Assembly (NCBI GenBank): GCA_034440635.1
Contig: JAOTON010001575.1
Location: 1,033,001-1,097,000 of the forward strand
Direction: 5' to 3'
Source: Lepas anatifera
Lineage: Eukaryota > Arthropoda > Thecostraca > Lepadidae
Length of the DNA stretch: 64,000 nucleotides
Made by a program: the position numbers and the translations under genes. This document shows, one piece after another, positions 1 to 64,000 of the stretch. Positions within the stretch are counted from its first letter, which is position 1, and each line of letters begins with the position of its first letter. The notes beneath the pieces are model-generated. The model was given only the letters and a program-made list of their open reading frames with translations, did no database searches and was not told the DNA's origin.

Positions 1-1555
1 GGTTCAAATACTACCAAATGACAGGGCTGGATATAGTCTCTCGATCAAAGGCGTGGGTCACGAATGGAGGCACAGATCACAAACCCAAACAAAGCATCTG
101 GGAGACACACAATCCAGAGGGATCCTAACCCCCCTCTCCTCCCACATACACCCCCCAGGATCTCCACCCATGCCTAATTGAATGGGGCGGCGAATTTGTT
201 GCTGCCTAAATTTTCCAAGAGCGTGGCTCCAACCTTAATCCAGCAATGAGTTATAGGAAGGCCAATGAATAAATGTACACATAACTGGAATCAACCAATC
301 GTTCCTTAAATAGAAAAAATTGCTCTCGACCAGCGGATAACTTTTCCACCAGTCCTTCAAAGGTTTATTGATACCATAGAAAGGTTGGTCTTCAGCGTCA
401 TCGGGTGTAGCATAGTTTTCATTTTTATTGTGAGCTTGTTTTTCAATTTCGAATCTTGGGTTAAGAACGATCAGTTCATGAAGTCAGGCAAGCATAACGT
501 TCGTTCCAAATATATTCTAAGTGCCATTAGTTACGACTTTTGCTGTTACGTTTGCACCATATTATATGATAGTTATTGATTATTATCATATTCATATATG
601 AATATCATATTTTGTCTACAATATATTTGTCATACTAAAATGTGATATAGCTTAATTAATTATAACAAATTACTTAATTAATAATTTATGAAATTATGTT
701 CGTATCTACATCACATCGTGAGGTCACCAGGTCCGAAAAATGTATTGCACCCGAATTTTGATTATCAAACTCGAAGTCCATTCCTAAGCTGGCTCTCAAC
801 CACTATGCGCCATGGAGAAATTCAGCGATATCGTGTCTCAAAAACTGGATGTTTTCCATTTTTGCCTATGGGTGGGGTTAAAATTATCCAATCATGTTAA
901 TTATACCATTCAGAATGTACGCCGAGTACCGTCCAGCTGGCAACGAAAGAAAAAAGTAAATATCACTCTTCCTAAGAAGTGGAGATATCGTTCATGTTAC
1001 CAAACTACTCGGGAGGCGGCAACCATAATCAAACCAAATCATTAGCGGTGTAGTATAACGTGTATAAAGTGTCTAACAGGTAGCCTTCCTGTCTTTGGGT
1101 CTAGTTTAAGACGCTTTAAAGGCCTCTGCTTTATCAGTCATCATCAGGGGCAGTTGCAAGAGCGGTGTTTTGGGGGCGGCCAACTCGAGAAAATCTTAAC
1201 AACATACCGTTTTTTCAAGAAAATCGGTGAAAATGTAATGATTTTGCGGGGGCTGTGGCCCATCGCCCCCCCTCACCTCTTTGCGTTCACCAGTGGTCAT
1301 CTCAATCACCATCACCTTGGTGTCTTAAATCACAAACGACGGTGATTATGTATAACGCTTTTGAACATATATACTATCCTGGGCATTTCAGCACCATAAG
1401 ATGTGAAGATGTGAAGATGTGAAGATGTGCAGATACCTATTACACAGTCTTTCCGCTGCTGTCCCCTTTACTGTCACTGCCGGCACTTCCTTGCGAGAGG
1501 TATCGTTGATGTGGTACCAGCAGGCCCTGGCTGGTTCCAGCGGAAAGCCGAGGAA
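1..1555. other. No gene recognised; AT-rich unique-looking DNA
   Basis: I see no exon with convincing coding character or splice borders here. Positions 580-690 are very AT-rich, with several TTAATTAA-like stretches. A short GATGTGAA tandem lies near 1400-1428. At 1145 the sequence CAGGGGCAGTTGC followed by G-rich DNA resembles a hAT-type terminus, but I could not find a partner end or a target duplication. Confidence 0.5.
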
Positions 1556-2009
1556 TTAAATGGAATGTGGCACCTTGGTCGAATCCTGAAATTTAGTGAA
1601 ATTAGGCGTACTTTAAACCAAAAATAATGAAACCACTCATGGTTTCTTTGAAAAATGTTCAATAAGCTCCATATTTTGTTTTTAAAAATACTCCTCTAGG
1701 AAAAGAAATAAATATCAGACTGTGGATGTCATGATCTGGTAACCTCCACCATACTCGAAATGCTTCAAGGGCTTCGATTGGCTGATGCTCATCGTGACGT
1801 CATCATATGTCGTCAAACCAGCAGCTCACAACAATGGCCGCCCGGCGAGGGGTTGATGAGGGGCGGGTGTCAGGAAGGTTTTAGTTTTTTTCTACGGAAA
1901 TATCGAGTTCCAAGACAAGTGATATATGGAGTACCGGGTTTTCCTACTTGCTTTACAACTTGGCTATCTCAGTTAAAATCATGCTATGAAGGTGCCACAT
2001 TCCCTTTAA
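1556..2009 (+). mobile_element. TIR element, GGAATGTGGCACC family, copy 1
   Basis: The termini are inverted: GGAATGTGGCACCTT at the left and AAGGTGCCACATTCC at the right, both bordered by TTAA. Near relatives occur at 18109-18567 (same orientation), 36632-37054 (reversed, right end lost) and 62073-62459 (reversed). The interior carries TGACGTCATCATATG near 1795, a full palindromic cAMP-response-type octamer. There is no coding region, so it is a non-autonomous DNA transposon. The TTAA border suggests a piggyBac-type mover, but the ends lack the usual CCC/GGG start, so the superfamily is uncertain. Confidence 0.7.
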
Positions 2010-2507
2010 ACAATAATCCTGTCTGCCAATGTGTACCTGGGACCTGATAGTATTGACATACTCCCATACAAATTCTAGGCTCATGGTCAAAGCTCACAAT
2101 AAAACAAAATTGATTCGTACTTATGATAAATGAAGATAATCTGGGTGTAAGGTGTGGCTGACATGCACTTGCTTTTAAGCCTATGGTAAGGTTGAATACT
2201 TATAAATAGGTGAGTAAAGAAGCAAAGCATAAAAATATGTGCGTTTTGTGCACTTGTCCTGTACGCATGCTTCCCCTCCTTGAATAGTACCTAGAGGGAG
2301 TAATATTGGCCACATAGCCTCTCTCCTTCATTTCCTTACAGACGGAGAAAGTGCAGTTGCCTACGCAATAGATCCAATAGACATTATCCCATTCAATAAT
2401 TCACAGGGGCGGCAACCTGAATTGGGCTTATCATGGAACTTCACTTACAAAAAACAAACAAACAAACAACTAAGGCGGCAGGGAAAGAGGGAAAGCCAGT
2501 TAGGAAG

Positions 2508-2690
2508 GGGGTGAGGTGGCGCGGGTGGAAAGCACTCGACGTCAACGCTGCTGACCCGGGTTAAAATCCCCGGGTGGGTATTCAGACTGTGTCATTCCGC
2601 TCCCCATAATACCCTCCCAACAGGATGGGAGTTTTTAGCACCATATGATCTCAACGGTCAGTGTATCGTAAAGCCCCAAAGCCGCAAAGG
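2508..2690 (+). repeat. tRNA-derived SINE copy, diverged
   Basis: A tRNA-like head is visible: an A-box-like GTGGCGCGGGTGG stretch and a B-box-like GGGTTAAAATCCC. It is followed by a body with CCTCCCAACAGGATGGGAG. The same body motif (CCAACAGGG then GAGTTGGCGACGCC) recurs in copies near 10436, 17837, 19783 and 58805. It is a decayed member of that SINE family, not a functional tRNA gene: the anticodon arm and acceptor pairing are not maintained. Confidence 0.6.
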
Positions 2691-4027
2691 CAATTATGAA
2701 TACCTAAAGCGAAAACAAAGGCAATGTCCACAAAGTTAACCCAAATCAGGCTAATTCACCTTCCTGTGAAATGCGAAGAGCCGAACAACGCTGAAAAGTA
2801 GCTTTTGGTCCGCTTATATCTCCAGTCTGCTGTGGATTGACTATAAGCCTCCGGCTATTTCAGACATGCGTCGCACGCGCCGATGCGACGTCACTGCCCT
2901 CTATCCTCCCTACCAGTGATATAGATGACGCTACTGTAGCGCTTCTGTGCGTCGGGCGAGTATGACGGTGGTGGTTTTCCGTAAGTCAGAGCACGTGGTG
3001 GCCAACACCATTTGAATCCAGTTTGGTCCACACCAAAAACCTCTGCGACTAGCCTAGGCCAGTTTTTGTGATCCATGAATATCAATAAAAATCTGAGCCG
3101 TGTCCAAAAACATATTGCCATACATTCATAGGTGGCGTAACTAGGGAGCGGGGCACCGTACCGCTTAAATCCTGAATAGTGACACCAGCTGTATGGGGTT
3201 CATTGAATTTTGAACTAAAAATTTATGGTGCCCCGTCTTAAAACGGGCTCTCCACTGTAGGGGGATGATAAGGATGGTGAAAAATTAATTTTTTAAATAT
3301 ACCCGTTGCCACTCAGGAGGTGATTCTAGGGCTAAAATGGAGACTTTGAGTGCAGAAGATATTTTTCTACCTTGCAAAAAACTTCGACCATGGGCAATTG
3401 AAAATTTCGTCTCTGATGCTTGTTTTCCGGCACCCACTGAGTGTTCCATTGGACCTGCTACTCTCAGTTTCTCTTGCAAATAATTCCAAAAGTGTTTGTA
3501 TTAAAGCAATGTCAGTCTGCGTATCCTGTTACTTGACAAATTTTGCAACATTTTTGACAAAAATGTCTAGCTAGGTCAGGTCAGGTCACTGGGTTATGAC
3601 GTCATTCCTATGCCCATGCATAGGGATTTTTAAGTAGAAATCTAACTAGCTCTTAAAAATGCAAGACAAAATTCTGATAACATTCAAAAGCTGTTGAATT
3701 TAAAAAATTTGAATGTCACAAACAGATGTCCGGTTAGGTTCATAGCTATGTCAGCAGAGGTCACCAAGGGTAAAAAATTATCTGATAGGATTAAATATTG
3801 CAATTAAACGCAGTATATCTATAATTTTGGTGTCATGGAGACCATTTGGCCTATATTAATCAGGGTTAGGCATGCTATTGCTTTGTTAGGGGTAATTCAT
3901 GCCTTTGACCTTACATCAAGATCACCCTGCTACCTGAACTCTCGGCCTTGTTCCTCTCCCCAGATGGTGACGGGTACCGGGACAGCCCTGGTGGAGTTGG
4001 AATGTTGTACATAAGAATGTTACTGCA
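2691..4027. other. Non-genic repeat-derived stretch
   Basis: No exon is supported. Positions 3285-3580 are a diverged reverse-oriented relative of 7115-7330; both share a segment reading TTTTCAATTG next to a TGGTCGAAG core. AGGTCA motifs occur as a short tandem (TAGGTCAGGTCAGGTCA) near 3573. A GTGGCGTAACTAGGG sequence near 3132 resembles a hAT end, but no partner was found. Confidence 0.4.
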
Positions 4028-5060
4028 TTAACCCTCGCCCCACCGGGGGCCATCGATGGCCCCCCTAAGGTTTTTCCGGGATAGCAGAAAAACGACGAGG
4101 CGCAGCACCGCGGTTGAGGGCTCTACCTCTCACTGCATCATTTTCCCATCATCCCTGAAATTTTTTACCCCGGGTCACCCAAGGTCAGGTCACCAGACGA
4201 GGTCAACCAAGGTCACCTCACTTCACTTTAGAGGTCTGTAAGAGCTACATTTCAAAGTCGATCGATTTGAAACTTCCTACACTTCATGACCCCTCCAGGG
4301 TCTACAAGGTGTATATCCGGGATTTTTTTATTTCGTGCCCTGAGGTCAGGTCACGAGGCGACCTCTCCCATTGGAAAAGCATGGGGAAAAGCTATTTCAT
4401 GATATAAAAGCCACAAAAATGATTGCAAATACTCAGACTGCTCAGAACAACGTTTTTGGACACCCTTTCACGGATCCCAGGGGTCATATTTGCCCTTTGA
4501 CTTTTCCAAGGTCATCCAAGGTCACCAGAGGTCAAAAACAGTATTTTGACAATAACTTTTGACCTAATTGAGCTAGAGCGGTGAAACAAACACAATCGTG
4601 TTTGTCTTGTCACTGGCTTTCATTTGATATACGGCAAGGTCACTTTTTGACCTTTCGTGACCTCAGGTCATATTAGGTCACGAGGTGACCTCTGGCGGTC
4701 AAACCACTGGCGGGAGGTCTTTACGTTCCACATAGCGGAAAAAGTACTGGCAATTTGCTATCAAATGTACTTTACCAGGTCTCAATAGCTCTACTGGCAT
4801 AAGAGTTATGCCCAGTTTGCTTAATCATTGCATATTTGAGTGAAAATAGCCGATCTTGACCTAATTTGACCTCTGGAGGTCAAACCATTGACCTGAGCAC
4901 TAAAACATGCGAAGTAATTTCTTACTGAATTCACGCGAGCTTTCTATTGCACTTTGCAGATTTGCGCTAACGCCCATATTTTCGGAGTTAGAGGGGGGGC
5001 CATCGATGGCCCCCCGGTGGGGCGAAGGTGGCGCCGGACCCCCGGTGGGGCGCGGGTTAA
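4028..5060 (+). mobile_element. TTAA-flanked piggyBac-like MITE with AGGTCA motifs
   Basis: The element is bounded by TTAA on both sides and has inverted CCC/GGG ends: TTAACCCTCGCCCCACCGGG at the left and CCCCGGTGGGGCGCGGGTTAA-type sequence at the right. A GGGGCCATCGATGGCCCC palindrome lies just inside each end. TTAA target sites with terminal CCC/GGG are characteristic of the piggyBac superfamily. The interior has many AGGTCA/TGACCT hexamers and no transposase. The same family occurs in reverse orientation at 19423-21891, and fragments of it start at 28726 and 35246. Confidence 0.8.
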
Positions 5061-5687
5061 CTTGATTTGATTTAAGGTGCTTGGGCACTAGCTGATTTTT
5101 GTCTGCAGGGGCTTTCAGAAGTAGTTATTTCCGTTTGATTTCACGTTTATTGCCACTGTTACAATGTGTCTAAGCGTGAAAGGGAAGCTTCATCTGGCCT
5201 CAGCAATGAAACGGACAAGGTTCATCTTCGCTCCGACGGCCCGGTGCGAAGATTTAGAAGGTATCCGGCGGCAATAATGTGCTTTTTCCAGTTCAACGAG
5301 TCGAATGACATGCGACATGGCCTTCCAAGGTTATGATATACCCTTATATTTGACCATGACCTGAGATCAAGGACCTCAGGTCAGGGTCAAATAACGACAT
5401 GTCAAGGTCATGTTGCATACCATTTGAAGGCCCGTGTCATGAAGAAAAAAGATTGCTGTATCTTTGTCTTCAAAAATAAAGTTTAAAATGTATTTCATAA
5501 TGGTGAACGTTGGTGGCATCTGGTTACCTCATTGTTGACCTGACCTCAAAATTATTGTCAGCATTCCGATTATTTATTCCATGAGCTTTCGAATGATCGG
5601 CAAAATTGAAATCTAGCTCTTTTAGCAGCCGAGTTGCACTCTGGCTTACTCTTCCACTATTTAGGATAACAAAATTGTCTTAAAGCG

Positions 5688-7083
<1,396 letters not shown>

Positions 7084-8569
7084 ATAATGACGTAATAAGT
7101 CAGTAACTTGAATTGACACGATTTTTTAAGTTTAAACATTCTTCAACTAGACATTTTGCAAAGTTTTGTTTCTTTGATGTAATTAAGCTCACAAATATTC
7201 GCAAAAAAACTGAGAGGGACAGGACCGATTGGACACCCGGGCGGTACCGGAAAATGACTGGCAGAAAGGCAAATTTTCAATTGCCGATGGTCGAAGTTTT
7301 TTTGAAAGCTAGACTCTTCACAAAACCACCAAAAGTTATCATTTTTCATATAGAATCATGCGCTAAGTGGCAACTAAGCAACGATAACATTGATATTTAT
7401 CATCCCCCCTATCCACTGTCAACATTTATTCAGCAAGAAATACGCGCCAAAATGTCTACTTGGGTCTCAAATTTTCAAAGTTTTCTGGAAAGTATAACCA
7501 AATCTAATGAACCCACTCTTCAGAGGCCCGTGGGAACGTCAATTCCATTCAATATTTTTTACATTTTTTGTTTTAGGGCCACTCCCAACACGAACACTTG
7601 TCCAATAACAGGGAGTATTGGTGTGGGTGTTTAACACCCGCTCTGGAGAGAGGTCTGACACTAACGCGCACTGGAGGGGGCAGGGGCACAGCCAGAGCTT
7701 TGGTATGGGGGGTACACCAACTTTGAGGGGCACCCGGGGAAAAAGGGGACTTTTTACGTAACCTAAAAAACTTACTATATCTTTATTTATATCATTTTTG
7801 GGCATCTTTGCTTCAATAAAAATGCAAATAAATCATTGAAGGAGAAGGAAAACGCGATTAAAACCGAAAAAAGGAAAAATATCACCAAAATGTCATGGAA
7901 GTAGCCCGAACACGACTGTTCTGGATAGACTTAAGGACAAATCAGCCAACTCATGCAAGTACTTAACATCGGAGAAATCAGCGGAGCATGTGATATCTGT
8001 TACAGTGTGCAGGTTAAGGCATATTGGAGTCGAAAATTCATTTGTTATGCCCGCTGGTTTTGTCGTGACGAGTGAGCCCTGGCTAAACGCGGATTAAGTA
8101 CCTTGCCTCCCACAATCGCCGTGGGACGAGGAATGGCATAGTGTCTTTGAAAGAACACATTTTTGCTGCCGGAAAAAATTGTGAGATTCCTTTTGAACAC
8201 GTTTATTAAGTTCCATGTTCTCAAGCATCGGTCCCAGTTAAGAGTAAATAAAAGGTGAACAGGCCGGTGGTTTGGATGGGGATGGTGTGACAGGGCTGAA
8301 AATTGTGAAAACTAGTTCTTCATTTAAATTAATTAGTAGAAACCCTGGTTTAGGGGACTGTGCTCTGAGGTCAGGGCACATGCCTTTTATCATCCCTTCC
8401 CAGAATCCACCAGTATAATAAGCAATTTATATAGGGTGCCTTACCTGGGGTGCCTAGGTATCACAAGCCGTTTTAGAGATTCCTCATTCCTCGTTAGCTC
8501 CGTTTTACAAGGGGAGTTTCAATTGCGTTTTTATTCCCCATCTATTCAAGACCAGCTCTGGGGCCCCAA

Positions 8570-9768
8570 CTGTTGATCAGAGGCCTCCAGAGCAGCTTCG
8601 CCCATCCCCCAGTTGTGCCTCCAGGGACTAGACTAGCTCAGTGATCCCGCCCCGAGATGATGGGAGTTGGCCTTGTGTTCTTATTATCTGTCTATTCAAG
8701 ACCACCTCAGGGGCCCCTGATGTAGATCAAGGCCACAGAGCAGCTCATGCTTCACCGAGGGACTGGACTAGCTCATCGGTCCCAGAGATGAGGTCATCAG
8801 ACTAGCTCAATGGGCCACAGATAGGCTCATAGGGCCTTAAACCAGTTCAAGAAACCCCAGAACAGTTTAAGGCGCCAGATCACCTCAGGGGGCCTCAAGC
8901 CAACTTAAGGGGCTCTCACAAGCTCAGCGCCCAGACCAGCTCAGGGTACCCTCAAAACCTAGACCCACTCTTGGGTCCCAGATCAGCTCTTGGGGCCCCA
9001 GATCAGTTCAGGGGCCTCAAGTCAGGCCAGGGGGCAAGATCAAGTCAGGGCCACTAAATCAGCTCAGGAATTCCTCACCAGCTCGGGGCCCAAGCAGTTC
9101 CAAAGCCACAGAGCTGCTCAGGGAACACCAGATGCCCATAGGGCACCAGATCAGCTTCAGGGATAAACAATCAGATCAGTGGTCCCCGACCAGCTCGGGA
9201 ATACCAGATCAAGTCAGGAGACACTTAATTAGCTCAAGAGCCCCATACCATCTCAGGGGCCCTCATCAGCCTCTGTGGGCCCAGCTCAGGGCTTTAGAGC
9301 TGCTCATGAAATCACGTAAGGAGGCCCAGATCAGCTTAAAGAGCACCAGATTAGCTCAGGGGGCACCAGACTAGCTCAGAGGGCATCAGATGGGCTCAGG
9401 AGGCACGAGATCGACTCAGGGGCATTAGTGCAGCTCAGGTGGCACCAGATCGGGGGCCAGATCAGCTCCCAGCGCTCCAGACTATGGCAGGAGTCTAAAT
9501 CAGCTCATGGAGCAACATAACAGCTCAGGGGACACAAGGTGGGCTCAGGGCCCACTAAACCAGCTCAGGGGGCACCAGGCCATCTAAGGAGACATCAATA
9601 ATCAGCTGAGGGGGCACCTAATCAGCTGAAGAGGCACCATATTGACTTAGGAGACAGAATCAACTTGGGGAGGCATGAGATCAGCTCGGGGGTCCCGAAT
9701 CAGCTACTAAGGCACCAAGCAAGCTCGGAGGTATTAGAATAACTCAGAGGGCATTATATAGGTTCAGG
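8570..9768 (+). repeat. Degenerate ~22-bp minisatellite in element A
   Basis: Dozens of diverged units share the core CAGATCAGCTCAGGGGGCACC, with unit length varying by a few bases. It is interrupted at 9768 by insertion of element B and resumes at 16326-16475. The same array type occurs at 35290-36245. I see no open frame that persists across units. Confidence 0.85.
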
Positions 9769-10435
9769 CAGGGGCGTAGGAACGGTTTGAAAAGTGGGGG
9801 GCCAACCTTAGAGGGGGCCCCACCTCAAGGGGGGCCCCAGTCCACGGGGGCCTATAATTTTAAAAATTTTAGATAGCTCATTTAGTGTAATAAGGCATGC
9901 ATGCAAACAAGGATATCAATATATGGTAGATTGAGAAATTAAATTTTTCCCTATGATTTCGAGTTGTACCTATTATGATGTAATAAATCATAGAAAAACG
10001 CCAAAAAACATGTTTTGGTTTTTTACCTAGACCTTTTTCAAATACGAAATAAATTTTTAAGCTTTTTTGGAGGATTTCAATCATTTTTTACCACGAGCGT
10101 GTTTTTTTATATTTACATATGTTTAGGCCCTTTTCATTACATTTACAAAATTAAGAACTGCTTAGAAAACTACAGACAATGCTTTGATACCAAATAGCCT
10201 CACTTTGCTATGCCTAATCAACTTGTATTTGCTTATTTAATGACGAAAATGGGAACATTTATGTAGGTTATTACGGATCTATTCTTTCCATCATTAGATA
10301 TTGATTTAGGTAAAGACTGATCACAATAAATACGCCTAGCTATATTTCGATGCCTAAAATGCAGAGTTCCAGCATGACTGTAAGTGCAATGTTGGTACTT
10401 GATGGCCAGCTTTGTGATGCCGAGGAGGTGTGAGC

Positions 10436-10610
10436 ATGGTGTTATAGTGGTTAGCAACCCTGCTTTCCACGCGACCAACTCGGGTTTAAGGCACGGCAGA
10501 TTCCTTGTGCAAGGAGCAATTTGACTCCCAAGAAACCCCTCCAACAGGGAAAGAGTTGGCGACGCCATATAAGCCTGCCATCGAAAGACGTCGCGCCTTT
10601 CGATGGCTCA
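10436..10610 (+). repeat. tRNA-derived SINE inside element B
   Basis: The tRNA-like head has TATAGTGGTTAGCAACC (A-box region) and CGGGTTTAAGGCAC (B-box region). The body has CCTCCAACAGGG and GAGTTGGCGACGCC. The equivalent SINE is present, reversed, at about 58805-58980 in the other copy of element B, so it was already in B before B transposed. It is not a working tRNA gene. Confidence 0.7.
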
Positions 10611-10854
10611 GGGACGACTGTTGCTCGGCATTTAGTGCAGGGTCCGTGTCCGATTCATATTTTGTGTTGGGATTGATATGGAATGGAGTTTGATTGGGCC
10701 CAGTTCTCGGGACTCATTTGGAAACACTCGGGTAGTAGGTTCCTTGGCTTTGTTACGAAGCGCTCCTCCTCCAGGGGCTTGCAGGCAGCGTACTACCGAA
10801 CTTGAACGTTCCCAGACAAGCTATCGGGGCCGTTTGGGTTTCTTGTTCTATATT

Positions 10855-10941
10855 ACAGTTGCTGATATTTGTATATTCGTTGCGGGGGCCCACCTCAAAA
10901 GGGGGGGCAGTATCCCCTGACCCCCGGTTCCTATGCCTATG
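10855..10941 (+). repeat. Internal duplicate of element B right terminus
   Basis: The stretch from ATTACAGTTGCTGATATT to CGGTTCCTATGCCTATG repeats the right terminus of element B at 16225-16317, at a diverged but clear level. The inverted copy of B has the same arrangement at about 58451-58540. No matching 8-bp duplication follows this inner terminus, so it is a fossil or alternative end rather than the border of the present insertion. Confidence 0.65.
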
Positions 10942-10949
10942 CCGCCCAG

Positions 10950-11516
10950 GGGCCGCCAAATTATCTTGGAGGGCCCCAAAGTCCAGACCATGGCTCAGGA
11001 ACCCAGATCAGTCAGCTCAAGGGCCCAGACCAGTGCATTAGCTTCGGGCCCAGCTTATCGAGGGACCCCACATAACCACAACACCCCTAGAAGCTCATCA
11101 CAGGGGAGCTTCAGATTCGCACAGGGAGCCAGATTAGCTTAGGGGCCCGGTTCAGCTCGGAGGTCCCCAAGTCGACTTATGTAGGGTCTCAAAACAGCTC
11201 AAGGGACTTGTTCAAGCTCACGGATCCCAGCTTAGCTCAATGATGCTAGAACAGTTCAGAGGCCCCAGACCAGCTCAGGGCTCTTGTTCAGTACAGGCCA
11301 GCTCAGCTCAGGGGCCCAGATCGGCTGATATAGCGTCCCCTCTCATACCAGCTCAGGGGCTCCATTCAAGCTCACGGCCCCAGCTTAGCCCAGGGACCCT
11401 AGAAGAGTTCAGGGCCCCCATACCAGATCAGAGGCCCCAGTTAAGCAGAGCGGTACCCAGATTAGCTCAGGGCCCCAGCTAGGCTTAGGGGGTCCCAGGG
11501 TGGCTGATGTAGAGTC
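10950..11516 (+). repeat. Minisatellite of element B, left part
   Basis: Diverged units of about 20-25 bp with AGCTCAGGGGCCCAGACC-type cores. Element C interrupts the array at 11524; it resumes at 15587 and runs to about 16190. It corresponds to 58205-58440 and 53625-54188 in the inverted copy. Confidence 0.75.
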
Positions 11517-12529
11517 TCAGAACACAGTGGCGTAGCCAGGATTCGGCCAAGGAGGGGTCCGACTACCGTCGGGGGGCCACAGGCCCTTATGTTCCCTTAG
11601 TAACCGGGCCCATCTCCTATATCTTTTGTATAGTATTTTAACATTATAACATTCACACGAAGGAAATTTTGTTATGGCTTTTTAAGCATTCGTTCTTATT
11701 TTGTTTATAGCTTGGTTTTTCGATCCGACCAAGTGTTGGTAAACTAAGGTCACCAAATATTAAGGATGGCCCATAACTTATATTGTAGTGTGGCTATAAT
11801 AACAGCTTTGAGCCATATTTCGGGAAGTTCAATGTTAATGCGCGCATGATGTTAAACCTGAGTCTACCTCAATTCACTCGGGTAATCAGACATGAAGTTA
11901 TTGGAGGTCAGTCGTTTTGAGTACGAAGAAATGATCTACGGGAAATGATTAGCAATTTATTTCCCGGTGACGAATCCATGAACTCTTTAATCAGGAAATT
12001 TCCAAAGAAACGAAAAAAACAAATACAGATACAAGGGTTATGGAAGTGTGTCCTGAACGTTACATAACCTCTATTCCGTCGACAGATCCTGTTGAGATCC
12101 AGTTACTTTCTTACCCTTGCTATCTTGTAAACGAGCAAATTACCAAGACAAAAGGCGCCGAAGATATCTATCGCTTTGGCTCACTCTGTTATTGTTATTT
12201 TCAACCTTTCATACCTATTTTTCTTTTTGGGATTATGCTCATCAATTTCTGTCATTACCCTAGTTTGTCTGGTTTCCTACGAAAATATTGGAAAGTTGTT
12301 TATTTCAGAATATTTAGGAATGTTTTTATTGGTGTTAAGCTACTACATTAAAAATTGACTAGCCCTGTTCGATTTGCTCTTATGGTAAAATTAGATTAAT
12401 TTTTGCCTTTCCTTCGATAATGGTGCCTGATCGACATGTTTTGTCCTTCTTTAGTACGCAATAGGGGTAGGTACATTTTTTCCGAGGCATATGATTTTGA
12501 AAATTTGTATTTGAGCTCTGGAGCCACCT

Positions 12530-13790
12530 AAGACCAACACTTGGCGGCGCTCACAAAGCTAATTTTCGGCCGCTCTCCCGATTATATCTCAAGGGGTCTC
12601 TGAGACTGATTCACGGCGCCTCTTGATCAAAACTGGGGGGCCCTGAGAATCTCTCGGGGCTCCTGAGATTAGTTATCGGCAGCACCTCTGAGACAAATTA
12701 TTGGGCCTCCCAGATTTGCTCTGGAGGGGGGGCTGAGACTGACTATCGTGGCCATCCAGATTAGCTATTGGGGTCCCCTGAGGCTGTCTTTGGGGTGGGG
12801 GAGGGGGCTGGGACTGACTTCCGACAGCCCTCTGAGACTTACTCTAGGGCGCCCCTGAGACAAACACCCGGGGGGGGGTGGAATCACCTCTGAGACTGAG
12901 TCTTTGGCGTTCCTGAGACTGACTCTCGGAGGCTCCAGATTAGCTCTCGCGGGCCTGAGGCTAACTCCGGGCCCGTGAGACCAAAAATCGGGAGCACCTC
13001 TGGAAATTACTCTCAGAACCCTGAGATTAACTCTCGGATGTCTCTGAGACTGACAACCGGGAGCCCTCTGAGACTAACTTTTGGGTGCTCCCTGAGATTG
13101 ACTCTTGGAGCCGCTTATACCAAAACTTGGGGGGGCACAGCCTGAGGCTAAATATCGAGGGCTCCCAAAATTACCCCTCTGGGGCCCCCTGAAACCAGCA
13201 CTCTGCAGATCAAATTAGACTAACTCTCGGACCCCCGGATTAACTCTCGGGGCCATCTGAAACTAAATATTGACTCCTGAGAGAGAAACCCGTGAGACTA
13301 TGAGGGCCCCCTGAGACCGACTCTTGGGGTGCTCTGAGACTCACTCTTGTGGTTCTCTGAGACAGACTCTCAGGGGGACCCCGAGACCGAATCTCGGGGT
13401 CCCCTAGGACAGACTCTTGGGGTCCCCTTGACCGACTCTTGGGGTTCCCTGAGACTGACTCTCAGGGGTCCCCCTGAAATAGACTGTTGCAGGGCCCTGA
13501 GAACCACTCTCTGGGGGGGCAGGGACTAGCTCGGCCCCCCTCCCCTGAGACAGACTCCCGGGGCCCCTGATGCCGACTTTTGGGGCCCCTGATACCAACC
13601 CTCAGGGGCCCCCGAAATCTACTTTCGGGGGGCCTTGAGACCGACTCTCAGGGCGGGGACCGTAAGGCCGACTCGGGACACCCTGAGAACGAATCTTCAG
13701 GGGCCCCTGAGACTAACTCTGGGGGCCACGTGATCAGAGAATCCTTTGCAGTGGTTCAGATTGGCCCAAGAGGTGGGGGTCTGCGGACGC
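12530..13790 (+). repeat. Minisatellite with CTGAGACTGACTCTCGGGG core
   Basis: Roughly 22-26-bp units in which GAGA and TCTC, and the flanking CCCC and GGGG blocks, are mutually complementary, so single units can fold as short hairpins around a CTGAC loop. The equivalent reversed array is at about 55980-57190. Frames open across it are caused by the periodicity, not by a gene. Confidence 0.85.
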
Positions 13791-13859
13791 CTAGGGCCCC
13801 CTTGGCTACACCACTGTATCCACACTTTCGGGGGCCCTCCGAAATCACCATTTGGAGGC

Positions 13860-15500
13860 CCATAATATAACTGCTCCCCTAAACCAATACTCCGGAGCCC
13901 CTTGATACTGATGCCCGGGGGTCCTAAGACCAAGCTCGGGGTCCCACTTAGATCAGGCTCAGGGGCACCCTTAGACCCATGCTCGCGCTTTTCTCAGAAG
14001 TAACTCGACACCGATGTTCCGGGGCCCTCAAGATCAATATTTCGAGCCCCCCCGAGACTAATGCTTGGTACTCTGGAGCCCCTCGATGCCGATGCTCAGG
14101 GGTCCTGAACCCAGGTCTGGGGGCCCCTGGGACCAAACTGTGGGTCTCATGAGGCCAATGCTCGTGCTTCACTCATGAGTCCCTCGATAGCAATAGTCGG
14201 GGGCACCCCGAGGGGGATCCTGAACCCCTGAGACCAAGCTCAGGGGCCCCTGAGACCAAGCTCGAGGGGACCCTGAGACCAAGCTCGGATGCTCCCTGAG
14301 ACCAAGCTCGAGGGCCCACTGATACCAAGCTCGGGGGTTCCTTGAGACCAAGCTCGAGACCCCGTGAGACCAAGATCGAAAGGCCCGTGAGACCAAACAT
14401 CGAAAGGCCCATGAGACCAAGCTTGCCCCCCTGAGACCAAGCTCGGTTGTCCCCTGAGACCAAGCTCGGGGGCCCCTGAGACCAAGCTCACGGGTCCCCG
14501 AGATCAATATTCGGTATTCCAGAGCCCTCGATACCGATGATCAGGGGCCCCCTGAGACCAAGCTCGGAAGACCCGTGAGACCAAGCTCAGGGCCCCTCAG
14601 TCCAAGTTCAGGAGTCCCCTGAGACCACGCTCGGGGGGCCCTGAGACCAAGCTCTGGGGCACCCTGAGACCAATATCGAAAGGCCCGTGAGACCAAGATC
14701 GAAAGGTTCGTGAGTCCGAGCTCAGGGGCCCCCGAGATCAATGTTCGGTACTCTGGAGCCCTCGATACCGATGATCAGGGGCCCCTGAGACCAAGCTCGG
14801 GGGTCCCCTGATACCAAGCTCGGGCGTTCCCTGAGACCAAGCTCGGTGGCCCCCTGAGACCAAGATCAGGGCCCCCGAGACCAATGCTTGTGTTTTCCAG
14901 TGCATACGGTCAGCCTTATGCATCAGATGCCCTCGGATGCCCCCCTGAGACCAAGCTCGAGGGCCTCTGACACTAAGCTTGGGGAGAGGGGGCCTGAGAC
15001 CAAGCTTGGGGACATCCCTGAGACCAAGCTCGGGGGTCCCCTGAGACCAAGCTCAGGGGCCCTGAGACCAAGCTCGGGGGTTATCTGAGATCAAGCTCGG
15101 AGGGCTCCCTGACACCAAGCTCGGGGGCCCCTGAGATCAAGCTCGGGGGCCCTGAGACCAAACTCGAAAGGCCCCCTGAGACCAAGCTCGGGAGCTCCCT
15201 GAGACCAAGCTCGGAGGGCCCCCAGACACCAAGCTCGGGGCTCCTGAGACCAAGCTCGGGGGTCCCTAAAACCAAAATCGAAAGGCCCGTGAGACCGAGC
15301 TCGGGGAGGAGGGGCCCTGAGACCAAGCTCGGGGGCCCTGAGGCCAAGCTCGGGACCCCCTGAGACTGAGCACAGGGGTCCCCCAAGATCAATATTCGGT
15401 ACTCTGGAGCCCTCGATACCGATTATCGGGGGCCTCCTGAGACCAAGCTCGGGAGGCCCCCCCCCACCGGGACCAAGCTCAGAGGCCCCCCGAGATCAAT
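13860..15500 (+). repeat. Minisatellite with CCTGAGACCAAGCTCGGGGG core
   Basis: This is a more regular array than its left neighbour, with about 22-bp units. CCCC(T)GAG pairs with CTCGGGG around an ACCAAG loop. The unit junctions form GGGGGCCCC palindromes. The predicted peptides repeat LVSGAPELGLRGP-like strings in several frames, as expected for a unit that drifts in length. The counterpart on the other arm is about 54270-55860. Confidence 0.9.
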
Positions 15501-15586
15501 TTTTGTGTTTTTAGTGCATAAGGTCAGCCCAAGGGGTCCGTGGACCCCAGGGACCCCCCTCCCCTGGCTACACCACTGTCAGAACA

Positions 15587-16190
15587 TCTCAAGGGACCCA
15601 TTCAAGCTCACGGCCGCCAGGTCAGTGGCTGTAAAGCCTTATAGGGGTCCCATACCATCTCAGGGGCCCTCAGTTCAACACAGAAGCCCATATTAGCTCT
15701 GATGACCAGATAAGCTTAAGGGTCTGGGTCATCCAGGGGCCCCTTGCTGGCATATTTGGGGTTTCAGAACAGTCCAGGGTTTCAATTAAAGCTTATAACC
15801 AAATTTCAAAGCAGGGCCCTATTCCTGTGCAGGGGCCTCAGATAAGTTTAGGGTCTTCTGTGCATCACAGGGGATCCAGATTAGCTCAAGGGACAATATT
15901 AACTTTACGGTCCCAGCTCAGCTCAGGGGCCCCCCAGGTCGGTGGATATAGGTTCTGGCCAACTCACGGGGCCCTGTTTAAGGTTACGGTTCCTAGCTCA
16001 GTTTAGGCAATTTCATGCTGCCCAAACCATCTCAGGGGCGCTCAGTTCAGCTCAAAGAGCCCAGACTAGCTCGTATGGTATCAGAGGCCAGTTCAGGGGC
16101 CCCGAGAAGCTCAGGGGACCTTAAAATCAACTCAAAGGACCTCAACTTAATTTAGGGGCACAGGTAAGTTTAACGGGGTTCCGGGGCAAG
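15587..16190 (+). repeat. Minisatellite of element B, right part
   Basis: Continuation of the 10950-11516 array after the element C insertion. Units are strongly diverged, with AGCTCAGGGG and TAGCTCAAGGG cores. No gene is seen. Confidence 0.7.
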
Positions 16191-17543
16191 CTATCGGGCC
16201 AGTTTGAGTTTCTCGTTTGATATTACAGTTGTTGATATTCTTACCTCCGTTGCGGGAAGCCCATCACAGAAAAGTGGGGGGCCAGTGGCCCCTGGCCCCC
16301 CGGTTCCTACGCCTATGGGTTCAGGAGGCACAATTATTTGCTCAGTGGGGCACTCGATTGACTCAGGGGCACCAGATCGGCTTAGCTGGCAAGTAATCAG
16401 CTCCGGGGGCCAAGACCAGAGCTCAGGGGCACCCGATGAGCTCAAGGGGCACGAGATTAGCTCCGCCCCTCGATTATTGGCAACGATGAGGCATTATCTG
16501 GAAACGGATTACGTGCCTATACTCTTCCCGGGTGCCTGAAAAGGCGACAGAATGCCCCAACTGACTAAAAAGGCACTTAATTGTCAAACAATAATTTATA
16601 TCGCCAAATGCAGTCTAGTTCCATCTAGGCTCAACGGCGTAGGGCACTAAATTTCGAGCGGCACGGCCCAAAGAGGGTACACCACCTGGCAATCAAAAGG
16701 GCACCCCGGCACCGATGGGGGGGGCACGTGCCCCCTGTGCCCCCCTGGCTGCGCCCCTGGGAGGGGGGCATGGTAGGCACTCCTCCTAAGATCCCCAAAA
16801 ATAAGAGCGGCAGAAAAAAACGCCGTTTGACAGGGGTGGATGGGGGCTATAGGAAAAAGACGGGAATAAGCTCAAGTGGAACCAGGGTCATAGAGGGAAG
16901 GTTGCAAATAATCTTTCCTTTAAGTTTGGGGTCAAGGTTTTTGAAGATCCTATGATGTCACAATATGGTATACTACCTATAAGGCAAACCATAACTAGCA
17001 CTATATAAATTATTTGGCGGAAAATGAAGATTGACCATTAACCATGACCTTTGACCTTGACCTCAAACTTGAGTTACCTCAACTATAATGTCATACGGAC
17101 TGGGGTCATGAGTAAAGAGTACCTAAACATGAAACCGGGTAACGCCATTTGACCGGAAGCACTGGGGTCAATGACCTTGAAAGGGCTGACATGACCTTGA
17201 CCTCTGACCTTTCATCAGTGACCTTTGACCTGACTTTGATGTTTAAGTGAGGTGAATTTGATATATCATCCCGGTTATATGGCGCTATATCGTCCCCACT
17301 CGGTCTCTAATGCAAGCGAACGGGTCCGACCGCCCGATTGTGGCGATCTGAAAATGCAGATCTGACTTTGAAATCCTTTAAGTCAAAAAATATTGCGACA
17401 GATTTCCAAATCTTTCACCAATTGACGCAACGGTACATTCTCTCCAATGTGACCAAGTAGCATTGTTCGGCTAAGAGCGGTTTTCCGGCTACCTTGGTAA
17501 AAATAGGTAGGGGCCTCCGAGCCCCCTCCAGTGCACGTTTTAA

Positions 17544-18053
17544 GGACCCTCTTCACCGGGTCAGATCGGACATGGATGACAGTTTCCACCGTTGGTATTG
17601 AGCCCACCGTTAATTCATGCAGTCCGATCAAGACGGGCAATGAATCAACCAGGCTACCCGGTCCTCATTATACCCAACTGCAGACTGAGTTCATAGTTTA
17701 TTCAGAGTTTAGCGGTCGCCGAGGTGAACTTCCCGATCGATGGCGCCCTGCAATCCTACCGGACCGTCCTGACTCACTCTTTGGTGTCGCCTTTTCGGTA
17801 TTGAATTTCGTTGACAGTACTACTTGAGACCACTCATAATAATTTTTGGGGCTTATCGACGCACCAACTGCCAGGGTCATATGGCGTCGCCAACTCTTTC
17901 CCTGTTGGAAGGGTTTCTTGGGAGCCAGTTGAGACCACTCACACCACACCTATATACACATATACCCACGCTGCCCATCTGCCCACGCTGCTCATCTACC
18001 TAAGCTACCCATCTACCCACGCTTCTCACACTAGCTTACTGTGTGCTTGTAGC
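17544..18053. other. Interval with a truncated SINE and no gene
   Basis: The interval holds unique-looking sequence, then the truncated SINE 17837-17928, then a short CCCACGCT/CTACC-rich stretch (17945-18030). No supported exon is present. Confidence 0.45.
17837..17928 (-). repeat. 5'-truncated SINE with 13-bp target duplication
   Basis: Read on the minus strand, the body motif CCAACAGGGAAAGAGTTGG is followed by GGCGACGCC and a short ATTATT-type tail. It is flanked by TTGAGACCACTCA at 17824-17836 and again at 17929-17941. This is an exact 13-bp direct duplication, the hallmark of target-primed LINE-mediated insertion. The tRNA-like head is missing, as is usual for 5' truncation. Confidence 0.82.
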
Positions 18054-18108
18054 CAGGGGAGGATCCAAGAGGGGGGCGATGGAGCGATCGCCCTCCCTTA
18101 GGCCGACC

Positions 18109-18567
18109 TTAAAGAGAATGTGGCACCTTGTCGAATCCTAGAATTTAGTGTTATTAGGCGTACTTTTAGTCAAAAATAATGAAACCACTCATGATTTCTC
18201 TGAAAAACGTACAATAAGCTCAATGTTTGGTTTTTAAAAATACTCCTCTAGAAAAAAGAAATAAATATCAGCCTGTGGATTATGTCACGATCTGGCAACC
18301 ACTACCATACTTGTAACGCTTCAAGGGCTTCGATTGGCTGATGCTCATCGTGACGTCATCATATGTCGTCAAACCAGCAGCTCACAACAATGGCCGCCCG
18401 GCGAGGGGTTGATGAGGGGCTGGTGTCAGGTAGGTTTTAGCTTTTTCTACGGAAATATCGAGTTCCAAGACAAATGAAATATGGAGTACCGGGTTTTCCG
18501 ACCTGCTTTACAACTCGGCTATCGCAGTTAAAATCACGTTGTGAAGGTGCCACACTCATTCCCTTGA
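18109..18567 (+). mobile_element. TIR element, GGAATGTGGCACC family, copy 2
   Basis: It aligns along nearly its whole length with 1556-2009, including GCTTCGATTGGCTGATGCTC and the TGACGTCATCATATG site. Left border TTAA (18109-18112) and right border TTGA (18564-18567) are consistent with a mutated TTAA duplication. Confidence 0.75.
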
Positions 18568-18639
18568 AGCACTGGACAGCAACACCTCCGGCTGCAGCCG
18601 CTGTGTCCCGGCCCCACAAGTTGCCCTCCAAATGCCACC

Positions 18640-19370
18640 CGACGGAAGGTCTAGGGGCCCCTATAGTGTACCCGGGCCCTTGAATTAATTTCGGAGACCT
18701 CCAGAGTTTGTCTCGGGCCCCCAACTAGCTGTTTGAGGAGTTCACAATAATTTGGCTCCGCTCCAGTGGACCCCAGAGTTGTTCTCGGGCGCCCGTCTCG
18801 AAGGTTCCACGAGCCCCACGACGGGGCCCCTAACAATTGTCTCGGGGGTCCACTGCTGCCCAAGCCGGGCCCCTATTCTCAGCAGTTGCAGGTCACCGGT
18901 TTTCCACCCGGGCCTCCTTTGGCTGCAGTTGGACCCCTGCGGTTCACACGGGCCCCCTGTGGTTATATAGGTACCCCAACATACTTTTGAGCCCATTTTA
19001 TTCTACTTGGAACCTCTGAGTATGCGACCGGGCCCCTTAGAACTATCCCGAGCCCACTGCTAGCGTAGCCTGTCATCCACCCGGGCCCTCTGTGACCCCA
19101 ACCGGGCCCCCTGCGGTTCATCAGGGCCTCCTGTGGCTATCCGGGCCCCTGAAATGTTTCCGGGGCCCATATAGTTCACTTGGGACCTTTGTGTCTGCGA
19201 TCGGGCCCCTCACGATAATCTCAGACATATTTTGGCCCAAGCCAGTCCCCTACTTACAGCATCCGTACCACCCCCTCCCGTGGTCTACCTGGGCCTCCAG
19301 TGGCTACAGTCGGCCCCCTGCCTTGCTTGCCGGCCTCCTTTGGTCTCGTCCCTCTGTGGCTACAAGTCCC
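18640..19370 (+). repeat. Strongly degenerate GC-rich minisatellite
   Basis: Units share GGGCCCCCTGTGGCTAC-like cores at irregular spacing of about 20-30 bp. It lies inside element D, between the 18109-18567 element and a TTAA element. It is similar in style to, but different in sequence from, the arrays in elements A-C. No gene is supported. Confidence 0.6.
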
Positions 19371-19945
19371 TGCTAGTGAGTAGTAGGTGTAACATCTTAA
19401 GCCTCGCCCCGGTAGGGGGTGTTTAACCCGTGCCTCACCGGGGGTCCAGCGCCACCTTCGCCCCACCGGGGGGCATCGATGGCCCCTCTAACTCCGAAAA
19501 TATGGGCGTTAGCGAAAATCTGCAAAGTGCAATAGAAAGCTCGCGTGAATTCAGTAAGAAATTACTTCACATGTTTTAGTGCTCAGATCAATGGTTTGAC
19601 CTCCAGAGGTCGAATTAGGTCAAGATCGGCTATTTTCACTCAAATATGCAATGCTTAAGCAAACTGAGTATAACTCTTATGCCATTAGAGCTATTGAGGT
19701 CTGGTAAAGTACATTTGATAGGAAATTGTCAGTCCTTTTTCCGCTATGTGAAACGTAAAGACCTCCCTCCAGTGATTTGACCAGGGGATGAGGTGCCTTA
19801 GTGGATAGCACCCTTGTCTTCTAAGCCACCGGTCCCGGGTTCAAGTCCCGGCGTAGCCTCTGAATAAGTCGATCTAATCCCCCAAAATCCCTTCCAACAG
19901 GGTGAGAGTTGGCGACGCCGTATGACCCTGGCAGTTGGTGCGTCG

Positions 19946-21191
19946 TTAACCCTATTTCCGGCAGGGGGCTAATATTGCCCCCCTTCAGGTTTTTCGAGAA
20001 TATCTCCGAAACGGCTTGCGATAGAACTTTGAAACTTCCTGACTTTTCCTAAAACTAGTACAGGCAGGTTTTCTGAAATTTTCAAGATTATATATTTACC
20101 AGGGGCGGAGCTATGGCTGGGTTTTGGGGAGGTTCTATCCACAAACCTAGTATTATCGTATGCGATGGGTTTTTTGTAAAAGGAAGCCGTCTCTGCTGAT
20201 CCTGATACCAGTTATATGGTTTTATTATATCATTTTTTATGTGAGATGATAGTGCATTCACAATTGTCACTATTTGTATTCATCAGGGGCGGTTACAGCA
20301 GTTCAAAATGGGGGGAATATTATCAAGAAGGACTAAACGTTAGTAAGTGAGAAGACTGCTTACAGCCGTGCCAGGGCGAATACAATTGGGTATATGAAAA
20401 TTCAAAATAGATATAACCCAATTCTAGATTACCAGAGGTGTGTCCAGTCACTACACATTTTCAAAATGTATATTCCCAGCCAGTATCACCGCCGCGACTC
20501 AATATCGTTGTATATTGAAAATGTGTTTCCAATCACCCCCACCCCCCCACGACGGGTCCTTGATCCGCCTATGTCACCCCCTTTCCCAGAGCTGCCATGG
20601 GAGGGTAAAAATTATCAGAAATTAAATTTCAACTAGTCGAGGGACTAATATACTCATGCATAGCATTCGCATATTGTTGGTATGTAATTTACCCCACTGT
20701 TTTACCTTACTGCATCCGCCCCTGATGAGTTTTTCACTTTTTTCTCATTTATTTATGTGTCAAAGATGCCAAGCAGTATATGACGGCTTCTAGTCCGCGT
20801 AACAAAAACTTTTTAGGTTGTATATATTTCCCCTCATAGTCCTGGTCCTGGAACTGCCATTGAATTTCGAATTTTTGCGTAACTCGAGTATATGAAAATT
20901 TTGGGTCAATTATTTGTAAATCTGAACTAGTTTTGTGAAAATCGTACAACAGAGACAAGGGTTATGGAAAATCTAAAAATACACAAAAATTGTATATTTT
21001 GCATGACCTTTTCCTAAAAAATAAAAATTTTGAAATTTTCTGTTTTTCAAAATAAAATTTAGCAGCAGAGGAATCTATGGCACTTTGAATTTTCAAAATC
21101 GGCCGGTTAGATTACGAGATCTTAGGGGAGCCGATATTGCCCCCCTTGCCGGAAATAGGGGTAGCCGAGAGCCTGACGGAAATAGGGTTAA
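19946..21191 (+). mobile_element. TTAA piggyBac-like MITE inside the SINE
   Basis: Ends are TTAACCCTATTTCCGGCAGG and GCCGGAAATAGGG...GGAAATAGGGTTAA, inverted, CCC/GGG-type and bordered by TTAA. A second motif, GGGGGCTAATATTGCCCCCC, is mirrored at the right end as GGAGCCGATATTGCCCCCC. The target TTAA lay in the 3' part of the SINE, which gives a clear order of insertion. The interior is AT-rich and non-coding. Confidence 0.85.
20284..20724 (+). mobile_element. Possible hAT-like MITE (CAGGGGCGG ends)
   Basis: CAGGGGCGG at the left and CCGCCCCTG at the right form a perfect 9-bp inverted pair about 440 bp apart. I could not match an 8-bp target duplication, and another CAGGGGCGG start at 20100 complicates the picture. 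The pair may therefore be two unrelated ends. Confidence 0.4.
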
Positions 21192-21887
21192 ACCCCAACA
21201 ATTATTATTATAGTGGTTTGACCTCCAGAGGTCACCTCGTGACCTAAGATGACCTGAGGTCACTAAAGGTCAGAAAGTAACTTTACTGTATATCAAATGA
21301 AAGCCAGTGACGAGACAAACACGATGGTGGTTATTTCAGCGCTCTAGCTTATTTAGGTCAAAAGTTATTGCCAAATTACTGTTTTGACCCCCTGGTGACC
21401 TTGGATGACCTTGGAGAGGTCAAAAGGCAAATATGGCCCCTGGAATCCGTGAAAGGGTGTCCGAGAACGCGTTTCTGATCAAGCTTAGCGTTTTCAATTG
21501 CTTTTGTGACTTTTAGATCATAAGACAGCTTTTCCCATGCCTTTTCAACTGGAGAGGTCACCTCGTGACCTGAACTCAGGGCACGAAATCGAAAAATTCC
21601 GGCTATACACCTTGTAGACCGTGGAGAGGCCATAAAGTGTAGGAAGTTTCAGATCGATCGACTTCGAAATGTAGCTCTTACAGAGCTCTGAATTTGAAGT
21701 GAGGTGACCTTGGTTGACCTCGTCTGGTGACCTGACCTTGGGTGACCCGGGTTAAAAAATTTCAGGGATGGTGGGAAAATAATGCAGTGAGAGGTAGAGC
21801 CCTCAACCGCGGTGCTGCACCTCTTTGTTTTTCTGCGATCCCGGAAAAAAACCTTAGGGGGCCATCGATGGCCCGGTGGGGCGAGGG

Positions 21888-23074
21888 TTAAACACCCCAT
21901 CTCGGTTTTTTTCCGGCGGCACGAAAAAACGGTGGGGCAGAGCGCCGCCGTACTTGGCATACCTTATCTTTGATCATTCTGCAACATTTCCCAAAATTTT
22001 TAGGGTTGATTCATCTCAGGTCAGGTCACCAGTAGAGGTCAAGTGACCTCACCTCCAAAAATTTTTAAGATGGCATAAGTAAGAAATGGGTGAATCTATC
22101 GGATTGGAACTTATACCACATAATGGCCCCACCGGTTGCTAAAACATATATTCCGGGATTTTTCTTATCGATTACCTAAGGCCAAGTACGGACCATGACC
22201 TCTCCATTGGAAATACATGGGAAAAACAGAAATTGGACTGCGTTTGTGTAAATACGTCTGAGAATACCTTCATATTCTCCAAATCTTAGTATTCTGGGCC
22301 CCTTTCCAGGTTCGTGTTGCAAATTTTTTACCTGTGCCCTCTGAGAAGTCATCTGGGGCCACATTCGCAGTTTTTAGACTTAGGTCAATAACATGGCATG
22401 AAATGATGATACAGCCTTTAGTTTGATATCATTGCGTTTGGATTGCTACAACAAGTCGATTGATGTGCAAATTGACTTTGCTAGGTTAAAAAGTGACCTT
22501 GACCTGACTTGAGGTCCGGTCATTCTTGTGTTTTGACCTAGTATGGTCATATTATACATTATTTGATTCGCCGTGACGAGAGGAAGCCAATGGTGCCTAA
22601 AAATAACTCTAACTCAACCAGGGCATATTTTAAGGAATTGGGACTGGTGGGCATTCGGCTGAAAAGGGCACGAATCCCCACCAAAAGGGCACTCCAGGAG
22701 CATCAAATGACTGGTGACTGGTGGGCACTGGGCCGTTCAGGGTCGTTCACTGGTGGACATAGCACGGGGGACTGGTGGGCAAAATGCCCACCACTTTGTA
22801 GCTTAAAATATGCACTGAACTCAACTCTGTCAGACGCTAGAGCCAAAGAACTCTACTCAAAATGTCACTTTCTTTGACATGTCATGACCTCAATATTGAC
22901 TTGAGCCAAAAAGAGACCACTATAGTTCCATCATGAATTTGTATGATCTATCTTCCAGCATTCGTGTTTTTTCGCTATCCCGCATAGGGGCCGAGTTCGA
23001 TGGGGGTGTTCAAACACCCCCCACCTGGGCAAAGGTGGCTCGGAGGCCCACCGTGGCGCAGGCTAAACTCTTAA
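21888..23074 (+). mobile_element. AGGTCA-rich TTAA element, degenerate right end
   Basis: It begins at the TTAA shared with the previous element (TTAAACACCCCATCTCGG). It contains the same inner segment as 51700-52000 and 42430-42680 (CATTGGAAATACATGGGAAAA near 22203), and it ends in GGTGTTCAAACACCCCCCACC and CCACCGTGGCGCAGG. The right TTAA is not exact. No coding sequence is seen. Confidence 0.55.
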
Positions 23075-23602
23075 TTCATGTAGGCCACTTGATATTGTAT
23101 GCTATCTGAGATGGTCCCGATCAGTGACCCTTGCCGAAATTTGTCGAGTCCCTGGATTTGTAGAGATCTAATCAAATGCTGAACGGACCTCAGGGATTTT
23201 AGTCAGTTTATAATTTCGTGATTTTTTGGGTTCTCGGGTTTTTCGCCCCCCCCCTTACCCCCAAAAGGGTTTTTAACGTTTTTTTGCTCACTGGTCTATA
23301 TATTTTTATGTGTATTTACGTTTTATGAAATGTATACCTCGCACAGTCTGACCCCCAAAGCTATTCCTGGCCTTTCGAGGGGGCCTGCCCCCCCCCCTGT
23401 CAGGGTCCGCAATGTCTGCATCCGCCCTGGCTTGTAGCCCCTAATCCAAACGCTGGCACACAGTGAAGTAATACACCACCAGGAATGCCTCTCGGTTCAA
23501 TTAGAGGTGGCTAAAATAATTTCAGAAGTATCAAATACGCAGTCCAAGGGACAGATCAGCATGTCTTAGTTAACAACTAAAATTATCAAGTAAGTTGGTA
23601 AG

Positions 23603-23725
23603 ATGTTTGATGGCGTGTCTCCTCAATTCCTGGATGCAAAATGGATCTGATACACTTTTGGGCCACTTTTGGCGTATTCGATCTATTTTGCATCCAGGAT
23701 ATGAGGAGGCAAACCATCAAATATT
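23603..23725. repeat. Imperfect inverted repeat, arms about 50 bp
   Basis: TTTGATGG, CTCCTC and CCTGGATGCAAAAT on the left are matched in reverse order on the right by ATTTTGCATCCAGG, GAGGAG and CCATCAAA. The spacer is about 25 bp. This would extrude or transcribe as a long hairpin. It could be a tiny fold-back element or a structured RNA; nothing around it shows which. Confidence 0.75.
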
Positions 23726-24221
23726 TCGTCCGCTTATAATCATGCTCCTCACCTCAGCACTCAAAAATCTATCATTATGTGAAGCCAAAATTATCAAAAA
23801 TAAGTCAAGTCAAAACACACCCAAACTTACAACACTGAATTCATATGCCATACCTTTAGATATGTCACTCGGATCACAAAGTTTCTTAAATCACGTCGAA
23901 CTGGTAAACTTTAATTTTTCCATACTAATGGTTCTCCTCAGAGTGAATCATGATCACAAAAAAATCAGATTAAATTGGGTAATTTTTTGGTAATTCGACA
24001 AATCCAGGCTAAATTTCATACACACCATTGTTTTGGCTCCAAATCAGACCCAAATGATGAAAAAACTGCTATATCTATAAAAATTTATATACATATCAAG
24101 ATTTGAAATTATGTGAATTCTCTGACAAATCCATTACAATTCAATGCAGTCCAATCCAATCCAACACAGGATTGGGGAGTCATTTGGATGTACAATCCAT
24201 AACCCACTCTACATCATGCTA

Positions 24222-25022
24222 CAGGGTGTTTCATAAAGAATGATATTTTTTAATTGATCATAATACGGTTATAAATAGGTTGTTGTGGTATGATTTACAT
24301 ATCGATCGAAAGCAAATTTTGGGACATTTACGATTATTTGTATTTTGAAAACTGTTTTTATATGTTTACTAGTTAAAAGTAGTCTTAAAAATGAGCTGAA
24401 AAATATGTCTGTTTTGTCTTCATCGAAATGTTCGTAGAAATCACGCGCGTATCACGTGACAATTATCACGCCAACGACACTGCAAACATTACATCATCAC
24501 TGCGGTACATCACAGTCCACAGGCACATTGCCTCTGGAAATTAATTCTAAAAAAAACACACCTCTCAAGCTAAGGTCCAAGCAAGCAATCCCCAATTGGT
24601 CCATGTCCCTTGTTCTGCGGTGAACGGTGGGGTCTTCTGCGCTGTGTCCGCCGCATCCAGTCATTCATATGGAAGGTAAGCCAACGAGCCATTTGGAGCT
24701 TGAGCCAACAACTTTAAATTTGTAATATTACTGAAACTTGTGCCTTTGATGTGCATGCTCACGTGCCATTTTTGTGTGCTAAAACCTTTTTAGAACCTGC
24801 CAGTTCCGTTTTCTCAAAGATAAGCGGGCATGTATTATGTTTCTTGCATCATTTTTTCCGAGTACATTTAAGACGGGGGAAAATATTTGATGCAAATGAA
24901 AAATGTCTATAGCAAAATGTCCTATAATTTACCATTAAAATGATCGTTTTGTGGGCAGGTTTGAAGGATTTTGAGTCCTTTACTGAACATTTAAGAAATA
25001 TCATTCTTTCTGAAACACCCTG
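24222..25022 (+). mobile_element. TA-flanked mariner-like element
   Basis: Inverted ends CAGGGTGTTTCATAAAGAAT and ATTCTTTCTGAAACACCCTG are bordered by TA on each side (24220-24221 and 25023-25024). The CAGGGTGT start with a TA duplication is typical of mariner/Tc1-like elements. It is 801 bp with no transposase. The interior includes a GC-richer stretch (24600-24685) ending in a good splice-donor-like GGAAGGTAAGC, discussed as a finding. Confidence 0.75.
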
Positions 25023-25106
25023 TAGTTACATGATTTTGATTTTGCTGAGTTCGGTACTGATACAATCAACATGTCATCCTGTAAGTGGATTTAAATTATG
25101 TAACAG

Positions 25107-25369
25107 CAGCTGCAAGGTAGCTGGTTTGAACAGTTGCACAAAAATGTTTCCGTCACTGGCCTGAATGCCATCACCGCTCTAGATGGGAACACGGAGGTAA
25201 TTTATATTTAAAAAAACCTAAATTGTCTGGTCCAATATCAGACACACAAAAGAACTAGGTTTTTATCCCCCACAGTTGCCCTCATGCATTAAAGCTGTCA
25301 GACAAGAACGAGCCAAAATACTTGAGGTCAGGCTCTCAGAGAGAAACAAGGACCGAACGCCTAAACCTT
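25107..25369 (+). CDS. Two consecutive internal exons of an unrecognised gene
   Basis: The first exon (25107-25196, 30 codons) follows TAACAG and is closed by GAG|GTAATT; it reads through SWFEQLHKNVSVTGL and ends ALDGNTE. The second starts at 25276 after a strong pyrimidine tract (TTTTTATCCCCCACAG). It reads LPSCIKAVRQERAKILEVRL and continues into a charged SERNKDRTPKP segment; a GTAGGT donor follows 25369, with an alternative GTATCT donor after 25373. The join is phase 0. Hydrophilic, helix-prone residues suggest a coiled or linker region. A possible last exon starts at 25547 after TTTTTTAG, and AATAAA lies at 25979. I do not recognise the family. Splice borders plus sensible amino acid usage make this a likely real gene fragment. 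Confidence 0.5.
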
Positions 25370-26947
25370 GTAGGTATCTATGTAAAGTTGTGCTGTGAGC
25401 TATCATTCAGTATGAACTATGCAATATATAATATTTTTAGTGCCGGACCGTAAAAAAGCATGTTTTTGAGAGCGCAAGGCTGTATTTTGTGATGGAACAG
25501 TTCAACACGAAGATTGGCAATACGCTCATGAACTTACCTTTTTTAGGTCCTGCAACACAGATTTGGCTGTTGCATAATTCATCTCGAACGGTAGCCTACC
25601 TTATATAAATACACTTCAGCACCAATCCAAAGAGGTAAAGCAGACACACTACTCGATAGTTTCCGCCATATGTATTTATGTACAGGGAATATTGCAAGCA
25701 ATAAGCTATGATAATCCCTCATTGGGCCAATGGCTGATCGGTAATATAAACGATTTACAAAAAGTTTAGTTTCTCCCATCGCAACAGGCTGCACAGTCAT
25801 GTTCAATTCGCCGCACAAGTGTGGAGGCTGGAGCTGTGTTTTGAAGCTACTGGATTTTGTATTAGTGCTGTGTAAACATAATTCTCTGGCTGGGTTTTTT
25901 ACCAGCATTGTCTATTAGCCTGTTCGCCGACAGAGCGGTGGAAGGATAATCGGCATAAAGTGAACTGCATGCATCGAGAATAAAAGAAAGAAAAATAGCC
26001 ATGGGTATGGCAATAGTCTTTGAAGAGTTGCTAGATGTAATATTTGAACTTAATAAGTGCCTGCATTTAACGTTAAGGTCCTTTGATCTAGTGTTTAACG
26101 CAATTTTATGTGGTAAGTATCATACCCTGGATCAGGGGTATGGACTTCTTACGCTTTGGAGCTACTAGTACTGAAAGCTGAAAAGTGCTGAAACTGAAAA
26201 GCGCCCGAAATAAAATGTAACTAGTTTTAGAAGGTAAAATTTTAGTGTCATGAATTCAGTAGTAGTTTTATAGTGTTCCAAAGAGTTGTATTACACTGGA
26301 ACAACCTGTATGACCCGACGTGGAATTTCAGGCATCGTGGTTTTCTTTGAGGTTTTCTGTCCTTAGGTCGGTTATTGCACAGGATTGCGACTCTCCGTTG
26401 CTCTACGGGTACCTATCCGAGCGGGCAGTGCTAGGAAAACATGCATAAATTGGCAAAACTCACTTCAGGAAAAGCAAAGCAACAGGGCTATGTTCTTAAA
26501 ACTGGAAAAATTACGCATTGGAAAATAGAAAACGAATATCTTCAGGACCAGCACGTGCAGTGGCCAGACTGTCAGATGTCGCCGTCAGGCTCGACTACTC
26601 ACACTGCCCGCTTCGCCTGTGGTCAAGGGTCACAGGTTAGGTCAAAGGTCACGTAATGCCGACGCGGGGCTGCCCAGCGTAGCTGTGGTAATGAAAATTG
26701 CCCATTGGGTGTGAGCGCCGAGACTAAATCGGAATCAGATTCACAGAATTACCGGAACTGTATAACGGAGGTGTCCAGAGCAAATATAAATCCGAAAGTG
26801 GGCTCGTGGCCCAGGTACCGATAAAATTATGATCAATAGATTACATATGCATCGCTGGTGAAATTTTCGACTGTAAATGTAGAGCTTTATACGTGCATTG
26901 ATACTTCACTTGCGGCGAAACGCTAACATCATGTTTTCGTCTTTTTC

Positions 26948-27094
26948 AGCTCACTGCTTCCGCACCGAGCCACGACTCTTCAAACCGTCATCAGCTCACC
27001 TTAGTGGGCCTCAAGTCACGCATCAGACACCTGAGGCAATAGGTCACGTGATATCAAACCTACCACTGCACGACACTGCAGTGGTCGCATGATA
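26948..27094 (+). other. Possible exon after a strong acceptor; frame unresolved
   Basis: GTTTTCGTCTTTTTCAG ending at 26947 is an excellent splice acceptor. All three frames stay open for 18 or more codons downstream, so the reading frame cannot be fixed. One frame ends at TAG after RIRHLRQ, another runs to TGA at 27090. It could be the terminal exon of the 25107-25369 gene, or non-coding. Confidence 0.25.
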
Positions 27095-27481
27095 CTCAAT
27101 CACTATAAGCAGGGTACTGCGTTTTAGCTCACGTGACTTGTAGTGGTTGGATCGTGCATTGATATCGTGGTAAAGGGTGTGTCAAATACAGGGTTTAATG
27201 CAAGAACCCGTGGATGCATTAGAGATGGTGAACTTGTGAACACGATTGTGGAAATTCAAAGGAGCTGCAGGACATTTCTGTCTCGCGAAAACTGTGTGTG
27301 AACTGTGTGTAAGAGCAGAAAACGGCACAGCACTCGGACAAGAAGAATATCTCTGCCATGCAGCTTGCAGCTTCAAGTTAGCAGTTCAAAATCTCAGTCT
27401 CCAAGTCACACATCAAAACCAAACAATTTAACCTGCTCTGATGATGTAGCTTTCAGCTGGTAGCGAGGATTGTGAGGCAGC

Positions 27482-27487
27482 ATATAA
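27482..27487 (+). promoter_or_regulatory. TATA-like box upstream of first exon
   Basis: ATATAA in GCAGCATATAAGCAACGGCGG lies 31-36 bp before the start codon at 27518. If used, the 5' leader would be only a few bases long, which is unusual. The real leader may therefore begin further upstream and this match may be fortuitous. Confidence 0.3.
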
Positions 27488-27517
27488 GCAACGGCGGCGT
27501 TTCAAGGAGAAATCGAA

Positions 27518-27579
27518 ATGATGGATTTCCCGTTCGGGTTCTTCAACGGGTCTCGGATGCCTCCTGGATTTCCTGCTAT
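27518..27579 (+). CDS. Probable first coding exon of an unrecognised gene
   Basis: It starts ATGATGG in a good context (GAAATGATGG), with an in-frame TAA 33 bp upstream at 27485. It reads MMDFPFGFFNGSRMPPGFPA, rich in Phe, Pro and Gly, and ends in AT|GTGAGT, a strong donor in phase 2. The exon at 34663-34866 begins in the matching phase, which supports a join across a 7.1-kb intron. No signal peptide or known domain is seen. The Phe/Gly/Pro-rich start suggests a disordered N-terminus. The family is not recognised. Confidence 0.5.
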
Positions 27580-28725
27580 GTGAGTACTCGTGTGTGAATG
27601 ACTTGATTAAGCTACACTCATGCTTTTAACACAGGAATAGAATGTGGGTGGTCAGTAGTGCCCCAAGATACAGCAAAGACTGGGACAGCACTATTTTCGG
27701 TGACATTTTACCGCATTAGGTTACAAGCTCATCGATAAAAACTCTAAAATACCAGCTTACAACTACGTATTCGATCAATTTTCGTCTGAATGCTTGAATT
27801 TAATTTTTTATTGGAACTATTCACAGCAGGCCAAAACTGCGGGTTAGGCTATTTCCTGTTGTGTAGCCCATGGCTAAAATTGACCTGGTGTGATCTTGGC
27901 AATAAGATGTTTGGCAGTGTCTGTTGTGATCCCGGACGGGTGAGTATTAATTCCCCTGCCAATAACAGCTTTGTCGTTTCGTGGATCCGTCGATGAGTGG
28001 GCCTACTTGTCAGACGAGCAGGAAAAACAGATGGCTTAACACGCGTGGTGGAAAGGGGTCCGGCGTCAACTCGCAGTAGAAAAGGTCATAAACTGTCCTC
28101 TTAGACCTTCTAAAAACCAAGTAAGAAATACGGTGGTTTGGTTTTGTGCGGGTCATCATGATCTTAATCATGGCAAATTTTCATTGAACGAGGTGAATAT
28201 TTTCAAGGGCAAACGAGATCATAATGATCAGATCTTTAACATGCTAGAAACTTGTCGGGAAATGCCGTGATTACAAAGGTGAAAGTTACGAATAAATTTA
28301 AAGCCGCCTAAGTCCATGAGGGAAAGGTTCCATTCAATATTATCCGAAACGTTTTAGTCGAGATTGGTCAAGTTCATTACTCTATCATGTCGCGATATAA
28401 TATATTTGGGTCATTCTAGGACAAATTGTCCAGGCGATTTTAGCATCGCCCCTTAGACTTCCACCAAATTTTGCATCCAAGGTCCCCTATATAAACAAAC
28501 AATTTGGCCCATTTTCAGGTCCGAAAGGCAAAGAGGTCACCAGATAGAGGTCATCAAATTTTGACGTCAACGCAAACATTGAATCAAAAATAGTTTCTTA
28601 TCTTAAAAGTGGCGGAGCGAAATTAATTAAAATGGATAATATTGGATAGAAGATACAATGGGACATACGATAAAAAACTTTGACCTCAGCTCAGGTTTTG
28701 ACCTCGTGACTTTGTAGCTTTTTCT

Positions 28726-29275
28726 TTAACCTTCGTCCCACCGGGGGGCGATCGATGGCCCTCTAAGGTTTTTTTCAGAATAACAGAATAACAGATCGAG
28801 CAAAACTATATGAATCCTCGCAGCAAGCCGAATCGAATGATACATAATATGACCTTGCTAGGTCAAATCAAGGATTTGACCTGACCTGAGGTCAGGTCAA
28901 GTTCAAATTGGGCAAAATGCATATCATTAGAACTGCAATGACAAGGCAAATATAATGCAGTTAAAATAAACGATCCATCCCCACCTGTTACTAACTTATT
29001 CAGTTGAGATAAGTTTTCCCATGTATTTCAATGGAGAGGTCATGGTCATACCTGACTTTAGGTCATCGATATATAAAAATGCCGGAACATATTTTAGAGA
29101 ACTTGCTGACCTCATTATGTGATAGGAGTTTCAATCGGATAAGTTCACGCTGTTCCGATTTATGCTATCTTAAACTTTTTGAGGTCAGATCACTTGACCT
29201 ATAGTGGTGACCTGACCAAAGATGACCCTAATCTTAAAATTTTCACAAAAGTTGTAAAAATGATAAGATAAGATA
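28726..29275 (+). mobile_element. TTAA/AGGTCA element fragment in the intron
   Basis: It begins TTAACCTTCGTCCCACCGGG with GGCGATCGATGGCC just inside, the left end of the 4028-5060 family. From 28810 it instead follows the 42240-42680 family (CCTTGCTAGGTCAAATCAAGG and onwards). It is a chimera of two subfamilies, and the right TTAA end is missing. AGGTCA motifs are dense. Confidence 0.6.
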
Positions 29276-29399
29276 AAACTATACGGGTCTATGGGAGGCA
29301 ATCACAGGTGCCTGTCTCACCCGGCTGCGTCGAAATCGATTTAACAACAATTCAGGGATCTAGTTGGGGTCTCATACAAAAACCTCACCCAATGCACCC

Positions 29400-30210
29400 A
29401 ATGCTCAATATAAGTCTTGAAGACATTGGTGCTCGTTGCTTCTACTACCCAAGCAGGAAGGCTGTTCTAGTCCGTGACGGTACGGACAGCGAGTGGTTCC
29501 TCCGGACTCTGGAGACAGCCCGAGGCTTGGTGACCTTGAAGCGGTGTCCTCTCGTGGTTGCGGCTGGTGGATCCTGAAATAACTATTTTTTTATTATACA
29601 TTTTGGCAAAGTTGTTCCCAGTACGGCTGTTGGAGTCGGAGTCTCACTAAAGTCATCAAGTGACTTGTTACGGAGACCCCGACCCTACCACCCGAACGAG
29701 CAACTCCCACAATGAAGGGCTAATTTAGAAGCCAAAGTTTAACATCCCACAAAGCAGAGGGCCGGCCGCCCCGTTCAGGTCACCCTCTCACCAGTCAGTT
29801 GCCAGTCGACCTGTACGTCGGGTAAACTATTGAGCGCCGGCGCGTCTCAGGGTAACCGATCCCAAGCCTGGACATGCACTACCACTGCATGTTCCTCAGC
29901 AGCGGGCCGGAGCCCAACGCTCTACCAACTGAGCCACCGGGGCGGCTCTTCTTCTCAGCCTTCCTGGGTAGTCAAGGTTTCGCAGTTGCGGAACAAGTTT
30001 TGTGGCTCGTCGTTGCACCCTTTCGACCAGCAGCTGATCAGCCTTGTTGAAAGGGCCCAGATAGCTTTCGCGTATTCAAGGTTGGGCCTGACTAGGGCCT
30101 TGTACACCAGAGGTAGTGTGAAGTTGTCCAGATGGACGAAAGATCGTTTGATGGATCCCAGGATTTTGTTGGATTTTGAGACGGCTATAGCGGCCTGTCA
30201 GACCTGATTC
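29400..30210 (-). pseudogene. LINE reverse transcriptase C-terminal fragment, split by SINE
   Basis: On the minus strand, 30210 to 29947 reads ILGSIKRSFVHLDNFTLPLV, then YKALVRPNLEYAKAIW. After a frameshift it reads VERVQRRATKLVPQLRNLDY. This is the conserved thumb region that ends the reverse transcriptase of CR1/Jockey-type LINEs. After the SINE, the minus strand continues with TRGHRFKVTKPRAVSRVRRN (about 29555-29495), the next conserved block of the same family. It is broken by a frameshift, the SINE and loss of both ends, so it is a dead fragment. Confidence 0.75.
29585..29946 (-). repeat. tRNA-derived SINE (second family) inside LINE fragment
   Basis: The minus strand begins GCCGCCCCGGTGGCTCAGTT and continues GGTAGAGCGTTGGGC, a tRNA-like head. 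Its body contains TCAATAGTTTACCCGACGTA and CTGACTGGTGAGAGGGTGAC. It is the same family as 46606-46969. The tail ends near CTGGGAACAACTTTGCC. A target duplication was not clear. Confidence 0.8.
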
Positions 30211-30285
30211 CGTAGAGCACACATTAATCAACAGTGATCCGTGTGGCGCCTCCTACAGCCAGTACCCTACACATACATAAATATA

Positions 30286-32261
30286 CACTGATATAAAAAA
30301 TGGCACCTTTTCTCTTTTTGGTGACACCGTCAAAAAACCCTCTGGAAGGGAGTTCGGCCAACTCCGCCAAGTAGCATCACTACCCCGAATCCGGTGTCAA
30401 TACAGAGTCAGACACCATATTCGAGAGTTTTTGTAGGATTGGGAGAAGAGATGACTCCAACCAAAAGGAGTCACGACCCTCATCAAAAGAAGTCACAACA
30501 CCCATCTGACTCCTTTCCTGACCACCATTTCAAGGGTACCTGACACTGATTTCCGGTATATTTTTTAAACGTGAAGCATATATTTGGACTGTTGCAGTTT
30601 GAGTAGTTTCCATAGTAATAGAGTAATTTCTTGCAAATTACTCTAAATCAGGGTGTCAATAAACATGTATTGATGCCGTCTTATAGTGTAATTGTAGATT
30701 GACTCCTCACTTGTGACCCCGTATCTTAGCGTCCTTTTTCTTGCGACCCCTTTCTCCACCCCGTCAGTCGTAAAAATAATGGTGGATGAACATTTCTGTA
30801 TTCATATTAGCTCACCAGTTTAACACACAATCACCGAACATGGTCTTCACCACGAGACACATTCTATCAGCAATAATTTTACACATGGATGCCGAAATGC
30901 TGCACCCATATCAAAGTTTTCTGAGTTATTATGCACTGCAGTGGGTTGATGGGGGGGGCGGTGATGGGGAATATGCAGTCACCACATTCGGATATAAACA
31001 CGTGGGCTCTGTCTTGGAAAAGCCTTTGCATTATCATCATACACACGCAGTGACAAAATGCACAGCGCTCTCACTAGCTTCTACATCATTTTCGGCGCCA
31101 TCGGGTCGGTCTCTCGAACTAGTGACTCAGAACACCCCCCGCACGTAGTCACTGAAATATCTGATGCCTTTTCAACACCTACGATGGGAGGTACTCACAA
31201 TTTTGAGTGGAATATCTTGCTCATGATTTGGAAAATGTTTGGCAAGGACAGCACGTTCAGGTTGTTTACGCAGATAAGGAAGAAAAAAACATTGTGCTGG
31301 TGTTCAACGCTAAATATTACAAACAGGTTCAGTCTACGCCCTGGAAAGGATGGAATTGGTTAGATCAAATTCTAGAAATGCATCGTAAATGTTCGCATGT
31401 GGGGCTCGTATAGCACATGGTACATAATGACACGGGGTTCTTAAGAGAAATGGAGGTCAAATGCAACGTAAAGGGACAGAGGACGTGCATAATTACAGGG
31501 AATAGAAACTGTGAGTTTTCGACGTATGACTGCATCCAAAACCAATAGCCGATTGCTGCAGCCTTAACACACGCATTGAGTGGGGTCTGAGCCACCTTCA
31601 CTTTGACGGGGGCGTGTACCCGCCCCCTGAAATCTGGAGAATTATGCTAGATAAATAAAACGATAAAATGCATTGTATCTTCACTTACCTTACCCTGCTC
31701 CCATTGCTTCTGCACACAGAATGAGGCGGTTTTGCGCCGTTTTGCAGCAACAAAAACGGAAATAGCACGTGCTGTGACGTCACAGAATGGTCGGACTCTC
31801 CAGTGAGAGGCACAATTCTCTACAAAAGTGTCGTGATCACTCGCAAGTAAAGTGCAGAGAGCCAGACGCCTTCTTGGAAGAGTCTGACACCATTCATACA
31901 CCCTACGAAAGGAGTCGGGCACCTTTCTTGAAAGATTCAGACACCCTACCGACACCTCACGAAAAGAGTCAAATTCATCATTTGGTGGTCGGGACACCTC
32001 CATTACAATGCCTGGTACCCTTAATGATGTAGTAACCACCCATGTGTGCATTGTTTTGACGCCAGAAAGTGGTGTCAGAAATGGTGTTCAAAATGAGGAG
32101 TCGCGTTACTTTAAAAAATGACACCGGCTAAAGGTTACTGGCGCCAAATAACTGGATCTAATACCCAAAAATGGTCATCAGTCCACCAAAAAGGGGTGTC
32201 TCATTCGCTATAGGTATTTTAGGGCCATCTTAGGGCTGGGTGTCATTTTTTTATTTCAGTG
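30286..32261 (+). mobile_element. TA-flanked TIR element of about 2 kb
   Basis: CACTGATATAAAAAATGGCA at the left and the inverted GGTGTCATTTTTTTATTTCAGTG-type end at the right are bordered by TA. Subterminal zones at both ends carry repeated GACACC and GGAGTC/GACTC words. A TTAA-type terminus (TTAACACACGCATTGAG, 31564) lies within, so it also hosts a piece of the family 41996-42807. Several medium open frames exist on both strands but I recognise none. Confidence 0.55.
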
Positions 32262-32340
32262 TAGAACAGAATAGAACTATACACAGACATCATTATAGAA
32301 ATGATTCTAATTCAAGACAGAATGGTTTTGTGCCGGTAGC

Positions 32341-32367
32341 ACGTGCTTTATTTTCAATAAAGCACGT
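32341..32367. repeat. Perfect 12-bp hairpin containing AATAAA on both strands
   Basis: ACGTGCTTTATT and AATAAAGCACGT are exact reverse complements separated by TTC. Each strand carries AATAAA. It could act as a structured, bidirectional polyadenylation signal or be the relic of a fold-back element. No transcript end is otherwise evident. Confidence 0.6.
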
Positions 32368-33363
32368 CATTGATGCTTGATCGACGATGGTAACTTCGTC
32401 ATTTTAGGGTGATCAACAATCAATAGACCATTGTGATAGGGACAATATTTTTGCTGATGTGTTCTTTTGTGAACATTGCACAATTTTTCATATCGTTGAA
32501 TATTTATTCTTTCAATTTTATATTCATGCAAGAAAAACCAGCTGGCTAGAGCTGTATGCTGAAAATGCGACTACAAGATGGATGTATTATTTAGGACTGA
32601 TGTCAGATCAAACCCGAAGCTAACCTGTTAAGAATTGTTTATAACCATGCTCGCCTAAAACGAGAGGTACAACTATGTTATAGCTTATTGAAGATCATTA
32701 GTATTACATTATCATAAATGACCATGTCATTATGAATCCCCGGAACGAAAAAAATTGTCTTTCCCATTCTATGACTATCATCGTACAGATAATGCAATTC
32801 TGCAAATGAGAGGGTGCCGTTCGATCCGGGGTCCGTTGCAGTCTATGCTAATTTACTTTATTTACGTTTGTGGAAATATACATTCGTCCTAACTTTATGA
32901 AAGCTGCATTAACACGCAGGGTTTTTGCTATATTTCCCATAAACTATGACGAAGATGACTTTCCATGCAAGCCATTACTGCTTAAATTTTCTGAATTTTC
33001 AAGGGTACGAGTGGTTCTACGATAGGTGAAGAGGCCCCCGAGGCTCGCCTCCAGTACTCGTGTTGAATAGCCTCGTAATCATTTGCGAAAAACCGAGGGG
33101 TGGGTCGATCGGACCCCCAAACAGAGGAGCGCTAGAGCCCAAAAAATTGTTTTCATTTTCCTAAAACGATTTTTCCCTTTCCGTCCTGCTGTAGCCTTTA
33201 ATTGAGAACAGCTTGAAGTCGGTGCCTCTGATAGTTTACACCGGACAAAGATACCAACCTAAGACTGCATAGCTTGCCAACAGCCGACATCTTTTAACGC
33301 CTATAATCTCTTAAAGCTCTTCAAAATTAGCAGTCTGTCCCAGAGGAGACTCCAGTACGACAT

Positions 33364-33918
33364 TTGCTTCGTACTCAAAATCATGACCGGGAAGGTGGAC
33401 TCCGCCTGTCTGCTCGGGAGCTTCCCACTCCATGTACCTCAGCGGCGAACCAGGGGGATGCAAAGCCACCTTTACATGTTTCCCTGCCTCGTGTGGAGAC
33501 CGTCAAAAGAGGCTTATTTCGCAGGGCAGCGATTGCTTTTAATGGCCATCTTGGACGCTGTCCCGAGGCAGATCCCTACGCTTCGACCTTTAGTAGTTTT
33601 AGAGCCAGGGTGAGGAAATATGTTAAAGCTCATCCATTTTAGGCTTCTTATCTTATTTTATGCCGTTTTTCATGTCTTAATGTATTGCAGTGTTTCTGAT
33701 GTATTTTCATTTGCTTCATATTCATAGCTTCGTGTATATTTTATATCGAGTGTTTTATATTACTGTTGCAGGAATAGGTTGCACTACATTGTTACACGGT
33801 TGCATTGTAAATATTCATTGGTGTGCTGTTTTATTGCTTGACTTCAGCTGTAACTTTGGGTTTCCACATACCTGTTGCTGATAAGCCTGAATAAATGAAA
33901 TGAAAATGAAATGAAATA
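33364..33918 (+). pseudogene. LINE 3' end: ORF2 C-terminus, UTR and (AAATG)n tail
   Basis: The frame ending at TAG near 33640 reads VSLPRVETVKRGLFRRAAIA, then FNGHLGRCP, and ends VRKYVKAHPF. This matches the pattern of a CR1/L2-type ORF2 tail (a PR.ET..R..F/W.N..P block). It is followed by an AT-rich 3' UTR and a tail of repeated TGAAATGAAA at 33890-33918, typical of those LINEs. Upstream sequence is not recognisable as reverse transcriptase, so the copy is 5'-truncated. Confidence 0.7.
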
Positions 33919-34662
33919 AGTAACAGCGTTTGAGTCCCAGTCCACTTAAGATCTTGGGAATGGCTACACAATGAGATTAAAGATGTTCTGTATCAAACAT
34001 CTCAGATGAACAAACATGTCCAACATGTCCAAACCACATGTCAAACATCAAACATGTCAATAAAACCAACTGAGCGGGTCTGCTGCTAGCTTCTTATGGG
34101 CCTGCGAATACTGCTTCAAAATTTATTTCCGAAAGCCTGGAAAAGGCGCCGATTCATTGCTGTCTTTGCCAATTTAGGGGGAGGGGCACCTCAAAAGCGG
34201 TGCCCCTCTGGTCCGTCCAAAGGCGGAAAAGTGCCCCCTGCCGGTCTTGCTACCTGCAGTTGATCGTGGTTCTACTATACTAAGTAATATACCACAAACG
34301 TGATTCGCACCTGGATAAGGTGATAGCGTATTTAATTCTGAGCTGTTCTGTAGGATGAAGGTGTCTATTGCTTAAAGGGTTCAAAGATATTTGTTTAGTA
34401 TTGTATTACCATTTCAGAAACTGTAAGTGTTCGTATTGAACGTTCAGCTCTTCTAGGGTGGGAACTGTTCCCCGGGCTGGAAGAACTTTCTATATGTTTT
34501 GTGTTTATTTTACTTGTAAGAGATGACTGGGAGGATCACTAAAATAGTGGGAAAACCACGTAAAATGGAATTATCTAACTAAAGGTTCACACCATTGCCT
34601 GAGCTCTCAATGTTGTGTCCATTGTACATTCTTTCATCTAACTTTTCCGTTCCCCACACCAG

Positions 34663-34866
34663 ATCTGAAGAGAGCGAAGAGGTGATTTTCGAGGACATCA
34701 AGCCGCTGCAGTCGTCCTTACTGATCAGCTCTGTGGGAGGCTTCGGCTCTGTCCTAAGCGGCAGCTATAACACACACGGTGTGCTCAACGGCATCGGCAG
34801 CAGAGTTTACGGCAGCAGTGACGTCATCAGCGACATTGATGACGTCACGGAGATACTCCGAGTCAG
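34663..34866 (+). CDS. Internal exon pairing with 27518-27579
   Basis: The acceptor is CCGTTCCCCACACCAG and the donor is GTCAG|GTGAGG. The exon needs one base to complete its first codon, exactly what the exon at 27518-27579 (two bases over) supplies. It codes for 67 residues: an acidic start (SEESEEVIFEDIKPLQSSLL), a Gly/Ser-rich middle (ISSVGGFGSVLSGS) and an acidic end (SDVISDIDDVTEILRV). It ends in phase 2 again, so at least one further exon lies downstream. GC content and codon choice are clearly more gene-like than the surroundings. I do not recognise the family; a cytoplasmic or nuclear protein is likely because no signal or membrane segment is seen. Confidence 0.6.
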
Positions 34867-34977
34867 GTGAGGCAATGGAAGTGGTGACGCCAAGATTGAT
34901 ATAAATGACTAATATACCAAGATCGGTAAAGCATTGGAAGTGGTGGTCTAAGCAACAGCATTGATGACGTCAGTGTG

Positions 34978-34978
<1 letters not shown>

Positions 34979-35070
<92 letters not shown>

Positions 35071-35075
35071 GCGCG
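34979..35075. repeat. (GT)n microsatellite followed by short (GA)n
   Basis: It lies about 110 bp downstream of the exon's donor, so within an intron. It is followed by interrupted GCGTGT units and a GAGAGA tract to about 35115. Confidence 0.95.
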
Positions 35076-35245
35076 TGTGCGTGCGCTTGCGGGTGTGAGA
35101 GAGAGAGAGAGAGGGGGTAAAGGAGAGGTAGATAAAGAAAGGAAGGAATAAAGACAAGAAGGTAGTGAGAGAATTATGGAAAAAACTTTTTTTATTTAGA
35201 ATGAACACGCTTGTATGTATCGGGAACACTGCTATGTATTTCATG

Positions 35246-36542
35246 TTAACCCTCGCCCCACCGGGAGCCTCCCCTAAGGTTTTTTTCGAGATCTGCTCAG
35301 GGGGCACCAGATCGATCAGCTTGGGGGCCCAGGATAAGCTCCTAGTCCCCAGACCAGAGCAGGGGTCTAGATCAGCTCAGGGAGCACCATATCAGCTCAA
35401 AGAGAGGGTAAATGATCAGCTCAGTGGTCTCCGATCAGCTCGGGGCACAGATCAACTTAGAGGTACTAGATCAAGTCAGGAGGCATTTAATCAGCCCAGG
35501 AGCCCCATACCAGCTCAGGGGCCCTCATCAGCCTCAGTGGGCACAACTCAGCTTAGGGCCCCAGAGCTGCTGAGGAAATTACTTAATCAACCCAGGAGGC
35601 CCAGATCAGCTTAAAAAGCACTAGATTGGCTCAGAGGGCACCAAACTAGCTCAGGGAGCACTAGACGAGCTCAGAGGGCATGAGATGGGCTCAGGAGGAA
35701 AAATGTGGGCTCAGGAGGCACCAGTTCGACTGAGGGGGCATTAGTTTAGTTCAGGGGGGAAACCTATTTGCTCAGGGGGAACCAGATTGATCAGCCCGGG
35801 AGCCCAGATCAGCCCCTAGCCCCCAGACCAAAACAGGGGCATAGATCAGCTCAGAGAGCACAAGATCAGCTCAGGGTGCACCAGACCAGCTCAGGGGCAC
35901 CAGATCATCTTAGGAGATATCAATAACCAGCTCAGGGAGCACCTGATCAGCTCGAGAGGCACCAATATTGGCTCAGGGGACAGTAGATCAACTCTGCGAG
36001 GCATGTGATCAGCTCAGGGTGCTCAGATCAGTTCAAATGGCACTAAAACAGCTAATAGGGCACCAGGCGAGCTCGGAGGCATCAGACTAACTCAAAGAGC
36101 ATTAGCTAGGTTCAAGAGACACAATTATTTGCTCAAGGGGCACCAGATTGACTCAACGGGCACCAGATCAGCTTAGAGGGCACGTGATTAGCTCAAGTGG
36201 CCAAGACCAGCTCAGTGGGCACCAGATGAGCTCAAGGGGCACCAGATTTACCGGTACGACCGGTACGATTATTGGCGACGATGAGGCATTAGCTGGTCAC
36301 GGATTACGTACCCATACTCTCCGCGGGTGCTTGGAAAGGCGACAGAATGCTCTAGCTGACCAAAAAAGGTACTAAATTGTAAAACAATAGCTTTAACCGC
36401 TAAATGTGATCTAATTGTATTTAGGTTCGACGGCGTAGGGCAATAAATTTCGAGCGGCACAGCCCAAACAAGGTACACCACCTAGCGATCAAAGGGCACT
36501 CCGGCACCGATGTGGGGCACGTGCCCCCTGGCTACACCCCTG
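35246..36542 (+). mobile_element. Left-truncated copy of element A joined to a TTAA element end
   Basis: It starts with the TTAA end of the 4028-5060 family (TTAACCCTCGCCCCACCGGG, 35246). At about 35285 it switches abruptly to the minisatellite of element A. From 36245 it carries element A's unique right tail and ends GGCTACACCCCTG at 36542, matching 16759. The left end of A and a target duplication are absent. This uninterrupted copy shows the pre-insertion state of the site into which element B jumped in the other copy (compare 36105 with 9761). Confidence 0.7.
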
Positions 36543-36631
36543 TTCACGATTGAAGTGTATCAGTTTTTTGGGGTTCAATTTTACCTTTAGTATAGCAGAG
36601 TGAATGGAGATTGAAATGAAAGCAAAGGACC

Positions 36632-37054
36632 TAAAGGGAATGTGGCACCTTTATAACATGATTTTAACTGAGATAACCAAGTTGTAAAGCATGCCGGAAA
36701 ACCCGGTACTCTATATATCATTTGTCTTGAACCTCAAACTTTCCGAAGAAAAAGCTAAAAATTACCTGAAATGTACCCATCATGTACCCTTAGCAGCAGG
36801 CCACAGTTGACAGCCATGTTGGTGGGACGACATATGCTGACGTCACGGTGAGTATCAGCCAATTGAAGCCCTTGAAGCCTATTGAATATGATAGTGGCTG
36901 CCAGATCATGACATCATCCACAGGCAGATATTTATTTATTTCCCTAGAGGATCATTTTAAAAATAAAAATAATGAGCTTATTGTACATTTGTCAGAGAAA
37001 TAATCGACGCTTTCATGATTTTCGGCTAAAAGTACCCCTAATTATACTAAATTG
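36632..37054 (-). mobile_element. TIR element, GGAATGTGGCACC family, copy 3 (right end lost)
   Basis: It begins TAAAGGGAATGTGGCACC and runs in the opposite sense to 1556-2009. It contains TGACGTCACGGTGAG near 36838. It stops at 37054 in CTAAATTG, where the CAGGGCC start of the following GC-rich region interrupts it; the missing end was not found. Confidence 0.6.
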
Positions 37055-40000
37055 CAGGGCCAATAGAGCCAGGGCCAATAGATATAAACTAGGAGCGGCA
37101 CGAACCAGAGTGGAAGCGATAAGGAGAGGGCGGCAGTGAAGACTTGGGGGCGGGAGTTATGAACTAGGGACGGCACAAATCAGGGTGGAAGTGATAAATT
37201 GGGGAGGGGGTAGTACTGAGTAGCCGGGGGTGGCACGCATCAAGGCAAAGGGCATAAGCCGAGGACGGGAATGGTATGCCGTAGGTAGTAGTTATAAACT
37301 ACGGGTGGTACGAACCAGGGCGGAAGAGATAAGCTGGGACAGGGACGGTGGACTCGGGGGGAGGGGGCGGGTGTGCAATTGCACACCCTGAAAAAAATGA
37401 GGCTGTGCAAAAGTATATTTTTGCACACCCGGTTTTGGCTTCGTCCGGGGAAGCGCCCCCGGATTTGGGCGGCGCCCCCGACCGGCCAAGAAAACATCAG
37501 ACCCTAAACACCGCCTACCTGAAGAGGTTGGGCTCTCTGTGCGAAATCAAAACAGTTTCAAATATGAATGGTGCCCCCTTTCATCAAAGCCATCCCACGG
37601 AGAGCAAATAGACCCAATTTATCGACTCAACGCAGGGAAAAGATGACGGCACCCCCCCTCCTGAGTGGGCGCCCCTAGGAAGCCAAAGGTGCCCCCTGGG
37701 GATGGAGGCATCCCTTCCCCCGAGAAGGAAGGCGCCCCCTCCCGAAAATCTTGAACAACCGCCCGAAAATGGAATCCGCCGTCCCCTAGCTGGGAGCGGC
37801 AGTCATGAGCACAGGGCGGCACGAATTAGAGCGGAAGTGATAAGCCAGGGGCGGCATTCATTATCCGAGGCGGTAGTGATGAGCTGGAGGCAGCATGAAA
37901 CAGGGTGGCAGTGATAAGCTAGGGATAGCACTGGTGAGCCACTGGCAGCAGTGATGAGCGGGGTGCTGTTTGAATCAGGGCGGCAGTGATAAGTCAGGGT
38001 TGGCAAGAATCAGGGTGGCAGTGATAGGTAGGAGGCGTCAGTGATGAACCATGGCGGCATAAACCAGGGTGGTAGTGATGAACCGGGGGCGGCATGATCA
38101 CAGTGGTAAGACGGAGGCGGCATGAATCAGGGCAGAAATGCTGAGTCGGGGGGTGACACATGTATTGGGGGTTCTCTCATCGTGATTAAGGGTGCTCGCA
38201 CACCCCAAAGAAATAACAAATTTCACCCCTGGCTGACACTAAAAGAGTAAAAGCACGGCAGCAGCAGCCTACCATTTACTCGGCTCGGAGACTTCCTCCA
38301 ATAGACAAACAGATAACGATTAGACGATTGTGGGCTGATGTTTGCTTTCTCGAAGGGTGTTAGAGATACCTCCTGACAAAACTGTGCGGACAGCAGGGCC
38401 TAAGTTTGACCGGTTTTGGGGGCCATAGCCGGACTGGTCTCCTCGGCAGTGATAAACCAGGGGCGGCGGTGAACAGCCGGGGGCGGCAGTGAAGATTCGA
38501 AGGAGGAAGTGTCTAACCAGAGGCCGCTCATATATGGGTTAATAAAAAACAGGGACAGCATTGATCAGCCAGGGGCGGCGTGAATCAAGGCAGCAATGAT
38601 TAATCTGGGCGGCAGTTATGAACCAGGGGAGGCAGTGGGACAGGGCAACCAGATGAGTCAGGGCGGCGTGCATTTGGGTCAAAATATGCCAGGGACAACA
38701 TCAATGAGCCAGAGGCGGCATGAATTAGGGCGGCAGTGATCAGCCGTGAGACGGTCCATCATCATATTTGAGGTTTTAGAGCGCGCTGACATCTAGGGTC
38801 ATACGGCGTCCGTAACATTAAATAAGATACGCAAATAGGACATTTCCGCACGAATTTTAACAACTCAGGTGGTAAAACAGGTCAGGTTGTGAAAGTCGTA
38901 TCAGAAGATTATATAAAACACAAAAAATGAAATGAAATACAAATACTGAAAAAATGACACCGACAATTTCACACGATATGCCAAAGCCAGAGACTATAGG
39001 TAACATGAAACTCGACGTTATGTAAAACCTGGAAGACTACTAGGATGAATATATGACATTAAAACTAACGGTCCTCAGATATAACATGATGTTAGTGAAA
39101 TCCACAGAAGGATGCTCCCCCAGAACGCTCACTGCCCAGATATGCCCAGGATGCTCACTGCCCCGGGAGACGGCAGTGATGAGCCAGGGGCGGCAGTTAT
39201 CAGTCAAGGGCGGCAGTTATCAGCCAGGGGGCCACAGTTATCAAACAGGGGCGGCAGTGATGAGCCAGGGGCGGCAGTGATCAGCCAAGGACGGAAGTTA
39301 TCAGGCAGGGGGCGGTAGTGATCTGCCAGGGGGCAGCAGTTATCAGCCAGGGGCGGCAGTGGTCAGCCAGGGGCGGCAGTTAACAGCCAAGGGGTGGCAG
39401 TTATCAGCCAGGTGCAACAGTTATCAGCCAAGAGCCGGCAGTTTTCAGTCAGGGGGCGGCAATGATCAGCCAGGGGGCGGTAGTGGTCAGCCAGGGGCGG
39501 CAGTTAGCAGCCAAGGGGCGCCAGTGATCAGTCAAGGGGCGGCAGTAGTCAGCCAGGGGCGGCAGTGATCAGCTAAGGGGCGGCAGTTATCAGCTAAGGG
39601 GCGGAAGTTATCAGTCAGGGGGCGCCAGTGATCAGCGAGGGGGCGGTAGTGATCAGTCAGGGGGCGGCAGTTATCAGTTAGTGGGCGGCAGCGATCTGCC
39701 AAGGGGCGGCCTTGATCTGCCAGGGGGCGGCAGTCATCCGCGAGGGGCGGCAGTTAGCAGTCAAAGAGTGGCAGTTATCAGTCAGGGGGCGGCAATGATC
39801 AGCCAGGGGGCGGCAGTGATCAGCCAGGGGAGGCAGTGGTGAACGAGGGCGGCAGTGATCAGCCGGGGACGGCAATGATGATTCGGTGGGCGACAGTGAC
39901 TAACCAGGAGGGGCAAGTAAATGGGTGTTGAAGTAAACCGGGGTGTTTAGCCAGGGTCGGCATGAATCAAGGCGGCAGTGATAAACCAGGGGTGTCAGTG

Positions 40001-40383
40001 ATCAGCCAGCTGATCAGTGATGAACAAAAGGCGGCAGTAATCATCCAGAGGGGGGTAGCAGTGATTAATTGTTGGCGACAGTGATCAGGTGGGGGCGGCA
40101 GTGATGTGGCGTCATAAATCAGGGGGAAAGGATAAGTCAGGTGGCATTGATTAGGTAGAGGTGGAACCAATCAGAGTGGAAGTAATGAACCCGGGACGGG
40201 AAAACTTGACAGGGGCGGCACGAATCAGGGTGGCAGTAGTGAGATAGGGTGACACTCTTCAGGGTAGCGGTGATATGCCAGGGCGGCACATGTATTGGGG
40301 GTGCTCAGCACATGATTGGGGGTGCTCGACTTAGGATTGGGGGTGCTCGGGCACCCCTAAAGAGATAGAAAATTACACCCCTG
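37055..40383 (+). repeat. GGCAGTGATCAGCCAGGGGC minisatellite region
   Basis: Three zones (about 37070-38150, 38440-38750 and 39170-40270) of about 21-bp units share GGCAGTGATCAGCCAGGGGC. Two right-end-like sequences, TTTCACCCCTG (38221-38231) and AATTACACCCCTG (ending 40383), each follow a GGGGTGCTCG-containing segment. CAGGGCC starts lie at 37055 and 38394. This suggests two related hAT-like elements (CAG...CTG ends), but no 8-bp duplication could be matched. 38760-39150 is AT-richer and unremarkable. Confidence 0.75.
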
Positions 40384-40702
40384 CTTTAGCCTGCTACACT
40401 CAGGCGTCGGCATGTACTCAGTCTGAGCCACAGTTTTCACGGATGTATCCCTGATATCTCTCAACGGCAGTGCAAGGCAGCGCAAATGTAAAACTGTATT
40501 TATAATTTGACTGAAGTCTCGTTGATTTTTCAAACTTGGCACATATGGCCTTAAGAGCTGACGTGCCCTTGAACCCCAATTATCATCGTTAATTTTTCAA
40601 TATAAGAGATATTATATAGGGCAGCCCACATTGCCACTTTTCCGAAACATACACCAGCCTACGAACAAACATATCATTGGAAAGCAATGTGATTATCATA
40701 AA

Positions 40703-41068
40703 CAGTAGCGCATCCAGGGGGCAGCGGGCCCGCACATCCACCCTCCCCCTCCCCACTGTAGGATCCAAGGGGAAAACAGAGCAATTCCCCCAAATCACCC
40801 AATATCTGTCGATTTTCTTCAAAATCCATTTTTCCAGATTTTAGGCCACTTCCCCCCAACGGTCGGCATGGATCCAGGTCTGCCACCTCCCCTAAAGTGT
40901 TAAGTGTCTCCTCCCAAAAACATTTGACACCAGGTCTGCGAAGCAAAAAAGTTCATCATCGCTCCCCCAGGATATGAAGATTGGCCCCTTGAGTGAACAA
41001 GTGCACCCCCTTCATCGGCCTGACGTCCCCTTGTCAGCCCCCCAACGAACATCCTGGGTGCGCGCCTG
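40703..41068 (+). mobile_element. Short hAT-like MITE with exact target duplication
   Basis: CAGTAGCGCATCCAGG at the left and CCTGGGTGCGCGCCTG at the right are inverted ends. ATCATAAA occurs exactly at 40695-40702 and 41069-41076, an 8-bp target duplication. It is 366 bp long, GC-rich and non-coding. Confidence 0.85.
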
Positions 41069-41141
41069 ATCATAAAATCACTAACCTAGCTACTGCATTT
41101 GTGCAGTAGAAGCAAGTTTAATACGTCGTAAGGCCATAGGG

Positions 41142-41575
41142 GTCAATTGTAACATTGTTACATTTGACCCCAAGAGAAATGTTACAATTGTCCCCATCGC
41201 AACGCGCAATTTTTTAAACCAAATTGCCGCTCAACGGGCTGGCCTAGGCGACAAATTCTATGCTCATTTTGTAGCTAATTAAACACCCTTTATGCACTAA
41301 AACTGTTTCCGCTGTACCTTATCATACCCATCAATAAGCTAATCTACTTTGAATATTTCAAAAGTTACAAAACACTCTAAAAAACACATAATTGTGAATA
41401 GCGTCTGACTTACCCGCCGCACCGAGTTGAAACTTCGCTAACAAAGGCAGCAGCTGATTGCGCATTTCCGGTTGTGCCATTAGATCAATCCATTGATTAG
41501 TTTAGACAATATGGCCATTGTTACAATTGGCCCGTGTTACATTTGACCCCAGTCTCCCCTAAGTTACTGCCTGGT
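41142..41575 (+). mobile_element. TIR-like repeat with GTTACATTTGACCCC ends
   Basis: GGGGTCAATTGTAACA near 41149 and GTTACATTTGACCCCAGTCT near 41550 are inverted relatives. The window's last bases (63961 onward, GGGGAGACTGGGGTCAATTG) begin another copy of the same family. It is probably a non-autonomous DNA transposon. Exact borders are unclear because of extra internal GTTACA/TGTAAC words. Confidence 0.5.
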
Positions 41576-41801
41576 GACGATAGATGATACAGCACCGTAT
41601 CATATGCGTCTTCAAAAGTGTGGAAAAACGCCCAAAAACACACATTTTCAAACTAAAATTTATTAAAAGGAAGCAATTCGTCATGAGCCGAAAGCGGACG
41701 CACAACCGAAACCTAAGCTAGAATTCATTGGATAAAATCACTTCTGGATTTTAGATTTAAAAGAAATGATGCGCCACCAAAAGAATATAATAGACAAGGA
41801 G

Positions 41802-41851
41802 CACACATACATACATACACATACATACACGCACACATACACATACATACA
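41802..41851. repeat. (CATA)n-type microsatellite
   Basis: Imperfect CATACATA/CACATACATA tandem with CGCACA interruptions. Simple sequence with no gene context. Confidence 0.85.
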
Positions 41852-41995
41852 AATAGACAAGGGGCACACAGGTAACATCCGGCTACGACGGGGGTCAAGC
41901 GCATTAGGCTAACTGTTCGCCGACGGGTAGACAGCGCAAATATAATATCATCTTATCGTCTACTAAATTCAAGCAGTAGACACGGTGAACTGGGC

Positions 41996-42807
41996 TTAAC
42001 ACGCACATTGACGGGGGCGTGTACCCGCCCCCCCCCCAAGATCTCGAGAGCCACTCTAGATAGGGAAACGGTAAACGGCGTTGGGTATTTCATCCACTTC
42101 TCTACAGAAAATATTTTAACCATTTTTTCAGGGCACGTTTGGGGTCACTAGAGGCCAAAACATGCCATCATAGGGACAACATGTAAATTAAGGTTTTGAG
42201 TCATTATATCTGAAAAAGTAAAGATAGAGCAAAATAATTTAAGCTGTATAAATCCTCGCATCAAGCCGAATCAAATGATGTATAATATGACCTTGCTAGG
42301 TTAAATCAAAGTTTGACCTGACCTGAGGTCAGGTCAAGGTCAAATGAGGTGAAATGCATATAAGTAGAACTGAAATGACAAGGCGAGTCTAAAGCAGTTA
42401 AGATAAACGCTCTATCTTTATCCATTACTAAGTTATTCAGTTAAAAACATTTTTCCCATGTATTTCCAATGGAGAGGTCATGGCTTGTACCTGACCTTAG
42501 GTCATCTATATAAAACAGGACCACATTTCAGAGAACTCGGTGGGCTCATTATGAGATATGAGTTTCAATCGGATAATATCACCCTGTTCTGACTTATGCT
42601 ATCTTAAACTTTTTTTAGATTAGGTCACTTGACCCGTACTTGTGACCTGACCTGACATGACCTAACCTTAAGAGTTTGACACAAGTTCTAAAAATGATCA
42701 GAAAAACGTTATGCTAAGTACGGTGGCGCTACGCGCTACCGTTTTTAAGCTGTTTTTAAGAAACCCAAGGAGAGGTGGGTACTTGCCCCCGTCAATGCAC
42801 GTGTTAA
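41996..42807 (+). mobile_element. TTAA-flanked AGGTCA MITE, 0.8 kb
   Basis: Ends are TTAACACGCACATTGACGGG and CCCGTCAATGCACGTGTTAA, inverted and bordered by TTAA. The interior has a GACCTGACCTGAGGTCAGGT palindromic AGGTCA cluster at 42317-42336. Related ends occur at 31564 (left only) and on 52094-62896. It is the most compact complete member of this subfamily here. Confidence 0.85.
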
Positions 42808-42861
42808 TGTTTCTCTGCAGAAAGCGGGTACACGTTAAAAACCTGACGCTCTTACCGTCCT

Positions 42862-43435
42862 GCAAAAGCAAGCAGCACACAAGCAACATGGGCGTAGTTT
42901 CTTTCCCTGGATAGTTTCTTACGCTAAGAAAATCAAATCACCTTATTCTATAGCAAAAGCAAGCGGTACACACGGAACATGGGAATTCTTCAAATCGTTG
43001 GGTAAATAGTTTCCTGAATAGCTGCTTAGGTTACGAATCCAAGAACAAACCACCTTATTTTATTGCAAAAGCAAGCGACACACACAAAACATGGGAATTA
43101 CTCCCTCAATCGTTGGGTAAATAGTTCCCTGAATAGCTGCTTATGTTAATAATATAAAAACACCTTATTTCATAGCAAAAGCAAGCGGTACACATGGAAC
43201 ATGGACATCCTTCCTAAATATATGGGAAAGGATGCCCATAGGTTAGTTGCCCTAAATAGTTGTTTACGCTAAAAATATCAAATCAACTTATTTTATTGCA
43301 AGAGCAAGCGGTACACACGGATCAGGGGCATCCTTCACTAAATAGGTTTGGGTAAATTGTTCCCTGAATAGCTGGGTACGCTAAGCATATAATATAACCT
43401 TACTGTCTAGCAAAAGCAAGCATTACACACCGTTC
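42862..43435 (+). repeat. Tandem repeat, about 112-bp units, six starts
   Basis: The unit start GCAAAAGCAAGC occurs at 42862, 42953, 43065, 43175, 43298 (GCAAGAGCAAGC) and 43410, i.e. spacings of 91, 112, 110, 123 and 112. Each unit continues with GGTACACACGGAACATGG-like sequence, then GGGTAAATAGTTCCCTGAAT and a CACCTTATTTTAT end. It adjoins the right end of 41996-42807. No open frame spans the units. Confidence 0.88.
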
Positions 43436-44059
43436 ATTTGTGAATGATTGAGTGCATGACACAAAAATTAGACTGCCTTAATGTCTGGAAAAACAAGTAA
43501 TAGACGCAGGAAATGAGTCAAATATCCGCCCTCGGACGGAGGCTTATAGACGAAAAAATATAAATAAAACCCCCATTGGGCAAAAGCAGGCCGTTTACCT
43601 AAACAGGTAATATATGCTAAGCTCATCACCTGTTTTAAATGACCACCAGACACCCGGAACATCAATTCCGTCAAACAAAAGTCACTGTGTGTAAGATAGC
43701 TTTCTCACATTAGCTAGTGATAAGATATCTACTGGCTAAGGTCTAAAAACCTGCCAACTGGCCAACAATGTTGGTGAAAAAGATCAGGCCGGTGACAAAT
43801 AGGCAGAATTGTGCTCACTTCAGTGTGATACGATGACGTTCAATCTGTCAATGCCTTATTTAAGATTTAAAAGGACCCAGAGGGTGTGGCAGATAACTGC
43901 TTTTCGTGCCAAACTTCAAGATTGTCACCCAAGTTGATTTGGAATTCCGTTGGTGACACCGAAACAATTTTCTCCGACATCTGTCCACTGGCGCAATGCA
44001 TCAGCGAATATTCGGTGTCACGTCACATTTATCACCACACGGGTTTTTCTTCGTTCCAG

Positions 44060-44121
44060 CGGCGGCAGAGCGCATCAATAACCGAGCAGATACGCTGTCG
44101 CGCATCATCCGTGGACAGCTG
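44060..44121 (+). CDS. Possible exon between good splice sites
   Basis: TTTTTCTTCGTTCCAG precedes 44060 and GTAAAC follows 44121. One frame reads AAERINNRADTLSRIIRGQL, a helix-like segment (split first codon, then 20 full codons). A second acceptor-like site (TTTTTACTGCGCAG) precedes 44212 and would continue in phase with RDSDRALMKEAQERRSLDLL. The entry phase does not match the exon at 34663-34866 directly, so another exon would be needed or it belongs to a different gene. Length is short and homology unknown. Confidence 0.28.
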
Positions 44122-44398
44122 GTAAACAGCCCACAGGGTTGATATTGGGTCACACTGTCCTCAAAATAGTAGGAGCAGCGACGTGGTTACGACATTTTTA
44201 CTGCGCAGCGGAGGGACTCAGACCGGGCATTGATGAAGGAGGCCCAGGAGAGGCGAAGCTTGGACTTATTAGTGACGTTTGGAAGCGTTTCTGGGACAAT
44301 TCACGAACGCTGCATTTGGTATCAGTTACGTGTATCCAGACCCTTTTGCAGAAGAAAAGGTGAACACTTTTTCCGATTCCGATAGATGTAGGTGGACA

Positions 44399-44401
<3 letters not shown>

Positions 44402-44484
<83 letters not shown>
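44402..44484. repeat. (GT)n microsatellite
   Basis: About 40 GT units, immediately upstream of the TTAA element starting at 44522. Confidence 0.95.
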
Positions 44485-44485
<1 letters not shown>

Positions 44486-44521
44486 GATGGGGATGTAGAT
44501 GAAAGTGTGTTTATGTGTCTT

Positions 44522-45540
44522 TTAACACGCGCGTTCCACTGGGGGGCGAAATTCGTCCCCCTCCTGGTTTTCCCCAGATAACGCAAAAACGAAGAGACGC
44601 AGAACAACGAAACTTAAAGTACCTTATCCCTAATCAATTTTACACATCTGACCAAATGTTTGAGGTAAGGTCATGTCAGCTCAAGGAGCTGTTCAAGGTC
44701 AAGTGACCCGACCTCAAAACCTAAAATCACGAGTTTGAAGCGGTGCGCAGGGAACATCAGCGAACCGATCAATTTGAAACTTTCACAATATAATAAGGTC
44801 AGTAATGTCTACAAATCTGCTGTCTCAGAATTTCGATATTGTTGACTTAAGGTGGAGTCAATTTTTTGGTCACCCCATTATAAGTCTATGGTGAAAAATA
44901 TAATGGGCTCGTTTTCAGTAAACACTGGATAGATAAAGCTGGAAATCCTCAAAACGTCTATTCTTACCACGATTTTGACCATGAAATTGAGTTTTTGAGC
45001 ATCTGACCTCTCAAAGGTCATGACATGTCACCGGAGCATAGAGTGATTGTTTTGCCAATAACTTCTCACTGAATTGAGATAAAGCTGCCATTTTGCTTGC
45101 ATTGTGCTTATATTGTCACGGGGATTCGATTGATATGCAACATCACCATACCGGGTCACTCTGTGATCCTGACCTAGCTTAAGGTCAGGTCATTTCACTA
45201 TTTGACCTTGTAAGGTCATATTATACATGATTCTATTTCCCGCGATAAGAAGAATCCAATGATTCATAAAGATTTTCTCTAGCTCTACTGAGGGCAGATC
45301 TAAAGAAGGAACATACACTGCTCTGTTGTAAGCCTATGGAACCTTCTTTGACCTCTGCTGACCTCAATATTGACCTGAAATAACACTGCTTCGTATAAAA
45401 TCTTTTATCTTGTCAAGAGCTTTCGAACGCCGCCCGCAACTTTTCTTTAGCTTTCGTGGTAAACGAGATACGGAGGGGGGCGAAAAACGCCCCCGCCGCG
45501 GGGCGCGTCATGCCAGGGACCCCAGCGGGGCGCGTGTTAA
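44522..45540 (+). mobile_element. TTAA-flanked AGGTCA-rich MITE
   Basis: The left end is TTAACACGCGCGTTCCACTG and the right end, reversed, is TTAACACGCGCCCCGCTGGG. GGGGGCGAAATTCGTCCCCC on the left and GGGGGGCGAAAAACGCCCCC on the right are mirrored subterminal palindromes. The interior holds AGGTCA motifs and no coding region. The Penelope-like element begins directly at its right TTAA. Confidence 0.8.
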
Positions 45541-47943
45541 GCTATCTAGGAAACTGTCTAAAATATATGGTGGAGATTTCAGATTGCCAGAACAAAAGCA
45601 AGGCTATGTCAACTTATCGTCAGTGCAGATTACAGAGGAACAGCATGAACTACTAAATCTTGGCTTAAATTGTCACATTCAATCCAAGCGGAATAAGGTC
45701 GACAAGAAACCAGAGCTAGAACTACTATACCGGGATCTGCTTTAATTGGAAAAATATGGCAAAATAGACGTCAATACCAGCCTAAAAGGTGAACTAATAG
45801 ACGAAGGCCACAAACCACGTGGGAACTGTAGCAGTAAGATACTTACAAAGAAGCTTACAGAAGCAGCTAAAGAAGTTAAAGGAGACGAACGCATTATAGT
45901 AAGAAGAGCAGATAAATGTCCAGCTTTTGTTATCCTAGACAGGAAAGAATATATTGAAAAACTAAGCGTCACTCTCAGCGACTCTAGCAAGTTCCAAGAA
46001 ATAAAGACAGACCCAACGAAGAAACTCAAAGCTAAGGTGAACCGTGTAATTGGGAGTGCTAATGTATTAAGTGGTGGTGTCCATTTCTCAAAAATAGTGG
46101 GTGAGTTTACCCCTGCGTACGCAACTTAAAAGACTTATAAAGTAGGAAACACATTGGGCCCTATAATGTCGCAAGTAAATACTGCTACCTATAGGCTCGC
46201 AAAGCGCCCCAATACCATTCTAAAACCATTCGTGCCCTCAAAACATTGCATTCAGTCTACGGATGAATTTCTAGATATCTTACGAACAAAGGGATTTTTT
46301 ACCGCTATTGACGTGGAAAGCCTCTTCACCAATGTGTCCATCGAAAAAAAAACACTTGAAATCATTGTCGATGAAGTGTATCATACAAAGACCAATGGCT
46401 TGCAACCCCTTCAACTCTCCACCACTATACTATCCAACCTGCTCAGAGCATGTACCAAAGGTCTACCTTTCAGGGGACCATATGGAAAACTCTACACTCA
46501 AAAAGAGGGTGTGGCTATGGGGTTACCACTAGGACCCCTGTTTGCCAACTTCTATATGTCACACATTGAAAGACTTGTACTAAACAATACTGACATAGCT
46601 CCATACCGCCCCGGTAGCTCAGTTGGTAGAGCGTTGGGGCCCGGCCCGCTGCTCAGAAGCATGCAGTGGCAGTTTATGTACAGGCTTGGGATCGGTTCCC
46701 CTGAGACGCTCCGGCGCTCAATAGTTTACCCGACGTAGGTCGGCTGGCAACTGACTGGTGAGAGGGTGACCTGAGCGGGGCGGCCGCCCCTGTGCTTTGT
46801 GGGACGTTTAACTTTGGCTTCTAAATTAACCCTTCATTGTGGGAGTTGCTCGTTCGGGTGGTGGGGTCGGGGTCTCCGTGACAAGTCCCTTGATGACTTT
46901 AGTGAGACTCCGACTCCAACAGTCGGACTGGGAACAACTTGGAAACAAATTTATAAAAAGAAATACACCTAGCTCCGTTATGTTGATGACTGCTTTCTTG
47001 ACGTCAAAGACACCCAACAACTTGAGAAACATATCAGCGAGCTAGAGAGAAACTCAGTTCTACATTTCACCTATGAACTTAGTAATGACAACACCCTTCC
47101 ATTTTTGGATGTTTTAGTCGAACGGGGGGGGACAGAGTGTTCATAACTAGCGTCTACCGAAAGCCCACACACACTGGACAAACACTCAATCCAAACAGTG
47201 AGTGCCCTGATAGATACAAATTTAGTGTAATCCGTTCATTTGTTAGAAGAGCCATCCGCACAAGCTCCACACATCAGGCCATGCACTTATAATTTTCCAG
47301 ACTGAAACAGCTGCAAGTCAACAATGGTTTTGCAATCCAGGATATCGACACAGAAATAAGACAACAGCTGGAAAACACATGACAAAATCACACCTAAACC
47401 TGGCCAAACACCAGAACCACATCACCTCATCTACCGCAACTTCATAAACTAGGCATATCAGACAGACGAGGAAATACTGGCCAACATCATAAAGAAGAAC
47501 ATCAGGTGCAGGGAGAACACAAACATAAAACTACACATGTACTATCAGACAGCCAAGACAAGACATTTATTCATGACAAACAACTTAACGAAGATAGGAT
47601 GGCTGAAGAGTACCAACGTAGTGTACCAGTTTGATTGACCAAACGAAGGTTGCAGACTTCGTAACATTCATTACGTTGGCTACACTTCAACCACCCTGTC
47701 TCGCCGACTTACAATGCATTTACAGGAGGGGGACCCCAAAGAACACTTTCACCAAGCACACGGCACACAAATCACAAGAAACATTCTTGTAGACAACACC
47801 AAAATCATACACCGCAACAACAACCCCACTAAAGTAGAAATAGCCGAAGCACTAATCATCCAGGAACACACACCACCCCTCAACTCACAGAAAAACATTC
47901 GCATGGCAAAACTTTCGCTTTGGGGAGTACAAAACGTGTAAGT
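45541..47943 (+). pseudogene. Penelope-like retroelement (RT plus GIY-YIG), decayed
   Basis: Conserved blocks appear in order but in shifting frames. N-terminal region: EEQHELLNLGLNCHIQSKRN and RADKCPAFVILDRKEYIEKL. RT motif A: FFTAIDVESLFTNVSI (about 46300). Motif B: VAMGLPLGPLFANFYMSHIE (about 46512). Catalytic motif C: YVDD at about 46980, followed by LPFLDVLVER. GIY-YIG endonuclease: HYVGYTSTTLSRRL (about 47670) to EHTPPLNSQ (about 47890). This order is diagnostic of endonuclease-bearing Penelope-like elements. Stops at 45743 and after 46126, several frameshifts and a SINE (46606-46969) between motifs B and C make it inactive. Both catalytic Asp residues of YVDD are still encoded. Confidence 0.88.
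46606..46969 (+). repeat. tRNA-derived SINE inside the Penelope-like RT
   Basis: The head is CCGCCCCGGTAGCTCAGTTG with GGTAGAGCGTTGG following. The body matches the reverse copy at 29585-29946 through to GGACTGGGAACAACTT. The target duplication is TAGCTCCAT (46596-46604) and TAGCTCCGT (46970-46978), one mismatch. Removing the SINE and one duplication brings RT motifs B and C back together. Confidence 0.88.
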
Positions 47944-48489
47944 TATAAGGTGATGACCTGATGTAGATGTGTAATGATGTGTAGTATCGTAACTTATGAG
48001 GTGCTAAGAATGGTAATATTTGGTACTTATAATGTGTCGGATGAGTGCTATTTATTGTGTTAATTGTACTAGGCAGCGATTGGAGTTGGAAGTGTTCGAT
48101 GTATTTATAGCTAATGAATTTAATCTAAGAAATGTATATATATATATATATATATTGCCCCCCTCCGTCAGTGACTGCTGACCTGGAATCAATCATCAAC
48201 TAATATTGACTGTTGTAGAGCCGCGAGCACCGGTAGGAAAAGTACTTGTCCTTATCATGCGAAATAAACTCCACGTCGGTCTTTCAGAGATCTAGAAAAT
48301 ACTTACCTATCATTGTTTAGCTCGTTGCTAGGCCATGCCTTCGACTTGAAATGAAATATAGAAGAATGAAATGTTTTGAAAGGAATATAAAACAAAGGAG
48401 GCAACTGATAGGTTTTAATCTATTTGTAAGCAATGACGTACCAATATGACACATAACTCAACTATTCCGCTGGGCAATTATGCTCGGTC
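47944..48489. other. Penelope 3' flank with (TA)n; no gene
   Basis: AT-rich sequence probably including the 3' untranslated part of the Penelope-like element, with a (TA)n run at about 48137-48156. No exon or RNA gene is supported. Confidence 0.45.
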
Positions 48490-49401
48490 CTATTCTTCCT
48501 TTATGCCCATTGTGATACGGCCTGTTCTGTACCGGATGACACCGTCCCACACATTGTTCGTCGCCCCCTCTGTGGCCTTGCTAGAGGTAATAGAGCCATA
48601 CCTGACCTCACCCGCAGTGGTGGTTGGCAGACGGATCACAAGACCTGGAGTCTCGGCCCAGTTTGCATTTTCATCAATCCATGGCAGCACGTTATCTACT
48701 GGGAGAAAGTCGGTTCCATGTGTTTTCGTGGTGATGACAGATGGCGAGTAGGTCAGCAGGGAAGCCGTTCGGTTCACTCTCCAGAGGTGGTGCCAGTACT
48801 GTCCGCCTTCTCCACTAGCGAACAGGTAGAGAGTGAAGGTGGAGGATGTACCGTAGGTCAGCAGCTGGTCTCCCAGACTCAAGATGGAATAGTCGTTCGG
48901 TTCCGGTGTGTGCTCATTGCGGAGCAGGGTGGTGTTGAGAGTCCATGTTGGTGTAGAAGATACCAGCAGCGTGGTAAAGCCGCCATTATGAAACCATCTG
49001 CTGGTGCAGTGCACAGGCACTGGTAGCGACGGTAGGTACTTTACACCACCATCCTCCTCTGGAAACATCTGGAGCAACTGTAGACACGTCTTTGGGCACT
49101 TGATGTGACTCTTGATACCATACACACCGCCGGGCTCGTCGACGAAGAACGCTGAAGGTTCTTGCCAGCCACACACGTCAGCAGCGGTGAACAACTGGCA
49201 AGTACCATCGGACCTTGAGCTGAATGCCCCACATGGTTGCTGCCGTGAACAGGCAAAGGCACAGTGTAGAGCAGCCCTCACTGATGTTGCATACAGAGGG
49301 GTGCCAGACGTGATTATCTTTCCCTGTGTCATTGAGAATTTCTCTGACGAGGCACGGGAACTGGAAATCAGGAAGGAGAGCAGCACGACTTTCAAGGACA
49401 T
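48490..49401 (-). CDS. Secreted PAN/apple-type protein, single exon, 303 aa
   Basis: Uninterrupted frame from MSLKVVLLSF to IKEE. Residues 1-19 form a signal peptide (hydrophobic VVLLSFLIS core). Residues 21-106 look like a PAN/apple module: HCAFACSRQQPCGAFSSR with Cys47, 51, 57, then Cys68 (TCQLF) and Cys77. C-x-C-rich ALHCAFAC...CGAF...CQLF is the usual pattern of these ligand-binding folds. Cys102, 106 and 132 follow. Residues 135-300 are a Cys-free domain (RWFHNGGFTTLLVSSTPTWT, then WHHLWRVN and NVWDGVIRYRTG) that resembles fibrinogen-like or lectin-like secreted domains only loosely. Asn156 and Asn210 are in N-x-T sites. The likely role is extracellular recognition, adhesion or matrix. 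The absence of introns and the absence of a clear TE frame suggest either a single-exon gene or a retrocopy; the upstream region shows no obvious TATA box. Confidence 0.72.
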   Translation of the reverse strand: MSLKVVLLSFLISSSRASSEKFSMTQGKIITSGTPLYATSVRAALHCAFACSRQQPCGAFSSRSDGTCQLFTAADVCGWQEPSAFFVDEPGGVYGIKSHIKCPKTCLQLLQMFPEEDGGVKYLPSLPVPVHCTSRWFHNGGFTTLLVSSTPTWTLNTTLLRNEHTPEPNDYSILSLGDQLLTYGTSSTFTLYLFASGEGGQYWHHLWRVNRTASLLTYSPSVITTKTHGTDFLPVDNVLPWIDENANWAETPGLVIRLPTTTAGEVRYGSITSSKATEGATNNVWDGVIRYRTGRITMGIKEE

Positions 49402-49901
49402 GGCTAGGAATGAAATATCTCAAAAAGGTACGGTACTTTGAAATGGGAATGTGATATTCCCCAGCAGTATCTTGAGTCAGTTTTCCCCACCACCTCTGTA
49501 TTGCTCACGAGTTCCTCACACTAGTGTATGTGCAGAAAACTCTGACATGACCGGTGTACAGTGTTTCTACTGAGAAGCTCCAGAGGTTCAACCAATGCAC
49601 ACCTGTTGTGTTGTGTCCCCTGGGGAACGCTAAAGCAGCTATCCGGTAGCAAAAGAAGCATTCTTGTTACCTGTTTCCATAGAGTCTGAAACTTCTAGCT
49701 CTCTAATTGGCCAATAGGGCAACAGCCTTTGTTCAAACAAAACAGAATGGGTAACTAGAACAGGCGCGTTGCAGCAAGAATAGTGGATGCATAATTAAGT
49801 GTGTCAATACACAGTGCCGCAAGGGGCCGCGAAAACGGACATCATTGAACATCTCGTGAACTAAGTGACGGAGCCTCATGAAACAAAAACTGATGTGTAC
49901 T
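49402..49901. other. Upstream region of the secreted-protein gene
   Basis: 500 bp with no coding signal. It is bounded on the right by the TTAA start of the next element. Any promoter for the minus-strand gene must lie here; I see no strong core motif. Confidence 0.4.
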
Positions 49902-52097
49902 TTAACACTCATCACACCGTTTGACACCAAATTTGACACTTACCTCGCGCCCCGGTGGGCCTCCGACCCACCTTCACCCTGGCGGGGAGTGTTTGAACAT
50001 CCCCCTCCCATTCGAACTCGGTTCCTATGCGAGATAGCGAAAAAACGCGAAGGCTGGTGGATAGCTCATACAAATTCATGAAGAAACTATATCGGTCACT
50101 TTTTGGTTCAGGTCAATATTGAGGTCATGATAGGTCAATGAAGGTGGCATGTTAGGGTGGTTTTTTTGGGGTGTAGGGTCTGACAGAGTTGAGCTAGAAT
50201 GATTTTTTAGGCTCCATTCTCTTCCCCTCGGCACGGCAAATCGAATGATGTATAATATGACTATGCTAGGTCATAGCACAAAAATGATCTGACCTGAGGT
50301 CAGGTCAAGGTCACTTTCCAGCCTAACATAATCAATATGCATATCGATCGACTCGCAAAAGTAATCCAAACGTAATGACCGATGATGGCCGATTTTTTAT
50401 TTGCCTTCACGGACCACACTTTAAGCTAAGACGATAGCCGATGTGAGCTCAAAAAGTATAATCCACGCATGGAGTGTTGAGAGGCCAAACTGATAAGCCT
50501 CTTTGTTTGCCACCTTCTGACGAACTTGTTCTAAGTCATTCATCTAAGTCTTCTTAGCTCCACAGATGTGACATATTTGAGATGACGCTGTCCCAGTCAG
50601 TGCATTCGCAACTTTCCCATCTACCATTGCCAACTGCATAATGTAGGATACCAGAGCAGTGGTCCCAGCGAGGTCGACTGCACAGGGCTGGAACTTCTCT
50701 GTCTGGGTTGAAAAGCTGTTCATTTCTTGTCGGGAGACTGCGAGGGTTTTCTGGAAAAACAAATGTTCCTGAATGTTCTCCAAATGGTTTCCTGCGAGGG
50801 TTCACAAACAAATGAATATCAAAAACGCATGCACCAGACAATCCTGTACGGGGCAGTTAAGGTTATTTACTGAAATACGGAAGTCGGTTTTGGGGTATTC
50901 TGTCCGTTTTCGCAGCCGCTTATAACACCGTGCAATGGCGTAATTAAAGGCTCTTAAAATACGGAAAAACATGGATTCATTTACAGCCAGACACGTTCTT
51001 AATTGCCCCCCCTCTGAGTCCTGAAGTCCCATGTTCGGTACTGGTGAGAGTAGTGCAGAGTTTATGGGAGTTTGTGGAGGGGGAGGGTGTCAAGTGCCCC
51101 CTTGTCTCCTGGAGCTGGCTGTATGTCGAGGCTTTTAGCAGCGTAAAGACCCGGCTCCCTTGGACCTTTTTGTTTTCTCGGCGGCTGCTGGAGTTCCAAT
51201 TTGGTAGACGTTATCTATCGCACTGAATATTTCCCCTAGCCAAGTTCTGTTGCAATGCCTGGTTGGCAAGTTTGCGGGTTTTTCCACCCCTGGACATGTC
51301 AAAGAATATGAAATTTCGAGTAGAGTTTTTGGGTTCTAGCGTCTGACAAAGTTGAGTTAGAATAATTTTTAGGCACCATTCGATTCCTCTCCTCACTGCA
51401 AATCGAATGATGTATCATATGACAATACTAGTTCAAAACACAATGACCTGTCCTCAGGACAGGTGAAGGTCACTTTTAACCTGGCATAGTCAATGTGCAC
51501 ATCAATTGACTCGACTAGCAACCTTAACGCAATGACATAAAAATAAAAGCTGTATCATTATTTCACGCAAATATATTGACATAAGTCTGAAACTGCTTAT
51601 ATAGCCCCAAATGACCTCTCAGACGTCGCAGATCAAAAATAACAACATGCACCTGAAAAGAAGTCCATGATGCTACGATTTTGAAATTATGCAGGTATTC
51701 TCAGCTGTATCCACACAAATACGTACAGCCCAATTTCTGTTTTTGCCATGTATTTCCAATGGAGAGGTCATGTTCCGTACTTGACCTTAGGTCATCGATA
51801 TAAAAAATCCCGGATGCATCTTGTAGCACTCGATTTGCGCATTATGTGGTATAAGGTTCAATCCGATATATTCACCCATTTCTCACTTATGCGACCTTAA
51901 ACATTTTTTATGTGAGGTCACTTGACCTGCACTGGTGACCTGACCTGAGATGACCGAAACCTAAAATTTTGGGAAAGTTGCGGAATTGATCAGGGATGAG
52001 GTTTCCTAAGTACAGCGGCGCTTCGCGCCGCCGTTTTATCGTGCGGACGGGGGACCCGAGGGGGTGTTCAAACACCCCTCACCGGGTTGAGGGTTAA
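49902..52097 (+). mobile_element. TTAA element carrying a Transib/RAG1-like fragment
   Basis: TTAA borders are at 49902-49905 and 52094-52097. Subterminal GTGTTTGAACATCCCCCTCC on the left is mirrored by GGGGGTGTTCAAACACCCC on the right. AGGTCA-rich flanks (50100-50330 and 51380-51980) match 22000-22540, the arms of the related element 21888-about 23074. Between them, about 50400-51300, lies DNA not shared with that relative, including a transposase-derived segment. About 2.2 kb in total; no intact frame. Confidence 0.6.
50404..50783 (-). pseudogene. Transib/RAG1-like transposase fragment
   Basis: The minus strand reads HLFFQKTLAVSRQEMNSFST, then IMQLAMVDGKVANALTGTAS with SSQICHICGAK, then (after an in-frame TAG) MNDLEQVRQKV and FGLSTLHAWIILFE. 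The order (an S-R-x-x block, a VDGK-x-x-NALT-x-T-x-SSQ-x-C-x-x-CGA zinc-type motif, then FG-x-S-x-LHAWI) matches my knowledge of the catalytic-core middle of Transib transposases and their RAG1-like relatives, where C-x-x-C belongs to a zinc-binding region. About 125 residues of a protein normally several times longer remain. Catalytic acidic residues are not included, and one internal stop and flanking frameshifts make it dead. A domesticated or autonomous full copy presumably exists elsewhere in the genome. I identified this from motif memory, not from a search. Confidence 0.62.
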
Positions 52098-52302
52098 CAT
52101 GCGTATTGATGGGGCGGGCAACGGCCCCCTCGGGTTTTTTGGAGATAGCATAAAAACGGCAGCGCGTAACACCACCATACTTGACATACTTTTACTCTGA
52201 TCATTTTTACAACTTCTGTCAAAATTTAATGATGATGACATATATCAGGACAGTCGCAGTTCTTGAAAGAAGAGCAGGTACAGTCTCCCCAGATGGCGAA
52301 AC

Positions 52303-52535
52303 TGTTATATGTGATCAGGAGCTGGAGACTCTCCGGCGTTTGGAGGCAGTATGTATTCAACAAAGACGTATCTCGGTTTAAATAGTACCGTAGGGGGTGA
52401 CGCCGGATGGGTAACACGTGTATCGACTGGAGCAGTCGGCTGCTGGCGGGGTGGTCGGCACGTGGCTTGGCGCGTGGGTCTTTGTGCCTCTGGCCATCCC
52501 TGCACAGTTGCTACACATGTGTTTCCGCATATGAC
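52303..52535 (-). repeat. LTR (3' LTR in minus orientation)
   Basis: Nearly identical to 60734-60968. Few differences between the two LTRs imply a young insertion relative to the surrounding decayed repeats. Confidence 0.82.
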
Positions 52536-54196
52536 ATCATCCCCCATACGGCAAAGAGTGAAACGAATTCTAAATGATTACATGGTCACACGACGGTAAA
52601 GAGTGAAACGAATTATGTTATACAAACGTTTACAGACGTACAGTTTAAACTAACGCTATACATATTTCTTCACATTCACATACACTTAAATGAATTTTTA
52701 AAGCATGATCTGTCTCATTGTTACAAGGCACAATATGATTTAAATTCCTTTACGCAGGGTCTCACGCGCGGTGAGACTTAACCAACGGATTTGAACACAG
52801 GTAGCAAACTAAGGCTGATTGATTATAACCTATTTTCATGTGGAAATGGTTATCGCAAGCGAGGGATCCAGGTTAACACTCGTATCATGGCACAATGTGG
52901 CAAACTAATTACTGTGTCATTCTGAAATAACCGTGGTGGATGATGCTATTGGTGTGCTGCTCCTCTGCGCAGACTCACGGCCGATGGTCTGCTCAGAAGA
53001 ACGGGACGATGAAACTTAGGGTGTCGTACCGAATATGGGTGCTGAATAGCCGGAGTTGACTTCAATGGCTCGTGTGTTTAGAAGCATGCCGAGGTGTCAC
53101 GCAGGAACCAGACTATCCGACAGCAATGGTCTACTTAAGGCGATAAAAAACGGAAATTTCAAATTGTTCAGGTCAGTCTGGCATCCATGAAGGGTCAGTT
53201 GAAACGAGAGTTATTTGTGGAGCGGTGATGCTGCCTTATTGAGCGGACGAACGCGACTGAGCCACATCCGGGCACAGAGCGTAGCGAGTGCGGCTGTTGT
53301 AGTGGCTCTGTCCAGAGCTGGACTGGTGCCAGATGGTGAGTTGTCCTCACGCGTGGAGCGTGTAGGGGTCAATGTCATCCGATCAGACGTGCTGGTTGAC
53401 GTGAATATTGGCGCGACACAGTCTGATGGTGCATAGGCGTAGGAACCGGGGGGGGCCAGGGGGGCCACTGGCCCCCCACTTTTCTGTGATTGGCCCCCGC
53501 AACGGAGATAAGAATATCAACAACTGTAATATCAAGCAAGAAGCTCAAACTGGCCCGATAGCTTGCCCTGGAATCCCGTTAAACTTACCTGTGCCCCTAA
53601 ACTAAGTTAAGGTCCTATGGGTCGATTTTAAGGTCCCCTGAGCTTCTCGGGGCCCCTGAACTGGCCTCTGATGCCATACGAGCTAATCTGGGCCCATTGA
53701 GCTGAACTGAGGGCCCTGAGATGGTTTGGGCAGCATGAACTGTTCTAGGATGCCTAAACTGAGCTAGGAGCCGTGACCTTGAACAGGGCCCCGTGAGTTG
53801 GCCAGACCCTATATCCATCGACCTGGGGGGGAGGGAGGGAGGGGGCCTGAGCTGAGCGGGGACCGTAAAGTTGATATTGTCCCTTGAGCTAATCTGGATC
53901 CCCTGTGATGCACTGAAGACCCTAAACTTAGCCGAGGCCCCTCCACAGTAATAGGGCCCCTGCCCTGCAATTGGGTTATAAGCTTTAATTGAAACCCTGA
54001 ACTGTTCTGAAACCCCATATATGCCGACAAGGGGCCCCTGGATGATCCGGGCACTTAAGCTTATCTGGTCATCAGCGCTAATATGGGTCTCTGTGTTGAA
54101 CTGAGGGCCCCTGAGATGGTCTGGGACCCTTTATAAGGCTTTACAGCCACTGACCTGGCGGCCGTGAGCTTGAATGGGCCCCTTGAGATGTTTTGA

Positions 54197-57100
54197 CAGT
54201 AGCGTAGCCAGGGGAGGGGCGTCCCTGGGTCCGCGGACCCCCTTGGGCTGACCTTATGCACTAAAAACACGAACATTGATCTCGGGGGCCCCCTGAGCTT
54301 GGTCTGGGGGGAGCCTTCCGAGCTTGGTCGCAGGAGGTCCCCGATAATCGCTATCGAGGACTCCAGAGTACTAAATACATTGATGTATTGATGTATTGAT
54401 CTTGGGGGCCCCGAGTTTGGCCTCAGGGCCCCCGAGCTTGGTCTCAGGGCCCCTCCCCCGAGCTCGGTCTCACGGGCCTTTCGATCTTGGTCTCACGGCC
54501 TTTCGATTTTGGTCTCAGGGCCCCGAGCTTGGTCTCAGGGCCCCTGAGCTTGGTCACAGGGGCCCCGAGCTTTGTGTCTGGGGGCCCTCCAAGCTTGGTC
54601 TCAGGAAGCTCCCGAGCCTGGTCTCAGGGGGCCCTTCGAGTTTGGTCTCAGGACCCCGAGCTTGGTCTCAGGGGCCCCCGAACTTGGTGTCAGGGAGCCC
54701 ACCGAGCTTGGTCTCAGATAACCCCCGAGCTTGGTCTCAGGGCCCCCGAGCTTGGTCTCAGGGGACCCCCGAGCTTGATCTTAGGGGTTCCCCCAAGTTT
54801 GGTCTCAGGCCCCCCTCTCCCTGAGCTTAGTGTCAGGGGCCCCGAGCTCTGTCTCAGGGCCCCCGAGCCTGGTCTCAGAGGCCCCGAGCTTGGTGTCTGG
54901 AGCCCTCCGAGCTTGGTCTCAGGGAACGCCTGAGCTTGATCTCAGGGGACCCCCGAGCTTGGTCTCAGGGGCCCCTGATCATCGGTATCAAGAGCTCCAG
55001 AATACCGAACATTGATCTCGGGGGCCCCTGAGCTCGGACTCACGGACCTTTCGATTTTGGTCTCAGGGCGCCCCAGAGATTGGTTTCAGGGGCCCCCGAG
55101 CGTGGTCTCAGGGGAACCCTGAACTTGGACTCAGGGGCCCCAAGCTTGGTCTCACGGGCCTTCCGAACTTGGTCTCAGGGGGCCCCCTGATCATCGGTAT
55201 CGAGGGCTCTGGAATACCGAACATTGATCTCGGGGCCCCTGAGCTTGTTCCCAGGGGCCCTGAGCTTGGTCTCAGGGGACAACGTAGCTTGGTCTCAGGA
55301 GGGGGGGCAAGCTTGGTCTCATGGGCCTTTCAATGTTTGGTCTCATGGGCCTTTCGATCTTGGTCTCACGGGGTCTCGAGCTTGGTCTTAGGGAACCCCG
55401 AGCTTGGTGTCAGAGGGCCCTCGAGCTTGCTCTCAGGGAGCATCCGAGCTTAGTCTCAGGGTCCCCTCGAGCTTGGTCTTAGGGGTTCAGGGCCCCCTTG
55501 GGGTGCCCCCGACTATTGATATCGAGGGACTCATGAATGAGGCACGAGCATTGGCCTCATAAGACTCAGAGTTTGGTCTCAGGGTCCCCCAGGCCTGGGT
55601 TCAGGACCCCCTAGCATCGGCATCGAGGGGCTCCAGAGTACTGAGCGTTAGTCTCGGGGGAGGGGGCTCGAAATTTTGATCTTGAGGGGCCCGGAACATC
55701 GGTGTCGAGTTACTCCTGAGCAAAGCGCGAACATGGGTCTAAGGGTGCCCCTGAGCCTGATCTAAGTGGGACCCCGAGCTTGGTCTTAGGAGCCCCCGGG
55801 CATCAGTATCAAGGGGCTCCGGAGTATTGGTCTGGGGGAGCAATTATTTTAGGGGCCTCCAAATGGTGATTTCGGAGGGCCCCCGAAAGTGTGGATGCAG
55901 TGGTGTAGCCAAGGGGGCCCTAGGCGTCCGCCGACCCCCCTTGGGCCAATCTGAACGACTGCAAAGGATTCTCTGATCACGGTGCCCCCACAGTCAGTCT
56001 CAGGGGCCCCTGAAGATTCGTTCTTAGGGCGTCCCGAGTCGGCCTCAAGGCCCCCACCCTGAGAGTCGGTCTCAAGGCCCCCGAAAGTAGATTTCGGGGG
56101 CCCAGAGGGTTGGTCTCAGGGGCCCCAAAAGTTGGTATCAGGGGCCCCGGGACTCTGTCTCAGAGGAGGGGGAGGGCCGAGCTAGTCTCATGGGCCCCCA
56201 GAAAGTGGTTCTCAGGGCCCCGCAAAAGTCTATTTCAGGGGGGCCCTGAGAGTCAGTCTCAGAGAACCCCAAGAGTCAGTCAAGGGGACCCCAAGAGTCT
56301 GTCTTAGGGGACCACGAGATTCAGTCTCGGGGGTCACCCTGAGAGTCTGTCTCAGAGAACCCCAAGAGTCAGTCTCAGAGCACCCCAAGAGTCGGTCTCA
56401 GGGGGCCCTCATAGTCTCACGGGCTTCGCTCTCAGGAGTCAATATTTACTTTCCGGTGGCCCCGAGAGTTAATCCGGGGGTCTGAGAGTTAGTCTAAGTT
56501 GATCTGCAAAGTGCTGGTTTTAGGGGGGCCCAGAGGGGTAATTTTTGGAGCCCTCGAGATTCAGCCTCAGGCTGTGCCCCCCCCGAGGTTTGGTATAAGC
56601 GGCCCCGGGAGTCAATCTCAGGAAACACTCAAAAGTTAGCCTCGGAGGGCACCCGGTTGTCAGTCTCAGGGACATCCGATAGTTAAGCTCGGGGTTCTGA
56701 GAGTAATTCCCAGAGGTGCTCCCTAGTTTTGGTCTCACGGGCCCCGAGTGCTAGTCTGGAGGCCCGTGAGAGCTAGTCTGGAGCCTCCGAGAGTCTGTCT
56801 CAGGAACGCCAAAGTTTCAGTCTCAGAGGTAATTTCACGCCCCCCGGGGTGTTTGTCTCAGGGGCACCCTAGAGTAAGTCTCAGAGGGCTGTCGAAAGTC
56901 ATTCCCAGCCCACCTCCCCCACCCCAAAGAGAACCTCAGGGGACCCCAAGATCTAATCTGGATGGCCACGATAGTCAGTCTCAGCCCCCCTCCAGAGCAA
57001 ATCTGGGGGCCCAATAATTAGTCTCAGAGGTGCCCCCGATAACTAATCTCAGGAGCCACGACAGATTCTCAGGGGCCCCCAGTTTTGATTAATAGGCGCC

Positions 57101-58196
57101 GTGAATCGGTCTCAGAGACCCTCTGAGATCTAATCGGGAGAGCGACCGAAAATTAGCTTTGTGAGTGCCGCCAAGTGTTGGTCTTAGGTGGCCCCAGAGC
57201 TCAAATAAAAATTTTCAAAATCATATGCCTCAGAAAAAATGTATCTAGCCCTCTTGCGTACTAAAAAAAGATAAATTGGAACATGTCGATCAGGCACCAT
57301 TATCGAAGGAAAGGCAAAAATTAATCTAATTTTACCATAAGAGCAAATCGAACAGGGATTTTGGCACTTCAGTCAATTTTTAATCTATTAGCTTAACACC
57401 AATAACTACATTCCTAAATATTCTGAAATAAACAACTTTCAAATATTTTCGTAGGAAACCAGACAAACAAGGGTAATGACAGAAATTGATGAGCATAATC
57501 CCAAAAAGAAAACCTGGTATGCAAGGTTGAAAATAACAATAACAGAGTGAGCCAAGGCCATAGATATCTTGGGCACCTTTTGTCTTGGTAATTTGTTCGT
57601 TTACTAGATCGCAAGGGTAAGAAAGTAAATGGATCTCAACAGGATCTGTCGACGGAATAGAGGCTATGTAGCGTTCGGGACACACTACCATATCTCTTGC
57701 ATTTTTATTCGTTTTGTTCCGTTTCTTTGGAAATTTCCTGATTAAAGAGATCATGGATTCGACACCGGGAAATATTTGCTAATCATTTCCCTTAGAAGAT
57801 CATTTCTTCGTACTCAAAACGACTGACCTCCAATTGCATGTCTGATTACCCGAGTGAATTGAGGTAGACTCAGGTTATGCGCGCATCAACATTGAACTTC
57901 CCGAAATATGGTACAAAGCTGCTATTATAGCCACGCTACCATATAAGATATGGACCATCCTTAATACTTGGTGACCTTAGTTTACCAACACTTGGTTGGA
58001 TCGAAAAATCAAGCTAGGAGCAAAATAAGAATAAATGCTTAAAAAGGCACAAAACAATTTCCTTCGTGTGAATGTTATAATGTTAAAATACTATAAAAAG
58101 ATATAGGAGATGGGCCCCGGTTACTAAGGGGACCCCGGCCTGGGCCCCCCGACGGTAGTCGGGCCCCTCCTTGGCCGAATCCTGGCTACGCCACTG
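54197..58196 (-). mobile_element. hAT-like element C, copy 2 (inside B copy 2)
   Basis: Ends are CAGTAGCGTAGCCAGG (54197) and CCTGGCTACGCCACTG (58196). The flanking TGTTTTGA (54189-54196) and TGTTCTGA (58197-58204) are the reverse complement of the TCAGAACA duplication around copy 1, so the two copies descend from one insertion into B. Arrays lie at about 54270-55860 (GAGCTTGGTCTCAGGGGCCC) and 55980-57190 (GAGAGTCAGTCTCAGGG). An AT-rich unique arm follows at 57190-58140. Confidence 0.88.
54270..57190 (-). repeat. Hairpin-type minisatellites of element C, copy 2
   Basis: Reverse-strand counterpart of 12530-15500. Units CCCCGAGCTTGGTCTCAGGG fold as CCCCGAG against CTC-GGGG. The long leucine/serine/glycine-rich frames here (LVSGAPSLV repeats) arise from the repeat and shift between frames. 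Confidence 0.88.
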
Positions 58197-58804
58197 TGTT
58201 CTGAGACTCTATATCAGCCACCCTAGGACTCCTAAGCCTAGCTGGGGCCCTAAGCTAATCTGGCACCCTGTGCAAATCTGGGGCTCCCCTGTGATGAGCT
58301 TCTAGGAGTCCTGCGCTTAAGTAGGGTCCCTTGATAAGCTGGTCCCGAGGCTAATGCACTGGTCTGGGCCCTTGAGCTGACTGGTCTGGGTTCCTGAGCC
58401 ATAGTCTGGACCTTGGGGCCCTCCGAGATAATTTGGCGTCCCCTGGGCGGCATAGGCATAGGAACCGGGGGTCAGGGGGATACTGCCCCCTTTTTGAGGT
58501 GGGCCCCCGCAACGAATATACAAATATCAGCAGCTGTAATATAGAACAAGAAACCCCAAACGGGCCCGATAGCTTGTCTGGGAATGTTCAAGTTCGGTAG
58601 TACGCTGCCTGCAAGCCCCTGGAGGAGGAGCGCTTCGTAAAAAGCCAAGGCACCGCTACCCGAGTGTTTCCAAATGAGTCCCCAGAACTGGGCCCAATCA
58701 AACTCCATCCCATATCAATCCCAACACAAAGTATGAATCGGACACGGACCCCGCACCAAATGCCGTTCAACAGTCGTCCCTGAGCCATCGAAAGTCTTTC
58801 GATG

Positions 58805-58980
58805 CCAGGGTTATATGGCGTCGCCAACTCTTTCCCTGTCGGAGGGGTTTCTTGGGAGTCGAATTGCTTCTTGTACAAGGATCCTGCCGTGCCTTAAACC
58901 CGGGTTGGTCGCGTGGAAGGGAAGGTTGCTAACCAGTATAACACCATGCCCACACCTCCTCGGCATCGCAAAGCTGGCCA
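58805..58980 (-). repeat. tRNA-derived SINE inside element B copy 2
   Basis: Reverse counterpart of 10436-10610: GGCGTCGCCAACTC, CCCTGTCGGAGGGG and AAACCCGGGTTGG are visible on the plus strand. Shared presence in both B copies dates this SINE before B's transposition. Confidence 0.7.
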
Positions 58981-61900
58981 TCAAGTATCTACATTGCACT
59001 TGCAGTCATGCTGGAACTCTGCATTTTAGGCATCGAAATATAGCTAGGCGTATTTATTAATGATGGAGAAAAGGGATCCGTAATAACCTAAATAATTTTT
59101 CCCATTTTGTCATTAAATAAGCAAATACGTGTCGATTAGGCATAGCGAAGTGAGGCTATTTAGTATCAAAGCATTGACTGTAGTTTTCTAAAAAGTTTTT
59201 AATTTTGTAAATGTGATGAAAAGGGCCTAAACATCTGTAAATATAAAAAAACGCGCTCGTGGTACAACATGATTGAAATCCTCCAAAAGAGCTTAAAAAT
59301 GTATTTCGGATTTGAAAAGGGTCTAGGTAAAAAACAAAAAAATGTTCTTTTGGCGTTTGACTATGATTTATTAGATCATAATAGGGTCAACTCGAAATCA
59401 TAGGGCAAAAATTAATTTCTCAATTTTCCACATATTGACATCCTAATGTGCATGCGTGCCTTATTGACACCAAACCAGCTAAATGATTTTTTTATAATTA
59501 TGGGCCCCGTGGACTGGGGCCCCCCCTTGAGGTGGGCCCCCTCTAAGGCTGGCCCCCCAGTTTTCAAACCGTTCCTACGCCCCTGTGATGGTGCATGTGC
59601 TTTAAAAGTCGAGTTGAAATTTCTGCTGATGCTGCAAATGCAGGCGAGCAGATGTTCTTGTTAGGCTGCTGTTTTGTCTGATAGACTAAGTTGTCATTTC
59701 TTCGGTATTATCATTGTTCCATTTATTCTCTCCTTTTATGGTGGGACGGACTTTGTCGCATGCTTCATGCGTCGTGTTGCTTATTTTCTGTGGATCTTCA
59801 TATTAGCTTCGTTTTATAGATTTGCCTTTCATAGTTTTGCTCCGAGGCGTCATCACCTTGGTAAGTCATGTTTTTCGTCATCATTATCATTCCAGATCAT
59901 GGCTTGGTCGGTGGGGTGCAGAGGCTTCTGAGCTCTTGTGCTCTTGGTATAGTGGGTGATTAAGCGCTTATTTGGCTTTGTTGCCTTATATTTTCTTTTT
60001 CTCATGCTTAGCCCTCATATCGGGCTAGACAGGCTTATTCCTTGCCTTGTCAATATTTCTTTCTTTGGGTATTTCCCATGGCGCTTCTATGGCGCTATTA
60101 TTTCTTTATTAAGGCATGAGTAATACATTTTCTTTGCACTTAGGTTTTTCCAGGCTTTTAAGCAATGTCCGATATAAAATACATTCAGTGTGGTGCTAAT
60201 TATAGCAGCTCCTTTGAATATCAGTTGTTCATCGTTTCAAAATAGCGTGAATTTGCTATTTATTTGTTACTTAATTCTTGTTCGATATCATAACTTACGA
60301 TAACGTTCCTTACCTCCAATGTCATGCTTAGAAGAACAGACACGGAGAGGACACGGGCTTGAGTGGTGTTTGTCTGGGACGATGAATGGGCACTAGGCAG
60401 CAGAAGAGACGCTACGTTACACAAATCGGTGACTCGACGATCGATGAAACCAGAAGCGTCGGCGGGGCTGAGGCTGTAAACAAACGAAGTAGCAGGCTGT
60501 GAGAAATTGGATGAAGTAAAAATTCAGTTGAGCGGAGGATGAAAATGATGTCCACGCGGTTGGAGTGGGCCAGCCGACAAAGGTGTCCGAGCGTAGAAGA
60601 GTCGAAGCGAAACTGAAACGCTTAATAAAATGTGAAGTTCCACGCACTTGCAGATCAGAAGAAAAAACTGAACTTGTTCATCTATGGCGAGCCGGTGGCC
60701 GAAGCCACCGGCTGCCTCCACCGCTGCTACCAATGTTATATGTGATCAGGATCTGGAGACTCTCCGGCGTTTGGAGGCAGAATGTATTCAACAAAGACGT
60801 ATCTCGGTTTAAATAGTACCGGAGGGGGTGACGCCGGATGGGTAACACGTGTATCGACTGGAGCAGTCGGCTGCTGGCGGGGGGTGGTCGGCACGTGGCT
60901 TGGCGCGTGGGTCTTTGTGCCTCTGGCCATCCCTGCACAGTTGCTACACATGTGTTTCCGCATATGACGAAACATTAAACCCCTCCCCCACCGCCCGAGG
61001 CCTCCGACCGCCAATCGGCAGCAGGCACCCAAGGTCCAGGCACGGGAAATGCCAGTCATATCACCATCCACGCTCCAGCGCCATCCAGCCAACACGTTCA
61101 ACTAATTTAGGTTAAACACACATATGCCAGCATGCAGCGCCGGGTTCACAACCATCGCTATGCGCCCTCCAACGTCAGTACTGAGTGAAAACGTCATGAA
61201 AAACGCCCATGAAAGTATGCCCATCCCCATCCTCACGCCAGTGCCTAAGTTGAGCCCATTTTAAGGAAGATAAAAACATATCGGTCCCGCTTTGGCAGTC
61301 GGCAGGGCCAGGGACGGCCGGCCGGCAGGGGACAGAGCTGAGAAGTGTCGACCCATCACAGCGATGCCCCCAGCCAACACAGCCCCGACACCCTCCAACA
61401 ATATGTCAATAATAGGTTTCGGCTGACATCCATATCCAAAAAAGGTTTCAATTCATGGGACAGTTTCAAAACGCAGGGAAAGCTGCCACGTCACAGCCAA
61501 TCACTTATCACTCCGCCTAAGCCTTCACCCCTGGCGGCCACAGACGGAACCAAACTCGCCACTCCTTCCTCCATAGTAATATCTCACCCCAGCGGCGGCA
61601 CCTGGAACCAGCGCCCCCCCCCGCCGCGGCGACCGAAGCCAACACATCTCGGTAGTCCTTACAGCAGTGAAGTGAATGCAACCTCACAAAAATAGAAGCG
61701 TATCATTCCCCTAACGGAAATGCTTAGTCATCTTTAACTACATTGGGCACGCCCCGGCCCGTGAGGGCGCAGCCGATAGGGCAGGCTATGCAGGCTATTG
61801 TAAGGCTAGGTCAGGTCAGGTCAGGTCCCCAGTACAGGCAAAGTGAAGAGACCTAAAAAACGTGTAAGATAGATAAGTCAGAACAGCATAAGCTTATCCT

Positions 61901-62072
61901 AATGAAACTCATATGACATCATGGGCCCACCGAGTTCTCTAAAATATGTTCTGGTATTTTTTACATCGATGACCGAAGATCAGATATGAGTCATGACCTC
62001 TCTATTGGAAAAACATGGGAAAATGGATTTAACTGAATAACTTAGTAATGAATGGTGATAAGGTATTTATTT

Positions 62073-62459
62073 CAAAGGCAATTTGGCACCTTTATAACGT
62101 GATTTTAACTGAGATGGCCAGATTGTAAATCCTGCCAGAGACTCTGGTACTCAATATATAATTTGTCACATTTCAAACTCAAAATATCCGTGGAGAAAAG
62201 CTAAAAACCTACCTGAAGTGTGCCCCGAATGTACATACATCAGCCAGGCGGCCACAGTTGTCAGCTGTTTGTGTGACGACAGCGCTGGCGTTGCGGTGAG
62301 TGTCAGCCAGTTGAAGCCCTTGAAGAGTATTGGTTATGTGCCAGATCATGACATCATGCACAGGCAAATGTTCACTTTTCAACGTGTTAATGATCTTTGG
62401 CTAAAATACCGCTGATAACACTCAATTCCTTGATTCGAGCAAGGTGTCACATTTCCTTT
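62073..62459 (-). mobile_element. TIR element, GGAATGTGGCACC family, copy 4
   Basis: It begins AAAGGCAATTTGGCACC and ends AAGGTGTCACATTTCCTTT, and shares TAACGTGATTTTAACTGAGA with copy 3. It is more diverged and shorter than copies 1 and 2. It lies in the right part of the TTAA element 52094-62896. Confidence 0.65.
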
Positions 62460-62896
62460 CACTGCACTTTATATTTTTCTTGTATTTGCTGTTCTAACGA
62501 TATGCATTTTGAACTTATTTGACCTTGAACTACCGTCAGGTCAGGTCAAGTCACATATTTGACCTGATTTGATATATTAAGGTAATATTATATATCATTT
62601 GATTTGGATTACTGCCAGGATTCCAATGGTCTAAATAGTTTTGTTTTATCTTTACTTTTTCGGATGCAATGACAAAAAACCTTCATTTACGTGTTATTCC
62701 TATGATGGCGTGTCTTGATCTCTATTTACCTTAAATTTTACCTCAACAAATGGTTCAAATATTTTCAAAAGAGAAGTAAATTGGCTACCCAACGCAGTTT
62801 GCCGTATTTTATTATCTAGCACGGTTTTCGTGATTTAAGTATCCCCCCCTCCGGTCGAAGCGAAGATGGCTCAAGACCCGTCAATGCGCGTGTTAA

Positions 62897-63701
62897 GGCT
62901 CTTCTTCCACAAAGGAAAGAGTTTGTAAAGGCATTGTTCAATTCTCTGTTTCTGCTCCGATGGTTATAGTTTTCCCACCATGGGCTGGAACCACCTGACT
63001 TGTTTAGCTTCACTCTGTTTGGGATAAGGGTTCTTCAAAGTCAAAGAGCAATTTCCCTTTCCTTTGTATGTATCTTTAAAAATGTTGCAAACACCCATTC
63101 CGATTTCCAACGTCTAAAAGCCATCTCACCACTGCACGGAGGTTCGAGGTATACACCCAGGCGACAGCAACTATCGTCGCCGAGGGTCGAGGCAGGTGCG
63201 CTCCAATGGGTGGCTAACGCACCACAGATGCCTGTATTGATGCGTGTCCTCCTGTGAGCTCCAGGTTTATCGAAAGACTCCAGAAGGGCCTTAGTTTGAA
63301 CTGCACCTTTACCCATTGTTTGTCAGTGAAATTTTATCTGTCGAGCTTTCTTTGAAATCCGGTGATCGGTGAAGCAAATTAGAACGAAACTGTTTAGATC
63401 ACGGGTTTATTCCATGAATTTTCGGAGATCACGGTTGAAAAGCTTCAACTGCTCGCGATTCATGGTTTGACATTTGATGGCTATTGTCCCAATCAGGCGG
63501 GCTCAGCACGCTACATTGCCGGACCAGCCGACAGATGGCAGGCACTGTCGCCCGCCATCTGACGGCTGGGTGGTAGTACCAAGATAAATACCTAGATGGC
63601 AGTAGAATCTGAGTTTTTTCTTCTAAAATGTACCCCCCGGCGGAAGGGAACCTTGAAAGCTGGGAAACTGCATGCTCCCAAATTTGATTGCCACATCTTG
63701 G

Positions 63702-63754
<53 letters not shown>

Positions 63755-64000
63755 GCATGCCCTGCATACTTTACCATTTAAATAGCTGTATCGACCGCGA
63801 CGGATTACAGTGGGACTCTTTGTCTACCCTTAACGTACAAACAATATCTGAAGCCAAAAAAATGTTCCTCATTTATTGTGGTCTCGCTGAAACACGTTTT
63901 ACGTATTAGATTCATTGGTGTACTTTGTTGTGAAATTGTGATAGGAATTTTTGTTTCAGTAGGGGAGACTGGGGTCAATTGTAACAAATTTCATATTTCT
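62897..64000. other. No gene recognised; microsatellite and TE start at the edge
   Basis: Unique-looking sequence with a (CT)n run at 63705-63752. A repeated GATGGCAG/CCGCCATCTG motif occurs around 63533-63602. At 63961 the sequence GGGGAGACTGGGGTCAATTG starts another copy of the family at 41142-41575 that runs off the window. Confidence 0.45.
63705..63752. repeat. (CT)n microsatellite
   Basis: Twenty-four CT units; frames reading poly-LS or poly-RE across it are artefacts. Confidence 0.96.

What the first reader, a model, noticed from the sequence alone, without database searches (positions are those of the whole stretch)
50404..50783. Transib/RAG1-like transposase relic inside a TTAA element
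Seen: MVDGKVANALTGTASSQ with a CHICGA zinc-type motif, then FGLSTLHAWI after one stop codon, all on the minus strand. Known: this block order belongs to the core of Transib transposases, the lineage from which RAG1 of V(D)J recombination arose. Inference: this genome carries or carried RAG1-like/Transib elements, and a piece was captured by, or inserted into, a piggyBac-like MITE. A captured transposase fragment in an unrelated mobile element would be a route for domain shuffling.
Basis: partly seen in the sequence, partly recalled or inferred. Interest (0 to 1): 0.75.

Follow-up and report, generated by a model that had tools for sequence, protein, structure and literature searches.

The report
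Internally deleted Transib transposon, not capture
The fragment is the middle of a transposase from the Transib family, relatives of the vertebrate antibody-gene recombinase RAG1, and it sits inside a shortened copy of its own transposon rather than in a foreign element, which is ordinary decay of mobile DNA.

Summary
The minus strand of 50404-50783 reads MVDGKVANALTGTASSQ, CHICGA, one TAG, then FGLSTLHAWI. Its only significant PDB match is the Helicoverpa zea Transib transposase (6pqn, E=1.6e-10).

It is Transib, but it was not captured by a piggyBac-like TTAA element. The surrounding element (49810-50932) is itself Transib: its two ends differ from those of a full-length copy by 3 and 2 of 32 bases. 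Its flanks are CAATA/CAATG; five of nine copies of this locus have an exact 5-bp CAATG duplication.

The same genome holds 3.87-kb copies with both ends; the two fetched are 99.66% identical. One product (749 aa) matches HzTransib at E=7.5e-103, against 0.0045 for the best RAG1 chain. The window copy is bases 1-130, 2047-2405 and 3279-3871 of that element, in order. Two deletions removed the first-aspartate and the glutamate motifs. A diverged related locus has no element at the site.

So this is a non-autonomous, internally deleted Transib derivative, probably inserted once and then duplicated with its neighbourhood. It is a new member of a known kind, of low interest.

The parts
49810..50932 (-). 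Non-autonomous Transib element, 1123 bp, internally deleted
   Evidence: Collinear with the 3871-bp element of L060. In 17 dispersed copies the end that corresponds to 49810 is found in 16 with at most 3 of 32 mismatches and in L012 with one inserted base
49810..49841 (-). 3' terminal inverted repeat (right end of the full-length element), begins CACAGTG on the + strand
   Evidence: 3 of 32 mismatches to the full-length right end; TIR pattern found 249 times in the genome, 0 in the reversed control
50901..50932 (-). 5' terminal inverted repeat (left end), reads CACGGTG inwards from 50932
   Evidence: 2 of 32 mismatches to the full-length left end
49805..49809 (.). Target duplication, left flank: CAATA (CAATG in some paralogous copies)
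   Evidence: exact CAATG/CAATG in 5 of 9 copies of this locus; the window itself 4 of 5 bases
50933..50937 (.). Target duplication, right flank: CAATG
50405..50755 (-). Transposase coding remnant, about residues 370-489 of 749; holds the second-aspartate motif MVDGK and CHICGA; one TAG at 50544-50546; protein alignment to the full-length product stops at residue 473
50756..50802 (-). 47 bp without match to the full-length element at the first deletion junction (in place of bases 131-2046); begins with AACCCTCGCAG, which recurs at 50748 inside the coding remnant
50803..50932 (-). 5' end segment, full-length bases 1-130 at 94.6%
49810..50406 (-). 3' noncoding segment, full-length bases 3279-3871 at 91.3%; second deletion junction (2405/3279) at 50405-50406
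   Evidence: the full-length stop codon is at 3186-3188
49940..50375 (.). Part of the 3' noncoding segment that also occurs apart from Transib as an interspersed repeat (about 80% identity)

Best explanation
Window 49810-50932 is a non-autonomous, catalytically dead Transib DNA transposon, made by two internal deletions of a 3.87-kb element whose full-length copies are still in this genome. Shown: both ends, their order and the coding remnant match the full-length element; five of nine copies of the locus have a 5-bp duplication; a diverged related locus has no element. Inferred: a full-length Transib transposase acted on the CACAGTG-type ends in trans and pasted the element into CAATG with a 5-bp stagger. 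One deletion (about 2406-3278, removing the glutamate motif) is shared with many dispersed copies and so probably came first. The second (131-2046, removing the first-aspartate motif and leaving 47 bp of filler) looks like error-prone repair, before or after insertion. The element then rode along as the locus was duplicated to nine places.
For: Transib identity. Full-length elements: L060 (3871 bp, TSD CACCG/CACCG, 749 aa) and L059, 99.66% identical over the element. Segment map 1-130, 2047-2405, 3279-3871; ends 3 and 2 of 32 mismatches. Exact 5-bp duplications in 12 of 17 dispersed copies whose two ends were examined. TIR pattern 132 forward and 117 reverse matches, 0 and 0 in the reversed control. 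Nine copies with the window-type structure on four contigs; in the 7 compared besides the window itself the flanks align at 94.2-99.7%, and the joined-flank search finds both flanks beside all nine. No element at the diverged paralogous site C1875. Deletion of 2387/2405 to 3279/3306 in 58 of 58 fetched non-full-length loci, 44 distinct places. D310 and D415 present in 122 of 123 aligned proteins, one gap; E625 in 105, 18 gaps.
Against: The window's own duplication is 4 of 5 bases, and four of nine copies of the locus are not exact. Five of the 17 dispersed copies have no exact duplication. L059's flanks (CACTG, ACTGG) are one base out of register. The C1875 site is only 72% identical over 17-244 of the joined query, with a 10-bp indel at the site and an 8-bp one before it, so it could be a never-filled site or a site left by excision. 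The window-type double deletion is seen at one ancestral site only (9 of the 40 scored of 133 candidates), so nothing shows that the doubly deleted form ever moved. Fetched copies were chosen by similarity to the window fragment, so the shared-deletion count is biased. No activity was tested.
Confidence: 0.95

Rival explanations
1. A Transib transposase fragment was captured by, or inserted into, a piggyBac-like TTAA MITE.
For: TTAA occurs on both sides at 49795 and 50944, and the fragment is short and broken.
Against: Dispersed copies at unrelated sites start at the CACAGTG-type end, not at TTAA; both ends match the full-length Transib; none of the 12 exact duplications is TTAA and all are 5 bp; what surrounds the fragment is Transib 5' and 3' sequence. 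I made no dedicated search for piggyBac ends; Pfam-A listed no piggyBac model for the fragment or the full-length protein.
Confidence: 0.02
2. The fragment is an exon of a host gene: a domesticated Transib-derived protein.
For: 84% protein identity to the full-length transposase over residues 366-473; 7 of the 9 copies of the locus lack the stop.
Against: It lies between transposon ends and lacks two of the three catalytic motifs; 2 of 9 copies have the TAG, and the 7 others are open for only 126-132 aa. Transcription and selection were not tested.
Confidence: 0.02
3. The element belongs to a RAG-like (RAG1L-RAG2L) transposon rather than Transib.
For: The full-length protein has weak RAG1 similarity (best chain E=0.0045; Pfam RAG1 E=0.0045, 15.6 bits against a cut-off of 25).
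Against: HzTransib matches at 7.5e-103; L059 and L060 each show one open frame of 250 aa or more, the transposase; the RAG2 Pfam model found nothing in the genome, although no control rang.
Confidence: 0.01

Closest known systems
Hztransib (Helicoverpa zea Transib; PDB 6pqn)
   Same: Protein alignment over query residues 193-665, covering the KWGFDG, MVDGK and SEEA regions; TIRs and 5-bp duplication (Hztransib is 3518 bp with a deduced 489-aa protein: PMC1852546, passages read).
   Different: The element here is 3871 bp with 749 aa; the window copy is internally deleted and lacks two catalytic motifs.
RAG-like (RAG1L-RAG2L) transposons and RAG1
   Same: Distant homology of the transposase core; heptamer-like ends and 5-bp duplications, as described for RAGL elements in PMC7204232 (passages read).
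   Different: No second open frame of 250 aa or more in the two full-length copies; RAG1 match only marginal.
Internally deleted derivatives of cut-and-paste transposons, such as Ds of Ac or deleted P elements (recalled, no call)
   Same: Ends kept, transposase interior lost, junctions with short homology or filler.
   Different: The family is Transib; the doubly deleted form is seen at one ancestral site only.

Membership tests
Transib superfamily | Transposase homologous to a known Transib protein | tested here: met
   Fragment E=1.6e-10 and full-length relative E=7.5e-103 to 6pqn
Transib superfamily | 5-bp target duplication | tested here: met
   12 of 17 dispersed copies exact; L060 CACCG/CACCG; L059 one base out of register; window 4 of 5 bases, 5 of 9 copies of its locus exact
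Transib superfamily | Inverted ends beginning with a CACWRTG-type heptamer (motif as given in the finding) | tested here: met
   CACAGTG at both ends of L060; window ends CACAGTG and CACGGTG, the latter one base off the motif
Transib superfamily | D, D, E catalytic motifs | tested here: met
   Met by the full-length relative (D310, D415, E625); the window copy keeps only the D415 motif. That E625 is the catalytic glutamate is recalled from RAG1
Transib superfamily | Transposition activity | not testable with these tools
   Needs an assay; the 99.66% identity of L059 and L060 suggests recent movement or duplication
piggyBac | TTAA target duplication directly abutting the ends | tested here: not met
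   Window flanks are CAATA/CAATG; none of 12 exact duplications is TTAA
piggyBac | piggyBac transposase homology | tested here: not met
   Pfam-A lists no piggyBac model for the fragment or the full-length protein; the rest of the window was not scanned for one
RAG-like (RAGL) transposon | RAG2-like gene beside a RAG1-like gene | tested here: inconclusive
   One open frame of 250 aa or more in L059 and in L060; PF03089 gave no match in the genome, but no control rang

The most novel reading that the evidence does not exclude
The Transib families of this genome may have ends built like a 12-spacer recombination signal: a heptamer, about 12 bp, then an A-rich nonamer-like block that the transposase reads through a GRP-type nonamer-binding region. 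Summed over one end of each of four families, the RSS nonamer (recalled) fits best at spacing 12 among 0-14 (21 of 36 letters; 3 of 100,000 shuffles reach this); GRP lies at residues 112-114. Against it: only the family of the window peaks at 12 by itself, the others fit as well or better at 11 or 13; the families are related; and the test was devised after seeing the ends. Spaced Transib ends with conserved elements, and a GRP-bearing nonamer-binding region, are already described (PMC9435367, passages read).
Probability: 0.25. Interest if true: 0.35.

Novelty: new member of a known kind. Interest (0 to 1): 0.2.

Why it matters
It corrects a reading that would have implied domain shuffling between unrelated transposons: the fragment never left its own family. 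It also shows that this 1.04-Gb genome holds long-open-frame Transib copies with matching ends, from more than one family. Such copies are comparison material for the origin of RAG1 and its signal sequences, but Transib elements are already known widely (PMC9435367, passages).

Tried and rejected
piggyBac/TTAA capture: rejected on ends and duplications. RAG-like identity: Pfam RAG1 and RAG2 models searched in the genome, no match, no control rang, so weakly informative. Pfam on the fragment: only FeoC at E=0.1, below its cut-off, treated as chance. Protein search with the bare fragment: nothing. Weak Pfam hits of the full-length protein to DUF1280 and E217_gp28 are below cut-off; of the homologues scanned, P0044 alone passes the DUF1280 cut-off (28 bits against 25); not pursued. 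L079 (629-aa frame): no convincing ends in the fetched stretch. The repeat at 51298-52100 was first thought to be another Transib MITE; it matches only the 3' noncoding part of the element and its ends were not settled; the whole-genome search for it did not complete and was not repeated. Kapitonov and Jurka 2005 is not held. The host species was not identified. tRNA scan of the window with the bacterial setting: none. One search stopped on a script error and was redone.

Corrections made on checking: the ungapped comparison placed the right end of L012 wrongly; allowing one inserted base its end is intact, with flanks CCGGG and GGGTC, still no duplication. Probability of the novel case lowered from 0.30 in my draft to 0.25, because three of the four families do not peak at spacing 12 alone.

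Full report
Observation. The minus strand of 50404-50783 translates as described, with MVDGKVANALTGTASSQ, CHICGA, one in-frame TAG and FGLSTLHAWI. Against the PDB sequences the fragment has one significant match, the Helicoverpa zea Transib transposase 6pqn (E=1.6e-10, query 45-113 to chain 198-266; next hit E=1.5). Pfam has nothing significant for it, and a search of the large protein set with the bare fragment gave none at E<=10 among 9 candidates.

The genome. The window lies in G000, 1.044 Gb in 2126 contigs, species unnamed. The 380-base stretch has 40 matches among 40 scored of 133 candidates. The protein fragment has 150 matches at E<=1 among 150 scored of 245 candidates; the upper rows are mostly 77-100% identical and the lower rows mostly 39-52%. 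Of the 150 rows, five in the closer group have open frames of 753-782 aa (C116, C1434, C618, C565, C1597) and one in the distant group has 742 aa (C1666).

The full-length element. L060 (C1434) holds a 3871-bp element at 423-4293, with CACAGTGTTATAAGCGGCCGCGAAAACGGACA at the left and, inverted, CACAGTGTTGTAAGGGGCCGCGAAAACGGACA at the right, flanked by CACCG/CACCG. It encodes 749 aa from element base 939, with the stop at 3186-3188. L059 (C116) is 99.66% identical over the element; its flanks are CACTG and ACTGG, one base out of register. A 751-aa stretch of the L060 frame matches HzTransib over residues 193-665 at E=7.5e-103; the best RAG1 chain is 0.0045. Pfam RAG1 scores 15.6 bits, E=0.0045, below its cut-off of 25. 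A protein search gives 135 homologues at E<=0.001 among the 7995 candidates scored; 120 are listed, the best 76% identical over 100% of the query (P0001); where a source name gives an organism it is an insect or Hydra and the protein is called uncharacterized or unnamed. In an alignment of the L060 protein, those of L061 and L079 and the 120 listed homologues (123 rows), D310 and D415 are present in 122 with one gap, and E625 in 105 with 18 gaps. That E625 corresponds to the RAG1 catalytic glutamate is recalled.

The window element. Reverse-complemented, 49810-50932 maps to full-length bases 1-130 (94.6%), 2047-2405 (91.4%) and 3279-3871 (91.3%). Its ends differ from the full-length ends by 3 and 2 of 32 bases. 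Bases 131-177 of the window element match nothing in the full-length element at that place; they begin with AACCCTCGCAG, which recurs at base 185. The other junction has a short overlap, AG, by eye. The deletions remove KWGFDG (306-311) and SEEAQES (620-626); MVDGK (413-417) stays. The protein match ends at residue 473, short of the junction, so the frame is also shifted in the remnant. The 58 fetched loci L001-L058 are 44 distinct places by my count (several overlap; L002 is the window). In 58 of 58 the sequence jumps from 2387/2388/2405 to 3279/3289/3306; in L036 there is extra sequence at the jump. These loci were chosen by similarity to the window fragment, so the proportion in the genome is not measured.

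Ends and duplications. Of 17 dispersed copies for which I fetched the second end (17 of the 20 loci; L016, L024 and L025 were left out), 12 have exact 5-bp duplications: CATTG, CGCCG, CGCTG, ATATG, CGCCG, CAGTG, CTATG, CGCAG, CACTG, CGCTG, CGATG, CACTA. The other five score 3/5 (L021), 2/5 (L012), 1/5 (L022), 1/5 (L011) and 0/5 (L010, whose left end was not found); L012 scores no better when an inserted base in its end is allowed for. Over 14 duplications (these 12, L060 and the locus's CAATG) the first base is C in 13 and the last is G in 13. The end pattern with up to 3 mismatches occurs 132 + 117 times in the genome against 0 + 0 for the reversed control. At the window locus the flanks are CAATA/CAATG; of its nine copies five are exact CAATG (L003, L005, L006, L008, L036, some read on the other strand), three are 4/5 (L001, L002, L004) and L007 is 3/5.

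Probably one insertion, duplicated. The nine window-type copies lie on C1482 (3), C409 (3), C88 (2) and C90 (1). In the seven compared besides the window the flanks align too, for 2.05 to 3.29 kb at 94.2-99.7% within loci cut at 3.4 kb. A search with the two window flanks joined gives 28 places: both flanks beside each of the nine copies (18 rows), nine rows that match the left flank alone, and one, C1875:12123-12365, that runs through the joint in one alignment, 17-244 at 72%. Aligned, it has no element, only a 10-bp indel at the site and an 8-bp one before it. It may be a site never filled, or one left by excision.

Why not TTAA. TTAA occurs at 49795, 49902, 50421, 50857, 50944, 50954 and 50999. 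Those outside the element lie 11 or more bases from its ends; none abuts an end.

Other families. L061 has ends CACAGTGGGCCC..., CAGCG/CAGCG and a 742-aa frame; L080 has CACAGTGTTCTAAC... ends with GGATG/AGATG and a 432-aa frame; L081 has CACACTGGGG... ends with CTATG/CTATG and frames of 162, 409 and 217 aa; L079 has a 629-aa frame but no ends found. Placing the RSS nonamer (recalled) at spacings 0-14 and summing over one end of each of four families, spacing 12 scores best (21 of 36), and 3 of 100,000 shuffles reach that at spacing 12. Taken singly, only the window's family peaks at 12; L061 peaks at 13, L080 at 10-11, L081 at 12-13. The test was devised after seeing the sequences, and the families are related, so I treat it as suggestive only. 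PMC9435367 (passages) already shows spaced Transib ends with conserved elements and a GRP-bearing nonamer-binding region.

Verdict. A new member of a known kind: an internally deleted, non-autonomous Transib.

Noticed in passing
window 22430-23066, 51298-52100, 45163-45379, 28815-28905, 42253-42342: An interspersed repeat, 67-84% identical to the 3' noncoding part of the Transib element (full-length bases about 3306-3741): the Transib family carries a piece of another repeat, or the reverse. Ends not settled.
   Followed up: partly
window 48490-49419 (-): 309-aa open frame beside the element with no Pfam match at E<=0.01; the part from 49000 on lies in the stretch that is duplicated with the element on C1482, C409, C88 and C90 (loci cut there).
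   Followed up: partly
L061, L080, L081, L079: More Transib families in the same genome: three with both ends found, one of them with a 742-aa frame, and a 629-aa frame without ends found.
   Followed up: partly
duplications of the dispersed copies (L009-L028 with L062-L078): Target sites look like C N N Y G: C first in 13 of 14, G last in 13 of 14, T or C fourth in 13 of 14.
   Followed up: partly
G000:C501:350964, 369142, 397006: Three matches to the fragment within about 46 kb of one contig with equal scores: local duplication or local hopping. Not fetched, so their structure is not known.
   Followed up: no
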